A stretch of DNA of 64,000 nt from Bacteroidetes bacterium 47-18 (lineage in GTDB: Bacteria; Bacteroidota; Bacteroidia; Chitinophagales; Chitinophagaceae). The stretch lies in assembly GCA_001897155.1 (NCBI GenBank), contig MKSF01000028.1, forward strand, positions 1-64,000, written 5' to 3'. Positions 1 to 64,000 of the stretch are shown piece after piece (positions within the stretch are counted from its first letter, which is position 1; every line of letters begins with the position of its first letter). The notes under the pieces are model-generated. The model was not told where the DNA came from, ran no database searches, and saw nothing but the letters and a program-made list of their open reading frames with translations. The translations under genes and the position numbers were made by a program.

Positions 1-411
1 TTCCCGCCTTCCGGTCTGAGCAATCCTGATATCTCTGATCCTTATATCCTTCCTGCGGTTCGTACGCGTTATGTGGTGACGGCCCGTACGGAGAACGGCT
101 GCGAGGTAACGGACAGTATGGATGTGCTGGTGGGCGATCCTGAGATCGGTATGCCTAATGCGTACAATCCTTCCAACCCTGAAGCACGTTTGTTCAAGCC
201 TGTTGTTCGCGGTGGCTGGGATCTGAAGAGCTTCCGTATCTACAACCGTTGGGGTACGCTGATCTATGAGAGCAGCGATATCAAATCAGGTTGGGACGGA
301 ACGTTCAACAGTACCGCACAGCCTTTCGGTGTGTATGTCTGGATCATTGAAGCAGTCAATGCGAATGGTGAGACTTACCAGCAGACAGGCAATGTGACCA
401 TGATCCGGTAA
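1..411 (+). CDS. C-terminal part of a secreted protein with gliding-motility-type (T9SS type B) sorting domain
   Basis: This is the last 136 residues of a larger protein whose start lies before the window; the frame is open from base 1 to the stop at 409-411. The end of an Ig/PKD-like segment is followed by a C-terminal domain with the pattern NAYNPSNPEARLFKP, FRIYNRWGTLIYES, GWDGTF and GVYVWIIEA. This matches the gliding motility-associated C-terminal domain (type B sorting signal), which directs Bacteroidota proteins through the type IX secretion system to the cell surface or medium. The function of the missing N-terminal part cannot be seen. A strong hairpin terminator follows. Confidence 0.85.
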   Translation, partial: FPPSGLSNPDISDPYILPAVRTRYVVTARTENGCEVTDSMDVLVGDPEIGMPNAYNPSNPEARLFKPVVRGGWDLKSFRIYNRWGTLIYESSDIKSGWDGTFNSTAQPFGVYVWIIEAVNANGETYQQTGNVTMIR

Positions 412-434
412 ATAAGTATTTGAATAATAATATC

Positions 435-474
435 ATTATAAAGGGGCTGTCTTATTAGACAGCCCCTTTATAAT
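435..474. terminator. bidirectional intrinsic terminator
   Basis: An 18-bp perfect stem (435-452 with 457-474) encloses a 4-nt loop, with a GC-rich core GGGGCTGTCT and A/T flanks on both sides. It lies between the plus-strand sorting-domain gene and the minus-strand prmA, so it can end transcripts from both. Confidence 0.85.
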
Positions 475-513
475 AAGTATTAATTACTGGTGTTTCCTAA
501 ATGGGGGAGACGG

Positions 514-1341
514 TTATTTCCTGAGCAGCATACATACCCAGTTATTTGCTGACAGGAGGTTCACTTCCCGCAGCTCCTGGCCCTGGACAGCGGCTTGCAG
601 CAAAGGGATATCTGCTTCCAGAAAGCCGCTTATGAGCATATAGCCTCCCGGTTGCAGGAGATCGTTCAACTGCGGCATATATTGCAGGAGTATCTGCCTG
701 TTGATATTGGCCAGGATGATATTAAAGGAGGCGTTTGTGCCTGCTACTGTTGTAATGTCATCGGCAGTAACAGTAATATGCCCGCAGCCATTGCCATTGA
801 TATTTTCGATACTGTTCTCAATGCTCCACTTATCATTATCTATGGCTGTTATCTGCTGTGCTCCCAGTTGTTCGGCCAGAATAGCCAGTATACCGGTACC
901 GGTGCCAAAATCAAATACTGTTTTACCCTTAAAGTCCAGGTGTTGCATCTGCCGGATCACCAGTTGGGTGGTCTCGTGATGCCCGGTGCCGAATGACATT
1001 TTAGGAGTGATAAGTATCTCATGCCGGAAAGATGCAGCAGGCGGGGGATGAAAGCCGGCACGTATGTGGCAGAAGTCATCAATGCTTATAGGCTTGAAAT
1101 CCTCTTCCCAGGCGGCATTCCAGTTCTCTTCCCGGATGACGCTTGTGGTATAGGATATACGCAGTTGGGTCGCGATGGCATCCAGCGCTTCCCCGGGAAA
1201 CGTGGCTGCATCACAGTAAGCTACCAGGGCCGTGCTGAGTATTTCAGTGCCCGTGATCTCGTCTATGCCGGATAGCAATCCCTGCAGCGCATCGGATGTT
1301 TCCTTATCTATATTGTCAAAAAGAATTTTGGTGTATTGCAT
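514..1341 (-). CDS. prmA: ribosomal protein L11 methyltransferase
   Basis: 275 aa, cytoplasmic. PrmA uses S-adenosylmethionine to trimethylate lysines and the N-terminus of ribosomal protein L11. Family signatures seen: ENWNAAWEEDFKP at about residues 72-84, FGTGHHETT at 117-125, and the SAM-binding glycine motif FDFGTGTGILA at 143-153. The ANIN segment stands at the usual catalytic-loop position. Length is slightly shorter than proteobacterial PrmA (about 290 aa), as is common in Bacteroidota. It is the last gene of a minus-strand run, separated from the DUF3098 gene by a perfect palindrome. Confidence 0.93.
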   Translation of the reverse strand: MQYTKILFDNIDKETSDALQGLLSGIDEITGTEILSTALVAYCDAATFPGEALDAIATQLRISYTTSVIREENWNAAWEEDFKPISIDDFCHIRAGFHPPPAASFRHEILITPKMSFGTGHHETTQLVIRQMQHLDFKGKTVFDFGTGTGILAILAEQLGAQQITAIDNDKWSIENSIENINGNGCGHITVTADDITTVAGTNASFNIILANINRQILLQYMPQLNDLLQPGGYMLISGFLEADIPLLQAAVQGQELREVNLLSANNWVCMLLRK

Positions 1342-1376
1342 ATATGATGTATAGGTATGTCAAGCTGTAAAAGAAT

Positions 1377-1400
1377 GGAGCTTCACCATGGTGAAGCTCC
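1377..1400. terminator. 24-nt perfect palindrome, probable terminator after the DUF3098 gene
   Basis: Self-complementary sequence running from GGAGCTTCACCA to TGGTGAAGCTCC. On the minus strand it is followed by a T-rich stretch, so it probably ends or attenuates transcription between the DUF3098 gene and prmA. Confidence 0.6.
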
Positions 1401-1428
1401 GATTAAATACCATCTTAATTTTTTTGCT

Positions 1429-1674
1429 CTATGATGCCGATTGTGGTTTCTTCATAATGGCATAGATCTCAATAGCAAATCCTAAAAGCACAATAATCGG
1501 TGCCAGCGTTATTCTCCTGAAACTGTAAATTTCAGCAGCATTGAATACGTTAGGATCACTGCTTTTGCCCCCGGCCATTAATATAAAACCCAACACCAGC
1601 ACCGCAAGACCAACCAGCATGATGATGTAGTTGTTCTTGTCGAAGAGCATACTGTTAGAATTTTTTTGTGACAT
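1429..1674 (-). CDS. DUF3098 small membrane protein
   Basis: 81 aa with two predicted membrane helices (about residues 16-35 and 54-73), a glycine-rich connection (MAGGKSSDPN) and the segment YSFRRITLAP between them. This layout matches the DUF3098 family, found almost only in Bacteroidota and often next to ftsX or cell-envelope genes. The molecular role is unknown. It follows the GT2 gene by 39 bases on the same strand and is probably co-transcribed with it. Confidence 0.8.
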   Translation of the reverse strand: MSQKNSNSMLFDKNNYIIMLVGLAVLVLGFILMAGGKSSDPNVFNAAEIYSFRRITLAPIIVLLGFAIEIYAIMKKPQSAS

Positions 1675-1713
1675 AATTGTGAAGGTGTTAGTATTTCAAA
1701 GTTAGGTTTTTTT

Positions 1714-2658
1714 CTAAATTAAATGTTTTTCTATCAGATAATTATTTCTTTCCGGTGAGTTTCTCAGGATCAGTTCCGCCAGGAAGCCCGTTGTAAAGAA
1801 AAGGCTGCCCAGTATGATAGTGGTCAATGCAATATAAAACGGCGGACGGTTGCTTAAGTTGTAATCTGTAAAAATAAACTTGGCAACGATCATATAAAGG
1901 GCGGTAATGAAGCCGATAAAGAACAGAATGCTGCCTATCAGCCCGAAAAAGTGCATGGGCTTTTTCCCGAACTTCCCGATAAACTGTACGGTCAGCAGGT
2001 CGAGGAAACCGTTGACAAACCTTTCCCATCCGAATTTGGATACGCCGTACTTCCGTGCCCTGTGCTGCACTACCTTTTCTCCTATTTTCCGGAACCCCGC
2101 GCCTTTGGCCAGCACCGGTATATAGCGGTGCATTTCCCCGTATATCTCAAGGCTTTTAATGACGTTTTTCCGGTAGGCCTTCAGGCCGCAGTTAAAATCG
2201 TTCAGCCTGATGCCGCTCATTCTCCGGGTAACGCCGTTGAAGAGCTTGGAAGGTATATTCTTAGTAAGCTTATTATCGTATCGTTTCTTCTTCCAGCCGC
2301 TGACCAGGTCGAAGCCGTCGATCATGATCATCTTGTACAGGTCCGGGATCTCATCCGGGCTGTCCTGGAGGTCGGCATCCATCGTGATGACCACGCTGCC
2401 CTCTGCCAGCTTGAATCCTTCATTAAGCGCTGCGCTTTTTCCGTAATTACGCTGGAACTTGATGCCTTTTACCTGCTCCGGGTAAGTAACTTTCAGCTCC
2501 TCGATCACATTCCAGCTGCCGTCGGTACTGCCGTCATCAATGAAGATGACCTCATAGGCGTACTGTTGCTCACGGCATACCTGATTTATCCAATGCATCA
2601 GCTCTGGCAGCGACTCTTCTTCATTTAACAGCGGAATGACTATGGATAGATTAAGCAT
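1714..2658 (-). CDS. family 2 glycosyltransferase, DPM1/GtrB-like, membrane anchored
   Basis: 314 aa from the ATG at 2658. An in-frame ATG 36 bases upstream would add a non-conserved leader, while the family start is MLNLSIVIPLLNEE. The GT-A domain (residues 1 to about 230) has FIDDGSTDGSW and the DxD-type metal motif MDADLQDSPDEIP, then the polyprenol-phosphate-transferase features LNDFNCGLKAY and FVNGFLDLLTV. Two C-terminal membrane helices follow (about 237-263 and 275-300). Such enzymes usually move a sugar from a nucleotide donor to polyprenyl phosphate at the inner membrane for envelope glycan assembly. The sugar cannot be told from sequence. Confidence 0.88.
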   Translation of the reverse strand: MLNLSIVIPLLNEEESLPELMHWINQVCREQQYAYEVIFIDDGSTDGSWNVIEELKVTYPEQVKGIKFQRNYGKSAALNEGFKLAEGSVVITMDADLQDSPDEIPDLYKMIMIDGFDLVSGWKKKRYDNKLTKNIPSKLFNGVTRRMSGIRLNDFNCGLKAYRKNVIKSLEIYGEMHRYIPVLAKGAGFRKIGEKVVQHRARKYGVSKFGWERFVNGFLDLLTVQFIGKFGKKPMHFFGLIGSILFFIGFITALYMIVAKFIFTDYNLSNRPPFYIALTTIILGSLFFTTGFLAELILRNSPERNNYLIEKHLI

Positions 2659-2704
2659 ATGTGTACTGGTGTTGTAATGATTGTTGTATTGCAAATATAA
2701 TATA

Positions 2705-3232
2705 TTAACTATTTCTGGACCTTAAAAACATAGCAAGAATGACCGTAGTCAATATACCCAGCAAAAAGTCCAGTCTCAGCATATTGAATATTTTACCGAG
2801 GTAATATATCTTGTTATCCTGGTAGGATGCCAGGCTCTCGTTCAGCTGCTCTTCATTGTAGCCGGCCGCTGTCATGGACTCTTTGGCCAGCCGTATATCT
2901 ATCTCCTTGATCTCCGGGAAGATCTGCAGGGACAGCAATATCCACAATACCAGGAAAATGGTTAAAAGCGCCGTGGTCTTAAAGCCGTTGCTGAACAGCT
3001 CGCCGAACGCGGCGTACCCGCGAAGGCTTCTCCTGTAAACGATCGTTGAAATAATCACTGCAGTGATGAGCAGGAGCTCCGGTATGACAAGTACCTGATA
3101 ATTACTGTGGCTGTTGGTGACATGGATAAGTACGTGTGCCAACAGGATCAGCCCGGCGAATACCAGCCCGATCTTCAGTGTCTTTTTTCCTGCCTGTTCC
3201 TTTAATAATTCGTGTTCAGCCTCGGTATGCAT
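2705..3232 (-). CDS. DUF4199 membrane protein
   Basis: 175 aa. Four membrane helices (about residues 20-36, 47-63, 85-105 and 150-170) and a soluble stretch between helices 3 and 4 (EKEIDIRLAKESM region, helical) match the DUF4199 family of Bacteroidota. No catalytic motif is seen and the function is unknown. It starts 11 bases after the dihydroorotase-like stop and precedes the GT2 gene by 46 bases, so the three probably form one transcript. Confidence 0.8.
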   Translation of the reverse strand: MHTEAEHELLKEQAGKKTLKIGLVFAGLILLAHVLIHVTNSHSNYQVLVIPELLLITAVIISTIVYRRSLRGYAAFGELFSNGFKTTALLTIFLVLWILLSLQIFPEIKEIDIRLAKESMTAAGYNEEQLNESLASYQDNKIYYLGKIFNMLRLDFLLGILTTVILAMFLRSRNS

Positions 3233-3243
3233 AATGGTCTGTT

Positions 3244-4476
3244 TTAAATGTTGATGATCCGGCCTTCCAGCTCGTGCTGCAGCAGGGGGGAGTTGATCCC
3301 CAGGCTTTTTTTGCTGTTGTTATTGAAGGTCCATTTGCCCGCCGGGTCGATAATGGTAAAGTCCCTGCCGTCTTTTGCGATCGTGGCCGCTTCCAGCCTG
3401 AAAATCTTCCTGGCATTCCCGCTCATCAGGCTGCAGAGTGTTTCATCGCTGATGCCGGGGATGGCCTCCCGTATCATCGCATAGGCAGTTTCGATGGTAT
3501 TCATGCCATAGGCAGTATATTCGAACTCCCTGGTCTTGGCATCCCATTCGTGTGAACGGTGATGGGTGGCAATACAGTCAATGGTGCCGTCCAGCACTGC
3601 GGCAATGAGCGCCTGCCTGTCGCTTTCGCTTCTCAGCGGCGGTTCCACTTTATAATTGCTGTCGTAGGTTTCCAGGATAGCGTCTGTATAGAGCAGGTGG
3701 TGAGGGGTGACGGAGCAGCTTACATCCAGGCCTTCATTTTTGGCAGCCTTTATCAGCTCCAGCGATGCTGCGGTGGAGATACCGCTGAAATGCAATCTGG
3801 ATCCTGTATAGCGCAGTAATTCAAGGTCCCTGTACACCTGCAGGCTTTCGGCTATTGAAGGAATGCCCGGCATACCCCATTTCACGGAGTTGGGCCCTTC
3901 GTGCATTAAGCCTCCCGCTGCCAGCGACTGGTTGACAGGCACCTGTATGATAATGCCGTCAAACGACTTCACATATTCCAGGGCCTTAAGCAGCAGCTGT
4001 GCGTTCTGTACCGGCTTCCAGCCGTCAGAGAAAGCGATGGCCCCGGCGTAATACATATCCAGCATTTCCGCCAGCTCCTTTCCTTCCGTACCCTTGCTCA
4101 CGGCTCCCAGGGGATGTACTTTGGCGGCAGCCGAACGGCCTTTGTTCACTATAAATTCCACCATGGATTTATTGTGTATGACAGGTTGGGTATTGGGTAC
4201 CACGAATACCTGCCGGAATCCCCCGTTAACGGCCGCGGCGAGACCGGAATGGATGGTTTCCTTATGCTCGTAGCCGGGTTCGGAAAAATCCGCCATTACA
4301 TCTACCCAGCCGGGCATGATGGTCATACCGCCGGCCTCTATCACCTGGTCCGCTTCATTGTCAAGCTGTGGGGCGATTTGAATAATGGTGTGATTATCAA
4401 TCAAAATATCCACATTCTGATTGTGAAATTCAGAAGACGTATCTGATACTTTTACTTGTTGAAGGAGTGTCGACAT
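3244..4476 (-). CDS. dihydroorotase-like protein lacking the metal ligands (probable pseudo-enzyme)
   Basis: 410 aa from the ATG at 4476; a TTG further upstream overlaps the -7 box. Overall it aligns to class I dihydroorotases: PGW-D...EPGYEHKETI, SLAAGGLMHEG, GMPGIPSIAE, SVTPHHLL, PPLRSESDR and a C-terminal amidohydrolase strand region. The expected ligands are missing: HxH after PG-hD reads M-A-D, the ligand before SLAAGG is absent (IIIQVPVN), HxxHxST reads HFSGIST, and the catalytic Asp of ATDHAPH reads ATHHRSH. It therefore probably cannot catalyse carbamoyl-aspartate cyclisation. It may be a non-catalytic partner, as known for PyrC'-type proteins in aspartate carbamoyltransferase complexes; this is inference. 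A true pyrC should lie elsewhere. Confidence 0.85.
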   Translation of the reverse strand: MSTLLQQVKVSDTSSEFHNQNVDILIDNHTIIQIAPQLDNEADQVIEAGGMTIMPGWVDVMADFSEPGYEHKETIHSGLAAAVNGGFRQVFVVPNTQPVIHNKSMVEFIVNKGRSAAAKVHPLGAVSKGTEGKELAEMLDMYYAGAIAFSDGWKPVQNAQLLLKALEYVKSFDGIIIQVPVNQSLAAGGLMHEGPNSVKWGMPGIPSIAESLQVYRDLELLRYTGSRLHFSGISTAASLELIKAAKNEGLDVSCSVTPHHLLYTDAILETYDSNYKVEPPLRSESDRQALIAAVLDGTIDCIATHHRSHEWDAKTREFEYTAYGMNTIETAYAMIREAIPGISDETLCSLMSGNARKIFRLEAATIAKDGRDFTIIDPAGKWTFNNNSKKSLGINSPLLQHELEGRIINI

Positions 4477-4485
4477 AATTGGATA

Positions 4486-4493
4486 CAAAATTA
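4486..4493 (-). promoter_or_regulatory. -7 promoter element (TAATTTTG) of the dihydroorotase-like gene
   Basis: Exact match to the Bacteroidota -7 consensus TAnnTTTG on the minus strand, just before the ATG at 4476. No good TTTG -33 box was found at 19 bases. Its position argues against the upstream TTG start. Confidence 0.4.
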
Positions 4494-4528
4494 AAAAAGC
4501 GCGGCGGAATTAACTAATCCTGCTAAAA

Positions 4529-4557
4529 AAAGGTTCATTCGCAATGAATGAACCTTT
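4529..4557 (-). terminator. intrinsic terminator of lpxD
   Basis: A 12-bp perfect stem (4529-4540 with 4546-4557) has a 5-nt loop. On the minus strand the stem is followed by a run of T, directly after the lpxD stop. Confidence 0.85.
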
Positions 4558-4562
4558 GAAAT

Positions 4563-5618
4563 CTATCGGGATATATTTCCTGAAATAGCGGCAAGGCGCG
4601 CTTCCAGCTCCTCTATTCTTTTTAAGAGATCGGGCAGGCGCCTGGTAAGCGCCTGGGTACGCAGCGTGTGGGTATATTCGGCAGCGGGGCTACCTGTTAC
4701 GGCCTTTCCGGGCTCCGTAATGGATTTGGTGACACCGCTCTGGGCATTTACCTTCGTCCTGTCTGCCAGCGTAAGATGTCCTACAATTCCCACCTGTCCG
4801 CCTATCATGCAGCCGGCGCCCAGCTTGGTGCTGCCTGATATCCCGGTCTGCGCGGCTATGACGCTGTTATGCCCGATCTGCACATTATGCGCTACCTGGA
4901 TCAGGTTATCCAGCTTGGCGCCGCTTTTAATAGTAGTGCTGCCCATAGTGGCGCGGTCAATAGTGGTATTGGAGCCTATCTCCACGTCATCCTCAATGAG
5001 CACCTTACCCAGTTGGGGCACTTTTTTAAAGGTACCGTCCTGCTGGGGGGCAAAGCCGAAGCCGTCAGAGCCTATCACGCATCCCGAGTGTATGATCACT
5101 CTTTTGCCCAGTACGGATTCGTTATATATGCTGGTATGAGGATGAATCTCGCTGTGGTCGCCGATGGTCACGTCCGATCCGATGTAGGCATTGGGATATA
5201 TTTTTACGTTATTGCCAATGACCGTGTTTTTGCCGATGTAGGCGAACGCGCCTATATACACGTCTGTTCCTATGACTGCTGTTTCGTGGATAAAGGAAGG
5301 CTGCTCTATACCCTTTAATTCCCTGCTGCCCTTTATCATATTATTATACAGATCCAGCAGGGTAGCAAATGCCTGGTAGGCGTTCTCCACTCTTATGATC
5401 GTAGCGCTGACCGGCTGCTGCAGGGTAAAGCCGTTGCTCATGATCACCAGGGAGGCTTTGGTAGTATATAGATACGGCTCATATTTGGGATTGGCGAGAA
5501 AGGTAAGCTGGCCTTCCTGCGCCTCTTCGATCTTGCCGAACCCGTTTACGGAGATCGCCTTGTCGCCCTCTACTGATCCGTTCAGTAACTCTGCTATTTG
5601 CTGTGCTGTAAACCGCAT
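4563..5618 (-). CDS. lpxD: UDP-3-O-acylglucosamine N-acyltransferase
   Basis: 351 aa. LpxD adds the N-linked 3-hydroxyacyl chain in lipid A synthesis, using acyl-ACP, in the cytoplasm. The N-terminal uridine-binding domain (about 1-110, FLANPKYEPYLYTT) is followed by a left-handed beta-helix of hexapeptide repeats (about 110-310, for example VYIGAFAYIGKNTVIG). The catalytic His lies in AHNVQIGHNS, and IGSDGFGFAP and SGSTKLGAGCMIGGQ are typical. A C-terminal helix (LPDLLKRIEELEARL) closes the trimer. Length is normal. It is followed at once by its own terminator, so it is not fused to the downstream operon. Confidence 0.95.
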   Translation of the reverse strand: MRFTAQQIAELLNGSVEGDKAISVNGFGKIEEAQEGQLTFLANPKYEPYLYTTKASLVIMSNGFTLQQPVSATIIRVENAYQAFATLLDLYNNMIKGSRELKGIEQPSFIHETAVIGTDVYIGAFAYIGKNTVIGNNVKIYPNAYIGSDVTIGDHSEIHPHTSIYNESVLGKRVIIHSGCVIGSDGFGFAPQQDGTFKKVPQLGKVLIEDDVEIGSNTTIDRATMGSTTIKSGAKLDNLIQVAHNVQIGHNSVIAAQTGISGSTKLGAGCMIGGQVGIVGHLTLADRTKVNAQSGVTKSITEPGKAVTGSPAAEYTHTLRTQALTRRLPDLLKRIEELEARLAAISGNISR

Positions 5619-5732
5619 ATATATGAAATTATGCTGCTAAGATACAATTCTTAATTTTTCTGTGTTCAAAAGTGCAGCGTGAATGTAGTGTTATTGGAAA
5701 TGTCAGCCGGAGCAGCGCCGGCCGTACCCGGC

Positions 5733-6314
5733 CTATAACAATTTTCGCGCTATATGAAGGTTCAGCTGCGGGCCGCCGGCATGATGCCTCAGGTTGTAAT
5801 TGCTCCATAATGCCGCTCCCAGCTCAAAGGCCAGTACCCATTTGTGCTTTTTATCCATGTAATGTTGCAGGCCCGCCAGCAACGCCGTTCTGAACTGCTG
5901 ACCATACAGCTCATTTTCCTGGCTTGTATTGGTAGGCATATAATGCCTGAATTGCCCGCGGGCATACAGGAAAAAGTCATATGCTGTTACCTTCGGGGTA
6001 TAGAGTCGCTGCTGTATGCCTATATTGTAGAAAAATGCCAGCATAGGCCGGGGGAGGATATTCACCCCTTTTGGATCTTGATTACCCATAGGTGACAGGT
6101 ACCTGTCACCGTTATAGTGGGTCAGTACTGCGATGCCGTATCCGGTCCCGGCATATATATTTGTCTTCGGAAACAAATTATACACGGCCTGCACTTCTGC
6201 CGAAATAAGCTGCAGGTCCGCAAAAAGCGCCACTTTCCTTTCTGCGGGCTGTTCCTGTCCCCGGCTATACAGGGCAGGGATGAGCAATAATAATGACAGG
6301 TATATTTTTTTCAT
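5733..6314 (-). CDS. secreted beta-rich protein, possible small outer membrane protein
   Basis: 193 aa from the ATG at 6314, chosen because it opens a clear signal peptide (MKKIYLSLLLLIPALYSRGQ); the longer frame has a non-signal leader. The mature part alternates aromatic and polar residues (NIYAGTGYGIAVL, MLAFFYNIGIQQRLY, DFFLYARGQFRHY, WVLAFELGAALW), which suggests a small beta-barrel. No named family was recognised. It lies downstream of the DUF4476 gene but is separated from it by a terminator, and likely has its own promoter. Confidence 0.7.
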   Translation of the reverse strand: MKKIYLSLLLLIPALYSRGQEQPAERKVALFADLQLISAEVQAVYNLFPKTNIYAGTGYGIAVLTHYNGDRYLSPMGNQDPKGVNILPRPMLAFFYNIGIQQRLYTPKVTAYDFFLYARGQFRHYMPTNTSQENELYGQQFRTALLAGLQHYMDKKHKWVLAFELGAALWSNYNLRHHAGGPQLNLHIARKLL

Positions 6315-6372
6315 AATATTTCTGTTTGCAATTATTAACGCAGGCGCGGTCACTTTATTGTAACATGCAACA

Positions 6373-6422
6373 AAGAGGCTGTCTCCTGCATTTGATCCGG
6401 CAAACACAGGAGACAGCCTCTT
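6373..6422 (-). terminator. terminator of the DUF4476 gene
   Basis: A 16-bp perfect stem (6373-6388 with 6407-6422) with an 18-nt loop, just downstream of the DUF4476 stop on the minus strand. Confidence 0.75.
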
Positions 6423-6444
6423 GGCTGTATATGATCAGGCGTTC

Positions 6445-7293
6445 TTACCTGTTTTTTATGAACTGGGAGAGATCGGTCTTGGAGGAAGAGAAGGTCATCT
6501 TGTCTACAACCTTAAAATAATTATGCTGATCCAGGCATTGGCTGTAAGCCAGCTTGGCTACTTTCAGCTTACTGTCGTCAAAGCTGAAGGTCTGTACAAT
6601 GGCGATGATCTGGTCGGTGGTAAAGCAGCTCCTGCTCAGCGCGAATTCGGCGATTTCCTGCTTGTTGGCGTCAAAAGAGGCTTTTTTGATAGTAGCGAGC
6701 AGGCTTTCCATTTCCGCCGGTGTCAGGGTAGGGCATACCGGGGCTGCAGGTACCTGCGGCTCATTATACCTTGGGTCAGGGTCATTGTGCCGCGGGCCAT
6801 AATCCTGGTGCGGACGGGGATTCCTGTACCTGTTGTCTTTCTGGAAAAAGCGGCTATCCCTGGTGTCATTCCAGGAATTGTAACGGTTGGGCTGGTTGAG
6901 GTTATACACCTGGATATCCCTTGCGGCTATCTGTATGGGTTCCATGGGTATGACGTGATACACCATAAAAGCCCTGTTGCCTCTTCTTACTGAAGATACG
7001 GTGTATGTAATATCCTGCATATAACCTTCCATATCGGCAATGTCAAGAAATGCGTTTTCTACTATCGGCATCCTGGGCTGTTGGTAAACAACCTTACACC
7101 GTACCGTGGCAGTCATGATATTCTCCACGCGCACGGCCAGGGCAGGGCGCTGGTTGTATTGCACATCGTTGATGAAAAGATAGAAAGGACTGTTATCTTC
7201 CGAGATAACGGTCAGGTGACCACGGGGAGCCTGAGCGCCGGCGACCTGTATAAAGGCGGTCATTAAAAGCAGGATAGTAAGGATGCGTTTCAT
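6445..7293 (-). CDS. exported DUF4476 protein
   Basis: 282 aa with a signal peptide (MKRILTILLLMTAFIQVAGAQ). Residues 25-120 form a beta-rich segment. Residues about 125-190 are Asn/Arg/Pro-rich and look disordered. The C-terminal part (about 190-280) holds the alpha-helical DUF4476 repeat: CPTLTPAEMESLLATI, IKKASFDANKQEIAEFAL, FTTDQIIAIVQTFSFDDSKLKVAKLAY. In this family the repeats resemble a folded helical bundle of unknown role. The protein is probably periplasmic or surface-located. It ends with a strong hairpin. Confidence 0.82.
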   Translation of the reverse strand: MKRILTILLLMTAFIQVAGAQAPRGHLTVISEDNSPFYLFINDVQYNQRPALAVRVENIMTATVRCKVVYQQPRMPIVENAFLDIADMEGYMQDITYTVSSVRRGNRAFMVYHVIPMEPIQIAARDIQVYNLNQPNRYNSWNDTRDSRFFQKDNRYRNPRPHQDYGPRHNDPDPRYNEPQVPAAPVCPTLTPAEMESLLATIKKASFDANKQEIAEFALSRSCFTTDQIIAIVQTFSFDDSKLKVAKLAYSQCLDQHNYFKVVDKMTFSSSKTDLSQFIKNR

Positions 7294-7469
7294 AAAGATG
7301 TTTACAATTTTGACTTTTAGTGCTTGAGAATGTAAAATTCAGTTTTATAATTTTATTGTGCTAATATTTCCCGGATATTTTGTATGGCCGGTGTTGTTCA
7401 TTGCCGGGGCAGACACCATACGGTCTTGGGTCATTGTCGCTGTGTCCCGGAGAACAACTGTATATAACA

Positions 7470-7496
7470 AAGCGTGCTGAAGATCTCAGCACGCTT
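7470..7496 (-). terminator. terminator of aspS
   Basis: An 11-bp perfect stem (7470-7480 with 7486-7496) with a 5-nt loop, about 18 bases after the aspS stop. Confidence 0.75.
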
Positions 7497-7514
7497 GTAT
7501 ATTCCTTTTCAGTA

Positions 7515-9326
7515 TCATTGCCGGAAGGTAGATGCAAGATACAGTTCCTGCAGTTGCTTGCCGCTGATAGCCGCGGGAGCGTCCAGCATGGTATCCCTGC
7601 CGCTGTTATTCTTGGGGAATGCTATATAATCCCTGATGACCTCATCGCCGCCCATCAGTGCGCATAGCCTGTCAAAGCCCAGCGCAAGGCCGCCATGAGG
7701 AGGAGCGCCGTATTCAAAAGCACCCAGCAGGAAGCCGAACTTTTCTTCCTGCTCCTCTTTTGAAATGCCCAGGGCATGGAACATCTTCTGCTGCAGCTCC
7801 TTTTGGAAGATACGTATGGAGCCGCCGCCTATTTCGTGGCCGTTAAGCACGATGTCGTAAGCATTGGCTTTGATATAGGCATACTGGGAAGGGTCATCCA
7901 TCAGCCCGACCTGCTCAGGTTTGGGAGCGGTAAAAGGATGGTGCCTGGCGACCCACCTGCCGGCCCCGCCGCCATCCACATCTTCTTCCGCGTATTCCAG
8001 CAGCGGGAAGTCCGTTACCCATAAAGGCGCGTACTCGTCTTTTTTACGTAGCCCCAGGCGGTTGCCCAATTCCAGGCGCAGGTCGGATGCGGCCTTTCTT
8101 GTTCTTTCCTGCCTGCCGCAAAGTATCAGCAGCAGGTCTCCAGGCTGTGCATGGGCTTTATCCAGCCATACCCGCAGCCTTTCTTCGCTGAAGAACTTAT
8201 CAACCGAGCTTTTAATGCTGCCGTCCGTATTGTATTTTACATGTATCAGTCCTGTCATACCCACCTGCGGACGCTTCACCCATTCCGTAAGCTCATCCAG
8301 TTGTTTGCGGGTATATTCTGAAGCGCCTGTAACATTCAGGGCAATGACCATCTCGGCCTCGTCCATTACTTTAAAGCCGGCGCCTCCTACCATATCAATG
8401 GCAGCATCAGTGTGCTCCAGGTCTCCCTGCGGGGCCTTTAAGATAATATGCTCCATACCGTAGCGGATATCGGGCTTATCATTGCCATACCTGCGCATGG
8501 ATTCGGTCCAGGTCATTCTGGGAAAGCTGTCAGTAAAATGAAGGTCTTTCACTTCTGAAAAAACGTGCCTGATAAGGCCTTCGCACATTTGTATCACGTC
8601 TTCCTGCTCCACGAAAGCCATTTCACAGTCTATCTGGGTGAACTCCGGCTGCCTGTCGGCCCGTAGATCCTCGTCCCTGAAGCATTTCACGATCTGGTAG
8701 TAACGGTCATAGCCGCTCACCATCAGCAGCTGCTTAAAGGTCTGGGGGCTTTGGGGCAGTCCGTAGAACTCTCCCGCGTTCATGCGGGACGGCACTACAA
8801 AATCCCTTGCTCCTTCCGGGGTGGACTTGATCAGGAACGGTGTCTCAATATCGAAAAAGCCCAGGCTGTCCAGGTAATTCCTGACCGACCTGTTGACACG
8901 GTACCTGAGGGCGAGGTTCCGCTGAAGGGGGCCGCGGCGCAGATCCAGGTACCTGTACTTCATCCGCAGCTCGTCGCCCCCGTCCGTTTCCTCTTCGATA
9001 GTAAAGGGCGGTACGGCAGATTTATTCAATATGCTGAATGCCGTGACTTCTATTTCTATATCGCCTGTAGGCAATTTGGGATTCTTATTGCTGCGCTCTA
9101 TAACGCGGCCTTCTGCCTGTATCACAAACTCCCGGCCTAAGGGCTGGCTGTCCAGTTGCTCCGTCATGGCTTCGTTGAAAAACAGTTGTGTAATGCCGTA
9201 ACGGTCCCTGAGATCCACAAAAGTAATGCTGCCGAATTTCCTTACTATCTGTACCCATCCTGCAAGGGTGACCTGCTTATTACTATCTGATATTCTCAGT
9301 TCTCCACAATTGTGTGAGCGATACAT
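7515..9326 (-). CDS. aspS: aspartate-tRNA ligase
   Basis: 603 aa, class II aminoacyl-tRNA synthetase of the bacterial type. The N-terminal OB-fold anticodon domain (1-105: [22 protein letters not shown]) is followed by the catalytic core with motif 2 ([25 protein letters not shown]) and motif 3 ([16 protein letters not shown]). The inserted GAD domain lies at about 300-420. Length is normal for bacterial AspRS. Whether it is discriminating or also charges tRNA-Asn cannot be decided from this alone. It is a single-gene unit, divergent from the T9SS cargo gene. Confidence 0.97.
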
Positions 9327-9485
9327 TTTCGATGGATTTATATGTTGATAAAAGAAGGCAAAGGTACTTAAAATGTTAGGAATTGAAACAGGCCGGTCGG
9401 CGATGTGTTAAAAAGAAATTTTTTGTTATTAACAATTTGTTTGTTAATTTGTATCTTTTATTTTTTACTACAAACCATTTTGCAT

Positions 9486-11498
9486 ATGAAAAAGCTTTAC
9501 TTTTTGCTGTGTTTTTTGGTCTTCGGGCTGAATCACACTTGTCTGAAGGCCCAGGATCACTTTGTTCTGTACACGGGAGGGGACAATTATATTCCCTACA
9601 ATTTCTCTTCCAATAAAGCGCAGTGGCTCTATTTTCCTGCTGAATTTACTGGGGGCGTATTGCAGCCCGGCCTGATCACCCGGTTCTATATCAGGGCTGC
9701 CAGTACCATCTCGGGATCGGTGAATCTCCCGGACCTGACCATTAAGATCGGTTCTACCAGCCTGACAACCCTGGTGAGCGGCCCCTGGGTAGGCGGATTG
9801 ACCACGGTATTCTATTCCGCTTCCTATCCCCAGACCGGCACAGCCAACACTTGGGTGGCGTATGACCTCCAGACGCCGTTTTACTGGGATGCGGTCAGTA
9901 ACCTTATTGTAGAGATATCGGTCGGTGTTACCAATGCAGGCGGATTTACCATTAAGCAGGGCGGCCCCCTGACCGGCAACAGGCGGATGTACGGGCTGAC
10001 CTCCAATCCGAATTCCTCCGGTGCCGATTATACCCAGGCATCCATAGGTTTTGATATGACCTCTAACTGTACAGGCTCGCCGAATGCAGGTATAGTGACC
10101 AAAACCACCAACCGTGTTGACTGCGGTAGTACTACCACATTATCCTTAAGCGGGAACTCTATTTTCCCTAACCTGCAATACCAGTGGCAGGAAAGCTATA
10201 ACAGGACGGTATGGAATGATGTGGGTACCAATGCCACATCTTATACGCCTGCGGTAATTAACAGGAAAACCTATTACAGGTGCGTGGTGCATTGCCCGAC
10301 TTCCAGCCAGACCTCTATTTCCGCTATGGATTCGGTGGACATCAATAAGTTTCCCCTGGATCTTGGTGTGGATACGCATCTGTGTGTCAATACGTCCTTT
10401 AACCTTTCGGTGGCCGGTGTTCCCAATGTAAGTACCATCGCCTGGGATGATAATTCCGCATCGGCTACACGTGCCGTTACGACACCCGGAACCTATTTTG
10501 TAACCGTAACCCAAACCAACGGTTGTATCAACGCGGACACGATAAAGGTACGCAGCGGCGTTGAGCCGCAGGCTGCTTTACCGGCCTCATATAACCTCTG
10601 CGAGGATAGCGTGGTGGTGCTCAATCCGGGCAATGCCGGGATGACATTCCTGTGGAATAATAATGCCACCACTCCAACCCTGGCCGTCCGTGCACCCGGG
10701 AACTATTCAGTGCAGGTAACCAGCGGAGACAAGTGCCGGGCTTCCTTCCAGACCGTTGTAACGGAAAGGCCGCTGCCCGTCAATACAACGGTATTGCCAT
10801 TTTATAATATTTGTATAGGAGATTCGCTGAGGCTGGACGGCTCCAGCACTCATGGTGTGAGCTACAACTGGAATGATGTATATTTTCAGCCGGTATATGT
10901 GGTGAGAGACTCCGGTCTGTATGTATTGCAGGTCCGCAGTGATTATGGCTGTCTTACCACGAAGACCAGCCAGGTGAGCTACTTCCCTGATCCTACCATA
11001 CGCGGGTTCACCTATGTGCCATATTTTTATAATGAGCTTAAAAAAGTGGTATTCGGACCTATAGATCCCAGCAGCGTGAACTTCTATGAATGGCATTTTG
11101 GTGATGGCAACTCTTCAACACTGAAAAATCCTACCCATACGTATGATGCGTTCGGAGATTACCTGGTACAATTATACGTGAGCAATGATTGTAATGTAAG
11201 ATTGTATTCCCAGGAAATAAGGATACAGGAAGGTAATACCGGGACAGGTGAGCTGGAATCCAAAGGGATGATAGGCTTGTATCCTAACCCGGCCAATGAC
11301 CTGCTGCATATCAATAATACTTCTCCTTATAAGATAGACCAGTTGGTAGTATATGATGTTCTGGGAAGAGAAGTGCTGTCCGTGCTGCGTCCCGGGAATA
11401 CCATTGATATCAGCAAGGTCGCTGCGGGCTCCTATGTGGTGAAGATACGTTGCGGCGCAGAGCTTACCATCAATCATAAGCTGACAGTGGTAAAATAA
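9486..11498 (+). CDS. secreted PKD/Ig-like protein with T9SS type A sorting signal
   Basis: 670 aa from the ATG at 9486, which opens a signal peptide (MKKLYFLLCFLVFGLNHTCLKAQ); an upstream TTG frame adds a second hydrophobic leader and is unlikely. Residues 25-200 are a beta-rich lectin- or adhesin-like region. Several Ig-like modules follow, each with paired Cys and patterns such as LCVNTSFNLSV, WDDNSASATRAVTTPGTYFVTV and LCEDSVVVLNPG. A PKD domain (EWHFGDGNSSTLKNPTHTY) comes near 545-585. The C-terminal 80 residues (GLYPNPANDLLHI, VYDVLGREVL, GSYVVKI) are a por secretion-system type A sorting domain. It is predicted to be exported by the T9SS; the ligand is unknown. Confidence 0.88.
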   Translation: MKKLYFLLCFLVFGLNHTCLKAQDHFVLYTGGDNYIPYNFSSNKAQWLYFPAEFTGGVLQPGLITRFYIRAASTISGSVNLPDLTIKIGSTSLTTLVSGPWVGGLTTVFYSASYPQTGTANTWVAYDLQTPFYWDAVSNLIVEISVGVTNAGGFTIKQGGPLTGNRRMYGLTSNPNSSGADYTQASIGFDMTSNCTGSPNAGIVTKTTNRVDCGSTTTLSLSGNSIFPNLQYQWQESYNRTVWNDVGTNATSYTPAVINRKTYYRCVVHCPTSSQTSISAMDSVDINKFPLDLGVDTHLCVNTSFNLSVAGVPNVSTIAWDDNSASATRAVTTPGTYFVTVTQTNGCINADTIKVRSGVEPQAALPASYNLCEDSVVVLNPGNAGMTFLWNNNATTPTLAVRAPGNYSVQVTSGDKCRASFQTVVTERPLPVNTTVLPFYNICIGDSLRLDGSSTHGVSYNWNDVYFQPVYVVRDSGLYVLQVRSDYGCLTTKTSQVSYFPDPTIRGFTYVPYFYNELKKVVFGPIDPSSVNFYEWHFGDGNSSTLKNPTHTYDAFGDYLVQLYVSNDCNVRLYSQEIRIQEGNTGTGELESKGMIGLYPNPANDLLHINNTSPYKIDQLVVYDVLGREVLSVLRPGNTIDISKVAAGSYVVKIRCGAELTINHKLTVVK

Positions 11499-11530
11499 CC
11501 GGGAATCATTGCCCGTAAGTCTGTAATATA

Positions 11531-11566
11531 AACAAAGCCAGGTTCCGTACAGGACCTGGCTTTGTT
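11531..11566. terminator. bidirectional terminator between the T9SS gene and gyrB
   Basis: A 13-bp perfect stem (11531-11543 with 11554-11566) between convergent genes, with A/T runs on both sides. Confidence 0.85.
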
Positions 11567-11600
11567 AGTATTGTAAGCGCCGTTGCTTCTTTACCTGTTA

Positions 11601-13586
<1,986 letters not shown>

Positions 13587-13839
13587 GAAATATTTTTAAA
13601 TCTACTAAGATGTATGTATTGTAACAGGATAATTATGCGCACCGGGATTGACCGGCCGGCTCCTGCCGGGACGGAAAATGATGCCTGCATAACAACATAC
13701 AAAAATACATAAAATCCCCGTCTTTACCAACTAAATAAATACGTGTAGCTGCCGGATAATTGGTTATTTTTGCCGGAGCTTTAATAAGAGATTTATGCGT
13801 TTCCGGAACAGAAAAAAGAAAGAGCTTAAGGCCGGGCCA

Positions 13840-14868
13840 ATGAAATTCCTGGTCATCAGGTTGTCTTCTATCGGTGATATTGTACTGACAACGCCGGTAG
13901 TACGCTGTCTCCGGAAGCAATATCCTGACGCGCAGATAGATTTCCTGGTAAAGCCCGGGTTCCGGCAGGTGCTGGAAGGTAATCCCTATATCACCCATAT
14001 ACTGGATTATGATCCTGAAGGGGGAAGTATGGTCAGGCGGCTGAAAGAAGAGCGATATGATCATATTATTGATCTGCATCATAACATGCGCACCCTTAAG
14101 CTGAAGCAGGCCTTACAGGTGCCGGGCACCAGCTTTCCCAAGCTGAACGTGGAAAAGTGGCTGCTTGTAAACCTGAAGTGGCGGAGTATTATGCCGGATA
14201 AAAGCGTCGTGGAGCGGTATTTCGAAACGGTCAGCAGGCTGGGTGTGGTCAATGACGGTGAGGGCCTGGATTATTTCATTCCCCCGGACCAGGAAACAAC
14301 GCAGGATGATATTCCTATGAGCCACTGGGCAGGATACGTGGCCTGTGTGCTGGGCGGTTCCAGGGCGACCAAGCAGTTGCCTACGGAGCAATGGATAGCG
14401 TTCGCGGAACGGTGCCGGCTGCCGCTGATCATGCTGGGCGGCCCGGAAGACAGGGAGGAAGGCGAGGTGATAGCGCGCGCCGTCCCGTCCCGGAGCGTAT
14501 ATAATGCCTGCGGAAAGTTCCGGCTGAATGAATCGGCCGATCTCGTAAAGAAGGCCAGGGTAGTGGTCAGCAATGATACCGGCCTGATGCACGTGGCTGC
14601 CGCTTTCCAGCGTCCCGTGGTATCCCTGTGGGGCAATACGGTGCCTGAAATGGGCATGTTCCCTTATTTCGGCGCCAACAACCTGAAAACGGTGGTGGCT
14701 TCCCGTTCCGCTATTATAGAAGTGAAAGGCTTGCCATGCCGTCCCTGCAGCAAGATAGGGTATGCGCAATGCCCGAAAAAGCATTTTAAGTGTATGAAGG
14801 ATATAGATGTGCAGGCCGTGGCCGATGCTGTGTATAAGTACTGGGGCAATGCTGCCAAGCTATCATAG
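13840..14868 (+). CDS. family 9 glycosyltransferase (heptosyltransferase-like)
   Basis: 342 aa from the ATG at 13840, which gives the family start MKFLVIRLSSIGDIVLTTPVV; an ATG 45 bases upstream would add a basic leader and remains possible. GT9 features: GDIVLTTP near the N-terminus, VARCLGG-like strand VACVLGGSRATKQLP, and the donor-binding region VVSNDTGLMHVAAAF...VSLWGNTVPEMG. Such enzymes add heptose or related sugars to the lipopolysaccharide inner core from ADP-sugars. A Cys-rich tail (CRPCSKIGYAQCPKKHFKCM) is typical of Bacteroidota members. The gene stands alone between gyrB (divergent) and the MFS gene (convergent). Confidence 0.9.
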   Translation: MKFLVIRLSSIGDIVLTTPVVRCLRKQYPDAQIDFLVKPGFRQVLEGNPYITHILDYDPEGGSMVRRLKEERYDHIIDLHHNMRTLKLKQALQVPGTSFPKLNVEKWLLVNLKWRSIMPDKSVVERYFETVSRLGVVNDGEGLDYFIPPDQETTQDDIPMSHWAGYVACVLGGSRATKQLPTEQWIAFAERCRLPLIMLGGPEDREEGEVIARAVPSRSVYNACGKFRLNESADLVKKARVVVSNDTGLMHVAAAFQRPVVSLWGNTVPEMGMFPYFGANNLKTVVASRSAIIEVKGLPCRPCSKIGYAQCPKKHFKCMKDIDVQAVADAVYKYWGNAAKLS

Positions 14869-14906
14869 CAGGTGTTGCCCGGTCGGTGGCGCCCTGTGAG
14901 AAAGGC

Positions 14907-16163
14907 TCAGCTTTCCACAAAATCCATATCCTTACCGTGTGTTTCCGGTATGGTGAGCGTTGAATAGATGCTCAGCGCAAAGGCTGTAAGGCCTACCAGC
15001 GCGCCGCTCAGGATGACCGGGATGCTCATATCTTTGAACAGCTCGAACAAGAAGGTCATACCCACCAGCAATCCCCTTACAAAATTGGGAATAGTAGTAG
15101 CTGCGGTAGCCCTGATATTGGTGCCGAACTGTTCTGCTCCCACCGTGACGAACATCGCCCAGTAGCCGGTGCCGACTCCCATCCATACGCAGTAAAAGTA
15201 ATACCAGCCGGGTGTCCTGACAGGGCCGAAGAGCATAAGGGAGACGCCTACGGCGGTGAACAGCAGCATATAAAAAATGGCCTTTTTCCTGGAGCGCAGC
15301 CAGTGGCTGATAAACCCGCTCAGGAAGTCGCCCGCGGAGATGCCGATATAGGCCCACATAATGGCCATGCCGGGCTTTACCGGTTCGGCTATCCCGTGCG
15401 CCTGTCCGAACTCGTTGGCGAACATGGCCAATATGCCGATACAGAACCAGGTAGGCAGGCCAATGAGAATACATTTCAGGTATTTGATGAACCGCGTCTT
15501 ATTGTTGAAGAACATCCGCAGGCTGCCTTTGGCCAGAGAGTGGTCGCGGTGCACGTCTTTGAATATGCCGGACTCGGCTATGCCCACCCGGAGCAGCAGC
15601 AGCGCTATACCCATACCGCCCCCTATCCAGTAGGCGATATGCCAGCTTCCGCTGAGCTCTACCGTGAAATTGGCAACAACCGCTCCCAGCAGTCCGAAGC
15701 CGGCCACAATGGAAGTGCCTATGGCGCGGAGCTCTTTGGGGAGGGTCTCTGAGACCAGCGTGATGCCTGCTCCCAGCTCTCCGGCCAGGCCGATGCCTGC
15801 CACGAAACGCAGGGCCATATAGATCATATCGAGATGCCCGGACTGTATAAAGGGCAGAAAGCCGCAGGCAATGTTAGCAAGAGAATAGGTGATGATAGAC
15901 CCGAACAATACGGATAGCCTGCCTTTTTTGTCTCCCAGGATACCCCAGATGATACCGCCGAGCAGCAGTCCGAACATCTGCCAGTTGAGGATCAGGACGC
16001 CGGTGGTGGCAGGATCAAGGCCCAGGTCGTTCAGGCTGGGAATACGGACAATACCGAACAGCAGCAGGTCGTATATATCTACAAAATATCCGAGCGCCGC
16101 CACAATTACGGGAAGGCTGAACAGGTGCCCCAGCCTTTCCCGGGTGGTAAAATGTGTTGTCAT
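14907..16163 (-). CDS. MFS transporter
   Basis: 418 aa with 12 predicted membrane helices. The loop 2-3 signature reads GILGDKKGRLSVL (family motif GxxxDrxGRR). FVAGIGLAGELGAGITLVSE and LPKELRAIGTSI resemble the metabolite:H+ symporter group that includes sugar, aromatic acid and dicarboxylate carriers. The second half has GTNIRATAATTIPNFVRG, also typical of that group. Substrate is not identifiable. It is monocistronic, convergent with the GT9 gene. Confidence 0.9.
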   Translation of the reverse strand: MTTHFTTRERLGHLFSLPVIVAALGYFVDIYDLLLFGIVRIPSLNDLGLDPATTGVLILNWQMFGLLLGGIIWGILGDKKGRLSVLFGSIITYSLANIACGFLPFIQSGHLDMIYMALRFVAGIGLAGELGAGITLVSETLPKELRAIGTSIVAGFGLLGAVVANFTVELSGSWHIAYWIGGGMGIALLLLRVGIAESGIFKDVHRDHSLAKGSLRMFFNNKTRFIKYLKCILIGLPTWFCIGILAMFANEFGQAHGIAEPVKPGMAIMWAYIGISAGDFLSGFISHWLRSRKKAIFYMLLFTAVGVSLMLFGPVRTPGWYYFYCVWMGVGTGYWAMFVTVGAEQFGTNIRATAATTIPNFVRGLLVGMTFLFELFKDMSIPVILSGALVGLTAFALSIYSTLTIPETHGKDMDFVES

Positions 16164-16294
16164 AAAATGGTAGGCGGTATAAATATCCCGGTAAAATAGT
16201 ATATTTTAAACGTATGTGAAAAATAAATGCCCGGAAAATTTCAGCCCGGTGGATATTGCGTTACGCGCAGGGGAATGGCTGGAGCGGATCAAAT

Positions 16295-16326
16295 AATAAA
16301 GGCGCTGCGGGAGCGGCGCCTTTATT
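16295..16326 (+). terminator. orphan terminator-like hairpin between divergent gene starts
   Basis: An 11-bp stem (16295-16305 with 16316-16326) is followed by a T-rich stretch. No recognised gene ends here: the MFS gene starts at 16163 (minus) and kbl at 16546 (plus). It may end an unrecognised small transcript or stop read-through upstream of the kbl promoter. The remaining 16164-16545 sequence holds only the kbl promoter. Confidence 0.5.
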
Positions 16327-16474
16327 TCTTCATATTAAATATTACATTACCGTTTGCTTAGAAGACCCCGGTAATGGTATTGGTTCGTTTATTCTTGTTG
16401 CAATTATTGTGCCAGATATGCCATAAACCGGGGAATGACGCTGGGCTGACCTATAAAAATCCTCCGGCATTACA

Positions 16475-16504
16475 TTTGAAATGGTTTTGTTTTGACTATT
16501 TTTG
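16475..16504 (+). promoter_or_regulatory. kbl promoter (Bacteroidota -33/-7)
   Basis: TTTG at 16475-16478 and TATTTTTG at 16497-16504 are separated by 18 bases. This fits the primary-sigma consensus of Bacteroidota (TTTG, about 19 bases, TAnnTTTG). The ATG is 41 bases downstream of the -7 box. Confidence 0.6.
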
Positions 16505-16545
16505 CCTATACTTTTATTCTTATTCATCAATATATAACCAATCTT

Positions 16546-17736
16546 ATGTCAAGCAGTAAATTTTACAATAGAATACAAACAGAGCTGAATGAAATAGAGG
16601 CAGCGGGCCTGTACAAGAAAGAACGTATCATTGATTCGGTGCAGGGTGCCGAAATTGTAGTGAACGGCAGGCAGGTGCTGAATTTTTGTGCCAATAATTA
16701 CCTTGGTCTGTCCTCTCATCCCAAAGTGGTGGCCGCTGCCAAGGAAGGTGTGGATCACAGGGGATATGGCATGAGCTCTGTCAGGTTTATTTGCGGGACA
16801 CAGGATATTCATAAGGAGCTGGAGAAGAAATTGTCCGTATTTCTCGGTACGGAGGACACGATCCTGTATGTGGCCTGCTTTGATGCCAACGGCGGGGTTT
16901 TTGAGCCCTTGCTGGGTGAAGAGGACGTGATCATCTCCGACGCGCTGAACCATGCATCCATTATTGACGGGGTAAGGTTGTGCAAGGCTAAAAGGGCCCG
17001 TTACGCGCACAATAATATGGAAGAGCTGGAGCAGCAGCTGCAGCAGCACCAGGATGCCCGTACAAGGTTCATTGTAACGGATTCCGTCTTCTCCATGGAC
17101 GGTACCATTGCGCAACTGGATAAGATCTGCGACCTGGCCGATAAATATGATGCGATCGTTATGATAGACGAATCGCATTCTTCCGGCTTTATGGGTAAGA
17201 CCGGAAGAGGTGTGCACGAATTGTGCGGTGTGATGGACAGGGTGGATATTATCACCGGTACCCTGGGTAAAGCACTGGGCGGTGCTTCTGGCGGCTTTAC
17301 CTCGGGGAAGAAAGAGGTGATAGAAATGCTGCGTCAGCGTTCCAGGCCGTACCTGTTCTCCAATACCGTGGCCCCTTCTGTGGTGAGCGCTTCCATAGCC
17401 GTGCTGGATATGCTCAGCGATACCACGGAGCTCAGGGATAAGCTGGAAGATAATACGCTTTATTTCAGGGAAAAGATGACCGGAGCCGGCTTCGATATCA
17501 AGCCGGGCACCCATCCTATTGCGCCTATTATGCTGTATGACGCTGTTGTGGCGCAGCAGATGGCGTCCCGTATGCTGGAGGAAGGCATTTATGTAATAGG
17601 CTTCTTCTACCCGGTAGTGCCTAAGGGTGAGGCGCGGATCCGGGTCCAGATATCCGCTGCGCACAGCCGCCAGCACCTGGATACCGCTATCGCGGCCTTT
17701 GTGAAAGTCGGAAAAGAGCTGGGAGTGATCAGCTAA
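16546..17736 (+). CDS. kbl: glycine C-acetyltransferase (2-amino-3-ketobutyrate CoA ligase)
   Basis: 396 aa from the ATG at 16546 ([16 protein letters not shown]); the in-frame extension upstream overlaps the promoter. It is a PLP-dependent alpha-oxoamine synthase. It converts 2-amino-3-ketobutyrate and CoA to glycine and acetyl-CoA in threonine breakdown, or the reverse. Seen: [49 protein letters not shown], and the PLP lysine in [14 protein letters not shown]. Length and N-terminus fit Kbl better than BioF or serine palmitoyltransferase. No threonine dehydrogenase gene is adjacent. A strong hairpin terminates it. Confidence 0.93.
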
Positions 17737-17754
17737 GGAGCTTGTATATATCAT

Positions 17755-17796
17755 TAAACGGGAAAGCGGGATCGTAATATCCCGCTTTCCCGTTTA
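17755..17796 (+). terminator. terminator of kbl
   Basis: An 18-bp perfect stem (17755-17772 with 17779-17796) with a 6-nt loop, 18 bases after the kbl stop. Confidence 0.85.
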
Positions 17797-17837
17797 TATA
17801 GGCAGACTCCCGTATGGTCTGCCGGTGAAGATGCTAT

Positions 17838-17869
17838 AAAAAAAACCGCCACCCGGGTATAGGTGGCGG
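17838..17869 (-). terminator. terminator of the sigma factor gene
   Basis: An 8-bp GC stem (17846-17853 with 17862-17869) is followed on the minus strand by eight T (17838-17845), just after the sigma factor stop. Confidence 0.85.
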
Positions 17870-17875
17870 CCTGAT

Positions 17876-18379
17876 CTATCTTAAATGCTTCAGATTTTCA
17901 GTAAGGGTTTTCCTGGCAAAGTGAATCCTGCTTTTGATAGTACCCAGGGGCTCGTTGAGCGTTTCGGCAATTTCCTGGTACTTGTAGCCCAGGTAGTGCA
18001 GCTCAAAGGAGATACGGAGTATTTCGGGCAGATCGTCAATGGCTTTCTTAATGGCAGCGAGGTTGATATTGCTGACTCCACCGTTGGTCGCAAACTTCTG
18101 CTGCTTCACCAGGTAAAAATCCTGCGGAGTATCTGAGGATACGCCCCTGAATTTCTGCAGCCGCCTGTAATTATTGATGAAGATATTGCGCATAATGGTG
18201 TAAAGCCATGCTTTGACATTGGTGCCTTCTTGAAATTTATCTTTATAAACGATAGCTTTGTAAAGAGTTTCCTGTACCAGGTCTTTTGCATCATCCGCAT
18301 CTTGTGTCAGGGAAATGGCAAATGGTTGTAGATAGGTGGAATTGGATTCGATTAAACTGTTAAATGATACACTACTCAT
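17876..18379 (-). CDS. ECF-type RNA polymerase sigma factor
   Basis: 167 aa. Region 2 (about residues 15-85) contains DADDAKDLVQETLYKAI and VKAWLYTIMRNIFINNYRR. Region 4 (about 110-165) contains the helix-turn-helix GYKYQEIAETLNEPLGTIKSRIHFARKTL. No regions 1 or 3 are present. No anti-sigma gene is adjacent; the divergent neighbour is a J-domain membrane protein. A palindrome (18404-18420) lies between them and could serve both promoters. The protein is very like the stand-alone ECF factors conserved in Bacteroidota, so it may be a housekeeping regulator rather than one tied to a TonB system. Confidence 0.9.
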   Translation of the reverse strand: MSSVSFNSLIESNSTYLQPFAISLTQDADDAKDLVQETLYKAIVYKDKFQEGTNVKAWLYTIMRNIFINNYRRLQKFRGVSSDTPQDFYLVKQQKFATNGGVSNINLAAIKKAIDDLPEILRISFELHYLGYKYQEIAETLNEPLGTIKSRIHFARKTLTENLKHLR

Positions 18380-18403
18380 AAAAATTTCTTTTTTAATGCC
18401 CGC

Positions 18404-18420
18404 TACCTTTCGAAAAGGTA
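18404..18420. promoter_or_regulatory. palindrome TACCTTT-CGA-AAAGGTA, possible back-to-back -7 elements
   Basis: A 7-bp inverted repeat with a 3-nt centre lies between divergent genes. Each arm reads TACCTTT on its own strand, close to the -7 consensus TAnnTTTG. It lies 25 bases from the sigma factor ATG and 32 bases from the proposed J-domain start. It could be two divergent promoters, or an operator, or both. Confidence 0.4.
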
Positions 18421-18451
18421 ATAGGCGTGGTGAATACTAAATCATTACGCT

Positions 18452-19099
18452 ATTAAAAACTACTATAAGATATTGAACGTGGATGCAAAGGCTACTGTTT
18501 CTGAGATCAGGAGACAGTACAGGGTGTTAGCTTTTCTCTATCATCCTGACAAGCAGGGCAATAGCGCTGAATCTAATCAGCATTTTGCATTGGTCAATGA
18601 AGCTTACAGCATTTTGACAGATTCAAAAAAACGTCTGGAGTATGATCTGCTAATAGTTAAGAATAATTTAGACTATTTTCATAATTATGCTATTGAAAAT
18701 AATGTCCAATCATTGCTAGGGTTTTTAAATAAGCTAACTCGTAAAGTTAACGCGGTGTCTTCTCACGATATCAATAAGTCGGAACTTATGAATTGCATTC
18801 TGATGGTCCTGGATGAAAGCAAAATGAGATTGATAGAAGCACAAGGTGACCAAGAACTTTGTAATTCGTATTTTACTAATATAGAGCAACTTGTGAAGAA
18901 GCTCTCTTACCCCCATTTGAAAATTATCATATCAAAAATAGAATCACAAAGTGATAAATGCAAATTTAAAATGTTAATATTATATGAACTTATAAACAAG
19001 GCACGAAAGCGGTATGTGATCGGATTGCTAACTCCCTGGCTAATACTGGTTATAAGCATATTGCTATGCATGATCATATATTATTCCGGGAATTTATGA
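18452..19099 (+). CDS. J-domain membrane protein, apparent ATT start
   Basis: 215 aa if started at the ATT at 18452. The J-domain (about 1-65) includes helix I YYKIL, the HPD motif in FLYHPDKQGNS, and FALVNEAYSILTDSKKRLEYD. The in-frame TTG (18473) and GTG (18479) starts would delete or truncate helix I; no ATG exists between the in-frame stop at 18431 and YYKIL. The J-domain is followed by an alpha-helical region (about 70-180) and one C-terminal membrane helix (LTPWLILVISILLCMIIYY). It would act as a membrane-anchored DnaK co-chaperone. The gene is clearly more AT-rich than its neighbours, which could mean transfer. Start uncertain; existence well supported. Confidence 0.7.
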   Translation: MKNYYKILNVDAKATVSEIRRQYRVLAFLYHPDKQGNSAESNQHFALVNEAYSILTDSKKRLEYDLLIVKNNLDYFHNYAIENNVQSLLGFLNKLTRKVNAVSSHDINKSELMNCILMVLDESKMRLIEAQGDQELCNSYFTNIEQLVKKLSYPHLKIIISKIESQSDKCKFKMLILYELINKARKRYVIGLLTPWLILVISILLCMIIYYSGNL

Positions 19100-19185
19100 G
19101 TTTTATACGGCAGGACATAATTTTTCTGCGATTTAATGAATAATTTTACGCTCTTTTATAAATTTAAACACATCTGACAGAAACG

Positions 19186-20397
19186 ATGAATCCATTTATT
19201 GCCAACAGTACTTTGCTACGGATTGCGGAAGAGATAGGCGCGCCTGCTTACGTTTATTCAGCCGATATTATAAAAAGTAAATACAGTGATCTGTGCAAGG
19301 CTTTCCGAAAGTGCAACGCCAGGTTTCATTATGCCGTCAAGGCGCTGTCAAACATCAATATCCTGAAGCTGTTCCGGGAAATGGGCAGCGGCCTGGATAC
19401 GGTATCCATGCAGGAGGTACAGCTGGGCCTTAAGGCCGGTTTCGACCCGCAGGATATCATTTATACGCCCAACTGCGTTTCCTTTGAAGAGATCGAGCAG
19501 GTGATCGGGCTGGGTGTTAAGATCAATATTGATAACATTTCGATCCTGGAACAACTGGGCGCCAAATACGGCGATACCGTGCCGGTATGCATCCGCATCA
19601 ACCCCCATATCATGGCGGGCGGTAATTATAAGATATCCACGGGGCATATCGACAGCAAGTTCGGTATCTCCATCCACCAGTTGCGGCACGTGGAGCGCAT
19701 CGTTCAGTCGCTGAACATCCGGGTAGAGGGCCTGCACATGCATACGGGGAGCGATATCCTGGATGCCAATGTGTTCCTGAACGCCGCGGATATCCTCTTT
19801 AATATAGCGATGGAGTTTCCCGGCCTGGAATACCTGGACTTCGGAAGCGGCTTTAAGGTGGCCTACAAGCCCCAGGATGTCGTTACGGATATAGAAGAGC
19901 TCGGGGAAAAGCTGGCGGAAAGATATGCCGTCTTCTGTAAGGAGTACGGCAAGGATATCCAGATCTATTTTGAGCCTGGTAAATATCTTGTGAGCGAGAG
20001 CGGTTATTTTATCACGAAGGTAAATGTGGTCAAGCATACCACCGCTACCGTATTTGCGGGCATTGATTCGGGCGCCAACCACCTGATCCGCCCCATGCTG
20101 TATAACGCCTACCATCACATCACCAACCTTTCCAACTTTGAGGGTGTGAAGCGTATTTATACGGTAGTAGGCTATATCTGTGAAACGGATACCTTTGCCT
20201 GGGACAGGCCTATTGCGGAGATCACCGAAGGGGATTTCCTGTGCTTCCATAACGCCGGTGCCTACGGTTATATGATGGCCTCCAACTACAACTCAAGGTT
20301 CCGCCCCGCGGAAGTGCTGGTAGAAGGGGACACTTACAGGCTGATCAGGCGGAGAGAGACCATGGAGGACCTGCTGGCTACCCAGGTGCTGGATTAA
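19186..20397 (+). CDS. lysA: diaminopimelate decarboxylase
   Basis: 403 aa, PLP-dependent fold-III decarboxylase converting meso-diaminopimelate to lysine. Seen: the PLP lysine in FHYAVKALSN near residue 48, GLHMHTGSDI (His stacking on PLP), LDFGSGFKV, EPGKYLVSESGYFITKV, and CETDTFAWDRP near the C-terminus with the active-site Cys. HNAGAYGYMMASNYN is typical of LysA. It is monocistronic and starts 86 bases after the J-domain gene. Confidence 0.95.
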   Translation: MNPFIANSTLLRIAEEIGAPAYVYSADIIKSKYSDLCKAFRKCNARFHYAVKALSNINILKLFREMGSGLDTVSMQEVQLGLKAGFDPQDIIYTPNCVSFEEIEQVIGLGVKINIDNISILEQLGAKYGDTVPVCIRINPHIMAGGNYKISTGHIDSKFGISIHQLRHVERIVQSLNIRVEGLHMHTGSDILDANVFLNAADILFNIAMEFPGLEYLDFGSGFKVAYKPQDVVTDIEELGEKLAERYAVFCKEYGKDIQIYFEPGKYLVSESGYFITKVNVVKHTTATVFAGIDSGANHLIRPMLYNAYHHITNLSNFEGVKRIYTVVGYICETDTFAWDRPIAEITEGDFLCFHNAGAYGYMMASNYNSRFRPAEVLVEGDTYRLIRRRETMEDLLATQVLD

Positions 20398-20495
20398 GCA
20401 TCATTATTAATTTTTAGTCAAATTACAATACAATAGGCCGATATTTCGGAATATTGTATTTTTTTTGATCCGTATTTTAAAAAACAACTTAGCGA

Positions 20496-21551
20496 ATGAA
20501 CGCCTCTTTTAAGGTTTTAACAGCGGTATGTTTATGCCTGTGCAGCTTTTTTGCGCACGCCAAGAACTACCAGGTCGCCAGCATAGCTTTCTATAACGTG
20601 GAGAATTTATTTGATACGCTGGATGACCCTTATAAAAATGATGACGACTTCCTGCCGAAAGGCTCCTATAATTATACGCCCAGGGTTTACCAGAAAAAAC
20701 TGCAGAATATTGCCAGGGTCATATCGGGGCTCGCTTCGGATAAGGAGTCCAAATACCAGATACCCGGCGGCCCGGCCATTATCGGCCTGGCAGAGATAGA
20801 GAACGCCAGTGTGGTGTACGACCTTACACAGCAGCCTGCGCTGAAAGACCGCAATTACAGGATCCTGCATTTTGAATCACCCGACCAGCGGGGTATAGAC
20901 GTAGGTATGATCTACCGTCCGGATATGTTTACGGTGCTTGGTGCAAGGTCCTTATACGTAGATATCACCAATGATAAAAGCAAGTCCAGGACCAGGGATA
21001 TCCTGTATGCCTCGGGCATACTGGCAGGCGATACGATCCATATCCTGATAGGGCACTGGCCGTCCCGCAGCGGGGGAGAGGCCGCGAGCATGTGGAAAAG
21101 GGAACGTGCGGCCAGGGTGTGCAGGAATGTGATCGACAGCCTTCAGAAGATCGATCCTGAGGTAAAGGTGGTGGTCATGGGCGACCTTAACGATGACCCG
21201 GTAAGTCCTTCCGTTGCCAGAACGCTGGGCGCTATCGGCGATATAGATAAGGTAAAGCCGACTTCCATGTACAATCCCTGGACGGCTTTCTACAAAAAAG
21301 GTATCGGTACGCTGGGCTATAATGACAGCTGGAACCTGTTCGACCAGATCATTGTATCCGGTGGCTGGATCACCGGTAGCAGTAAAGGCTGGAAATACCA
21401 TAAGGCGGAGATCTACAGCCGGCAGTTCCTGGTGAGCCAGTTCGGGAAATATAAAGGCTACCCGCACCGGTCCTTTTCGGGCTCCAAATGGATGGACGGG
21501 TACAGTGACCACTTTCCTACATTGATCTACCTGCTCAAAGAAACGGAATGA
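20496..21551 (+). CDS. exported endonuclease/exonuclease/phosphatase-family protein
   Basis: 351 aa with a signal peptide (MNASFKVLTAVCLCLCSFFAHA). EEP-fold signatures: FYNVENLFDTLDDP (metal Asn), GLAEIENASVV (metal Glu), VVMGDLNDDPVSPS (Asp and Asn), and the C-terminal SDHFPTLIY (catalytic Asp-His). The YNVENLFD variant is common in secreted Bacteroidota members. It likely cleaves phosphodiesters of DNA or another substrate outside the cytoplasm; the exact substrate is unknown. An intrinsic terminator follows directly. Confidence 0.9.
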   Translation: MNASFKVLTAVCLCLCSFFAHAKNYQVASIAFYNVENLFDTLDDPYKNDDDFLPKGSYNYTPRVYQKKLQNIARVISGLASDKESKYQIPGGPAIIGLAEIENASVVYDLTQQPALKDRNYRILHFESPDQRGIDVGMIYRPDMFTVLGARSLYVDITNDKSKSRTRDILYASGILAGDTIHILIGHWPSRSGGEAASMWKRERAARVCRNVIDSLQKIDPEVKVVVMGDLNDDPVSPSVARTLGAIGDIDKVKPTSMYNPWTAFYKKGIGTLGYNDSWNLFDQIIVSGGWITGSSKGWKYHKAEIYSRQFLVSQFGKYKGYPHRSFSGSKWMDGYSDHFPTLIYLLKETE

Positions 21552-21559
21552 CCTTCAGC

Positions 21560-21591
21560 ATCGGGATATTAAAATATCCCGATTTTTTTTG
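21560..21591 (+). terminator. terminator of the EEP-family gene
   Basis: An 11-bp stem (21560-21570 with 21573-21583) is followed by a T run, 9 bases after the stop codon. Confidence 0.85.
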
Positions 21592-21655
21592 TGTGCCGAC
21601 CCAAGGTCCGGCGCCGGTATTACGTCTTTATATCAGAAGGTTAATTTTAACAACT

Positions 21656-22177
21656 ATGAGCAAGTTATGCTACTTTTTAATATCGGCAGGTATGTTGCTG
21701 GCTGTGTCCTGCAACAACAAGGGCGATAAGGAGGTCATGGGCTGGGCGCCTGTCTATGCTTCTGCAGAGGATATCACCGTACAGAATGAATCTCCGCTGC
21801 CGCCCATTGAGAATGCGGGTAAGATCTATATCAGGGGGGATTACTTTTATCAGGTTGAGAACGGGAAAGGTATTCATGTGATCGATGTCAGCAACAAGGA
21901 GCAGCCCGTACAGCAGGCCTTTATCCGCGTAGCCGGGGCCCAGGAGCTGAGCATCAGGGGCAATAACCTGTACGTCAATTCATTCAATGACCTGGTAGTA
22001 ATAGATATCAGCGATGTGCAAAACAGCCGTGAGGTGCACAGGATGAAGAATACCTTCCATATGTTTAACAGTACGACACCACCCCAGTCAGGGTATTTTG
22101 AATGCGTGGATGAATCCAGGGGCACGGTGGTAAGCTGGCAGCAGAAAATGCTTGTGAATCCCAAATGCAGATATTAA
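21656..22177 (+). CDS. LVIVD-type repeat lipoprotein, first of a pair
   Basis: 173 aa from the ATG at 21656, chosen because it opens a lipoprotein signal (MSKLCYFLISAGMLLAVSCNN, lipobox Cys at about 19); a longer frame overlaps the previous terminator. The mature part has beta-propeller-like repeats: KIYIRGDYFYQVENGKGIHVIDVSN and NLYVNSFNDLVVIDISDVQ. These match the LVIVD pattern, where blades contain (L/V)xV(I/V)D(V/I)S. With about two blades it is too short for a full propeller. It probably pairs with, or is a shortened version of, the next gene, 49 bases downstream. Confidence 0.75.
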   Translation: MSKLCYFLISAGMLLAVSCNNKGDKEVMGWAPVYASAEDITVQNESPLPPIENAGKIYIRGDYFYQVENGKGIHVIDVSNKEQPVQQAFIRVAGAQELSIRGNNLYVNSFNDLVVIDISDVQNSREVHRMKNTFHMFNSTTPPQSGYFECVDESRGTVVSWQQKMLVNPKCRY

Positions 22178-22226
22178 GAAAACCGCCGTTCCTTATTCTT
22201 AAATACTAAAATTCTCTCAACGATAT

Positions 22227-23000
22227 ATGAAACGATATTTTTATCTGCTGTTACCGGTTCTCATGGCCGTGCTGATGCTGGGCTGCAGCAAAGACCAGCA
22301 GCAGGACTCATTTGATACAGGAAGAACAGGTACCGGAGGGTCGCTTGCAAGGTTTATCATAGTGAACAATTACCTGTATGTGGTAGATGACCAGAACCTG
22401 ATAGCCTATGACATCACCAGCTTCCGGAACCCGAAAGAGGTAAGTAATATACCTATAGGCTTCAACATTGAAACCATCTATAACATGGGTGATAAATTAT
22501 TTATCGGTTCCCAGAATGCTATGTATATATATAGTATCAAAAACCCATCCAGGCCTGCTTACGAGGCCAGCGCCACTCACCTCCGGGCCTGCGACCCGGT
22601 GGTTGCCAACGAAGCATATGCTTACGTGACCGTCAGGTCTTCCTGGGCCAATAGCAGTGCCTGCGGCGGCAATATCAACGCGCTCCTGGTCTATGATATC
22701 GCGGATATGCAATATCCCAGGCTGGTCAATACGCTGGAAATGTATAATCCCCACGGCCTCGCGCTCTACGGTAATACCCTTTATGTATGCGACGGAACCC
22801 AGGGGCTGAAGATATTTGATATCAGCGACACCTACAACAGCGAACCGCAATACCTGAAGGCGGTTGAGACAAGCGATAACACTTATTTTGATTGTATAGC
22901 CAAAGACGGTTATCTGTACACCATGATGGAAAACGGCTTTGTGATCTATGATATCTCCAACCCCCATGAACCACGCGAATTAGGTAAGATTTTACACTGA
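22227..23000 (+). CDS. LVIVD-type repeat lipoprotein, second of a pair
   Basis: 257 aa with a lipoprotein signal (MKRYFYLLLPVLMAVLMLGCSK, lipid-attachment Cys at about 20). About five blades are seen: NYLYVVDDQNLIAYDITSF, KLFIGSQNAMYIYSIKNPSRP, AYAYVTVRSSW...LLVYDIADM, TLYVCDGTQGLKIFDISD and YLYTMMENGFVIYDISNPHEP. This is the LVIVD repeat family, likely a beta-propeller at the cell surface or in the periplasm. The ligand is unknown. It is co-directional with the first LVIVD gene and probably in one operon; a bidirectional terminator follows. Confidence 0.85.
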   Translation: MKRYFYLLLPVLMAVLMLGCSKDQQQDSFDTGRTGTGGSLARFIIVNNYLYVVDDQNLIAYDITSFRNPKEVSNIPIGFNIETIYNMGDKLFIGSQNAMYIYSIKNPSRPAYEASATHLRACDPVVANEAYAYVTVRSSWANSSACGGNINALLVYDIADMQYPRLVNTLEMYNPHGLALYGNTLYVCDGTQGLKIFDISDTYNSEPQYLKAVETSDNTYFDCIAKDGYLYTMMENGFVIYDISNPHEPRELGKILH

Positions 23001-23070
23001 TAAGTTAGCTTTCGACTTTAATAGGAATGCATGAAAAAAACATAAGATTTTATAATAGAGAAATCTTGCA

Positions 23071-23099
23071 AAAAATCCCGGGCGCCCCCCGGGATTTTT
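23071..23099. terminator. bidirectional terminator
   Basis: A 12-bp stem (23071-23082 with 23088-23099) has an A run on one side and a T run on the other, between convergent genes. A weaker 7-bp stem with arms AAGATTT/AAATCTT lies just upstream. Confidence 0.85.
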
Positions 23100-23116
23100 G
23101 TTATCATACATATCGT

Positions 23117-24736
23117 TTATTTTTTTTCTACATATTTTACATTCAGGATATTGAGAGCATTCCGCTTGAGGTTGTGGATATTATGCTGCGTAAAGTGTAA
23201 TATTTCATCATAGAAAAGCGGGACAATGGCCGCTTCCGCCATGACCAGGGAATCCATGCGCTGGTACAGCCCGTAACGGTGTGCATCGTCCCCGGTACGG
23301 ATGCTTTCCTGGTACAGCCTGTCAAAATATGGATTATTGAAACGTGTATAGTTAGGAGGCGCCGGGTTCCGGCTGTAAAAGAAGGACAGGTAGGTCTCTG
23401 CATCGGGATAGTCTGCTATCCACTGCGCTTTGAAGAAAGGTGCTTCCGTTTTGCTCATCATTTGCCGGAGCAGCCCCGGCTGCATGACCTCAACGGTCGC
23501 CTGCAGGCCTATATCCTGGAGCTGCGTCACGATGAAATTACAGATATCCGTCTGGGACTCCGGGCAGTATAATTTGATAAGCCCGAAGGTCCTGCTGTCC
23601 TGCCAGCCGGCTTCCTTCAGTAAGGCCGTGGCCAATGCGGGGTTGTAGGCATATCCGTAAGCAACGGTGGCCTGCTCCTCGGGTATCAGGCCTTCAGGGA
23701 TGAAGCCCTTATCTGCAGGTATGCCTACCCCGTTGCGGAAAAAGGTAACGATCTTTGCTTTGTCAATGGCATGATTGATGGCCTGCCTGACCAGCCGGTG
23801 CCGGACCGGCTGGTTCCGGAGAGCGGGCAATGTGGTGTCCAGTAAAAATCCCAGGTATTCGGTATTAAGGTACAGTTGCTTGGTCAGCCGGAAATTATCC
23901 CTGAACTCATCTTTAAGCAGGCCCTTTTTAGACAATACGAGGTCCTTGACACTGCCGTCTATGCCGTTGATAAAATCCAGTTGCTGCTGCCGGAACAGCA
24001 GGAACTCCATAATACGGGTTTCATTGAAAGTCACTTTTATGCCGTCCAGGTAGGGAAGCCTCTTGCCTTTGGCATCCTTTTCCCAGTAGGCCGGGTTCTT
24101 TTGCAGCAATAGCACATTGTTCTCATCCCATATCTGGAACCGGAAGGGGCCGGTTCCCACGGGGTGGTTCCTGAAATCCTTACCCCATTTCCGGATGGCC
24201 TCGTGCGGCACGATGGCACAATAAGGCATGCTCAGCATTGATAGCATCGGGGGAAAGGCCTGGCGCAGGCGTAATATGAAAGTGGTGTCATCGGGGGCTT
24301 CAAAAGGCGCGTGCTCCGCTATCTTATCATGGAATATCCAGGCGCCGGAAGAGGCTGTTGCTGGATCGGTCAGCCTGCTGAACGTATATACGATATCATG
24401 TGCCGTAAGCGCCCGGCCCCTGCCGTCCTTAAACACCGGGTTGTCGTGGAAATACACGTCTTTCCGGATGTTAAATGTCAGGACTTTCCCGTCCGGGCTC
24501 ACGGTCCAGGAGGTAGCGAGGGATGGCTGCAGCTGCATGTTTTCATCTATTTCCACCAGCGTATTATACAGGAAGGTGACGCCCCACATGATGGAAAGGT
24601 TCTTGGCAAAAGCAGGGTCCAGGGTCTCAAGCCCGCCTATCTGGTTATAGCAGAAATAGTTCCGGTCCTGCTGCTGTTGGGGCCTGCAGGAAATCATCAT
24701 AACTGCCAGCAATAACGCCGTTATATATTTATACAT
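23117..24736 (-). CDS. peptide/oligopeptide-type ABC transporter substrate-binding lipoprotein
   Basis: 539 aa with a lipoprotein signal (MYKYITALLLAVMMISCRPQ, Cys at about 17). It belongs to solute-binding protein family 5: GGLETLDPAFAKNLSIMWGV, LATSWTVSPDGKVLTFNIRKDVYFHDNPVF, VVYTF-like IVYTFSRLTDP, HPVGTGPFRFQIWDENNVLLLQKNPAYW and VRQAINHAIDKAKIV. It binds peptides or related solutes for import. No ABC permease or ATPase gene is beside it, so its transporter partner is elsewhere or it works otherwise. Confidence 0.92.
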   Translation of the reverse strand: MYKYITALLLAVMMISCRPQQQQDRNYFCYNQIGGLETLDPAFAKNLSIMWGVTFLYNTLVEIDENMQLQPSLATSWTVSPDGKVLTFNIRKDVYFHDNPVFKDGRGRALTAHDIVYTFSRLTDPATASSGAWIFHDKIAEHAPFEAPDDTTFILRLRQAFPPMLSMLSMPYCAIVPHEAIRKWGKDFRNHPVGTGPFRFQIWDENNVLLLQKNPAYWEKDAKGKRLPYLDGIKVTFNETRIMEFLLFRQQQLDFINGIDGSVKDLVLSKKGLLKDEFRDNFRLTKQLYLNTEYLGFLLDTTLPALRNQPVRHRLVRQAINHAIDKAKIVTFFRNGVGIPADKGFIPEGLIPEEQATVAYGYAYNPALATALLKEAGWQDSRTFGLIKLYCPESQTDICNFIVTQLQDIGLQATVEVMQPGLLRQMMSKTEAPFFKAQWIADYPDAETYLSFFYSRNPAPPNYTRFNNPYFDRLYQESIRTGDDAHRYGLYQRMDSLVMAEAAIVPLFYDEILHFTQHNIHNLKRNALNILNVKYVEKK

Positions 24737-24815
24737 CTGTGCAGGATGCTTTTAAGGGTATGGTTAATAATATGTGCTTAAAAATCCCGATAGGACAATA
24801 ACAGCTAAGAATCAG

Positions 24816-24823
24816 TAATTTTG
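24816..24823 (+). promoter_or_regulatory. -7 promoter element (TAATTTTG) before bshB1
   Basis: Exact TAnnTTTG match, 34 bases upstream of the bshB1 ATG. No matching -33 box was seen. Confidence 0.4.
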
Positions 24824-24857
24824 TTAATCGTAAAATTACTTCAAATTATTGCAAATT

Positions 24858-25601
24858 ATGAAATTACATATACTGGCTATTGGTGCGCATCCCGATGATG
24901 TGGAGCTCGGTGCGGCAGGTACGCTGATAAAGCATATCAGGAAAGGGCAGCAGGTGGGCATCCTGGACCTGACCCAGGGAGAGCTTGGCAGCCGTGGCAC
25001 TGTAGCCTCCCGTTACGCGGAAGCCGCGGCCGCGGCAGAGATCATGGGACTGGCAGTAAGAGAGAACCTGAAGCTGAGGGACGGCTTTTTTGAGAATAAC
25101 GAAGACAGCCGCCTGGCCCTTATCAGGGTGATAAGAAAGTACAGGCCGGATATCGTGATAGGCAATGCGCCGGAAGACAGGCACCCGGATCATGGCCGGG
25201 CCTTTAAATTAATAGCGGATGCCTGTTTTTTAAGCGGGCTGTCAAAAATAGGGACACGGGATGAGCAGGGCAATGCCCAGGAGGCCTGGCGCCCTAAGAA
25301 AGTATTGCACTATATCCAGGACCGTTTCCTGGAGCCCAATGTCATCATTGACATCAGCGATACCCTGGATATCAAGATGAAAGCCATCGAATGTTACGGA
25401 ACACAATTTTTCAGCGCACAGGATGACCGGGATAAGGAGCCGGCCACCTATATCTCCCGCCCGGGCTTCCTGGAGTCTATAGCGGCCAAGGCCAGGGTGC
25501 TGGGACACCGTATCGGTGCGGAGTATGCGGAAGGCTTTATCCTGCAGGGGGATTACGGCCTGAATGACCTGGATGATATTTACCTGCCTGTCCTTTCTTA
25601 A
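24858..25601 (+). CDS. bshB1: bacillithiol biosynthesis deacetylase BshB1
   Basis: 247 aa from the ATG at 24858, which gives MKLHILAIGAHPDDVELG; a TTG nine bases upstream is less likely. It is a zinc-dependent LmbE/PIG-L-fold deacetylase that removes acetyl from GlcNAc-malate in bacillithiol synthesis. Seen: AHPDDVE (zinc His and Asp), the segment LRDGFFENNEDSRL and the second zinc motif PEDRHPDHGRA. FFSAQDDRDKEPATYISRPGFLE is typical of BshB1. The other genes for bacillithiol are not in the window. The gene 3' of it starts 10 bases later. Confidence 0.92.
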   Translation: MKLHILAIGAHPDDVELGAAGTLIKHIRKGQQVGILDLTQGELGSRGTVASRYAEAAAAAEIMGLAVRENLKLRDGFFENNEDSRLALIRVIRKYRPDIVIGNAPEDRHPDHGRAFKLIADACFLSGLSKIGTRDEQGNAQEAWRPKKVLHYIQDRFLEPNVIIDISDTLDIKMKAIECYGTQFFSAQDDRDKEPATYISRPGFLESIAAKARVLGHRIGAEYAEGFILQGDYGLNDLDDIYLPVLS

Positions 25602-25610
25602 TTTTAGGTG

Positions 25611-27287
25611 ATGAAAGCTTTGAAGATTTTATTGAAAATTACCGGGTGGACCCTGGGCATACTGCTTCTGCTGTGCCTGGTATTCGGGATTTATGTGTAC
25701 AATATCGCCACATTTCCCCATCCGCAGGTGCAGCGTAATGACAGCATGGAAAACCTGGAAAGAACGGCGCTCAATGACAGCACCTTCGCAATAGGCAACA
25801 ACTGGCTGACCAAAAACGAGTTCGGGCACTATGTCATGTACACCGAAGGTAGCGCATATGAGAGAGGGCTGGCGAACGGCAAGCTTTCCAGGGAGCTTAT
25901 CTCGCGGCAGGAAGAGGCTTTTACGCACCAGATCAAAAAAATGATCCCGTCCGAAAAATACCTCGGGTTCCTGAAATACATCACGGGCTTTATCAACAGG
26001 GGATTGCCGGAGAATGTAACGGAGGAATACAAGGAAGAGATCTATGGCATTGCGCTCGCTTCATCGGATAGTTTCGACTGGATCGGCGATAAATATACCC
26101 GCCAGATGCATTATCATGCCGCGCACGATATCGGACATGCGCTACAGAATATGATGTTGGTGGGGTGCACCTCCTTCGGCGTATGGGGAAAGTCCACGGC
26201 CAACGGTGAAATGATCGTAGGGCGTAATTTTGATTTCTGGGTAGGTGACGAATTTGCGGAGCATAAGATCATTTCCTTCGTAAAGCCGGAGCATGGCTAT
26301 CCGTTCGCCTTTATCACCTGGGGCGCCTTTACCGGCGTCAGCTCAGGGATGAATGCCAAAGGGCTGACAGTGACCATCAACGCCGCCAAATCCTCCATAC
26401 CCTTCAATGCCGCTACCCCGGTCTCCCTGGTAGCGAGAGAGATACTGCAATATGCCGCTACCATAGATGAAGCGGTAGCCATAGCCAGGAAAAGAACGAT
26501 GTTTGTCAGCGAAAGCTTCCTGGTAAGCGCTGCCGCAGACGGAAAAGCGGTGGTAATAGAAAAAACGCCTTCTGAGCTGGATATCTACGACGCTCATAAA
26601 GACCGCATCTTATGTGCCAACCATTTCCAGGGGCCTATCCTGGGGAATGAGTCGCTGAACCTTGAGCAGAAGGCCACCAGCGCATCCGTGTACCGGTACA
26701 GCCGCCTGGAGCAACTTATGCCTGATACGGTGGCTCTTACGGTAACCGATGCGGCCGGGATACTCCGGGATACCAGGGGTATTAATAATACGGAAATAGG
26801 ATTGGGTAATGAAAAGGCGCTCAACCAGTTGATAGCGCATCATTCAGTCATTTTTAAGCCGGAAAGCCTCCTGATGTGGGTCAGCACCGAACCCTGGCAA
26901 CTGGGAACTTATGTATGTTATGATCTGCGTAAGATTTTCAGCGGGGATTTCAGGCCCGGGGATACTGTTGTCAGGTACGCGCTGAATATCCCTGCCGATA
27001 CTGCTTTTATCAATTCGCTGGCATTCCGGAACTTTCTAAAATACCGGGAGCAAAAGGAAATATTTGTTTACGGTAACCGGGCTGCCTTTGATCCTGTTAG
27101 CAGCATCCGGTATAATCCCTATTTTTACGATGCCTACAGGATGGCGGGAGACTATTTCCTGGAAAGGAAAGAATACGATAAGGCGGCAAAATATTATAAG
27201 GAAGCGCTTGACAGGGAAGTGGCAACGGAAGGTGAGCAGAAGAATATACAGAAACGATTGAATAAGGCGCTCCGTAAAGGAACCTGA
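25611..27287 (+). CDS. C45-type Ntn hydrolase / acyltransferase, membrane anchored
   Basis: 558 aa from the ATG at 25611 (a GTG immediately upstream is also possible). An N-terminal membrane helix or uncleaved signal (about 13-33) is followed by a domain like the acyl-CoA:6-aminopenicillanate acyltransferase and choloylglycine hydrolase families. The nucleophile is expected at Cys186 in LVGCTSFGVWG, with MIVGRNFDFWVG, TWGAFTGVSSGMNAKGLTV and ILCANHF. These enzymes mature by autocleavage before Cys, but here about 185 residues precede it. A short TPR-like helix pair lies at the C-terminus (EYDKAAKYYKEALDRE). The substrate is unknown; an amidohydrolase is likely. It probably shares a transcript with bshB1. 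Confidence 0.82.
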   Translation: MKALKILLKITGWTLGILLLLCLVFGIYVYNIATFPHPQVQRNDSMENLERTALNDSTFAIGNNWLTKNEFGHYVMYTEGSAYERGLANGKLSRELISRQEEAFTHQIKKMIPSEKYLGFLKYITGFINRGLPENVTEEYKEEIYGIALASSDSFDWIGDKYTRQMHYHAAHDIGHALQNMMLVGCTSFGVWGKSTANGEMIVGRNFDFWVGDEFAEHKIISFVKPEHGYPFAFITWGAFTGVSSGMNAKGLTVTINAAKSSIPFNAATPVSLVAREILQYAATIDEAVAIARKRTMFVSESFLVSAAADGKAVVIEKTPSELDIYDAHKDRILCANHFQGPILGNESLNLEQKATSASVYRYSRLEQLMPDTVALTVTDAAGILRDTRGINNTEIGLGNEKALNQLIAHHSVIFKPESLLMWVSTEPWQLGTYVCYDLRKIFSGDFRPGDTVVRYALNIPADTAFINSLAFRNFLKYREQKEIFVYGNRAAFDPVSSIRYNPYFYDAYRMAGDYFLERKEYDKAAKYYKEALDREVATEGEQKNIQKRLNKALRKGT

Positions 27288-27379
27288 CCCGGACAGCAGG
27301 GCAATTATATGCAGGAAACTGTTTGAAAGCCTCTTTTATTGTTATATTGCGCTTGTCTTGTCACCTGCAGCTTTGTGAA

Positions 27380-27960
27380 GGGTATGGTTTATAATGGTTT
27401 TGGCTGGGCTTCGACAGGGCTCAGCCTGACAGATGCAAGGACTTGTCACATACAGCTTGTTGGTTCCACATTGAGCTTGTCGAAGGGTGTGGTTTATAAT
27501 TGTTTTGCTAGGGCTTCGACGGGGCTCAGCCTGACAGATTACGGACTTGTCACGTTAAGCTTGGCGAAGGGTGTGGTTTATAATGGTTTTGGCAGGGCTT
27601 CGATGGAGGCTCAGCCTGACAGATGGAAGGACTTGTCAAGTTAAGCTTGTCGAAGGGTATGGTTTATAATTGTTTTGGCAGGGCTTCGACGGAGGCTCAG
27701 CCTGACAGATTACGGACTTGTCACATACAGCTTTGTTGGTTCCACATTGAGCTTGTCGAAGGGTGTGGTTTATAATTGTTTTGGCAGGGCTTCGACGGGG
27801 CTCAGCCTGACAGATTACGGACTTGTCACGTTAAGCTTTGTGAAGGGTGTGGTTTATAATTGTTTTGGCAGGGCTTCGATGGAGGCTCAGCCTGACAGGT
27901 GAGAGGCTTGTCATATTGAGCTCATCTTGTCACATTGAGCTTGTCGAAATGTGCTATGTA
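27380..27960. repeat. higher-order tandem repeat array of palindromic elements
   Basis: Six imperfect units each contain GGTTTATAAT (at 27386, 27491, 27575, 27661, 27767 and 27851), a TTCGAC/GTCGAAG pair and CTCAGCCTGACAG. Spacings are 105, 84, 86, 106 and 84, so the array is two copies of a 275-276 bp triplet. Each unit folds because the arm TTGAGC...GTCGAAG pairs with CTTCGAC...GCTCAG. Two open frames across it translate to repeated peptides and are not genes. No other feature is seen in 27288-28042 besides this and the hairpin at 27967. Confidence 0.85.
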
Positions 27961-28022
27961 TAAACAAACCCTGTCAATATTGAGATTGCGCTCCATATGA
28001 CAGGGTTATTTACTTTTAGACA
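27905..28022. repeat. left arm of a long inverted repeat (partner at 34228-34330)
   Basis: Its reverse complement matches 34228-34330 over about 110 bases with short indels. The shared blocks include AACCCTGTC, AATCTCAATATTGACAGGGT and CATTTCGACA. It contains the terminator-like hairpin at 27967-28007, downstream of oxyR. Confidence 0.75.
27967..28007 (-). terminator. probable terminator of oxyR
   Basis: A 10-bp perfect stem (27967-27976 with 27998-28007) with a 21-nt loop, downstream of the oxyR stop, lying inside the left arm of the long inverted repeat. Confidence 0.5.
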
Positions 28023-28042
28023 GTATCTTCGTTTGTATAATA

Positions 28043-28999
28043 TTACAATTTGGCGGTCTGTATGCGCAATACTTTACGGTTGCTTTTCTGTACCCGCATT
28101 TTCTCTGGTATAATCGCCAGTATCTCGTCCATTATTTTCTGTAAGATGTACATCCGTACAAAATGGTTATTGGTCACAATGGAGATTTCCCGTACCGGTT
28201 CCTCCCCGTCAAAATAACGGATCTTCTCCTGCTGCTCCTCGTGAAAATCGAGCGTGGCGAATTCCGGCAGTATGGTGACACCTCCTGATTTATCCACCAT
28301 TTTCCGGAGTGTTTCCACGTTACCGGTCTCGTACTTGAAATTTTTGTTCTCCTGTATCTTATCCAGTTGTTCCGAGCACAGGTTAATGACCTGGTTGCGG
28401 AGACAGTTGCCTTCATTCAACATCCAGAAACGGCTCATATCAAGGTCGGCTACCTGGATGCTTTTCTTTTTGAGCGCAGGCTCATCTTTCCCGAAATAGG
28501 CTACAAGCGTCTCATAAAACAAAGGGTATTCCTTGTAATGATGGTTATCGAGCGGTGTGCTGACCAGACCGCAGTCTATCTCATCATCTCTCAGCTTGCG
28601 CAGGATGTCCTGGGTCTTCAGCTCCAGGATATTGATCTGCAGGTCAGGATAGGTATGGGTGATCCTGTCTATCAGCTGCGGTACGATGTAAGGGGCGAGG
28701 GTGGGCAGGATGGCAATTTTGAACCTGCCGGTCACCAGTCCTGTTTTGTTCTGGATGATCTCGTTGATCTTGGCCGATTCGGAAAGGATCACTTTGGCCT
28801 GGTTGACGATCTCTTCCCCGATCTCCGTGGTATTGATAGGATGCTTATTCCTGTCAAAGATTTTAACGTTCAGTTCGTCCTCCAATTTTTGTATCTGCAT
28901 ACTCAATGTCGGCTGGGTAACAAAGCATCTTTCTGCTGCTGCAACGAAACTTTTAAATGTTGCTACCGCAACTACATATTCAAGTTGAGTGATGGTCAT
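28043..28999 (-). CDS. oxyR: LysR-type regulator, OxyR-like
   Basis: 318 aa. N-terminal winged helix-turn-helix (about 1-60: MTITQLEYVVAVATFKSF, CFVTQPTLSMQIQKLEDEL) and a LysR substrate domain (90-300). It contains Cys199 and Cys208 in GNCLRNQVINLC, the same positions and spacing as the redox disulfide pair of E. coli OxyR. This supports a peroxide-sensing activator. Targets are not visible in the window; the divergent gene encodes a thioesterase. Confidence 0.88.
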   Translation of the reverse strand: MTITQLEYVVAVATFKSFVAAAERCFVTQPTLSMQIQKLEDELNVKIFDRNKHPINTTEIGEEIVNQAKVILSESAKINEIIQNKTGLVTGRFKIAILPTLAPYIVPQLIDRITHTYPDLQINILELKTQDILRKLRDDEIDCGLVSTPLDNHHYKEYPLFYETLVAYFGKDEPALKKKSIQVADLDMSRFWMLNEGNCLRNQVINLCSEQLDKIQENKNFKYETGNVETLRKMVDKSGGVTILPEFATLDFHEEQQEKIRYFDGEEPVREISIVTNNHFVRMYILQKIMDEILAIIPEKMRVQKSNRKVLRIQTAKL

Positions 29000-29047
29000 T
29001 TTTAACTTATTTACAATGTGTAAGTATTAACAAAGATAATAAGATTG

Positions 29048-29055
29048 TAACTTTG
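29048..29055 (+). promoter_or_regulatory. -7 promoter element (TAACTTTG) before the thioesterase gene
   Basis: Exact TAnnTTTG match, 37 bases upstream of the ATG at 29093, in the short divergent region with oxyR. Confidence 0.4.
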
Positions 29056-29092
29056 CAGCTCATTTTTACGGAAAACTATCATAAAAAAACAG

Positions 29093-29530
29093 ATGGGACG
29101 GATAAGATTTGAGCAACTTAAAGCGTTAGAGGGGAAAATCATTACCGACAGTCCTTCCGCGGCCGGTAACTGGCTGGCTCCCCGGCTGGTGTCCGCACAG
29201 CCCGGGGAAATTGTAATGGAAGTGGTCATAAAGGATGAAATGTGCAATCCTTATGGTAATATCCACGGGGGTATGATGTCCCTGGTGATAGATGAGGCGA
29301 TCGGCTGGGCGATTTTGTCTGCCGCTTTGGAATTGCAATATACAAGCGTATCTTTGAACATTGATTTTTTATATGCCGCGGCACGAGGTGAAAGAATACT
29401 GGCAACGGCAAGAATAGTGCGTTCGGGTAAAAAAATAGTCAATACAGAGGTTCATGTTCATAACGAATCGGGAGTGCTGCTGTCTCACGCCACAAGCAAC
29501 CTGGTAAGCACTTCCATGATCATAAAATAA
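29093..29530 (+). CDS. PaaI-type hotdog-fold thioesterase
   Basis: 145 aa. The hotdog signature reads NPYGNIHGGMMSLVIDEAIGWAI, with the HGG turn and Asp/Glu on the long helix; VSLNIDFLYAAARGERILATARIVRSGKKI follows. Such enzymes hydrolyse acyl-CoA or aryl-CoA thioesters. The acyl group is unknown. Divergent from oxyR and followed after 10 bases by a GT2 gene. Confidence 0.88.
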   Translation: MGRIRFEQLKALEGKIITDSPSAAGNWLAPRLVSAQPGEIVMEVVIKDEMCNPYGNIHGGMMSLVIDEAIGWAILSAALELQYTSVSLNIDFLYAAARGERILATARIVRSGKKIVNTEVHVHNESGVLLSHATSNLVSTSMIIK

Positions 29531-29540
29531 TAATATAACC

Positions 29541-30281
29541 GTGATAAAAGGAAAAAAGATAGTAGTAGTATTACCGGCTTACAACGCCAGCCTTACGCTG
29601 GAACGCACTTACAGGGAGATAGACTTCTCCATTGTGGATGATGTGGTCCTCGTGGATGACAACAGCAGGGATAATACCTCCGAAGTGGCGGCGCAATTGG
29701 GCATCAGGCATATCGTCAGGCATGAAAACAACCGGGGATATGGCGGCAACCAGAAAAGCTGCTATAAAAAGGCGCTGGAGCTGGGAGCTGATGTGGTGAT
29801 CATGGTGCACCCGGACTACCAGTACACACCACTGCTTATTCCGGCTATCAGCCATATCATCGCCAATGACCTCTATCCGGTAGTACTGGCATCACGCATT
29901 CTCGGCAAAGGTGCGCTTAAAGGAGGCATGCCGATGTATAAATATATTGCCAACCGCTTCCTTACCTTCTTTGAAAACGTAATGATCAACCAGAAACTGA
30001 GCGAGTACCATACCGGGTACCGCGCATTCTCCGCTGATGTGTTGCGGAACCTTAATCTCGAAGCCAACAGCGATGATTTTGTTTTTGACAACGAGATGCT
30101 GTCCCAGATATTCATGAAAGGCTATGAAATAGGTGAAGTGACCTGCCCGACCAAATATTTTGAAGAAGCGTCCAGCATTAACTTTAAAAGGAGTATGGAA
30201 TATGGTTTGGGCGTGCTGCGTGTCAGCCTTCAGCACAGGCTGCATATGTGGGGGCTGATGAAGCACAAACGCTATGCTTAG
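29541..30281 (+). CDS. family 2 glycosyltransferase
   Basis: 246 aa from a GTG start. GT-A fold: VVLPAYNASLTLERTYRE, VDDNSRDNTSEVA, HENNRGYGGNQKSCYKKAL. The metal-binding position reads MVHPDYQYTP instead of DADxxxxP, typical of polyprenol-phosphate-mannose-like or undecaprenyl-linked GT2s of Bacteroidota. No membrane helix follows, so it is a soluble or peripheral enzyme. It is probably in an operon with the thioesterase and the next lipoprotein gene. Confidence 0.88.
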   Translation: MIKGKKIVVVLPAYNASLTLERTYREIDFSIVDDVVLVDDNSRDNTSEVAAQLGIRHIVRHENNRGYGGNQKSCYKKALELGADVVIMVHPDYQYTPLLIPAISHIIANDLYPVVLASRILGKGALKGGMPMYKYIANRFLTFFENVMINQKLSEYHTGYRAFSADVLRNLNLEANSDDFVFDNEMLSQIFMKGYEIGEVTCPTKYFEEASSINFKRSMEYGLGVLRVSLQHRLHMWGLMKHKRYA

Positions 30282-30299
30282 ATATCCCCATAAATCAAT

Positions 30300-30935
30300 A
30301 TGAATAGGATAGGTGCTGTATTATTATTGGGTTTGCTCTCCTGTGGTACGAATGAGCGTCAGCTACCGCCTGGGGAGGGCATTAAGATCGAATGGACAGA
30401 TAACCTGTCCGGGGATTTTTCCTTTAAGGACAGCTGGTCTTATCCTGAAGGTGTCTATATCAATGCCCATGGACAGCTGAGCTGCGACGGGCTGTGTCCC
30501 CCGGAAACAGATGCCATGAAAGATGCGAACGGGAAGATCTATCCCGATTCCCTGGCCGCATTTTACAGCGTGGTGGACACGTCCCACCTGTATCATTCCC
30601 TCCGGTCCGAAGCCGCTGTGCACGAGTGGGCAGGCACACATTTCATTTCCGTAAAGAGAGCCGGTAAGGATACCGTTATATGCACTACACAAAATAATGC
30701 AGCCACTCACAGCAGCCTGCATATTATACTCACCGGCAACAGGGCTGTCCCGGTCATCCGGCTGACCAGCATTTCCCGCACTCCCGAAGAGATCATACCA
30801 TACAAGGCAGGAAGGATGCAGATAGATGCGCCGATGTGGCGGAAGGGCATCCTGAAGGCGTCATTCGACTTTACCTTTGATGTGGAAGGTGGTATGTACT
30901 GGCGTGGAGCGATCTATGCCAGGGTGGAAGAGTAA
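30300..30935 (+). CDS. putative lipoprotein of unknown function
   Basis: 211 aa. The N-terminus MNRIGAVLLLGLLSCGTNE has a lipobox (LLSC). The mature part shows beta-rich segments, a short Cys pair (CDGLCPPETD) and the end MYWRGAIYARVEE. No family was recognised. It begins 18 bases after the GT2 gene and is followed by an intrinsic terminator. Confidence 0.7.
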   Translation: MNRIGAVLLLGLLSCGTNERQLPPGEGIKIEWTDNLSGDFSFKDSWSYPEGVYINAHGQLSCDGLCPPETDAMKDANGKIYPDSLAAFYSVVDTSHLYHSLRSEAAVHEWAGTHFISVKRAGKDTVICTTQNNAATHSSLHIILTGNRAVPVIRLTSISRTPEEIIPYKAGRMQIDAPMWRKGILKASFDFTFDVEGGMYWRGAIYARVEE

Positions 30936-30966
30936 GCAATAACCCGGTTTTCCAGCGTCCTGTCAT

Positions 30967-30991
30967 GCCGTATCATCTACGGCTTTTTTTT
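30967..30991 (+). terminator. terminator of the lipoprotein gene
   Basis: A 6-bp GC stem (30967-30972 with 30978-30983) is followed by eight T. Confidence 0.8.
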
Positions 30992-31049
30992 ATATGGATT
31001 AATTTTGTGCTCTTTTACAGCAAGTTGGCTGAATTATACAGTTTATACT

Positions 31050-31057
31050 TATATTTG
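31050..31057 (+). promoter_or_regulatory. -7 promoter element (TATATTTG) before the DUF2723 gene
   Basis: Exact TAnnTTTG match, 34 bases upstream of the ATG. A TTG at 31025-31027 lies 22 bases upstream, a weak -33 candidate. A second match (TAATTTTG) lies at 31000-31007. Confidence 0.4.
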
Positions 31058-31091
31058 TCGCTAATTCATTTTTTAAAACATTCGTCAGAAT

Positions 31092-34000
31092 ATGAATTTC
31101 AAAAAGATTAATAATATCAGCGGATGGGTGGTGTTTGCTATTGCATATATTACCTACCTATTGACTATGGAACCGACAGCGAGTCTTTGGGACTGCGGCG
31201 AGTTTTTAGCAGCATCCAATAAGCTGCAGGTAGCCCACTCTCCGGGTGCCCCCTTATTTATGATGCTGGGCCGTATGTTCGGGATGCTGACTTCGGATCC
31301 CACGAAGATAGCCATGATGATCAACTCCATGAGCGCGCTCCTGAGTGCGTTCACGATCCTGTTCCTGTTCTGGAGCATCACGCATTTTGTCAGGAAAATA
31401 GTCATAGGTAATAATTATGAATCCACCGACGGAACGGCATTGACCAAGATCATCAGTGCCGGTGTGGTGGGTGCCCTCGCTTATACCTTTTCAGATACCT
31501 TCTGGTTTTCCGCGGTAGAGGCCGAGGTATATGCCACTTCCTCTTTCTTTACTGCCGTGGTATTCTGGGCCGCCCTGAAATGGGAGGAAAACGCGGACAG
31601 CCCGTATGCGGACAGGTGGCTGATATTGATCTTTTACCTGATGGGTCTGTCGGTAGGCGTCCACTTACTGAACCTCCTGACCATACCCGCCATTATAATG
31701 ATCTATTACTTTAAGCGTTACAAGCCTACCTTTACGGGCAGCATCATTGCATTCCTGGTAGGATGCGTGGTGCTGGCGGTATTGCAGTTCGGTATCATTC
31801 AGTACCTGCCTATCATTGCGGCGGGATTTGAGCTGCTGTTCACGAATTCCCTGGGTATGCCGTTCAATACCGGCTTCTTCGTATTTGTGCTGGTGCTGGC
31901 AGGAATTGTCGTGATCCTGCTGAATTTTGCAAAATCAAGGAACAAATACATGCTGCACCTGGCTACGCTTTGTTTCGTATTTGCCACTATCGGTTACTCC
32001 AGCTATGTGACCGTGGTGATCCGTTCCAAGGCAGGCGTATCTATCAATATGACCATGCCGGACAATATCATGGCCCTGATCCCTTACCTGCAGCGTGATC
32101 AGTACGGATCCCAGCCCATTTTAAGCGGGCCTTACTTTACGTCCACCCCTATCCGTGGGGAAGACGGCCGGAACATCTATATGCAGACAAAGCAGGACGG
32201 TAAAGACCGTTATGTGGTGATTGATAACAGGACGGATATCATTTTCGATAAAAACTACTTCTTCCCGCGTATATGGGGCTTTAATGAAGAAAGACATAAG
32301 AACTTTTACAGGAGATATCTGAACCTCGGCAAAGATCAGGAACCCACATTCGGGGACAATATGAAATTCTTTATGGGATACCAGATGAACTGGATGTACT
32401 GGCGCTACTTTATGTGGAACTACGTAGGCCGCCAGAATGACATAGCCGGGCAGGGAGAGACCCAGCACGGCAACTGGATATCCGGTATCAAATTCATTGA
32501 TAAGATGCTGGGCCGCGGCGATGTAGACCTTTTACCTAACTACCTCAGGAATAACCAGGCCAGGAACCAGCTCTACTTCCTGCCGTTCATCCTGGGACTG
32601 CTGGGGGTATTTTACCACTATAAGCGGCACAAGAATGACTTTGCGATAGTCTCGCTCTTCTTCTTCTTTACGGGTATCGCCATCCAGCTCTATATTAATA
32701 ATACGCCGGAACAGCCAAGGGAAAGGGATTATGCCTATGTCTCCACTTACGCGTTCGCCATATGGATAGGGTTCGGGGTGGTCTACCTGGCGGACCTTAT
32801 CAACAGGGTGCTGAAAAAGCCTGCATTGTCCGCACAACTGGCCGGTGTGATCAGCCTGGTCGCAGTGCCGGTGCTGATGGCATCGGAAGAATGGGATGAT
32901 CACGACAGGTCCCTGAAGACCATTGCAAGAGATCACGCCTTTAACCAATTGAGCGCCTGCGACAGCAACTCCATTTACATCACCTATGGCGATAATGATA
33001 CCTATCCTTTGTGGTATATCCAGGAAATAGAAGGCTTCAGGACGGATGTAAGGATACTGAACTACAACCTGCTGGGCACCGACTGGCAGAATGACCAGCT
33101 ATTTGAAAAAGTGAATGACTCCGATCCGCTGCCGCTTATCTGGGAAAGAGGCTGCTTCTGGGGACGTAACCTCATTACTGCTTACTTCTATGAGCATCCT
33201 AACCTGAATCCTGCCCAGTTCTACAGTGCGGAAGAGGTGATCAAATACACTTCCAATCCTAAAAACAAGCTGCAGTCGCAGCGGGGAAGTAAGGATTCGC
33301 TGAGCATCATCCCTACCAGGAGGATCTTTATTAAAGTACCTAAGGATAAAGTGCTGGCCAATGGTCTTGTCCGTACGGCAGACAGCAGCCTGATACCTGA
33401 TGATATCAAAATGTTTTTTGAAAAGAACGGTTCCCTGTCAAGGGGCGACCTGAGCCTGCTGAATATCCTGGCCGGCCTGGCTAAAGACGGGTTTAAGCGC
33501 TCTCTCTATGTGACGGATGGCGTGCCTAACCTGGGCCTGGATAAATACTTCAAGTACGAAGGTACTTTCAGGAAATTCGTGCCGGTGGAATATGATGAAT
33601 TTACACAGAGAACAGGACTGCCTCACTATGCGGATATTGACAGGTCTGTTAAGTTGTTCACCGATGTGTACCAGTTCGGGAAAGCCAATACCGATAAAGT
33701 ATATTACGATGAGAAGAACAGGCTGATATTCTATGGCTACAGGCAGAAAGCCAGTCTTTTAGGGTTTACGCTCGCTGTAATGAACAGGCCTGCGGATGCA
33801 CTTAAGGTGCTGAATGCCTTTAATGAAAAAATATCCCAGAGAAGTCTTCCTTATGAAATGACACAATATGACGGTCCTGAAATGTTCTTTATGATGGTAG
33901 AGACTTACTATATGTGTAATGATAAGGCAAGCGCCCAGAAATATGTAAGAATCGCTATGGACGCGCTGAAAGCTGAGCTGCGTTACCTGACCGATGTATC

Positions 34001-34190
34001 TTCCAGCAATGACGATAATATGTACTTCAAGCAACGTGCAGCCAGGAGCCTGGATTACCTGGGCCAGTTGCTGACAAAATATAATGATACGGAGCTGGCC
34101 AAAGAAGCCTGGCAGGCTATCGGGAAACAGTCGCAGGCTGCCCCGCCAGCTCAGCAGATGCCGGTCCCTCAGCCGGGAGCCGGTGTATAG
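31092..34190 (+). CDS. DUF2723 membrane protein (TMEM260-like)
   Basis: 1032 aa. The N-terminal half has about 10-12 membrane helices and the family signature EPTASLWDCGEFLAAS, followed by LQVAHSPGAPLF. A globular region begins near residue 590, with ITYGDNDTYPLWYIQ and DVRILNYNLLGTDW. A third segment near the C-terminus resembles TPR-like helices. DUF2723 proteins are related to the GT-C glycosyltransferases and to human TMEM260, an O-mannosyltransferase, so a role in protein or lipid glycosylation is a reasonable inference. It ends near the right arm of the inverted repeat. Confidence 0.9.
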   Translation: MNFKKINNISGWVVFAIAYITYLLTMEPTASLWDCGEFLAASNKLQVAHSPGAPLFMMLGRMFGMLTSDPTKIAMMINSMSALLSAFTILFLFWSITHFVRKIVIGNNYESTDGTALTKIISAGVVGALAYTFSDTFWFSAVEAEVYATSSFFTAVVFWAALKWEENADSPYADRWLILIFYLMGLSVGVHLLNLLTIPAIIMIYYFKRYKPTFTGSIIAFLVGCVVLAVLQFGIIQYLPIIAAGFELLFTNSLGMPFNTGFFVFVLVLAGIVVILLNFAKSRNKYMLHLATLCFVFATIGYSSYVTVVIRSKAGVSINMTMPDNIMALIPYLQRDQYGSQPILSGPYFTSTPIRGEDGRNIYMQTKQDGKDRYVVIDNRTDIIFDKNYFFPRIWGFNEERHKNFYRRYLNLGKDQEPTFGDNMKFFMGYQMNWMYWRYFMWNYVGRQNDIAGQGETQHGNWISGIKFIDKMLGRGDVDLLPNYLRNNQARNQLYFLPFILGLLGVFYHYKRHKNDFAIVSLFFFFTGIAIQLYINNTPEQPRERDYAYVSTYAFAIWIGFGVVYLADLINRVLKKPALSAQLAGVISLVAVPVLMASEEWDDHDRSLKTIARDHAFNQLSACDSNSIYITYGDNDTYPLWYIQEIEGFRTDVRILNYNLLGTDWQNDQLFEKVNDSDPLPLIWERGCFWGRNLITAYFYEHPNLNPAQFYSAEEVIKYTSNPKNKLQSQRGSKDSLSIIPTRRIFIKVPKDKVLANGLVRTADSSLIPDDIKMFFEKNGSLSRGDLSLLNILAGLAKDGFKRSLYVTDGVPNLGLDKYFKYEGTFRKFVPVEYDEFTQRTGLPHYADIDRSVKLFTDVYQFGKANTDKVYYDEKNRLIFYGYRQKASLLGFTLAVMNRPADALKVLNAFNEKISQRSLPYEMTQYDGPEMFFMMVETYYMCNDKASAQKYVRIAMDALKAELRYLTDVSSSNDDNMYFKQRAARSLDYLGQLLTKYNDTELAKEAWQAIGKQSQAAPPAQQMPVPQPGAGV

Positions 34191-34227
34191 CAACCTCATT
34201 CAAAGATAGCATCCCATAAAAAATGGC

Positions 34228-34440
34228 TGTCTTAAAAGTGACTAACCCTGTCGTATAGAGTGTAATCTCAATATTGACAGGGTTTGTTCATTTCGACAGG
34301 CTCAATGTGACCAGGAAGACTCAATATGGCACCAGCAAGCTGTATGTGACAAGCCCTTCAGTTGTCAGGCAGAGCCCCGTCGAAGCCCTAATAAACCATT
34401 ATAAATCACACATTTCGTCAAGCTCAATGTGACAACAAAG
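34228..34440. repeat. right arm of the long inverted repeat plus degenerate palindromic repeat copies
   Basis: 34228-34330 is the inverted partner of 27905-28022. It continues with TGTCAGG, CCCCGTCGAAG and TTCGTCAAGC pieces, the same palindromic element family as the array at 27.4 kb in reverse orientation. The hairpin 34244-34284 (AACCCTGTC with GACAGGGTT) may terminate the DUF2723 gene. Apart from the repeats and the radical SAM terminator, no gene is seen in 34191-34488. Confidence 0.75.
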
Positions 34441-34465
34441 ACCAATGTGGCAGTAAAAGAAAAAA

Positions 34466-34488
34466 GAGACTTTCTGAAAAGCCTCTTT
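34466..34488 (-). terminator. terminator of the radical SAM gene
   Basis: A GAGACTTT/AAAGCCTC stem with one mismatch near 34466-34488 and A/T-rich flanks, at the radical SAM stop. Confidence 0.55.
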
Positions 34489-36693
34489 TTATAAAAGTAA
34501 AAGTCCCCTGTTCCTGAGCTTTTGCCACTCGGGATGGTTCCACAGCAGCATGATATCTTCTCCCAGGGCATCTTCGTAGGCGGTTTTAAATTGCAGCCAG
34601 CTCAAAGGAGTATCCTCGCCGATGACCAGGCGCGGGAAAATAGCATATATGAAATCAAGCTGCTTTGGTTCCAGCTTCAGGGTATAGGTTTCCGTGGAAG
34701 TATAAAATACCAGGCAATAGCTTTCTAAGCTCTGTCCTTTCCGTTTGGACACATAAGCCTGCTTTACGGGAAGGCTGCCGGTCCATACGATCATATGGTT
34801 AGGCTGCGGCCGGCGTTCGGTCCTGTCATTGATATACTGTCTTACAGCCTGCGGCGGTACGGCAGGCCGGGGTATTTTAAAATCAAACCAGTCCTGCAGG
34901 GGGAAATCCGTACCGATACCGTTCATATAATTGAATAAGGATGCCCGGAGCCCTTCGCTGAACATCTCGTGGTCACAGCCTTCAGGGTCTTCATGCGGCA
35001 GGTCGTTATTGGCAAACAGCATATCCGTACCGCACAATGCTCTGACCTTAAAGGCCGCCGGGTTCTTGCCTATGGGGCTGTGAGCGGTCATGGCAAACCG
35101 GTGCCAGTAGCCCGACTGGATAACATTGGCTTCAAAGAGCTGCCTTACGTGCTCCAGGGCATCTATGGTTTCCTGCATGGTCTGCGTTGGGAAACCGTAC
35201 ATCAGGTAGGCATGTACAAAGATACCCGCGGATGTAAGATTATCCGCTACCTTGGCCACCTGCGCTACCGTTACGCCTTTATCTATCAGCTTTAAAAGCC
35301 GGTCGGACGCCACTTCCAGGCCCCCGGAGACGGCTATGCAGCCGGAAGCGGCCAGGAGCAGGCAAAGGTCTTCGGTAAAGTTTTTTTCAAACCTGATATT
35401 GGTCCACCACGTGATCCGGACCTTGCGCCGCAGCAGTTCCAGGGCCAGCTGCTTCATCAGCGCCGGGGGAGCCGCTTCATCTACAAAATGAAAGCCGGTG
35501 GTGCCGGTCTGGCTGATAATGGTTTCAATCTTATCTGCAAGCGCCTTGGCTGTGGTGGCTTCGTAATTGCCGATATAATCCAGGTGTATGTCACAAAAGG
35601 TACACTTGCCCCAGTAACAGCCGTGAGCCAGGGTGAGCTTGTTCCAGCGCCCGTCACTCCACAGCTTGTGCATCGGGTTGGCCACTTCTATTACGGAGAT
35701 ATATGCTTCCAGCGGCAGACCCCTGTAATCCGGTGTTCCGGTCAGCTCCTGCTTATAATCCGGCAGCAGGCTGCCGTTAAAATATGTTACTTCCCCGTTG
35801 CTGTCAAGGGTAAAGGTCCTTTTCAGCAATTCCACGGGAAGGTCGCCGTTCAGGTACCGGATCAGGCATTCAAGAGGCCGTTCACCATCGTCCAGTGTCA
35901 GGAAATCTACAAATTCAAAAAAACGTTTGTCTTTTATGCTGCGTAATTCAGTATTGACATACCCGCCGCCCATAACGATCCGGATCTCCGGGTACCGGCT
36001 TTTAATATAACGGGCTGCTCTCAGTCCGCCGTAGAGATTGCCGGGGAAAGGAATGCTCAGCCCTATGATCTGCGGGTCATATTGTTTAATATACCGGTCC
36101 GTGATTGTTGTTATGATGCTGTCAGTATAGGTAGGAGGCAGGTGCAGCTCGTTATACAATTCATCAAAGGAATGGGCGCTTTGCGCCAGCCTTTCCGCAT
36201 ACCTGCTGAAGCCGAAATGCTCATCCACGCACTCCGTAATGAAATCGCCCAGGTCCTCCAGGTACATAGTAGCGATATATTTGGCCTTGTCCAGGATGCC
36301 CAGGCTGCCGAACGCATATTCCAGGTCGGTCATATTTTCAAACCTGCCTGCCTGTGGGAGAAAGCCCTCGTTGCAGATATTATACGCGAATGCATCATTC
36401 CTGCCCTGCAGAAATGCGATGACCGGCGTAATGGTCTCGATATAGGCCTGCTGCAGGTGATAGATGCGCCGTGCATTATCAGACCACTCCTGCAGGGGCG
36501 ATACGGAGTCGAATAGCTGCTGCAGGCCCTGCCCGGAGAATATTTCGAGTATCACATCCAGTCCCAGGTCTGCATGATCCGAGCTTATATCCAGGGTATT
36601 CAGAAAGCCCCTGAGGTAAGCCGTGGCAGGATAGGGAGTGTTCAGTTGGGTGAACGGAGGTGTGATAAATAATATGTGCCGGTAGGGTCGCAA
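34489..36693 (-). CDS. B12-binding-type radical SAM protein with variant cluster motif
   Basis: 734 aa. The N-terminal part (about 1-120) is helical and the cobalamin-binding-like Rossmann region lies at about 205-290 (IGLSIPFPGNLYGG, IRIVMGGGYVNTEL, VDFLTLDDGERPLE). The radical SAM domain starts near residue 350 and has the cluster motif GCYWGKCTFC: Cys359, Cys364 and Cys367, that is CX4CX2C instead of the usual CX3CX2C. Downstream features GFHFVDEAAPP, VSGGLEVASDRLLKLIDKGVT and YLMYGFPTQTMQETIDAL are standard. The conserved cobalamin-ligand His motif is not evident. Substrate unknown; no RiPP precursor or partner gene was seen next to it. Confidence 0.85.
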   Translation of the reverse strand: MRPYRHILFITPPFTQLNTPYPATAYLRGFLNTLDISSDHADLGLDVILEIFSGQGLQQLFDSVSPLQEWSDNARRIYHLQQAYIETITPVIAFLQGRNDAFAYNICNEGFLPQAGRFENMTDLEYAFGSLGILDKAKYIATMYLEDLGDFITECVDEHFGFSRYAERLAQSAHSFDELYNELHLPPTYTDSIITTITDRYIKQYDPQIIGLSIPFPGNLYGGLRAARYIKSRYPEIRIVMGGGYVNTELRSIKDKRFFEFVDFLTLDDGERPLECLIRYLNGDLPVELLKRTFTLDSNGEVTYFNGSLLPDYKQELTGTPDYRGLPLEAYISVIEVANPMHKLWSDGRWNKLTLAHGCYWGKCTFCDIHLDYIGNYEATTAKALADKIETIISQTGTTGFHFVDEAAPPALMKQLALELLRRKVRITWWTNIRFEKNFTEDLCLLLAASGCIAVSGGLEVASDRLLKLIDKGVTVAQVAKVADNLTSAGIFVHAYLMYGFPTQTMQETIDALEHVRQLFEANVIQSGYWHRFAMTAHSPIGKNPAAFKVRALCGTDMLFANNDLPHEDPEGCDHEMFSEGLRASLFNYMNGIGTDFPLQDWFDFKIPRPAVPPQAVRQYINDRTERRPQPNHMIVWTGSLPVKQAYVSKRKGQSLESYCLVFYTSTETYTLKLEPKQLDFIYAIFPRLVIGEDTPLSWLQFKTAYEDALGEDIMLLWNHPEWQKLRNRGLLLL

Positions 36694-36832
36694 TGTCAGT
36701 AGTAATTAGAAAAGACAAAGTTAGTACAGAAATCCTATTGTAAAACTAATTTTACAATCCGGCTTTATTTCCCGGAATATTGCTGATTACAGTAATTTAC
36801 AGGTGCGGGAAGCCGTATTCATGTATTCATAA

Positions 36833-36863
36833 TTTGCAGAATGTAAATATAATTTTAAATTTG
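36833..36863 (+). promoter_or_regulatory. icd promoter (Bacteroidota -33/-7)
   Basis: TTTG at 36833-36836 and TAAATTTG at 36856-36863 are 19 bases apart, an exact fit. The ATG is 135 bases downstream, so icd has a long 5' leader; no riboswitch structure was recognised. Nothing else is seen in 36694-36997. Confidence 0.65.
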
Positions 36864-36994
36864 TGCGCTTCGTTCCTGCAGATAAAGTGCATTGCCAATT
36901 ACCTGTATGCCGAAGTATAAGAACGGCTGTTTATCCCGGAGTGCGGGAGGATGGTCCGCTATTCAATATTTTAAATAACTCAAAACTGTATTGA

Positions 36995-39217
<2,223 letters not shown>

Positions 39218-39242
39218 GAACTGAACAAGATAAACAAACAGG

Positions 39243-39275
39243 CAGCGGCTATCCGGAAGGGTAGCCGCTGTTTTT
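39243..39275 (+). terminator. terminator of icd
   Basis: A 9-bp stem (39243-39251 with 39262-39270) is followed by five T. Confidence 0.8.
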
Positions 39276-39319
39276 ATATATGACCGTAAAGATTGTATGC
39301 AATTTCCGGAAACAATATC

Positions 39320-39920
39320 ACCCCTTCGGGGTTGATTTTCTATAATCGTTTCACCCTTTCAGGGTTGTTGGATGCTTTTATAATCATTCCACCGCTTCGC
39401 GGTTATGTGGAACAAGCCCGTAGAGGTAGTTACTATTATAGGTATGCTTCGCGATCGTGCTAAATAAGCCCGCAGGGCTGATATTATTATAGAAATATGT
39501 GTATCATTATAAAAACCACGACGTGGTGACATTTTTTGTTGTTGATCATAATGGTGTCACCCCTTCGGGGTTGGTGTTCTATTTAAATGTGCTATAATTA
39601 TTTCACCCTTTCAGGGTTGGTTATGCTTTTTATAATCATTCCACCGTTTCGCGGTTGTGCCAAATAAGCCCGTAGGGCCGATATTATTATAGAAATATGT
39701 GTATCATTACAAGAACCACAACGTGGTGACATTTTTTGTTATTGATCATAATGGTGTCACCCCTTCGGGGTTGGTGTTCTATTTAATGTGCTATAATTAT
39801 TTCACCCTTTTAGGGTTGGGTGATGCTTTTCATAATCATTCCACCGCTTCGCGGTTGTGTCATACAAGCCCGTAGGGCTGGTACTATTATAGTATATCAT
39901 TATAAAAACCACAACGTGGT
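39320..39920. repeat. left mini-hairpin array, three units of five hairpins
   Basis: Three direct units contain hairpins A-E in fixed order, each a 5-bp stem with a 3-nt loop (13 nt). A is ACCCC/GGGGT (39320, 39559, 39759), B ACCCT/AGGGT (39353, 39605, 39804), C ACCGC/GCGGT (39391, 39643, 39843), D AGCCC/GGGCT (39467, 39667, 39867), E ACCAC/GTGGT (39515, 39715, 39908). A-C carry TTC-type loops on the plus strand, D and E the complement orientation. The A-to-A distances are 239 and 200. The first unit has an extra segment between C and D with a broken D copy. Confidence 0.9.
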
Positions 39921-40212
39921 GATATTTTGTTGCTGATTATGATTTGTCACATGTATTATTCATTTCTTTGGAATTAAGATAATTTTTTTAATAAATTTTA
40001 TTGATAATTAATTTTAGAAAAAAATATATATTTATAATATTAAATAATTTAAAAGAAAAGAAATATTGTCTATGATAGTTGTGGAAAATAATAATAGGAT
40101 TATACGATATGAAATAGTATTTATTAATGGGTGCCAATATTATATCTCTATACAGCACAGAAATCCCGAAGGGATGACAAGATTATAGCTATGAAAATCA
40201 TATTATTTAACC
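39921..40212. other. AT-rich spacer inside the hairpin region
   Basis: About 290 bases of very AT-rich sequence with no gene. It contains one extra mini-hairpin variant, ATCCC-GAA-GGGAT, at 40163-40175, in the orientation opposite to A. Confidence 0.6.
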
Positions 40213-40730
40213 CAACCCCGAAGGGGTGATATAAACACCAAGAATATGGCGGGTACATTTTCACAAATTTATATCCAATATGTTTTTGCTGTAAAAAACA
40301 GACAAAACCTATTAAGCCAGTCCTGGAGAGCAGAAGTGTTCAAATACATTGCAGGTATTATTAAAGGTAAAAATCAAAAGCCTATTATTGTGAATGGTGT
40401 TGCAGACCACGTTCATGTATTTGTAGGTTTAAAGCCTTCTATGAGCATTGCGGACCTGGTAAGGGACATTAAAAATAATTCATCCAATTATATTAACGCA
40501 CAAAAATGGGTACGGGGGAAATTTTCCTGGCAGGAGGGATATGGAGCCTTTTCTTATGCGCATTCCCAGATAGAGGATGTATATCAATATATAGCGAATC
40601 AGGAGGAGCATCACAGAAAGAAAACCTTTAAAGAAGAATATCTTGAATTTTTACGCAGGTTTGAGATTGATTATAATGACCAGTATTTATTTGATTGGAT
40701 AGATTAAATGATATCACCCCTTCGGGGTTG
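40213..40730 (+). mobile_element. RAYT unit bracketed by perfect 20-bp inverted repeats
   Basis: The 20 bases at 40213-40232 are the exact reverse complement of those at 40711-40730; both include hairpin A (ACCCC-TTC-GGGGT). The 518-bp unit holds only the transposase gene. The left copy is inverted relative to all other A hairpins, while the right copy also serves as the first hairpin of the right array. Confidence 0.8.
40246..40707 (+). CDS. IS200/IS605-type Y1 transposase, REP-associated (RAYT-like)
   Basis: 153 aa, the usual size of a Y1 HUH transposase. The HUH motif is in ADHVHVFVGL (His55 and His57), and the catalytic Tyr is expected at 115 (or 113) in DVYQYIANQEEHHRKKTF. FSYAHSQIEDVYQYI and the N-terminal IQYVFAVKNRQ are typical of the family. 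Y1 enzymes cut single-stranded DNA at hairpin ends. The gene lies between mini-hairpin arrays, as RAYTs do next to REP elements. No accessory TnpB gene is present. The frame is intact, so it may be active. Confidence 0.92.
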   Translation: MAGTFSQIYIQYVFAVKNRQNLLSQSWRAEVFKYIAGIIKGKNQKPIIVNGVADHVHVFVGLKPSMSIADLVRDIKNNSSNYINAQKWVRGKFSWQEGYGAFSYAHSQIEDVYQYIANQEEHHRKKTFKEEYLEFLRRFEIDYNDQYLFDWID

Positions 40731-41275
40731 ATGGCATATTTAAATGTGCTATAATTATTTCACCCTTTCAGGGTTGGTTGATGGTTTTATAATCATTCCA
40801 CCGCTTCGCGGTTATGTGAAATAAGCCAGGATGGCTAATAGATATGGGTATCGTTACCAGAACCATGATGTAGTGACATTTTTTGTTATTGATTATAATG
40901 TGTCACCCCCTTCGGGGTTGATGGCATATTTAAATGTGCTATAATTATTTCACCCTTTCAGGGTTAGGTAGATGCTTTATTCTTATCATCATTCCACCGC
41001 TTTGCGGTTATGTGAAATAAGCCAGGATGGCTAATAGATATGAGTATCGTTACCAGAACCATGATGTAGTGACATTTTTTGTTATTGATTATAATGTGTC
41101 ACCCCCTTCGGGGTTGATGTAATGTTGAATGTATTTTTATAGTCATTGTACCCTTTCAGGGTTTGTGGATGGTTTATTCTTAATCATTCACCTCTTTGTG
41201 GTTGTGTTATAGAAGCCCGAAGGGCTGGTATGATTATAGAAATATGTGTATTATTTTATAAAACCACGACGTGGT
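40716..41275. repeat. right mini-hairpin array, three units of five hairpins
   Basis: Same order A-E as the left array: A at 40716, 40905 and 41101; B at 40762, 40952 and 41150; C at 40800, 40996 and 41190; D at 40824, 41020 and 41214; E at 40862, 41058 and 41263. A-to-A distances are 189 and 196. The first two units have the compensated D stem AGCCA/TGGCT and a weakened E; the third keeps AGCCC/GGGCT and ACCAC/GTGGT. A in units 5 and 6 has one extra C. No gene is seen in 40708-41418 besides the array and the terminator at 41362. Confidence 0.9.
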
Positions 41276-41361
41276 GACATTTTTGCCGATATTGATTTCT
41301 AAACGTTACCTTTCTATATGGTCATTCTTTTGTAACGATAATTCCCTTATACGCTCAATAA

Positions 41362-41390
41362 AAAGCCTCCGCAATTATTGCGGAGGCTTT
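41362..41390 (-). terminator. terminator of the M16 protease gene
   Basis: A 13-bp perfect stem (41362-41374 with 41378-41390) with a TTA loop, just downstream of the minus-strand stop. Confidence 0.85.
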
Positions 41391-41418
41391 AAAGAAATAT
41401 ACCGGATGATAATACGGT

Positions 41419-44352
41419 TTAATAACCGAAGATCTCCTCAAGGCTCAATATCTTTACTTCACCCAGTTTCCTGGCGCTTTCCATATCAAACTTATCCTGG
41501 TTGGCCACAATACAATAGGTATATGGCTTACCGCTGAATTCATTTTTATGGAACGTGCTGATATCGTTGAATGTCAGGCTGGGGATAGTGTTGTAGATAT
41601 CTTTGCGGATATCGAAATCCCTGCCTAATTTTTTAGCACTCAGGTAGCTGAAGATAATACCTTCCTGCGTGGTACGCTGGGTAGCCAGTGATTTTCTCAG
41701 GCTTTCCTTGGCTGTATTGAGCGCTTTTTCAGACTGCGGTAATGTCGTTAATAATTCATTCATCGCAGCAACGGATTCATTGAACTTGTCGGCCTGTGTA
41801 CCTACATAGGCAGTGATCGTATTCCTGTAGTCCTTGTTGCTGGGCGTGCTGAAGAATGCGTAAGTGGAATAAGCCAGCGCTTTGGTCTCCCTGATGGTCT
41901 GGAATACTACGGAGCCCATGCCGCCGCCGAAATATTCATTGAATAAATAGATCCTGGGCAGTAATTTGGCATCATATAGCTCACTGTTCCTGACCCACCT
42001 GATATCAGCCTGAACCATATCGTAATTGGCAAATAATACAGATGTCCTGTTCTGGGGAACCTGGGTGTACCTGATATTGTTTTTGATAGGCTGCAGGCCG
42101 TCGCTTGGATAAGGATGCGCTTTGATGACCTGTGTAGCCACGGTCCTGATATCTTTAGGGCCGTAATACAATATCTGGTGCTCTTTGTTGAGCAGAGCGG
42201 TAATTGCGTTGATCAGGTCCTGCGCTTTCAGGTTTTTCAGCTCTTCATTGGTCAGCACATTGTTATAAGGATTTTTAGCTCCGTATAAAGCATAGTTCTG
42301 TACACCGCTCATGATGGCGTTCTTGTTCTTCTTGTTGTTGACCCTTGCCTGCATCAGGCGTGCTTTATAGGCATTGAGGGCATCTTCGTCCGCCAGCGCG
42401 GTCCTCAGCATTTTTTCAACCAGCGCCACTGTGGCGTCAAAGTTTTCGTACAGGCCGTCAATGCTGATCCTGGTGTTTTCAGCGCCTACGTTGATGCTGA
42501 AAGAAGCTGCCAGCGCATACATCTTTTCACTGAACTCGGAAGCGCTCATATCCCTGGTGCCAACGTAATTGATGTAATCTGCGGCGAGCGAAAGCATCTT
42601 ATTGTCCCAGCTACCTGTTTCAAAGTTGTAGTAGAGGCGGAACAGGTCATTATCCTTATTTTCAACGCTCAGGAATTCATAGCCCCCTTGTTTGTGGCGG
42701 GTCATATCGGTATTGTAATCCAGCCATTTCGGCGCAATGGTATTTTCCGGGATGTTCTTAACGCTTCTGGAAAAGTCAGATTCCGATTCGGTATTGATCT
42801 TTAATGGAGTGATGCTTGGTTTATCTACCTTGGTGATATTCTTATCGGTGCCCTGGCGTTTATATACCGCTACATAGTTATTGCCGAAATATTTATTGGC
42901 AAAGGCCATGATGTCTTTCTTCGTGATCCGGGAAAGTATCTGTGTATAATTCACGCGGTCCGCCCAGTCTTCTTCAGAGGTAAAGCAACTCACCAGGTTA
43001 CTTGCGGTAGCACTGTAATTCTCGTAAGTCTCTATCATGCTTTTCTTCTCGTTGTTGACGATAGCCTGTAGCAGCTCATCGGAGAATGCGCCTTTTTTCA
43101 GCTTCTCTATTTCGCCCAGCATCAGGTTTTTCACATCATCCAGGGATTGTCCTTCTACCGGACGACCCTGCAGGATCAGCATGCTGTAATCTTTGAGCGT
43201 ATAAGCAAAGGCGTAGGCGCCCAGCAATTTCTGGTCCAGTACCAGGTTCAGGTCCATCAGGCCGGCAGAGCCGTTGGTCAGTATCTTGCCTACCAGCTCC
43301 AGTATCTTGGCATCGGGATGGCTGACGCCCGGTAATCGGTAGCCTATCATGATATTCTCCGCTTCAGGGCCGGTAACATCAACATTGACAGGGGATGTAA
43401 TGGGCGCTTCCGGCTGGAAAGTGTACGGCTTGACCGTTTTGGAGGTCATATAGCCGAAGTCCTTGTCGATCTGCCTGATCACTTCATCAGGGTTGAAGTC
43501 TCCCACCATGATGATACCCATATTATTGGGTACATAATAATTCTGGAAATACCTGCGGATCTCTATCAGGGAAGGATTCTTCAGGTGCTCTACGGTACCG
43601 ATGGTAGTTTGCAGGCCGTAATTGTGCTTTTTGAACAGGTTGGCGGTCATGGCTTCAAACTGCTTGCTGCCATCCCTGTCCATGCTCATGTTCTTCTCTT
43701 CGTACACCGCTTCCAGCTCCGTATGGAAGATCCTCAGGATCGGGTTACGGAAACGTTCTGCCTGTACGGCAAGATATTTATTGATGGCATTGGAAGGCAC
43801 ATCTTCGGTGTAGACCGTTTCTTCAAAGGAGGTCCAGGCATTGGTGCCCTTTGCGCCCATGGTGGTCATCATCTTATCGTATTCGTTGGGAATGGCATAT
43901 TGAACGGCCACGCCCGAAACGCTGTCGATCTGCCTGTAGATAGCCTTTCTTTTGGCTTCGTCCTTTGTTTTATTGTATTGCTCATAAAGCCCGTCAATGG
44001 CATCCAGCAGCGGCTTTTCCTTTGCCCAGTCGGCCGAGCCGAATTTGTCCGTGCCTTTGAACAGCATATGCTCCAGGTAGTGCGCCAGTCCCGTATTGGT
44101 AGCGGGGTCAGTTTTGCTGCCCGCCTTTACAGCGATGTAGGTCTGTACACGGGGCTCTTTCTCATTCTTGCTTAAAATGACGGTCAGGCCGTTCTTCAAG
44201 GTATAGAAGCGGGAATTGGTAGGATCGTTGGGAAGATACTTATAGGAATATCCGCCTGAGGTTCCTTGTTTCCAGTCACCCTGCTGCGCTGCGGCATACC
44301 ATGGCAGCAGTGCAACGATGACCAGGGCTTTGAATAAATTTCTGATATTCAT
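41419..44352 (-). CDS. M16 family zinc protease, exported, two-domain
   Basis: 977 aa from the ATG at 44352, chosen because it opens a signal peptide (MNIRNLFKALVIVALLPWYAAAQ); the longer frame runs into the region upstream of the azurin gene. The first M16 domain carries the inverted zinc motif HYLEH (His91, Glu94, His95), with the third ligand expected at the EAVYEEKNM helix. Two inactive M16-like C-terminal domains follow (with PVNVDVTGPEAENIMIGYRLPG and RETKALAYSTYAFFSTPS). It likely degrades peptides in the periplasm or outer envelope. Divergent from the azurin-like gene. Confidence 0.92.
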   Translation of the reverse strand: MNIRNLFKALVIVALLPWYAAAQQGDWKQGTSGGYSYKYLPNDPTNSRFYTLKNGLTVILSKNEKEPRVQTYIAVKAGSKTDPATNTGLAHYLEHMLFKGTDKFGSADWAKEKPLLDAIDGLYEQYNKTKDEAKRKAIYRQIDSVSGVAVQYAIPNEYDKMMTTMGAKGTNAWTSFEETVYTEDVPSNAINKYLAVQAERFRNPILRIFHTELEAVYEEKNMSMDRDGSKQFEAMTANLFKKHNYGLQTTIGTVEHLKNPSLIEIRRYFQNYYVPNNMGIIMVGDFNPDEVIRQIDKDFGYMTSKTVKPYTFQPEAPITSPVNVDVTGPEAENIMIGYRLPGVSHPDAKILELVGKILTNGSAGLMDLNLVLDQKLLGAYAFAYTLKDYSMLILQGRPVEGQSLDDVKNLMLGEIEKLKKGAFSDELLQAIVNNEKKSMIETYENYSATASNLVSCFTSEEDWADRVNYTQILSRITKKDIMAFANKYFGNNYVAVYKRQGTDKNITKVDKPSITPLKINTESESDFSRSVKNIPENTIAPKWLDYNTDMTRHKQGGYEFLSVENKDNDLFRLYYNFETGSWDNKMLSLAADYINYVGTRDMSASEFSEKMYALAASFSINVGAENTRISIDGLYENFDATVALVEKMLRTALADEDALNAYKARLMQARVNNKKNKNAIMSGVQNYALYGAKNPYNNVLTNEELKNLKAQDLINAITALLNKEHQILYYGPKDIRTVATQVIKAHPYPSDGLQPIKNNIRYTQVPQNRTSVLFANYDMVQADIRWVRNSELYDAKLLPRIYLFNEYFGGGMGSVVFQTIRETKALAYSTYAFFSTPSNKDYRNTITAYVGTQADKFNESVAAMNELLTTLPQSEKALNTAKESLRKSLATQRTTQEGIIFSYLSAKKLGRDFDIRKDIYNTIPSLTFNDISTFHKNEFSGKPYTYCIVANQDKFDMESARKLGEVKILSLEEIFGY

Positions 44353-44477
44353 TTTTGAATTGTTTTTATAATACACGAAAATAACGCTTTTCGTGGTGTT
44401 GAATTGTAAATTATTTATTATTCGTATCGCGTGTTCCGCTTTTGGTCGTAATTTTACCTCAACCATAATTTTTTCAA

Positions 44478-44993
44478 ATGAAACAAAGTGTTTTAATTTT
44501 CGCGATCTCCTGCCTGCTGGCCTCCTGCGGCAGTAATGACTCTGCCGACCATCAGCATGCTGCGGCCCAGACAAGCAATGTTAATAAGGCAGTGCTGGAA
44601 GCGGACATAACGGATGGCAGGCAGGTAGTGGTGCTGCTGGCTGATGATAATATGAAATTTAACGCTAAGGAGGTGAAAGTAAAAGCGGGTATGCCGGTGG
44701 AGCTGACACTGAAGCATACGGGCAAGGCGCCGAAAGCGACTATGGGACATAATGTGGTCATTCTCCGGCCGGATGTGGTGGTATCTGATTTCGTGGAGCG
44801 TGCCAATGCAGCGGCTGCAACCGATTACATACCCGAAGAGCTTACCGGCCAGATCGTAGTGCACACCAGGATGCTGGGTGGTGGTGAGAGCGATACTCAG
44901 ACCTTTACATTTGAAAAGCCTGGCACTTATACGTTCCTGTGTACCTTTCCCGGTCATTCCATGATCATGAAAGGTAAATTTGTGGTGGAATAG
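44478..44993 (+). CDS. azurin-like cupredoxin lipoprotein
   Basis: 171 aa with a lipoprotein signal (MKQSVLIFAISCLLASCGS, Cys at 17). The cupredoxin domain (about 45-171) has the azurin type-1 copper ligands His91 (MGHNVV), Cys155, His160 and Met164 (FLCTFPGHSMIMKG), with the usual +5 and +9 spacing from Cys. It probably carries electrons in the periplasm or on the outer membrane to a cytochrome oxidase or peroxidase; the partner is not visible. It precedes the GT39 gene, which has its own -7 box. Confidence 0.9.
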   Translation: MKQSVLIFAISCLLASCGSNDSADHQHAAAQTSNVNKAVLEADITDGRQVVVLLADDNMKFNAKEVKVKAGMPVELTLKHTGKAPKATMGHNVVILRPDVVVSDFVERANAAAATDYIPEELTGQIVVHTRMLGGGESDTQTFTFEKPGTYTFLCTFPGHSMIMKGKFVVE

Positions 44994-45022
44994 GGCTTAA
45001 TGGACCGGATTGACTTTTTTTG

Positions 45023-45030
45023 TAATTTTG
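45023..45030 (+). promoter_or_regulatory. -7 promoter element (TAATTTTG) before the GT39 gene
   Basis: Exact TAnnTTTG match 27 bases before the ATG at 45057. It lies inside the longer in-frame extension, which argues for the shorter start. Confidence 0.4.
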
Positions 45031-45056
45031 AACAGGTTCCTAACAATCTCCCCCTG

Positions 45057-46526
45057 ATGACATTTCTTAAAAGGCATACCGGTATCATACTGGTATTATG
45101 CTTGGGCTTTATATTGAGAATAGGATCAATCTTGGTTGATCCTTTTTTGCATTCATGGGATGAGCGCTTTCACGCGCTGGTAGCCAGGAATATGATGGAT
45201 GACCCCTGGGTGCCAATGCTGAAGAAGATGATCTATGCCGATTATAATCCTTACGAGTGGTGCTGTAATCATATCTGGCTGCATAAGCCGCCGCTCTTCA
45301 TGTGGCAGATGGCGCTCAGTATGAAAATATTTGGTGTATCTGAATGGGCCATGAGACTGCCCAGCGCGCTTATGGGCACCGTTATGATACTGATGCTTTA
45401 CCGGATAGCAATATTGGTTACCGGGAAAAAGCGTATTGCCCTGTGGGCCGCGCTGTTACTGGCGCTGTCCAATTTTCACCTGTATATGATCGCCGGCATA
45501 CGCGGTATGGACCATAATGATGTGGCTCATGGATTTTACATACTGGTAGGTTTCTGGGCCTATGCCGAATACCAGCGGCAGCACAAATGGTATTGGGCCG
45601 TACTGGCCGGAATCTTCGCAGGCGCGGCGATCCTGGTGAAATGGCTGACCGGTCTCCTGGTATTTTTAGGGTGGGGCATACAGATAGCTGTCTCTTTTAT
45701 CAGAAAGGAGCAGAAAAGACCGCCGCCGTTTCATTTCCTTCTTGCATTGATAGTATGCTGTATCATATTTCTCCCCTGGCAATGGTATATCCTGACTGCC
45801 TTTCCCGACCTGGCACGTTATGAATATGAATTTAACAGGCGGCACATTACCGAGGTGCTGGAGAACAATGGCGGAGGTATCTGGTATTATGTAGAGGCAT
45901 TTCCGTTCCTGCTGGGCAGCGGGATGGTGCTGCTGCTGATCCCGGGCATATGGGTATTGTATAAGGACAAGACGGCCGACAGGACGCTTTTAAACTTCTT
46001 TTTGATAGCGATAGGCTTTGTATTCGCTTTTTTCTCCTTCGTGGTACAGACAAAAGTGATGACCTATTTATTCATCATAGTTCCCCCGGCGCTGATATTC
46101 ATGGCGTCAGGGTATGACCTGATACGGCAAAAGATACCGGTCCGCTGGGGAAGATATGCGCTGGCGGTGACTGTCGTGCTGCTTACGCTCAATCCTTTCA
46201 GGATCGCCGGCTATGTATCGGACGAGAATGTCTTGCGCCGGCAGCGTATTGCCAACGCCGGGATTTACAGGAACCTGTCGGCAACATTGCCCCCGGATAC
46301 GCGGATCGTTATGAACGTCAATTCGTACGAAGATGTAGATGTGATGTTCTACAATAACCATATTACAGCCTACCACTGGCACCTGGACAGGGCAACGCTG
46401 GACAGGCTGGCAGAGCAGAAGATCCGCATTGCGGTTTTTGAGAATCATGGCAATTACCGCTTGCCGGATTATGTTTTTAACTATCCTTATTTGTATATTA
46501 TTAAAAAGCAGTTGTATAGCTACTGA
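45057..46526 (+). CDS. family 39 glycosyltransferase (ArnT/PMT-like)
   Basis: 489 aa from the ATG at 45057 (MTFLKRHTGIILVLCL). About 10-12 membrane helices; the first periplasmic loop has the GT-C acidic motif SWDERFHALVARNM. HKPPLFMWQMALSMKIFGVSEWAMRLPSALMG is characteristic of GT39/ArnT-type transferases that use polyprenyl-phosphate sugars. A short periplasmic C-terminal domain follows. Acceptor unknown: lipid A, protein or another envelope molecule. Confidence 0.92.
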   Translation: MTFLKRHTGIILVLCLGFILRIGSILVDPFLHSWDERFHALVARNMMDDPWVPMLKKMIYADYNPYEWCCNHIWLHKPPLFMWQMALSMKIFGVSEWAMRLPSALMGTVMILMLYRIAILVTGKKRIALWAALLLALSNFHLYMIAGIRGMDHNDVAHGFYILVGFWAYAEYQRQHKWYWAVLAGIFAGAAILVKWLTGLLVFLGWGIQIAVSFIRKEQKRPPPFHFLLALIVCCIIFLPWQWYILTAFPDLARYEYEFNRRHITEVLENNGGGIWYYVEAFPFLLGSGMVLLLIPGIWVLYKDKTADRTLLNFFLIAIGFVFAFFSFVVQTKVMTYLFIIVPPALIFMASGYDLIRQKIPVRWGRYALAVTVVLLTLNPFRIAGYVSDENVLRRQRIANAGIYRNLSATLPPDTRIVMNVNSYEDVDVMFYNNHITAYHWHLDRATLDRLAEQKIRIAVFENHGNYRLPDYVFNYPYLYIIKKQLYSY

Positions 46527-46625
46527 TCCCGTTTATGGGCGCTGCCGTTCCCGGATATTAACAGGTTTATATTTTACCACGCCAAACATTTGGATTAAAT
46601 TCGCAAGGTTATTTTCAAAGAAGCT

Positions 46626-48023
46626 ATGACACTAATAAAATCGATTTCAGGAATCAGGGGAACAATCGGGGGAGCTCCGGATAAGGGGCTGACACCTGTG
46701 GATATAGTAAAATATACCAGCGCATTTGCCGGTATATTGCTCAAGGATACGACCCACCCTAATAAAACGGTGGTAATAGGCAGGGACGGCCGTATCTCGG
46801 GAGAAATGGTACGTAACCTGGTAGTAGCTACCCTCCAGGGTATGGGTATGGATGTGGTGGACCTGGGCTTAAGCACGACACCCTCTGTAGAAATGGCGGT
46901 TAAATTTAAAGAAGCGCTGGGCGGTATTATTCTCACTGCCAGCCATAATCCCAAGGAATGGAACGCGCTGAAGCTGCTGAACAAGGATGGTGAATTTATC
47001 AGTGCCGAAACAGGGCAGGAGCTGCTTGCTGCTGGTGCTGCCGGTGATTTTGAATATGCGTCCGTCAATAACCTCGGAACGGTCACTGTTGCTGCCGATG
47101 AATTGCACCAGCTTCACATAGATGCTATATTGAACCACCCGCTGGTGGATACGGAAGCGATCGCGAAGCGTAATTTTAAGATCGTAGTGGACGGCATCAA
47201 CTCTACCGGCGCTGTTTTTGTCCCTATGCTGCTGAAAGCATTGGGCGTAGAGCATATTACGGTTATCAACGGCGAGGTCAACGGCAGGTTCGCGCACAAT
47301 CCCGAGCCTCTCCCTGAGCACCTGAGAGAGCTCTGCAGCACCGTGGAAAAGAATAATGCCGACCTGGGTATAGCGGTGGATCCTGATGTGGACAGGCTGT
47401 GCTTTGTCAATGAGGATGGCTCCCTTTTCGGTGAGGAATATACGCTGGTGGCGGTAGCGGATTATGTCCTGAGCCATACGCCCGGTAATACGGTAAGCAA
47501 TATGTCCTCTACCCGTGCGCTCAAGGATATTACCGTGAAGCATGGAGGGACCTATTACCCCAGCGCGGTGGGAGAGGTCAACGTGGTCAGGAAAATGAAA
47601 GAGGTGAATGCCGTGATAGGCGGGGAAGGCAATGGCGGTATTATCGATCCGCAGCTGCATTACGGCAGGGATGCCCTGGCAGGTATTGCGCTGTTCCTGA
47701 CCCATCTTGCGAAATTCGGGAAGCCTATTTCCAGCCTGCGGAGCAAATATCCCAACTATTATATTTCAAAGAACAAAATAGAACTGAACGAAAAAATAAA
47801 TGTGCCGGAAGTCTTTAACGCTATAAAGGAGCAATATAAAAAACATCCCATCAATACCGAGGACGGGCTGAAGATCGAATTTGAGAATGACTGGGTGCAT
47901 TTAAGGACTTCCAATACAGAGCCGATCATACGGATCTATTCCGAGAGCAACAGCATCACTACTGCAGATAATATTGCCAAAAAAATGATCTCTGATATCA
48001 ATGAAATCATCAAATCTTTATAA
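46626..48023 (+). CDS. glmM: phosphoglucosamine mutase (phosphohexomutase family)
   Basis: 465 aa. The catalytic serine is Ser106 in TASHNPKEWNALKLL, the metal loop is DPDVDRLCF, the sugar-binding loop is GGEGNGG followed by LHYGRDAL, and the phosphate-binding loop is RTSNTEPIIRIYSES. It most likely makes glucosamine-1-phosphate from glucosamine-6-phosphate for UDP-GlcNAc. The GEGNGG loop is the Bacteroidota and archaeal-like form; a dual phosphomannomutase role cannot be excluded. It lies 24 bases before asd. Confidence 0.88.
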   Translation: MTLIKSISGIRGTIGGAPDKGLTPVDIVKYTSAFAGILLKDTTHPNKTVVIGRDGRISGEMVRNLVVATLQGMGMDVVDLGLSTTPSVEMAVKFKEALGGIILTASHNPKEWNALKLLNKDGEFISAETGQELLAAGAAGDFEYASVNNLGTVTVAADELHQLHIDAILNHPLVDTEAIAKRNFKIVVDGINSTGAVFVPMLLKALGVEHITVINGEVNGRFAHNPEPLPEHLRELCSTVEKNNADLGIAVDPDVDRLCFVNEDGSLFGEEYTLVAVADYVLSHTPGNTVSNMSSTRALKDITVKHGGTYYPSAVGEVNVVRKMKEVNAVIGGEGNGGIIDPQLHYGRDALAGIALFLTHLAKFGKPISSLRSKYPNYYISKNKIELNEKINVPEVFNAIKEQYKKHPINTEDGLKIEFENDWVHLRTSNTEPIIRIYSESNSITTADNIAKKMISDINEIIKSL

Positions 48024-48047
48024 ACCATTTAATTTTTAAGATACCTT

Positions 48048-49040
48048 ATGAAAGTTGCTGTAGTAGGTGCAACAGGATTGGTGGGTTCCACTATTATACA
48101 GACCCTGGCAGACAGAAACTTCCCGGTAACGGAACTGATACCCGTAGCGTCCGAGAGGTCGGTAGGTAAGACCATAACATTTAAGGATAAAAGCTACCCG
48201 GTGGTATCCCTTGCCACGGCCGTGGCGATGAAGCCGGATGTGGCCCTGTTTTCCGCCGGAGGACAGACGTCCCTGGAATGGGCCGAACAATTTGCCGATG
48301 CAGGGACCTATGTGGTGGATAACTCCTCTGCCTGGCGTATGGATCCGTCCAAGAAACTGGTAGTGCCGGAGGTAAACGGCACTGTCCTGGCTCCTGAGGA
48401 CAGGATCATTGCCAATCCCAATTGTTCTACCATACAGATGGTGATGGTGCTGAAGCCTTTGCACGATGTCTTCCGCATCAGCCGCGTGGTGGTAAGCACC
48501 TATCAGAGCGTTACCGGCAGCGGTCAGAAAGGGGTGGATCACCTGATGAGCGAGCAGCAGGGCCAACAGGAATTCTCCAGGTTCTATCCTCATCCTATTC
48601 ATATGAATGTACTGCCTCATATAGATGTATTCACGGATGACGGCTATACCAAGGAAGAGATAAAGATGATCAGGGAAACCCAGAAGATCATGGGTGATGA
48701 TACGATCCGGGTCACGGCTACAACCGTACGTGTACCTGTCATGGGAGGCCATAGCGAAAGCGTGAATATTGAATTTGAGAAGCCGTTCGAGATGGAACAG
48801 GTGCTGGATGTGCTTAAAGCAGCGCCCGGTGTTGTCGTGCAGGATGATGTCATCAATAATTTATACCCGATGCCCATTGCCGCATTCCGGAAGGATGAGG
48901 TATTTGTGGGCCGTATCCGGAGAGACTACTCGCTGCCCAATGCTATGAACTGCTGGATCGTCGCGGACAACCTGAAAAAAGGTGCGGCAACCAATGCGGT
49001 GCAGATAGCGGAATACCTGCACCGGCAGGGATGGATATAA
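48048..49040 (+). CDS. asd: aspartate-semialdehyde dehydrogenase
   Basis: 330 aa. NADP-binding N-terminus (VAVVGATGLVGSTI), catalytic Cys126 in NPNCSTIQMVMVL, and VSTYQSVTGSGQKGVDHLM. RVPVMGGHSESVNIEF contains the substrate-binding Arg and catalytic His. It makes aspartate-semialdehyde for lysine, diaminopimelate, threonine and methionine, so it feeds lysA elsewhere in the window. Probably co-transcribed with glmM. Confidence 0.95.
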   Translation: MKVAVVGATGLVGSTIIQTLADRNFPVTELIPVASERSVGKTITFKDKSYPVVSLATAVAMKPDVALFSAGGQTSLEWAEQFADAGTYVVDNSSAWRMDPSKKLVVPEVNGTVLAPEDRIIANPNCSTIQMVMVLKPLHDVFRISRVVVSTYQSVTGSGQKGVDHLMSEQQGQQEFSRFYPHPIHMNVLPHIDVFTDDGYTKEEIKMIRETQKIMGDDTIRVTATTVRVPVMGGHSESVNIEFEKPFEMEQVLDVLKAAPGVVVQDDVINNLYPMPIAAFRKDEVFVGRIRRDYSLPNAMNCWIVADNLKKGAATNAVQIAEYLHRQGWI

Positions 49041-49062
49041 GCATTGCATGCGCAATAGCAGG

Positions 49063-49112
49063 TAACCCGTATAAATCAGGCCGGAAATTTCCGGCCTGAT
49101 TTATACGGGTTA
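49063..49112. terminator. 50-nt perfect palindrome, terminator-like
   Basis: The 50 bases are exactly self-complementary (arms start TAACCCGTATAAATCAGG), with a GGCCGGAAATTTCCGGCC centre and no unpaired loop bases. A T-rich stretch follows. It lies between asd and the receptor gene and should work as a terminator in both directions; its length is unusual. Confidence 0.8.
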
Positions 49113-49130
49113 TTGTTTTAGATTTGCAGC

Positions 49131-51065
49131 GTGAAACGGTGGTACCTTATACTCTTTTTTTGGATGTCATGCATAACGCTGACGGCCCAGCCGCCCGAAG
49201 CGGATACGCTTGCGGGCATCAGTGTGCAGGAGCAGTTGCTGCAGCACTCCAAAGAGCGCCTGTTGCCCGGGGCGGTTACCGTCACCTTTGATGCCGAGGC
49301 TATTGCCAATAACCGTAACCTGAGCCTGGATAAGTTCCTGCAGCGCCATACTTCCGTTTTCATCCGTTCCGGCGGCATTAACAGTAATGCGACCCTGAAT
49401 ATCAGGGGTTCCTCTGCTGCGCAGAACAGCGTTTTATGGAACGGTATCAATATCAATAACGCTGCTTTAGGCGCTACGGACCTTTCCCTGATCCCTATGG
49501 GGCTGTTCAGCCGCGTCAGCCTGGTCACCGGCAGCAACACCACGGTATTCGGGAACGGCAGCACGGGCGGCACATTATTGCTGTCCAATGATATTGCCTT
49601 TGGTAAGCAGCAGGGTGCGGAAGCCTACCTGCATGCCAATACGCTGCGGAATACGGATGCCCAATTGCAATTGAAGCGGGGAGGGAAAAGATGGTTCTTC
49701 AGCGGGGGAGCGGACGGCAAATACCAGCAGCAGGCTTTTACCTATGACAATAACGGCGTGGAGGAACGGATGACCAATGCGCTGCTGAAAATGGGAAACA
49801 TCCAGGGCGATATGGCCTTCCTGCTTAAAGAATCAGGCGAAAACCGGCAGTATCTCAGCGCGCATATCTGGCTACAGGGCGCTTACCGGGAAATCCCGAA
49901 AGCCTTGTTCGAGCCGGTTTCTGTAAAGCAGCAGCAGAACGGCAGCAGCAAGTATCTGCTGCGTTATGCCGGTAAATCCGGGAAGGCTGCATGGAATGCC
50001 AGGATGGCCTATCTCCACGACCGGTTCATATACGATGATGAAGCTGTGCTCCTGCACAATGAATATACGACCCGCCAGTATCATGGCAGCGTTGACCTCC
50101 GGTATGTAAGCGACCTCCCTTTCCTGAGGCAATGGGAGCAGACCTTTTATGGTGAGCTGCCTTTTAACTACCAGCACCTGTATGACCATAAGCGCAAAGA
50201 AGCACACAGCCTGGTACGCCTGGCGGGTGTGCTGTCCTATGGTGTACGGCACAAACGGTATAAGCACCAGGTAGTGCTGAACCTGCGGCAGGAATGGAAC
50301 GACTTCGGTCCTGTGCCTTTCCTGCCCCAGTTGCAGGCCCGTTTCCGGCTGGCCGGAAGCAGGTATCACCTGCTATATGCGCTGGGCAGTGTCCAGAAAA
50401 CCTACAGGCTCCCCACCCTGAATGAATGGTATTATTTCCCCGGCGGTAACCCGGGATTGCGGCCTGAGCAGGGCTGGGGCAGCGAAGCGGGACTGGATTA
50501 TCAGTGGATCATGCCGAAGTGGGTGCTGATGGTGAAGCCTGTGCTGTTCGACCGTACCGTCCGCGACTGGATCTACTGGCTGGGCGGCGCTATATGGACC
50601 CCTCACAATATCGCGGCTGTCAACAGCCGGGGCGCGGAGCTGTATATCGCACCCCATTACCAGTTCACTGAAAAATTCAGCCTGGGAGGCTCCTGGAGCA
50701 GCACGCTGACCCGTGCTGTCACAAAGGAATCCTACCTGCCGAATGACAAGAGCATCGGTAAGCAGATCCCCTACAGCCCGAGGATAGTGCACCAGGGCAG
50801 CGTACAGGTGCGCTACGGAAGCTGGACCGCCACAGGCAGCGGGCAATACATCGGTTACAGGTTCATTACCACAGATGAGTCGGACTATATAAGTGATTAT
50901 TTCCTGGCACAGTGCAGCGTACAGAAGCAATGGCAGTTGAGATCCTGCGTGATCCATACCACCTTATACATAGATAACCTGACCGATAACAGGACCTACC
51001 GGGTTGTTAAGGGGCGTCCCATGCCTCCCCTGCACGCAGGACTGTCAATAGCCTGCCGCTGGTGA
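49131..51065 (+). CDS. TonB-dependent outer membrane receptor
   Basis: 644 aa from a GTG start, with signal peptide MKRWYLILFFWMSCITLTAQ. The plug (about 35-150) shows LQRHTSVFIRSGG, NATLNIRGSSAAQNSVLWNG, and RVSLVTGSNTTVFGNGSTGG. The rest is a 22-strand barrel with aromatic girdles, ending ...HAGLSIACRW. It is BtuB-like in overall size. No carboxypeptidase-like N-terminal domain and no SusD partner are present. Ligand unknown (cobalamin, siderophore or another). It follows the 50-bp palindrome; no riboswitch was seen. Confidence 0.9.
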   Translation: MKRWYLILFFWMSCITLTAQPPEADTLAGISVQEQLLQHSKERLLPGAVTVTFDAEAIANNRNLSLDKFLQRHTSVFIRSGGINSNATLNIRGSSAAQNSVLWNGININNAALGATDLSLIPMGLFSRVSLVTGSNTTVFGNGSTGGTLLLSNDIAFGKQQGAEAYLHANTLRNTDAQLQLKRGGKRWFFSGGADGKYQQQAFTYDNNGVEERMTNALLKMGNIQGDMAFLLKESGENRQYLSAHIWLQGAYREIPKALFEPVSVKQQQNGSSKYLLRYAGKSGKAAWNARMAYLHDRFIYDDEAVLLHNEYTTRQYHGSVDLRYVSDLPFLRQWEQTFYGELPFNYQHLYDHKRKEAHSLVRLAGVLSYGVRHKRYKHQVVLNLRQEWNDFGPVPFLPQLQARFRLAGSRYHLLYALGSVQKTYRLPTLNEWYYFPGGNPGLRPEQGWGSEAGLDYQWIMPKWVLMVKPVLFDRTVRDWIYWLGGAIWTPHNIAAVNSRGAELYIAPHYQFTEKFSLGGSWSSTLTRAVTKESYLPNDKSIGKQIPYSPRIVHQGSVQVRYGSWTATGSGQYIGYRFITTDESDYISDYFLAQCSVQKQWQLRSCVIHTTLYIDNLTDNRTYRVVKGRPMPPLHAGLSIACRW

Positions 51066-51204
51066 CCCGGCAGTCGCGGAATGGCGGCACCCTGATAGGG
51101 TGAAACAGAGCTATTCCGGCCATACAGAATTACTTTTATATTATAAAAATGTTATTACGAATTGTTATTAGTGAATGAAAAACAACTAATCCTAAAAAAT
51201 AGCG

Positions 51205-51212
51205 TACCTTTG
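51205..51212 (+). promoter_or_regulatory. -7 promoter element (TACCTTTG) before the DEAD-box gene
   Basis: Exact TAnnTTTG match, 31 bases upstream of the ATG at 51244. No clear -33 box. Confidence 0.45.
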
Positions 51213-51243
51213 CCAATTCTTAATACAAGATTTTATATATAAG

Positions 51244-52974
51244 ATGCTAACATTTGAGCAATTTGGATTGAAACAGGAATTGATAGAAGCCGTGGAAGCT
51301 TTAGGATTTGTTTCTCCAAGCCCTATTCAGGCGAAAGCCATTCCACTCCTGATCAGTCAGACTACAGATATTACAGCTCTAGCGCAGACAGGTACCGGTA
51401 AAACGGCAGCGTTCGGTTTACCTTTATTACATAAAATAGATATCAACGACCAACAGGTCCAGGCGCTGGTGCTGAGTCCTACCCGTGAATTATGTATGCA
51501 GATCCAGGCAGAGCTGGAGAAGTACGGCCGGTTTATGAAAAAATTCAGATCAGTGGCCGTATACGGCGGTACGCCTATCGGTGGCCAGATCCGTGACCTG
51601 AAAAGAACGCCACAGGTGGTGGTAGCTACTCCGGGCAGGCTGATAGACCTGATAGAAAAAGGCGTGGTAGCCCTGGAAGCTGTTAAGACCGTGGTGCTGG
51701 ATGAAGCGGATGAGATGCTTAATATGGGTTTCCGTGACGACATTGACACCATCCTGAAAGAAACCACTGCACGGGAGCAGACGTGGCTGTTTTCCGCTAC
51801 TATGAACAATGATGTGCGCCGCATTGCCAAAAGGTATATGAAGCAGCCTATAGAAGTGGCTGTTGCGCGCGAGAACATAGGCAATGCCAATATTGAGAAC
51901 CAGTATTATGTCACCAACGCCCACCAGCGTTATGATGTTCTGAAAAGATTGCTGGACTACGCTCCGGATATTTACGGCATCATCTTTACCCGTACCAAGC
52001 AGGATGCCCAGGATGTTTCAGAAAAGCTGATGCGCGAAGGGTATGATGTGAGTCCCCTGCATGGTGATATGGACCAGAAGATGAGGACCAAGGTGATGGA
52101 TCGTTTCAAAAAACGCCAGCTCCAGGCGATAGTGGCTACCGATGTAGCGGCGCGCGGTATAGATGTTTCTGATATCACCCACGTTATCAATTATGAGCTG
52201 CCGGATGATACGGAAGTGTACACGCACAGGAGCGGCCGGACCGCCCGTGCCGGTAAATCTGGTATCTGTATGTCCATCGTTTCCCCGAGAGAGATCGGGA
52301 AGATCAGGCAGATAGAGCGCATCATCAAAAGCAAGATAGAAAGAAAGGATATTCCTGCCGCGGCAGATATTATTACCAAGCGCCTGGACTTTTTCCTGCA
52401 AAAGGTGCACAATACCCAGCCTAATGCCCAGTTCGAGGAAAACTACAAGGACGTGCTGGCAGAAAAGCTGGATTCGCTTTCCAAGGACGAGCTGATAGAT
52501 AGGCTGGTGTACCTGCAGCTGGAAAATACGCTGAATGCCTATGATAATGCACCGGACCTGAACGTGGCGCTGAAAGGCAAGCCGATGATGGAAAGCGCGG
52601 GCAGCAGCAAGGGGTCCTCCAGGCTGTATATCAACCTGGGTACCAAGGACGGGGTCACCACTTCCGGCCTGATCTCCTTTATAGCTGAAGTGACCGACCT
52701 GGATACCAAGATGTTCAACCGTGTTACGGTACGGGAACTGAGCAGTTTCTTCAATGTGCCTTCTGATGCGGCGGATTATATCATTCAGAATCTTTCCCAG
52801 CAAAAATACAAGAGCAGGAAGCTGCGCGTGGAGAAAGCGGATGATAAGCCGGGTTATGCTTCAGAGCGTTCCGGGAAGTCCTCGTATGGTGGCAGAGGCC
52901 GTTACGGAGATGACAGACAGGACGGCTGGAAAGGCGGTGATCATAAGAAAAAGTCCAAGTTTGCCAGAAGTTAA
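51244..52974 (+). CDS. DEAD-box RNA helicase with DbpA-type RNA-binding domain
   Basis: 576 aa. Helicase motifs in order: Q motif (FEQFGLKQELIEAVEALGF), Walker A AQTGTGKTAAF, PTRELCMQI, TPGRLIDL, DEADEMLNMGF, LFSATM, DVAARGIDV and HRSGRTARAGKSG. The C-terminal domain at about 455-535 (SRLYINLGTKDGVTTSGL) is the DbpA-type RNA-binding fold, and the tail is Gly/Arg-rich (SYGGRGRYGDD). It resembles DeaD/CshA/DbpA helicases acting on ribosomal or structured mRNA. Confidence 0.93.
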   Translation: MLTFEQFGLKQELIEAVEALGFVSPSPIQAKAIPLLISQTTDITALAQTGTGKTAAFGLPLLHKIDINDQQVQALVLSPTRELCMQIQAELEKYGRFMKKFRSVAVYGGTPIGGQIRDLKRTPQVVVATPGRLIDLIEKGVVALEAVKTVVLDEADEMLNMGFRDDIDTILKETTAREQTWLFSATMNNDVRRIAKRYMKQPIEVAVARENIGNANIENQYYVTNAHQRYDVLKRLLDYAPDIYGIIFTRTKQDAQDVSEKLMREGYDVSPLHGDMDQKMRTKVMDRFKKRQLQAIVATDVAARGIDVSDITHVINYELPDDTEVYTHRSGRTARAGKSGICMSIVSPREIGKIRQIERIIKSKIERKDIPAAADIITKRLDFFLQKVHNTQPNAQFEENYKDVLAEKLDSLSKDELIDRLVYLQLENTLNAYDNAPDLNVALKGKPMMESAGSSKGSSRLYINLGTKDGVTTSGLISFIAEVTDLDTKMFNRVTVRELSSFFNVPSDAADYIIQNLSQQKYKSRKLRVEKADDKPGYASERSGKSSYGGRGRYGDDRQDGWKGGDHKKKSKFARS

Positions 52975-53011
52975 TATTGAGATTTTAACACTTATATATA
53001 TGAATTTTAGT

Positions 53012-53019
53012 TAAGTTTG
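53012..53019 (+). promoter_or_regulatory. -7 promoter element (TAAGTTTG) before the rlpA-like gene
   Basis: Exact TAnnTTTG match, 26 bases upstream of the ATG at 53046. Confidence 0.4.
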
Positions 53020-53045
53020 TACTTTGTTCACCAAATAAAGAAATT

Positions 53046-53495
53046 ATGTTAAGGAATTTATTAGTGACTTTGTGCGTTATGTTTTGTGGTTTGGTATATT
53101 CTACAGATGTTCTTGCCCAGCAAAAAGCTGAGGAGCATAAGACGGGAACGGCAAGTTTTTATCATTCAAAATTTGAAGGAAGGAAAACAGCAACAGGAGA
53201 GATCTTTGATAACCAGTTGTACACTTGTGCAAGCAATCACTATACTATGGGTACCTATCTTAAGGTAACCAATATTGCCAACAAAAAGGTGATATATGTG
53301 AAGGTCAATGACCGTATGGGGCATCCCGGAAGGGTAGTGGACCTTACGGAAAGGGCCGCAAGGGACCTGGGCTTTCACGCCAGGGGCATCACTAAAGTGA
53401 AAATAGAAACGGTTCCCAGCCATGAAGGCAGGAGCAAGGTGCTGGCACAGATGGACGGCAGCTCCGCTGGTGGTCAGAAAGCCAACGAACTGTAA
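53046..53495 (+). CDS. RlpA-like septal-ring lytic transglycosylase, DPBB domain only
   Basis: 149 aa with a signal peptide (MLRNLLVTLCVMFCGLVYSTDVLAQ). A double-psi beta-barrel spans about 38-120: GTASFYHSKFEGRKTATGE, VYVKVNDRMGHPG. It lacks the SPOR domain of longer RlpA. Family members cleave peptidoglycan strands or bind them; activity here is not proven. A hairpin terminator follows. Confidence 0.85.
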   Translation: MLRNLLVTLCVMFCGLVYSTDVLAQQKAEEHKTGTASFYHSKFEGRKTATGEIFDNQLYTCASNHYTMGTYLKVTNIANKKVIYVKVNDRMGHPGRVVDLTERAARDLGFHARGITKVKIETVPSHEGRSKVLAQMDGSSAGGQKANEL

Positions 53496-53525
53496 CATCG
53501 TTGTAAAGAGTGTTTTAAAAATAAG

Positions 53526-53560
53526 ATCCCGGTTATTGAAATATAACCGGGATTTTTTTA
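53526..53560 (+). terminator. terminator of the rlpA-like gene
   Basis: An 11-bp stem (53526-53536 with 53543-53553) with a 6-nt loop and a T run; the next gene starts 10 bases later. Confidence 0.85.
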
Positions 53561-53569
53561 TTTTTAAAG

Positions 53570-54484
53570 ATGCGTTACATCCTGGGATTCTGCCTGCTGC
53601 TATCGGGATACCTGTCCCCGGCACAGGTTTTTGATACATGCTATATACATTTCGGTATCGGTGTCCATACGCCGGATAAGGCGGCCGCCGCTGTTTTACA
53701 GCAGGTTGCCGACTCGCTGTCAGGGCCTTTTGCCGGGAATAAGATACTCATATACGGCTACGCGGATTACTTGGGGAGCCAGGTGCCCAACAAGACGCTT
53801 TCACAGCAGCGTGCGGATGCCGTGGCCGCTTTTCTTAAGAGATCAGGAGTGTCGGCTGACCGCTTCCTCGTAGTAAAGGGACTGGGGCGGCAGGAAGAGA
53901 AAGGAATAGCGGATGAGGTCGGGAATGCCGGTAACCGGAAAGCTATGATCCTTATTGCGCGCCGCAGGTCATTCCGGGCTTCGGATGCGCCGCCGCGGCG
54001 CCTGCAGGAGATGCCTGTTAGCAGGTACGCTGTGCAATATATCCCGGGAACGGATACGCTCCGACCGGAAACACGTGAGAATATGGAATACCTGCTGTCC
54101 CGCATTGACCATACCCCGGAAGATTCTGCCTTTGTCCTGGAGCATATCTACTTTGAGCTGCACAAGGATGTGATCCTGCCTAAAAGTATCCATGCCATGC
54201 AGGGGCTGCTGCTGATCATGCAGCACTACCCGGATCTTAAAATAGTGATAGAAGGGCATATCTGCTGCAATGAGATAGACGGCAACACTCCCGGTACGCC
54301 CGCATACCAGCTGTCTGTTCTGAGGGCCAAAAGGATCTATACCTACCTGGTCAGCAATCATATTGCGGCTGATCGGCTGCATTATAAGGGCTTCGGAAGG
54401 ACACGGCCGGTATTCGCGGAAGAAAAGGATATCGCTGAGATGGAGGCCAACAGGCGCGTGGAGATCAGGATAAGGTCCAAATGA
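53570..54484 (+). CDS. exported protein with two OmpA-like domains
   Basis: 304 aa with a signal peptide (MRYILGFCLLLSGYLSPAQ). The first OmpA-like domain (about 20-130) has CYIHFGIGVHTPDKA, IYGYADYLGSQVPN and LSQQRADAVAAFL, keeping the diaminopimelate-binding Asp and Arg positions. The second (about 165-303) has IYFELHKDVILPKS, VIEGHICCNEIDG and RAKRIYTYLVSNHIAADRLHYKGFG, where GHxD reads GHIC and the Asp is not conserved. It may bind peptidoglycan through one domain only. Its stop codon is directly next to the convergent stop of the prenyl synthase. Confidence 0.8.
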   Translation: MRYILGFCLLLSGYLSPAQVFDTCYIHFGIGVHTPDKAAAAVLQQVADSLSGPFAGNKILIYGYADYLGSQVPNKTLSQQRADAVAAFLKRSGVSADRFLVVKGLGRQEEKGIADEVGNAGNRKAMILIARRRSFRASDAPPRRLQEMPVSRYAVQYIPGTDTLRPETRENMEYLLSRIDHTPEDSAFVLEHIYFELHKDVILPKSIHAMQGLLLIMQHYPDLKIVIEGHICCNEIDGNTPGTPAYQLSVLRAKRIYTYLVSNHIAADRLHYKGFGRTRPVFAEEKDIAEMEANRRVEIRIRSK

Positions 54485-55447
54485 TCAGTGTTTCCTGCTG
54501 ATAACGTATGCTACCAGCTCCAGCATCGCTTCTTTGGCTTCGCTGTCGGGAAACTGCTCCAGTATATTCTTAGCGGCTTCGTGGTATTCCATCATTTTTT
54601 GGTAGGCATAGGCTATGCCCCCTTTTTCCCGGACCAGCTCTATGACCTCGTTCACTTTGGCCTTATCGTTGCTCTGGTTCCTGACAATATAGATGATCTT
54701 TCTGCGGGTGGCGCTGTCTACCGTATTAAGCGTATAGATCAGCGGGAGGGTCATTTTCTTTTCCCTGATATCAATGCCCAGCGGCTTGCCGATATTTTCG
54801 TGACCGTAATCGAACAGGTCATCCTTGATCTGGAAGCAGATGCCGAGGTATTCCCCGAAAAGCCTCAGTTGTTCTGTCAGTTGGGGGTCCTGTGAGGCGG
54901 AAAAGGCGCCGCTGGCGCAGGAGGAGGCCAGGAGCGAAGCGGTTTTATTCTTTATGATCTCAAAATAAACATCTTCCTGGATATTGAGCTTTCGCGTCTT
55001 CTCAATCTGCAGGAGCTCTCCCTCGCTCATAGCTCTTACCGCTTCCGATACTATTTCCAGGATGGCGTAATCCTTATGCTGTACGGCCAGCAGCAGCCCT
55101 TTGGACAGGAGATAATCGCCTACCAGTACGGCTACCTTGTTCTTGAACAGGGCATTGATGGAAAAAAAGCCCCGGCGCTGGTTGGCATCGTCCACGATAT
55201 CATCGTGCACGAGGGTGGCGGTATGGAGCAGCTCTATCATAGAGGCGGCCCTGTAGGTCTGTTCGGTGACCTGCCCGGCTATCCTGGCGGAGAGGAAAAC
55301 GAACATAGGTCTCATCTGTTTTCCTTTACGCTTGATAATGAACCGCATGATACGGTCTACCAGGGGTACTTTCCCCGCTATATTGCTTCTGAATTTCTGC
55401 TCAAAAATACCGAGATCCCGGGCTAATAGTGCTGTGGCTTTTTTCAT
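54485..55447 (-). CDS. all-trans polyprenyl diphosphate synthase
   Basis: 320 aa. First Asp-rich motif HDDIVDDANQRRG, second KDDLFDYGHE, with GKVPLVDRIMRF, KRKGKQMRPMFV and LGIDIREKKMTLPLIY. It condenses isopentenyl diphosphate with an allylic substrate; small residues upstream of the first motif (AASMIELLHTATLV) fit long-chain (octaprenyl or solanesyl-type) synthases used for menaquinone side chains. Chain length cannot be told exactly. Ends back-to-back with the OmpA-like gene. Confidence 0.93.
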   Translation of the reverse strand: MKKATALLARDLGIFEQKFRSNIAGKVPLVDRIMRFIIKRKGKQMRPMFVFLSARIAGQVTEQTYRAASMIELLHTATLVHDDIVDDANQRRGFFSINALFKNKVAVLVGDYLLSKGLLLAVQHKDYAILEIVSEAVRAMSEGELLQIEKTRKLNIQEDVYFEIIKNKTASLLASSCASGAFSASQDPQLTEQLRLFGEYLGICFQIKDDLFDYGHENIGKPLGIDIREKKMTLPLIYTLNTVDSATRRKIIYIVRNQSNDKAKVNEVIELVREKGGIAYAYQKMMEYHEAAKNILEQFPDSEAKEAMLELVAYVISRKH

Positions 55448-55960
55448 TTAAAATATACGGATGCTGATGATATTGCGAAAATAATATAATCACGGTTAAG
55501 AATTTTAAATTTTTATTTACTTCCCGGGAAAGCCGTTTGGCAAGGTATTTGCAGCAATTACAGGAAAGCAAAGGATTGAAATTCATACCGTAAGCGTTTG
55601 GCCATCAGGGAAAAATTAGCGAATATTTAATGAATAATTATTGAACAAATCAATCTTAATATTGTAGTTTTGGCAAGAAGTTGAGCGCTTGCGCTGAGCA
55701 GATGAAGATCTTTCTTAAAAATGGAAAATAGGATGATGACAGAAGATTCCGGTGGGTGTGATAGTGTGATAAGACAGATAAGCGTATCTTTCTGAAACCT
55801 CTATCTATTATTTATTTTTGAAATAATATATTAGCAAAATATTTACAAAATATTTGTATTGAAATTTTTTTTTTAATTCAGGTAAATATACCTTTGCGCA
55901 TTATACTGATAATACTTAATAACTTAGGAAATACCATCTATTAATAAATATAATTTTGTT
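55448..55960. other. long AT-rich intergenic region
   Basis: 513 bases between two divergent genes. It holds the promoter of the large OmpA-like gene (TACCTTTG at 55889), long T and A runs, and no RNA gene or ORF that can be supported. Confidence 0.6.
55889..55896 (+). promoter_or_regulatory. -7 promoter element (TACCTTTG) before the OmpA-like porin gene
   Basis: Exact TAnnTTTG match, 65 bases upstream of the ATG at 55961; the arms GGTA and TACC flank it. Confidence 0.45.
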
Positions 55961-57637
55961 ATGATCAACAAAAAGTACATTTTATTAGCAGGTTTAACAG
56001 CCGCTATTACTACAAGTACGGTGCTGGCACAGCAAGAATCTTCGAGTCAATGGACAAGCAGAGATCTTACTTACCGTGGTCAGGTATATGATGCATTAGA
56101 TACTGCTTATATCCCTAAAAGACGCCAGGAGCAACAGACACAATACCTGAACCATCAATACAACTTCCCTGCGAAGCCTCGTAACATGTGGGAATTAGGT
56201 ATTAATGTGGGACAAACAAATATTTTTGGTGATATCCCGAGCAAGGGTATCTGGAATGCTCCTCAATTCTACAACGCCATGTCTTTCGGTGCTTCTCTGC
56301 GTAAGGCACTCGGATATTCTACCTCCATAAGGCTGGATTATAAGTTCATGAACGCTTCCGGTTTCGAATACCGTGCCCGCGAGGTATATCATGACAGGAT
56401 CTGGGATGCTTACGGTCAGAATAACAAGTATTATGCGAACTACAAATTCAGCGCGCATAAGATAGCAGCTCACTTCATGGTGAACACCAACAATATCAAA
56501 TTTCATAAAGCTAAGAACAGCGTAAGCGCTTATGCATTTGTGGGTGGTGGTATGATGTTGTGGAACACCAAAGTATCTACTGTTGATGCTAACGGCAACC
56601 TGTACAACTTCAATGAATTTGACGGTAAAAGCAATAAAGACATCAATAAGACCTATAAAGGCTGGTTGAAAGACGGAGACTATAATGTTGACTTCAGCCG
56701 TGATGGCTATACCGGTGGCGGTAGCCTGATGACCGTAGGTAAGAATGCTGCATCCCTGGTACTGGACGGTGGAGTAGGATTACAATTCAAATTAGGTAAC
56801 CGCGTATCCCTGTCTGTTGAAAATGCTGTTACGTGGAGCGGTCTGGACGGTCTGGATGCCATTCACCTGGATCCTACCCCTAACGGCGGCTTATCTCCGG
56901 ATAAAGACTGGATCAACAACCTGTCTGTAGGTCTGGGCTTCAACCTGGGTAACAAAAAACGTTCTGTATTACCTTTATGGTGGGTGAATCCTCTGGATCA
57001 CGCATACTGGGAACTGTCCAATCCTCGTCATATGGAAATTCCTGCACCTATTCTGCCTGATACTGACGGCGATGGTGTAACTGACCAGTTCGATAAATGT
57101 CCTGATACACCTGCAGGCGTACCTGTAGATGTTAATGGTTGTCCTCTGGATACAGACGGTGACGGTGTTCCTGACTACAGGGATAAACAACTGATCACAC
57201 CTACAGACTGCCAGCCGGTAGATGCTGATGGTGTTGGTAAATGTCCTTGTGATCCTGATTGCGGTGGTGTTAAATCAACTTGTAATATCGCTCCTATCGG
57301 ATTGTCATTCAAAGCTAACTCCGCTGCTTTATCCAATGAAGTGAAAAGCCAGCTGGCTGTAGTAGCTGCCAACCTGAAAGCAGATCCAAAATGTAGAGTC
57401 GTTGTTATCGGTAATCCTGGTTCTTCCAAATTACAGCAGCAACGTTCCTGGGATAGGGTTAACGCCGTGATTGAATACCTGGCCAATAACTTACAGATCA
57501 GCCGTGATCAGGTTATCTTCCAGTATCAAGGTGTTGAAGCTGATGCAAATACGGTAATCATCCGTTCTGCTCAGCAAGGTGAAGAAGGTCCATCTAACTT
57601 ACCTCCTCCACACCCTCATTTGGGTACAAGAAAATAA
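55961..57637 (+). CDS. OmpA/OprF-like outer membrane protein with thrombospondin type 3 repeats
   Basis: 558 aa, signal peptide MINKKYILLAGLTAAITTSTVLAQ. The barrel (about 65-335) is followed by calcium-type repeats (DTDGDGVTDQFDKCPDTPAGVPVDVNGCP and DTDGDGVPDYRDK). An OmpA-type domain (about 450-530) then follows: LSFKANSAALSNEVKSQL, VVVIGNPGSSKLQQQRSWDRVNAVIEYL. In this domain GHxD reads GNPG, so the peptidoglycan Asp is missing, while the Arg is kept. The tail is Pro/His-rich. Codons look highly expression-optimised (many CTG, GGT, CGT), so this is probably an abundant protein. Confidence 0.88.
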   Translation: MINKKYILLAGLTAAITTSTVLAQQESSSQWTSRDLTYRGQVYDALDTAYIPKRRQEQQTQYLNHQYNFPAKPRNMWELGINVGQTNIFGDIPSKGIWNAPQFYNAMSFGASLRKALGYSTSIRLDYKFMNASGFEYRAREVYHDRIWDAYGQNNKYYANYKFSAHKIAAHFMVNTNNIKFHKAKNSVSAYAFVGGGMMLWNTKVSTVDANGNLYNFNEFDGKSNKDINKTYKGWLKDGDYNVDFSRDGYTGGGSLMTVGKNAASLVLDGGVGLQFKLGNRVSLSVENAVTWSGLDGLDAIHLDPTPNGGLSPDKDWINNLSVGLGFNLGNKKRSVLPLWWVNPLDHAYWELSNPRHMEIPAPILPDTDGDGVTDQFDKCPDTPAGVPVDVNGCPLDTDGDGVPDYRDKQLITPTDCQPVDADGVGKCPCDPDCGGVKSTCNIAPIGLSFKANSAALSNEVKSQLAVVAANLKADPKCRVVVIGNPGSSKLQQQRSWDRVNAVIEYLANNLQISRDQVIFQYQGVEADANTVIIRSAQQGEEGPSNLPPPHPHLGTRK

Positions 57638-57667
57638 TAAGGTACCATAAACATACCTTTAAATAAT

Positions 57668-57702
57668 AAAAAGCTGTTCCCATCCGGGAGCAGCTTTTTT
57701 TC
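57668..57702 (+). terminator. terminator of the OmpA-like porin gene
   Basis: A 14-bp stem (57668-57681 with 57686-57699, one G:T pair) is followed by a T run. Confidence 0.85.
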
Positions 57703-57737
57703 ATACCTTTAGATAAACAAAGAACATCAATCGGGAT

Positions 57738-58541
57738 ATGAAAACAAACCACGAAATTGATTACCGGATATACGGTGAAGAAATGCAGTATGTGGAAGTG
57801 GAGCTGGATCCACGGGAAACGGCCATAGCGGAAGCCGGCAGCTTTATGATGATGGATGACGGCATAGAGATGAATACTATTTTCGGAGACGGCAGCAACC
57901 AGGACAACACCGGTTTCCTGGGCAAGCTGTGGGGAGCAGGCAAGCGGCTGCTGACGGGCGAAAGCCTGTTTATGACCGCTTATACGAATGTCGGATCAGG
58001 GAAGAAAAGAGTGTCCTTTGCTTCTCCTTATCCCGGCAAGATCATCGCTATGGACCTGCACGTGCTGGGAGGCAAGATCATCTGCCAGAAGGATGCTTTC
58101 CTGTGCGCAGCCAAAGGGGTGAGCATCGGCATCGAATTCCAGAAAAAGCTGGGCACGGGACTGTTTGGCGGTGAGGGATTTATCATGCAGAAGATAGAAG
58201 GCGATGGTATGGCTTTCATTCACGCCGGCGGACACGTTGCCTATAGGGACCTGCAGCCGGGAGAAAAGATCAAGATAGATACGGGATGTATTGTAGGCTT
58301 CACCAAAAATGTGCACTATGATATTGAATTCGTAGGAGGCATCAAGAACACCATCTTCGGGGGTGAAGGCGTCTTCTTCGCGACATTGACCGGTCCCGGC
58401 AGGATATGGCTGCAAACCCTGCCTATCAGCAGGCTGGCTTCCAGGATATTGCAATATGGCAGCAAGTCCGGCGCCGGCAGAAAGGAAGAGGGGAGCATAC
58501 TTGGAAGATTAGGTAATTTATTGGACGGCGATGGACGCTGA
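57738..58541 (+). CDS. AIM24 / TIGR00266 family protein
   Basis: 267 aa. AIM24-type beta-helix-like domain: EVELDPRETAIAEAGSFMMMDDGIEMNT, LTGESLFMTAYTN, FASPYPGKIIAMDL, FLCAAKGVSIGIEFQKKLGTGLFGGEGFIMQKIEGDGMAFIHAGG, and the C-terminal GPGRIWLQTLPISRLASRI. The bacterial role is unclear; mitochondrial AIM24 stabilises inner-membrane complexes. It precedes tdk by 26 bases and may be co-transcribed with it. Confidence 0.88.
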   Translation: MKTNHEIDYRIYGEEMQYVEVELDPRETAIAEAGSFMMMDDGIEMNTIFGDGSNQDNTGFLGKLWGAGKRLLTGESLFMTAYTNVGSGKKRVSFASPYPGKIIAMDLHVLGGKIICQKDAFLCAAKGVSIGIEFQKKLGTGLFGGEGFIMQKIEGDGMAFIHAGGHVAYRDLQPGEKIKIDTGCIVGFTKNVHYDIEFVGGIKNTIFGGEGVFFATLTGPGRIWLQTLPISRLASRILQYGSKSGAGRKEEGSILGRLGNLLDGDGR

Positions 58542-58567
58542 TCCGTATTTTGGTCTAAATTTGCCCT

Positions 58568-59131
58568 ATGTTTGTAGAACCATATAAGGGAGATAAAACG
58601 GGATGGATAGAGGTTATATGCGGCTCGATGTTCTCAGGAAAGACGGAAGAGTTGCTGAGGCGACTGAAAAGGGCGCAGATCGCTCACCTGAAAGTAGAAA
58701 TATTTAAGCCGGAAACGGATACGCGTTATGACCCGGTAGATGTGATCTCACATGACAGGAACAGGATACCCTCCACACCGGTAGCCTACTCAGGAAATAT
58801 ATTGCTGCTTTCGGCAGAGGACGCGGATGTTGTGGCCATTGATGAGGTACAGTTCATGGATCATAATATAGTAGAAGTAGCAGAGACCCTGGCATTGCAG
58901 GGTAAGCGGGTGATCGTTGCGGGACTGGATATGGATTACAGGGGCCAGCCCTTCGGGCCTGTGCCTGCACTGCTGGCCAAAGCCGACTATATCACCAAGC
59001 TGCATGCCATCTGTGTCGTCTGTGGCAATATTGCCAATTACAGCTACAGGAAGACCGAAAATGATACTACCATATTGCTGGGTGAGCAGGAAATGTATGA
59101 GCCCAGATGCAGAAAATGCTACCAGCTATAA
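58568..59131 (+). CDS. tdk: thymidine kinase
   Basis: 187 aa. P-loop [44 protein letters not shown], and the zinc-binding Cys pairs (CVVC and CRKC) typical of type II thymidine kinase. It phosphorylates thymidine with ATP in salvage. Its stop codon sits within the loop of a terminator hairpin (59113-59145). Confidence 0.95.
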
Positions 59132-59145
59132 GCCGGTAGCATTTT
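59113..59145 (+). terminator. terminator overlapping the end of tdk
   Basis: An 11-bp stem (59113-59123 with 59135-59145) starts inside the last tdk codons and ends in a T run. Confidence 0.8.
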
Positions 59146-59168
59146 TATATATCATATATCCGGGGTTA

Positions 59169-60656
59169 TTAAAGCTTGAAGCCCAGGGATAACGCGATAA
59201 AATTATTATTATTGTTGATCTTGCCCAGTCCTACGGGTATACCGCTGTACACTATAGGATAGCCATACTCGCTGTATGACCGCAGAGCGTAAACATATGC
59301 GAGATTAATGCTGAAACCCTGTAGGTTGACACCGCCGCCCACTGAGAAATCGGTCCTGGCGCCGCCGAATGTCTTGCTTTCCTTGAACGGGCTGGTATGA
59401 TGTGCCACACCGGCTCTTACAAAGAGATTGTCAAACCGGCCTTCAGCGCCTACCCGTATCACATGCCCGCCGGTAAACGTATTTTGTATCTGCCTGTTCA
59501 CATTGTCTGCGCCGCTCTGGAAGCCGGGAAAGCTATAGCTCATCGTATTGTAGGCAATATATTCATAATCCGCGCTTATAAATCCTTTATTGCCCAGGTA
59601 GGTCATGGCATTGACACCTACTTTCCAGGGCGTTCTCAGCGAATATTCATAATAATAGGGCTTGTCGGGACGTACTACCCGCGTACCGGACAGGGCTTCG
59701 GTCTCGGTCCTGATCTCATAGTCGGCTTCATCGTTCATAGCTGACCATGTGGGCGTGCTGATATGGCCGCCGACACGGACATCCGTGTTGATATTGTACA
59801 GCATACCGAATTTGGCATTGAATCCCACGCCACGGGTATCAAGGTACTCGTTATAGGTCAGGTAATCAAAATTATTGCCGGTATTGGTGGAGGCGTCTTC
59901 CTCATAATAATTTACGGTGGAATTATACCTGTAGGATAATATATTGAGGCTACCGCCTATCATCAGCTTTTCTCTGTAATTGCCGCCGAATACCAGGCCC
60001 CATTCCTGTACATTGCCCCGCTTTCTCCAGGATTTTTCCTGGTTAACGCTGCCGCCGTTCAGCAGGATATCGTTATAGACATACGAATGGTTATTCTCAT
60101 CGATCAGGAAGCCTTCCCAGGCCAGCGCTCCGTAAGGAGGTGCCATTTGCCAGGAGGTGCCATAACGGGCGGCATCTTCCGCGAATACTTCTGTAATGGA
60201 GCTTTCCTTATTATTGCCCTTGTAACGGCCTTCCTCGTTAAAATCCTGCAGCTTATTGAACGTGATCCCGAAAGCCACGGATTTCCAGTTCTTCTTCTCG
60301 TAATCCGCGCCCCGTGCGGGTGTGGAGAATACGGCGCCGAAGTTGTTGATGGAAAACCGGCTGAAGCCCGTGGAGGTGTTCGTATTCAGATAATCGGCGC
60401 TGTTATTGCCGAATTTGAGCGTCGGAGTGATGATGAACTCGGAGGTCCGGTAAATACCCAGGGACGCCGGGTTGATGCTGCTGGCGCTCATATCGCCTCC
60501 AACAGCCCCCATAGCCCCGCCAACGGCAAGGCTCCGTGCTGTACCGGTAACGGATGTCTGCCCGAATCGCAGGGCGTCTGTTTCGGTTTGTGCCATTACC
60601 GGCACGCTCCCGCCTAAAATTCCAAGAGCAAGTACGGATTTGTATATACAATTCAT
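59169..60656 (-). CDS. FadL/OMPP1-like outer membrane transport protein
   Basis: 495 aa with a signal peptide ending near VMAQ. The N-terminal hatch has LRFGQTSVTGTARSLAVGGAMGAVGGDMSASSINPASLG, a family hallmark in Bacteroidota, and the C-terminus is barrel-like (YALRSYSEYGY, FIALSLGFKL). Such proteins transport hydrophobic compounds. The substrate is unknown. Convergent with tdk, with a 37-base gap. Confidence 0.88.
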   Translation of the reverse strand: MNCIYKSVLALGILGGSVPVMAQTETDALRFGQTSVTGTARSLAVGGAMGAVGGDMSASSINPASLGIYRTSEFIITPTLKFGNNSADYLNTNTSTGFSRFSINNFGAVFSTPARGADYEKKNWKSVAFGITFNKLQDFNEEGRYKGNNKESSITEVFAEDAARYGTSWQMAPPYGALAWEGFLIDENNHSYVYNDILLNGGSVNQEKSWRKRGNVQEWGLVFGGNYREKLMIGGSLNILSYRYNSTVNYYEEDASTNTGNNFDYLTYNEYLDTRGVGFNAKFGMLYNINTDVRVGGHISTPTWSAMNDEADYEIRTETEALSGTRVVRPDKPYYYEYSLRTPWKVGVNAMTYLGNKGFISADYEYIAYNTMSYSFPGFQSGADNVNRQIQNTFTGGHVIRVGAEGRFDNLFVRAGVAHHTSPFKESKTFGGARTDFSVGGGVNLQGFSINLAYVYALRSYSEYGYPIVYSGIPVGLGKINNNNNFIALSLGFKL

Positions 60657-60791
60657 AAGTAGTAAAGTATGTATGGTTTACCTGATATAATCATTGACAG
60701 ATTTTGCGGCTGAAAGTTTAAACGTCAGCTCCATATTATGTAAAAATACCGATTATGATCCGATAGCATCCTTATAAATGCGTTAATGCCG

Positions 60792-63074
60792 TCAGATATT
60801 TGTGCTGCCTGAAATGATGAGCGTGGAAGGAACATCCGTGAGCCACCTGTTCCTCTGGGTCACCAGGTACTGCCAGCTTTCCAGGCTGATGATAACCAGG
60901 TTATGATGCTGCATCTGCTCCGGGCTGATATGGTCTTCCGCCTGATAGGTGAACCGGTTGCGGATCTTATCATCCAGCTCCTGCAGTTGGCGGTGGATGT
61001 GTTCTGCCCGGGCTCCCCCTATATCGGCAATGGTGACCTGGCTGCCGGTGTTCTTCGCCAGCATATACCCGTAATGTATCAGCCCTGTATCATGGCTGCT
61101 GAAAACAGGAATAAAGACCTTTTGAAGATGGCTGAACCTGTTATCGATAAAGATGCCTATCGGTATGGCTGCTTTTGCTATCAGGTTGTGCAACTGCTCA
61201 TCAAAGATCTCTTTATTCAGGAACTTCTCCCTGCCGATGATCTTATTGACAAGTCTCTCGGGATCAATGAAAGAGGTAGTGAAGCCCAGGATATTGCCCA
61301 ATATGGAGCCCGTGTAGATAGAGTGCTGCATACCGATCAGCAGCAGGTCATAATGGCCTTCTTCCGTCATTTCCAGGATGTCGCTGTTGATATTGCTGGA
61401 GGCCTTGGATAGGGTGATCACTTTCTGGTTGAGCTCCCTGGCTTCCGAAATAATGGGCTGGAGGTACTCCTTTTCATAAGTGCCCGTCAGGTAGTCGTGG
61501 ATCTTATCTGAGGAGGAAATGTGCATAGCGGTGATGACCTGTTCCGCACCTGATTGCCGGACAAAGGCATTGGCGAGCTGCAGCAGCACCTTGCCTTTCT
61601 GTGGAGAGGTGAAGGAAAGCAGTATCCTGTAGCTGCTGGCATGGAGCGTTGCCTGCTGCTCCCGCGAAGGTGCCTGCTGCTTCCTGAACAGCCAGTTGAT
61701 GGCGTCCAGGGCCGGGCCGGTCATGAACGTGGTGACCAGCGCCATGATGACCATCATAGAAAAGATCTCGGGAGACAGCACCCCGAGGTCATAGCCGATA
61801 TTCAGCACCACCAGCTCCATCAACCCTCGGGTATTCATCAGCGCCCCGATGGTCAGGCTGTCTTTCCAGCTTTGTCCTACGAACCGGGCTGCTATGGCGC
61901 TGCCGGCAAATTTACCCGTCACGGCGACCAGGATGATCAGGCCGGTGACTTTCCAGAGCTCAATATCGTTGATAAGTCCTATTTCCGTCCGTAAGCCGGT
62001 AAACACGAAAAAGAGCGGCAGGAAAAGGATCATGGCCACGTCCTCTACCTTTTCGATAAAGATCTCCCGGAATTTGATGTTATCCGGCATAATGGCTCCC
62101 GCCATAAAGGCGCCGAATAGGGCGTGAATGCCGATGATCTCCGTAAGATAGGAGGACAGTATCAGCACCAGCAGGAAGACGGCTATAATGGGCTTGCTGA
62201 GTGTCTCCCTGTTAGGGTACAGCTCACCGATCCTCCTGAGAAAAGGGCGTACCAGCTTTATCATCAGGAATACATACGCTACTGCCAGCACGATCACGTA
62301 AAGGGAGCTGGCAAAAGAGCCCGCCTTGACAATAGCGATCACCGCTGCCAGTATGCACCAGGCAGTGATGTCGTCTGCTGCCGCGCAGGTGATCACGACG
62401 GTGCCCAGCTTTGTCTTCTGTATGCCGCGTTCCTGCACGATCCTTGCCAGTACCGGGAAGGCGGTGATGCTCATGGCAATGCCTATGAACAGGCTGAAAG
62501 ATATGAACTCCACGTTGGCGGGCGCCAGCGAGGAGTAGATAAAGTAGGCCAGGCCGAACCCCAGCGCGAAGGGAAAAATAATGCTGGCATGGCTGATGAC
62601 CACCGCATCGTGTGCCTGCTTCTGCAGGATCTTGAGGTCCACCTCCATACCCACGATATACATAAAGAGGATCAGGCCTACCTGGCTGAGAAATTTAAGG
62701 TTATCCATGGAATGACCGGGAAAGAGGGTAGCGGAGAATTCCGGGAAATGCAGCCCTATAAAGGAAGGTCCCAGGATAATGCCCGCTATCATTTCGCCTA
62801 TGACGGCCGGCTGCCCGATCTTGACGCAAAGCCACCCGAAAAAGCGTGCTGCCAGTACAATGGTGATGATCTGCGCCAGCAGGAGGGCCAAGGGGTGTTG
62901 CAGGTTATGAGAGAAGGAATCCAGGAATGCTGCCCATTGAGATTGGCCTGGTGTGGCTGTGATGATATCCTTACCGTCTTCCAGCTTTCTACCGAGTGTT
63001 ATGATCCAGTAGATAAGCGCGGAGCAGGCAGTAATGGTAGCGATATAAAAAACTAAATTCCTGTATTTCCTCAT
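60792..63074 (-). CDS. cation:proton antiporter, Kef/CHX-type with universal-stress-like C-terminal domain
   Basis: 760 aa from the ATG at 63074; a TTG at 63119 would add a basic leader. About 13 membrane helices include one N-terminal anchor. CPA2-type features: QPAVIGEMIAGIILGPSFIG, QVGLILFMYIVGMEVDL, AADDITAWCILAAV, NTRGLMELVVLNIGYDLGVLSPEIFSMMVIMALVTTFMTGP. The soluble region (about 490-760) has tandem universal-stress-like folds (RILLSFTSPQKGKVLLQLANAF, LLLIGMQHSIYTGSILGNI), as in CHX proteins. It likely exchanges K+ or Na+ for H+. No TrkA-N domain. Confidence 0.9.
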   Translation of the reverse strand: MRKYRNLVFYIATITACSALIYWIITLGRKLEDGKDIITATPGQSQWAAFLDSFSHNLQHPLALLLAQIITIVLAARFFGWLCVKIGQPAVIGEMIAGIILGPSFIGLHFPEFSATLFPGHSMDNLKFLSQVGLILFMYIVGMEVDLKILQKQAHDAVVISHASIIFPFALGFGLAYFIYSSLAPANVEFISFSLFIGIAMSITAFPVLARIVQERGIQKTKLGTVVITCAAADDITAWCILAAVIAIVKAGSFASSLYVIVLAVAYVFLMIKLVRPFLRRIGELYPNRETLSKPIIAVFLLVLILSSYLTEIIGIHALFGAFMAGAIMPDNIKFREIFIEKVEDVAMILFLPLFFVFTGLRTEIGLINDIELWKVTGLIILVAVTGKFAGSAIAARFVGQSWKDSLTIGALMNTRGLMELVVLNIGYDLGVLSPEIFSMMVIMALVTTFMTGPALDAINWLFRKQQAPSREQQATLHASSYRILLSFTSPQKGKVLLQLANAFVRQSGAEQVITAMHISSSDKIHDYLTGTYEKEYLQPIISEARELNQKVITLSKASSNINSDILEMTEEGHYDLLLIGMQHSIYTGSILGNILGFTTSFIDPERLVNKIIGREKFLNKEIFDEQLHNLIAKAAIPIGIFIDNRFSHLQKVFIPVFSSHDTGLIHYGYMLAKNTGSQVTIADIGGARAEHIHRQLQELDDKIRNRFTYQAEDHISPEQMQHHNLVIISLESWQYLVTQRNRWLTDVPSTLIISGSTNI

Positions 63075-63267
63075 AAGCGATCCTTTTCTCGTTTTACGGT
63101 TTCGCGTCTTTGCAGACAAAGTGTACAGCTATTATCCGTTAAGGAGATAATAACAGCGTTTCAGCTTACGAAAATAAGCAATTCTGAAAGAACGGATATT
63201 AAGGAAAAATAAACTGTTGGTAAAGCGGCAGGCAAAGGCCGCAGATATGAGGAGATGGGGGGCTTGC

Positions 63268-64000
63268 TCAGCGGGCGGATACGGTGGTCCGGGACAGGCT
63301 GTCGGAAGAGCGGACCGGCGGCTGGCTGCTGCTTTTCACTTCACTGATGATACGGGCGGGCTGCCAGTCAAATCCTATGATACGATGTTCCGGGCTGATG
63401 ATGACCGTGCGGGGTACCGTATTGACCCGGAACTGGCGGGCAATGCTGCAGTTCCAGCCCTGCAGGCTGCTGACCTGGGGCCACAGGATATTGTCTTCTG
63501 TAAGCGCCTTTGAAAAATCCTTGTCATTATCCTCGATATAAACGGATAATAATTGCACGGGATAGCCGGGTAGCTGCGCGCGGACCTGCTGCAGCTCCTT
63601 ATTGGCGGTACGGCTTTTCGCATTCCAGGAGCCTAAGAACTGTATCACGATGTACTGGCCGGTATAGGTCGCTGTATTCACGGAGATGCCTTCAATATCC
63701 TTCAGGGCGAAGTCTTTGAAAGGCTGGCCGACCAGGTGGCTGGCGGCGCTGGTATCCTGGCCTATTTTATTGTCATTGACATAGCCGTTGTAGGTGTTGA
63801 AAAAAGAGGCCTGGAAGTTGCTAACGATATCCGGCTCTGAAGCGAAGCGCTGGCTGAGCCCGGTGGTAAATTGCCTCAGGTAGGAAGCCTCTTCATCCAG
63901 AGGCAGGAAATTGGCATAGAACAGTGCCAGCGGTAAAAGGGTAGTGGTATCCGCATTCGCTTTTATAAAGGTGTACAGTTTCTGTCTTTGTGAGAACCGG
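63268..64000 (-). CDS. thioredoxin-fold (TlpA/AhpC-TSA-like) protein without redox cysteines, partial
   Basis: The frame is open to the window end, so the N-terminal part is missing. The first visible part (residues before about 90) is helical and unlike known domains. Then LVGQPFKDFALKDIEG introduces the thioredoxin-like domain, with VIQFLGSWNAKSRTANKEL where TlpA proteins have WCxxC: here the segment reads N-A-K-S. The cis-Pro loop VNTVPRTVIIS is kept. It probably binds or holds proteins rather than exchanging disulfides, or has another role; this is inference. Confidence 0.75.
   Translation of the reverse strand, partial: RFSQRQKLYTFIKANADTTTLLPLALFYANFLPLDEEASYLRQFTTGLSQRFASEPDIVSNFQASFFNTYNGYVNDNKIGQDTSAASHLVGQPFKDFALKDIEGISVNTATYTGQYIVIQFLGSWNAKSRTANKELQQVRAQLPGYPVQLLSVYIEDNDKDFSKALTEDNILWPQVSSLQGWNCSIARQFRVNTVPRTVIISPEHRIIGFDWQPARIISEVKSSSQPPVRSSDSLSRTTVSAR

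Follow-up and report, generated by a model that had tools for sequence, protein, structure and literature searches.

The locus analyzed here, a gene for a Y1 transposase embedded in arrays of short and dissimilar hairpins, raises the question of whether a single enzyme of this kind may be associated with a whole set of hairpins and, if so, whether these are separate recognition sites or permitted forms of one substrate. It lies in a stretch of 64,000 nucleotides (hereafter the window) from Bacteroidetes bacterium 47-18, whose 3.87-Mb genome is assembled in 39 contigs; the relatives searched belong to its own family and order.

Classification of the transposase

The gene (tnpA, positions 40246–40707, plus strand) encodes a Y1 (HUH) transposase of 153 aa, recognized by its matches to Pfam Y1_Tnp (84.7 bits) and to the NCBIfam IS200 family NF033573 (66.7 bits), its motifs and its fold, and it is the sole Y1 gene of the genome. 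The motifs are DHVH, FSWQ and YIANQEEHH, and the DH-x-H, WQ and Y---Q--HH columns are conserved in at least 90% of the rows of a 63-row alignment of homologs. For an AF2 model of the protein (pLDDT 92.7), the best Foldseek matches were the TnpA proteins of ISDra2 and IS608, with TnpAREP (4er8) only at rank 30; a phmmer search of the PDB with the single sequence gave no match, whereas a profile search did, and it also put the protein with ISDra2 and IS608 TnpA.

Subclass 1.2 of TnpAY1, as described by Quentin et al. in 2018 (PMC6006769), has the motifs DH[IV]H, WQ and Y---Q--HH in a protein of about 148 aa, and is a sister of or close to the IS200 transposases. Its members, found in Bacteroidetes and Cyanobacteria, have a low copy number; they generally lack the terminal structures typical of IS200, and REPs are recorded as "no". 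Judged by its sequence the window enzyme is a member of this subclass, with which it shares not only the motifs but also the length (153 aa), the low copy number (one) and the distribution, the homologs compared being mostly from Bacteroidota. The gene had initially been annotated as a RAYT, a name that could not be kept in the strict sense (class 2, TnpAREP), as the protein has Y---Q--HH instead of Y---NP and its nearest structures are ISDra2 and IS608 TnpA, ahead of TnpAREP; the hairpin tag, AT-N-[TC]-C, also differs from the GT[AG]G of class 2.

The transposase of a locus from an Ignavibacteria MAG (L087) is 84% identical to the product of 40246–40707, which suggests horizontal transfer, or else a binning error in the MAG. 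In-frame stop codons were seen in two subclass-1.2 genes, those of L105 and L156 (gene at 4001–4456); tagged hairpins are kept at L156 and none were found at L105.

Organization of the hairpin cassettes

The array and the gene are situated between two convergent ORFs, 36998–39217 (plus strand) and 41419–44574 (minus strand). Six units of about 200 bp, each holding five hairpin types in a fixed order, with three units on each side of the gene (U1–U3, approximately 39300–39936; U4–U6, approximately 40700–41290), had been described in the initial annotation, and this layout was recovered with exact coordinates, the first hairpin starting at 39320 and the last one ending at 41275. Within a unit the order is A (ACCCC), B (ACCCT) and C (ACCGC), with the tag on the plus strand, followed by D (AGCCC) and E (ACCAC), with the tag on the minus strand, which bears out the opposite orientation of A–C and D–E that had been noticed before.

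All units are read on the plus strand. Upstream of the gene, unit 1 (39300–39542) has A at 39320, B at 39353, C at 39391, D at 39467 and E at 39515, with an extra degenerate C/D stretch between C and D; unit 2 (39543–39742) has A at 39559, B at 39605, C at 39643 (with a G.T pair), D at 39667 (with an end mismatch) and E at 39715; and unit 3 (39743–39936) has A at 39759, B at 39804, C at 39843, D at 39867 and E at 39908. Downstream, unit 4 (40700–40889) consists of A at 40716, B at 40762, C at 40800, D at 40824 and a broken E at 40862; unit 5 (40890–41085) of A, B at 40952, C at 40996, D at 41020 and a broken E; and unit 6 (41086–41290) of A, B at 41150, a broken C, D at 41214 and E at 41263. 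A 5-bp stem with a 3-nt loop, previously ascribed to all of these hairpins, is found in 23 of the 30 slots; another two, the A copies of units 5 and 6, are perfectly paired (25/30 in all) but have a 4-nt loop, and the other five contain a mismatch or wobble (the G.T pair in C of unit 2, and mismatches in C of unit 6, D of unit 2 and E of units 4 and 5). D of units 4 and 5 carries a compensated change, AGCCA..TGGCT. The E copies of units 4 and 5 and the C copy of unit 6 are decayed, so not every copy has been kept.

Units 4 and 5 are 95% alike and units 1 and 2 are 94% alike; all six go back to the tandem copying of a single cassette, and therefore they do not amount to six independent observations and their fixed order within the locus reflects duplication. 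Counted as 5-bp/3-nt hairpins with at least three G/C per arm, there are 25 hairpins in the approximately 2 kb of the array, compared with about 0.7 per kb elsewhere in the window.

Two further hairpins, absent from the initial annotation, lie directly upstream of the gene in inverse orientation. The outer one (40163–40175, minus strand; ATCCC-TTC-GGGAT, tag TTGTC) has the same ATCCC stem as the outer hairpin flanking the gene in the close relatives L087, L088 and L090. The inner one (40215–40227, minus strand; ACCCC-TTC-GGGGT, tag ATATC) is the inverted partner of the first downstream hairpin A (40716–40728, plus strand), which has the same arms, loop and tag, begins 9 nt past the stop codon and also opens unit 4.

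Hairpins at homologous loci

One scan of public genomes provided 80 homologous loci with proteins of 51–84% identity. GC-rich 5-bp hairpins occur at these loci with a density of 5.3/kb within 250 bp of the gene, as against 0.22–0.30/kb at a distance of 2–4 kb; for DNA outside ORFs the values are 5.7/kb near the gene and 0.94/kb far from it. In non-coding DNA within 600 bp, 309 hairpins were observed, compared with 12.5 (sd 4.3) in dinucleotide shuffles, and at least one was present at 67 of the 80 subclass-1.2 loci, the remaining 13 having no hairpin near the gene under the definition used. Two further subclass-1.2 genes from plasmid records, those of Bernardetia and Persicobacter, are also accompanied by hairpins. 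Distant Y1 homologs (approximately 28–33% identical: L068, L069, L070 and L077) are without such flanking hairpins, and plasmid control loci of the IS200 type have few and unlike ones in a different arrangement.

The inverted arrangement around the gene recurs as well. After loci on the minus strand had been reversed, which preceded any count of orientation, the innermost upstream stem was found to equal the innermost downstream stem, in inverted form, at 26 of 37 loci, whereas 2000 permutations gave 8.4 on average and 15 at most. A second pair is frequently present about 50 nt farther out, sometimes with another stem (L088, L111, L121), and the combination of inner ACCCC and outer ATCCC hairpins is common to the window and its nearest relatives.

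Hairpin anatomy and stem variation

When oriented, the elements next to the gene consist of a tag, A-T-[GAT]-[TC]-C (with TGTC, TATC, TTTC and TGCC as the commonest forms), a 5-bp stem of the form RCNCC, a T-rich loop, mostly of 3 nt (T-[TA]-C/T), and then a 3' T; the composition table shows no run of T behind the stem. In most elements a (T)ATAAT box is located four bases ahead of the tag YC (window 39342, 39380, 39594 and similar), a possible cleavage site or promoter-like element.

Each of the alternative stems of the window differs from ACCCC by a single compensated base pair, and the tag, the first pair, the third pair and mostly the loop are common to all. In the window's clade, 75 of the 87 tagged non-canonical hairpins are one base pair from ACCCC, the chance expectation being 15 of 511 stems. 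Compensation was scanned with the tag and not the pairing as anchor, and with 3-nt loops only, as the 4-nt register yields false one-arm variants (ACCCC..GGGTT). Changes in both arms were compensated in 74 cases and not in 3 in the A clade (ACCCC), and in 52 and 0 cases, respectively, around GCTCC in other clades; these raw counts include inherited copies, and counting by distinct locus and stem gives 32 to 3 and 22 to 0. Changes in one arm numbered 20 in the A clade and 8 in the GCTCC clades. Since changes in both arms are mostly compensated, the stems vary without losing their pairing.

The identity of the first base pair, A-T or G-C, tracks the protein phylogeny, with 10 and 8 changes against means of 24 and 31 after shuffling (0 of 500 shuffles), and the A clade of enzymes crosses phyla, including both Bacteroidota and Ignavibacteria. 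The window has the most stem types among 96 loci, namely six; a seventh listed, CGGTT, lies outside the array.

Recurrence away from the gene

When one mismatch at most was allowed, the window's own genome yielded 30 matches, all but two of them at five hairpin places, these being the home locus and four other intergenic loci; for CACCNNTTCNNGGTT there were 27 matches, with 0 in the control. One of the four, on contig C9 (61237–62281; L081, G000:C9, 7230–8300), holds B, C, D and E in the order and relative orientation of the window, without A and without a transposase; it also lies between convergent genes, and its C–D linker is much longer than that of the window. The others are at C13 280159–280566, C4 47711–47774 and C12 18659, and the C4 locus again has B-C-D in the window's order and relative orientation without A. 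The exact canonical A was found in this genome only at the gene.

Of eight further genomes, three had copies away from the gene. In that of L142 there are 30 matches on six contigs, including its home locus (control 0); Flavobacterium foetidum has 13, with inverted pairs among them, and Desulfonema magnum has 22, among which are 13 copies of ATGTCGCCCCTACGGGGCT with a strict period of 52–53 nt (L147, 3028251–3028898), approximately 50 kb from the subclass-1.2 gene. A single degenerate pattern, not fitted to each genome, gave no match in four of seven genomes and only the home copy in one; the four negative genomes still have hairpins at their loci, with other tags or stems, so the pattern says nothing either way about them. 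Dispersal is thus documented for some genomes of the subclass and may not be universal. The initial annotation had made its REPtron-like reading, a Y1 gene with a set of related hairpins, dependent on recurrence in the genome or near homologs; hairpins recur in both, beside the homologous genes and away from them, and this reading is upheld.

REP elements usually exceed 100 copies per genome. This level is not reached here, with five places in the window's own genome and no more than 30 matches in the other genomes searched.

Proposed mechanism and alternative explanations

At the nucleotide level, the gene is bounded by inverted hairpin pairs with a tag at the 5' foot (mostly TGTC/TATC), each stem is the canonical 5-bp one (ACCCC in the window's clade) or a variant differing by a single compensated base pair, and the cassettes are tandemly duplicated around the gene. 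We consider it likely that this is a REP/BIME-like system of a class-1 (IS200-related) Y1 enzyme of subclass 1.2, which would act on one family of stem variants. By analogy with the biochemistry of IS608, ISDra2 and TnpAREP (PMC6006769, PMC8266576), the enzyme would bind folded single-stranded DNA, namely the strand of each hairpin that carries the tag, and would read the tag, the first base pair and the loop instead of the whole stem; the tag would serve as guide for a cut next to it by Tyr115, and cutting and rejoining in trans would move or amplify hairpin units while the gene stays in one copy. The five stems would then be permitted forms of one substrate. Whole cassettes have probably multiplied in tandem through ordinary repeat recombination or slippage, for which no transposase is needed, and tandem duplication alone could explain the growth of the arrays.

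That the five stems are instead separate and functionally different recognition sites, used for example by different enzymes or at different steps, is an extension of what had been proposed initially. It would fit the A-B-C-D-E order and orientation kept in all units, as well as the presence of B-C-D-E at C9 and of B-C-D at C4 without A, the canonical A staying at the gene; yet the order may be inherited by cassette duplication, the genome has only one Y1 gene, and all stems are a single compensated base pair from ACCCC with the tag, first pair and third pair in common, which makes one recognition mode with tolerated variants the more plausible and separate sites unlikely. Different again is the view that the hairpins are the ends of a subclass-1.1-like IS (IS200/IS605) that moves as a unit, with the arrays as remnants of repeated insertion. 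The closest solved structures are indeed IS200/IS605 transposases, and hairpins with a 5' guide are located subterminally at IS200 ends (PMC6006769), but an element of this kind is hard to reconcile with one gene copy in the genome, with the diverged Y1 copies inside one relative genome (e.g., 41–55% to the query in G014), with hairpins that form nested inverted pairs and arrays of as many as a dozen instead of occurring once per end, with the unlike hairpins of the IS200-type controls, and with no TnpB among the ORFs listed around the gene; we regard it as very improbable.

Host elements that adjoin the gene by chance, such as transcription terminators, mRNA stabilizers or structured RNA, have to be weighed as well. 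Both terminators and REPs are common between convergent genes, which is where the arrays in the window (C28) and on C9 are found, and the hairpins could act in such roles secondarily. As a primary explanation this is highly doubtful, however, as the type of hairpin goes with the phylogeny of the protein, even between phyla, and not with the host, density near the gene is about 20 times that found farther away, the stems on the two sides of the gene match, the stem is followed by no T-run, and an Rfam search gave no family above the cut-offs.

Comparison with known systems

The likely reading, that of a REP/BIME-like system of a subclass-1.2 enzyme, has a close counterpart in REPtrons, i.e., TnpAREP (RAYT) with REP, BIME and REPIN elements: a single-copy Y1 gene is flanked by short hairpins with a tag at the 5' foot, and inverted pairs, mosaic arrays and copies elsewhere in the genome are all found here. 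Perfect stems of 5 bp are also known for the REPs of Marinomonas (PMC8266576). Unlike in REPtrons, the enzyme is of class 1 (Y---Q--HH, not Y---NP), the tag is not GTAG/GTGG, there are few places per genome, and the stems form a set of single-base-pair variants. The several hairpin types per gene, which the initial annotation contrasted with the one or two REP types of gammaproteobacteria, are indeed present, but several REP subfamilies per gene were already known from nearly half of class-2 REPtrons (PMC6006769). With IS200/IS605 elements (IS608, ISDra2; subclass 1.1) the system shares the fold, the HUH/Y core and a hairpin with a tetranucleotide guide 5' to its foot; it differs in that the whole element is not multi-copy, TnpB is lacking, and inverted nested hairpins and arrays replace one hairpin per end.

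With respect to subclass 1.2 as published, for which neither REPs nor typical terminal structures were recorded, the tagged hairpins at most loci contradict the reported absence of REPs, which is a reported property of the subclass and not the basis of the class. No later report of REPs for subclass 1.2 or for Bacteroidota was found in the open-licence literature. A putative substrate family is thereby provided for a subclass of enzymes that had none in the published description. With it comes a natural experiment on how Y1 enzymes may read hairpins, as the stem shifts by single compensated pairs against a constant tag, first base pair and loop. If the reading is true, the Y1 superfamily has seen REP-type domestication on at least two occasions, and the GTAG tag should not be relied on in the search for REPs.

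More tentatively, subclass 1.2 may have evolved REP processing independently of RAYTs, from the IS200 branch and with a guide tag of its own (T-R-T-C); compensated variants of the stem would be tolerated or exploited, and a single enzyme would thereby maintain a mosaic of several hairpin types. The subclass might even comprise the missing transposases of TGTC/CGTC-tagged REPs. CGTC-tagged REPs, of which TGTC is a named tag variant and for which no transposase is known, are found in Bacteroidetes and other groups (Di Nocera 2013, PMC3733652). Their stems are of 8–9 bp with A/T in the first two positions, their loops of 4–5 nt and their tails CCA, in contrast with the 5-bp RCNCC stems and mostly 3-nt loops described here, and the link is only a lead.

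The window also contains a second repeat array (27373–27948; periods 86, 190 and 276), with a palindrome-like unit that includes AGCTTGTCGAAGGG and GGCTTCGACAGGGCTCAGCCTGACAG, which looks like a separate, unrelated repeat family.
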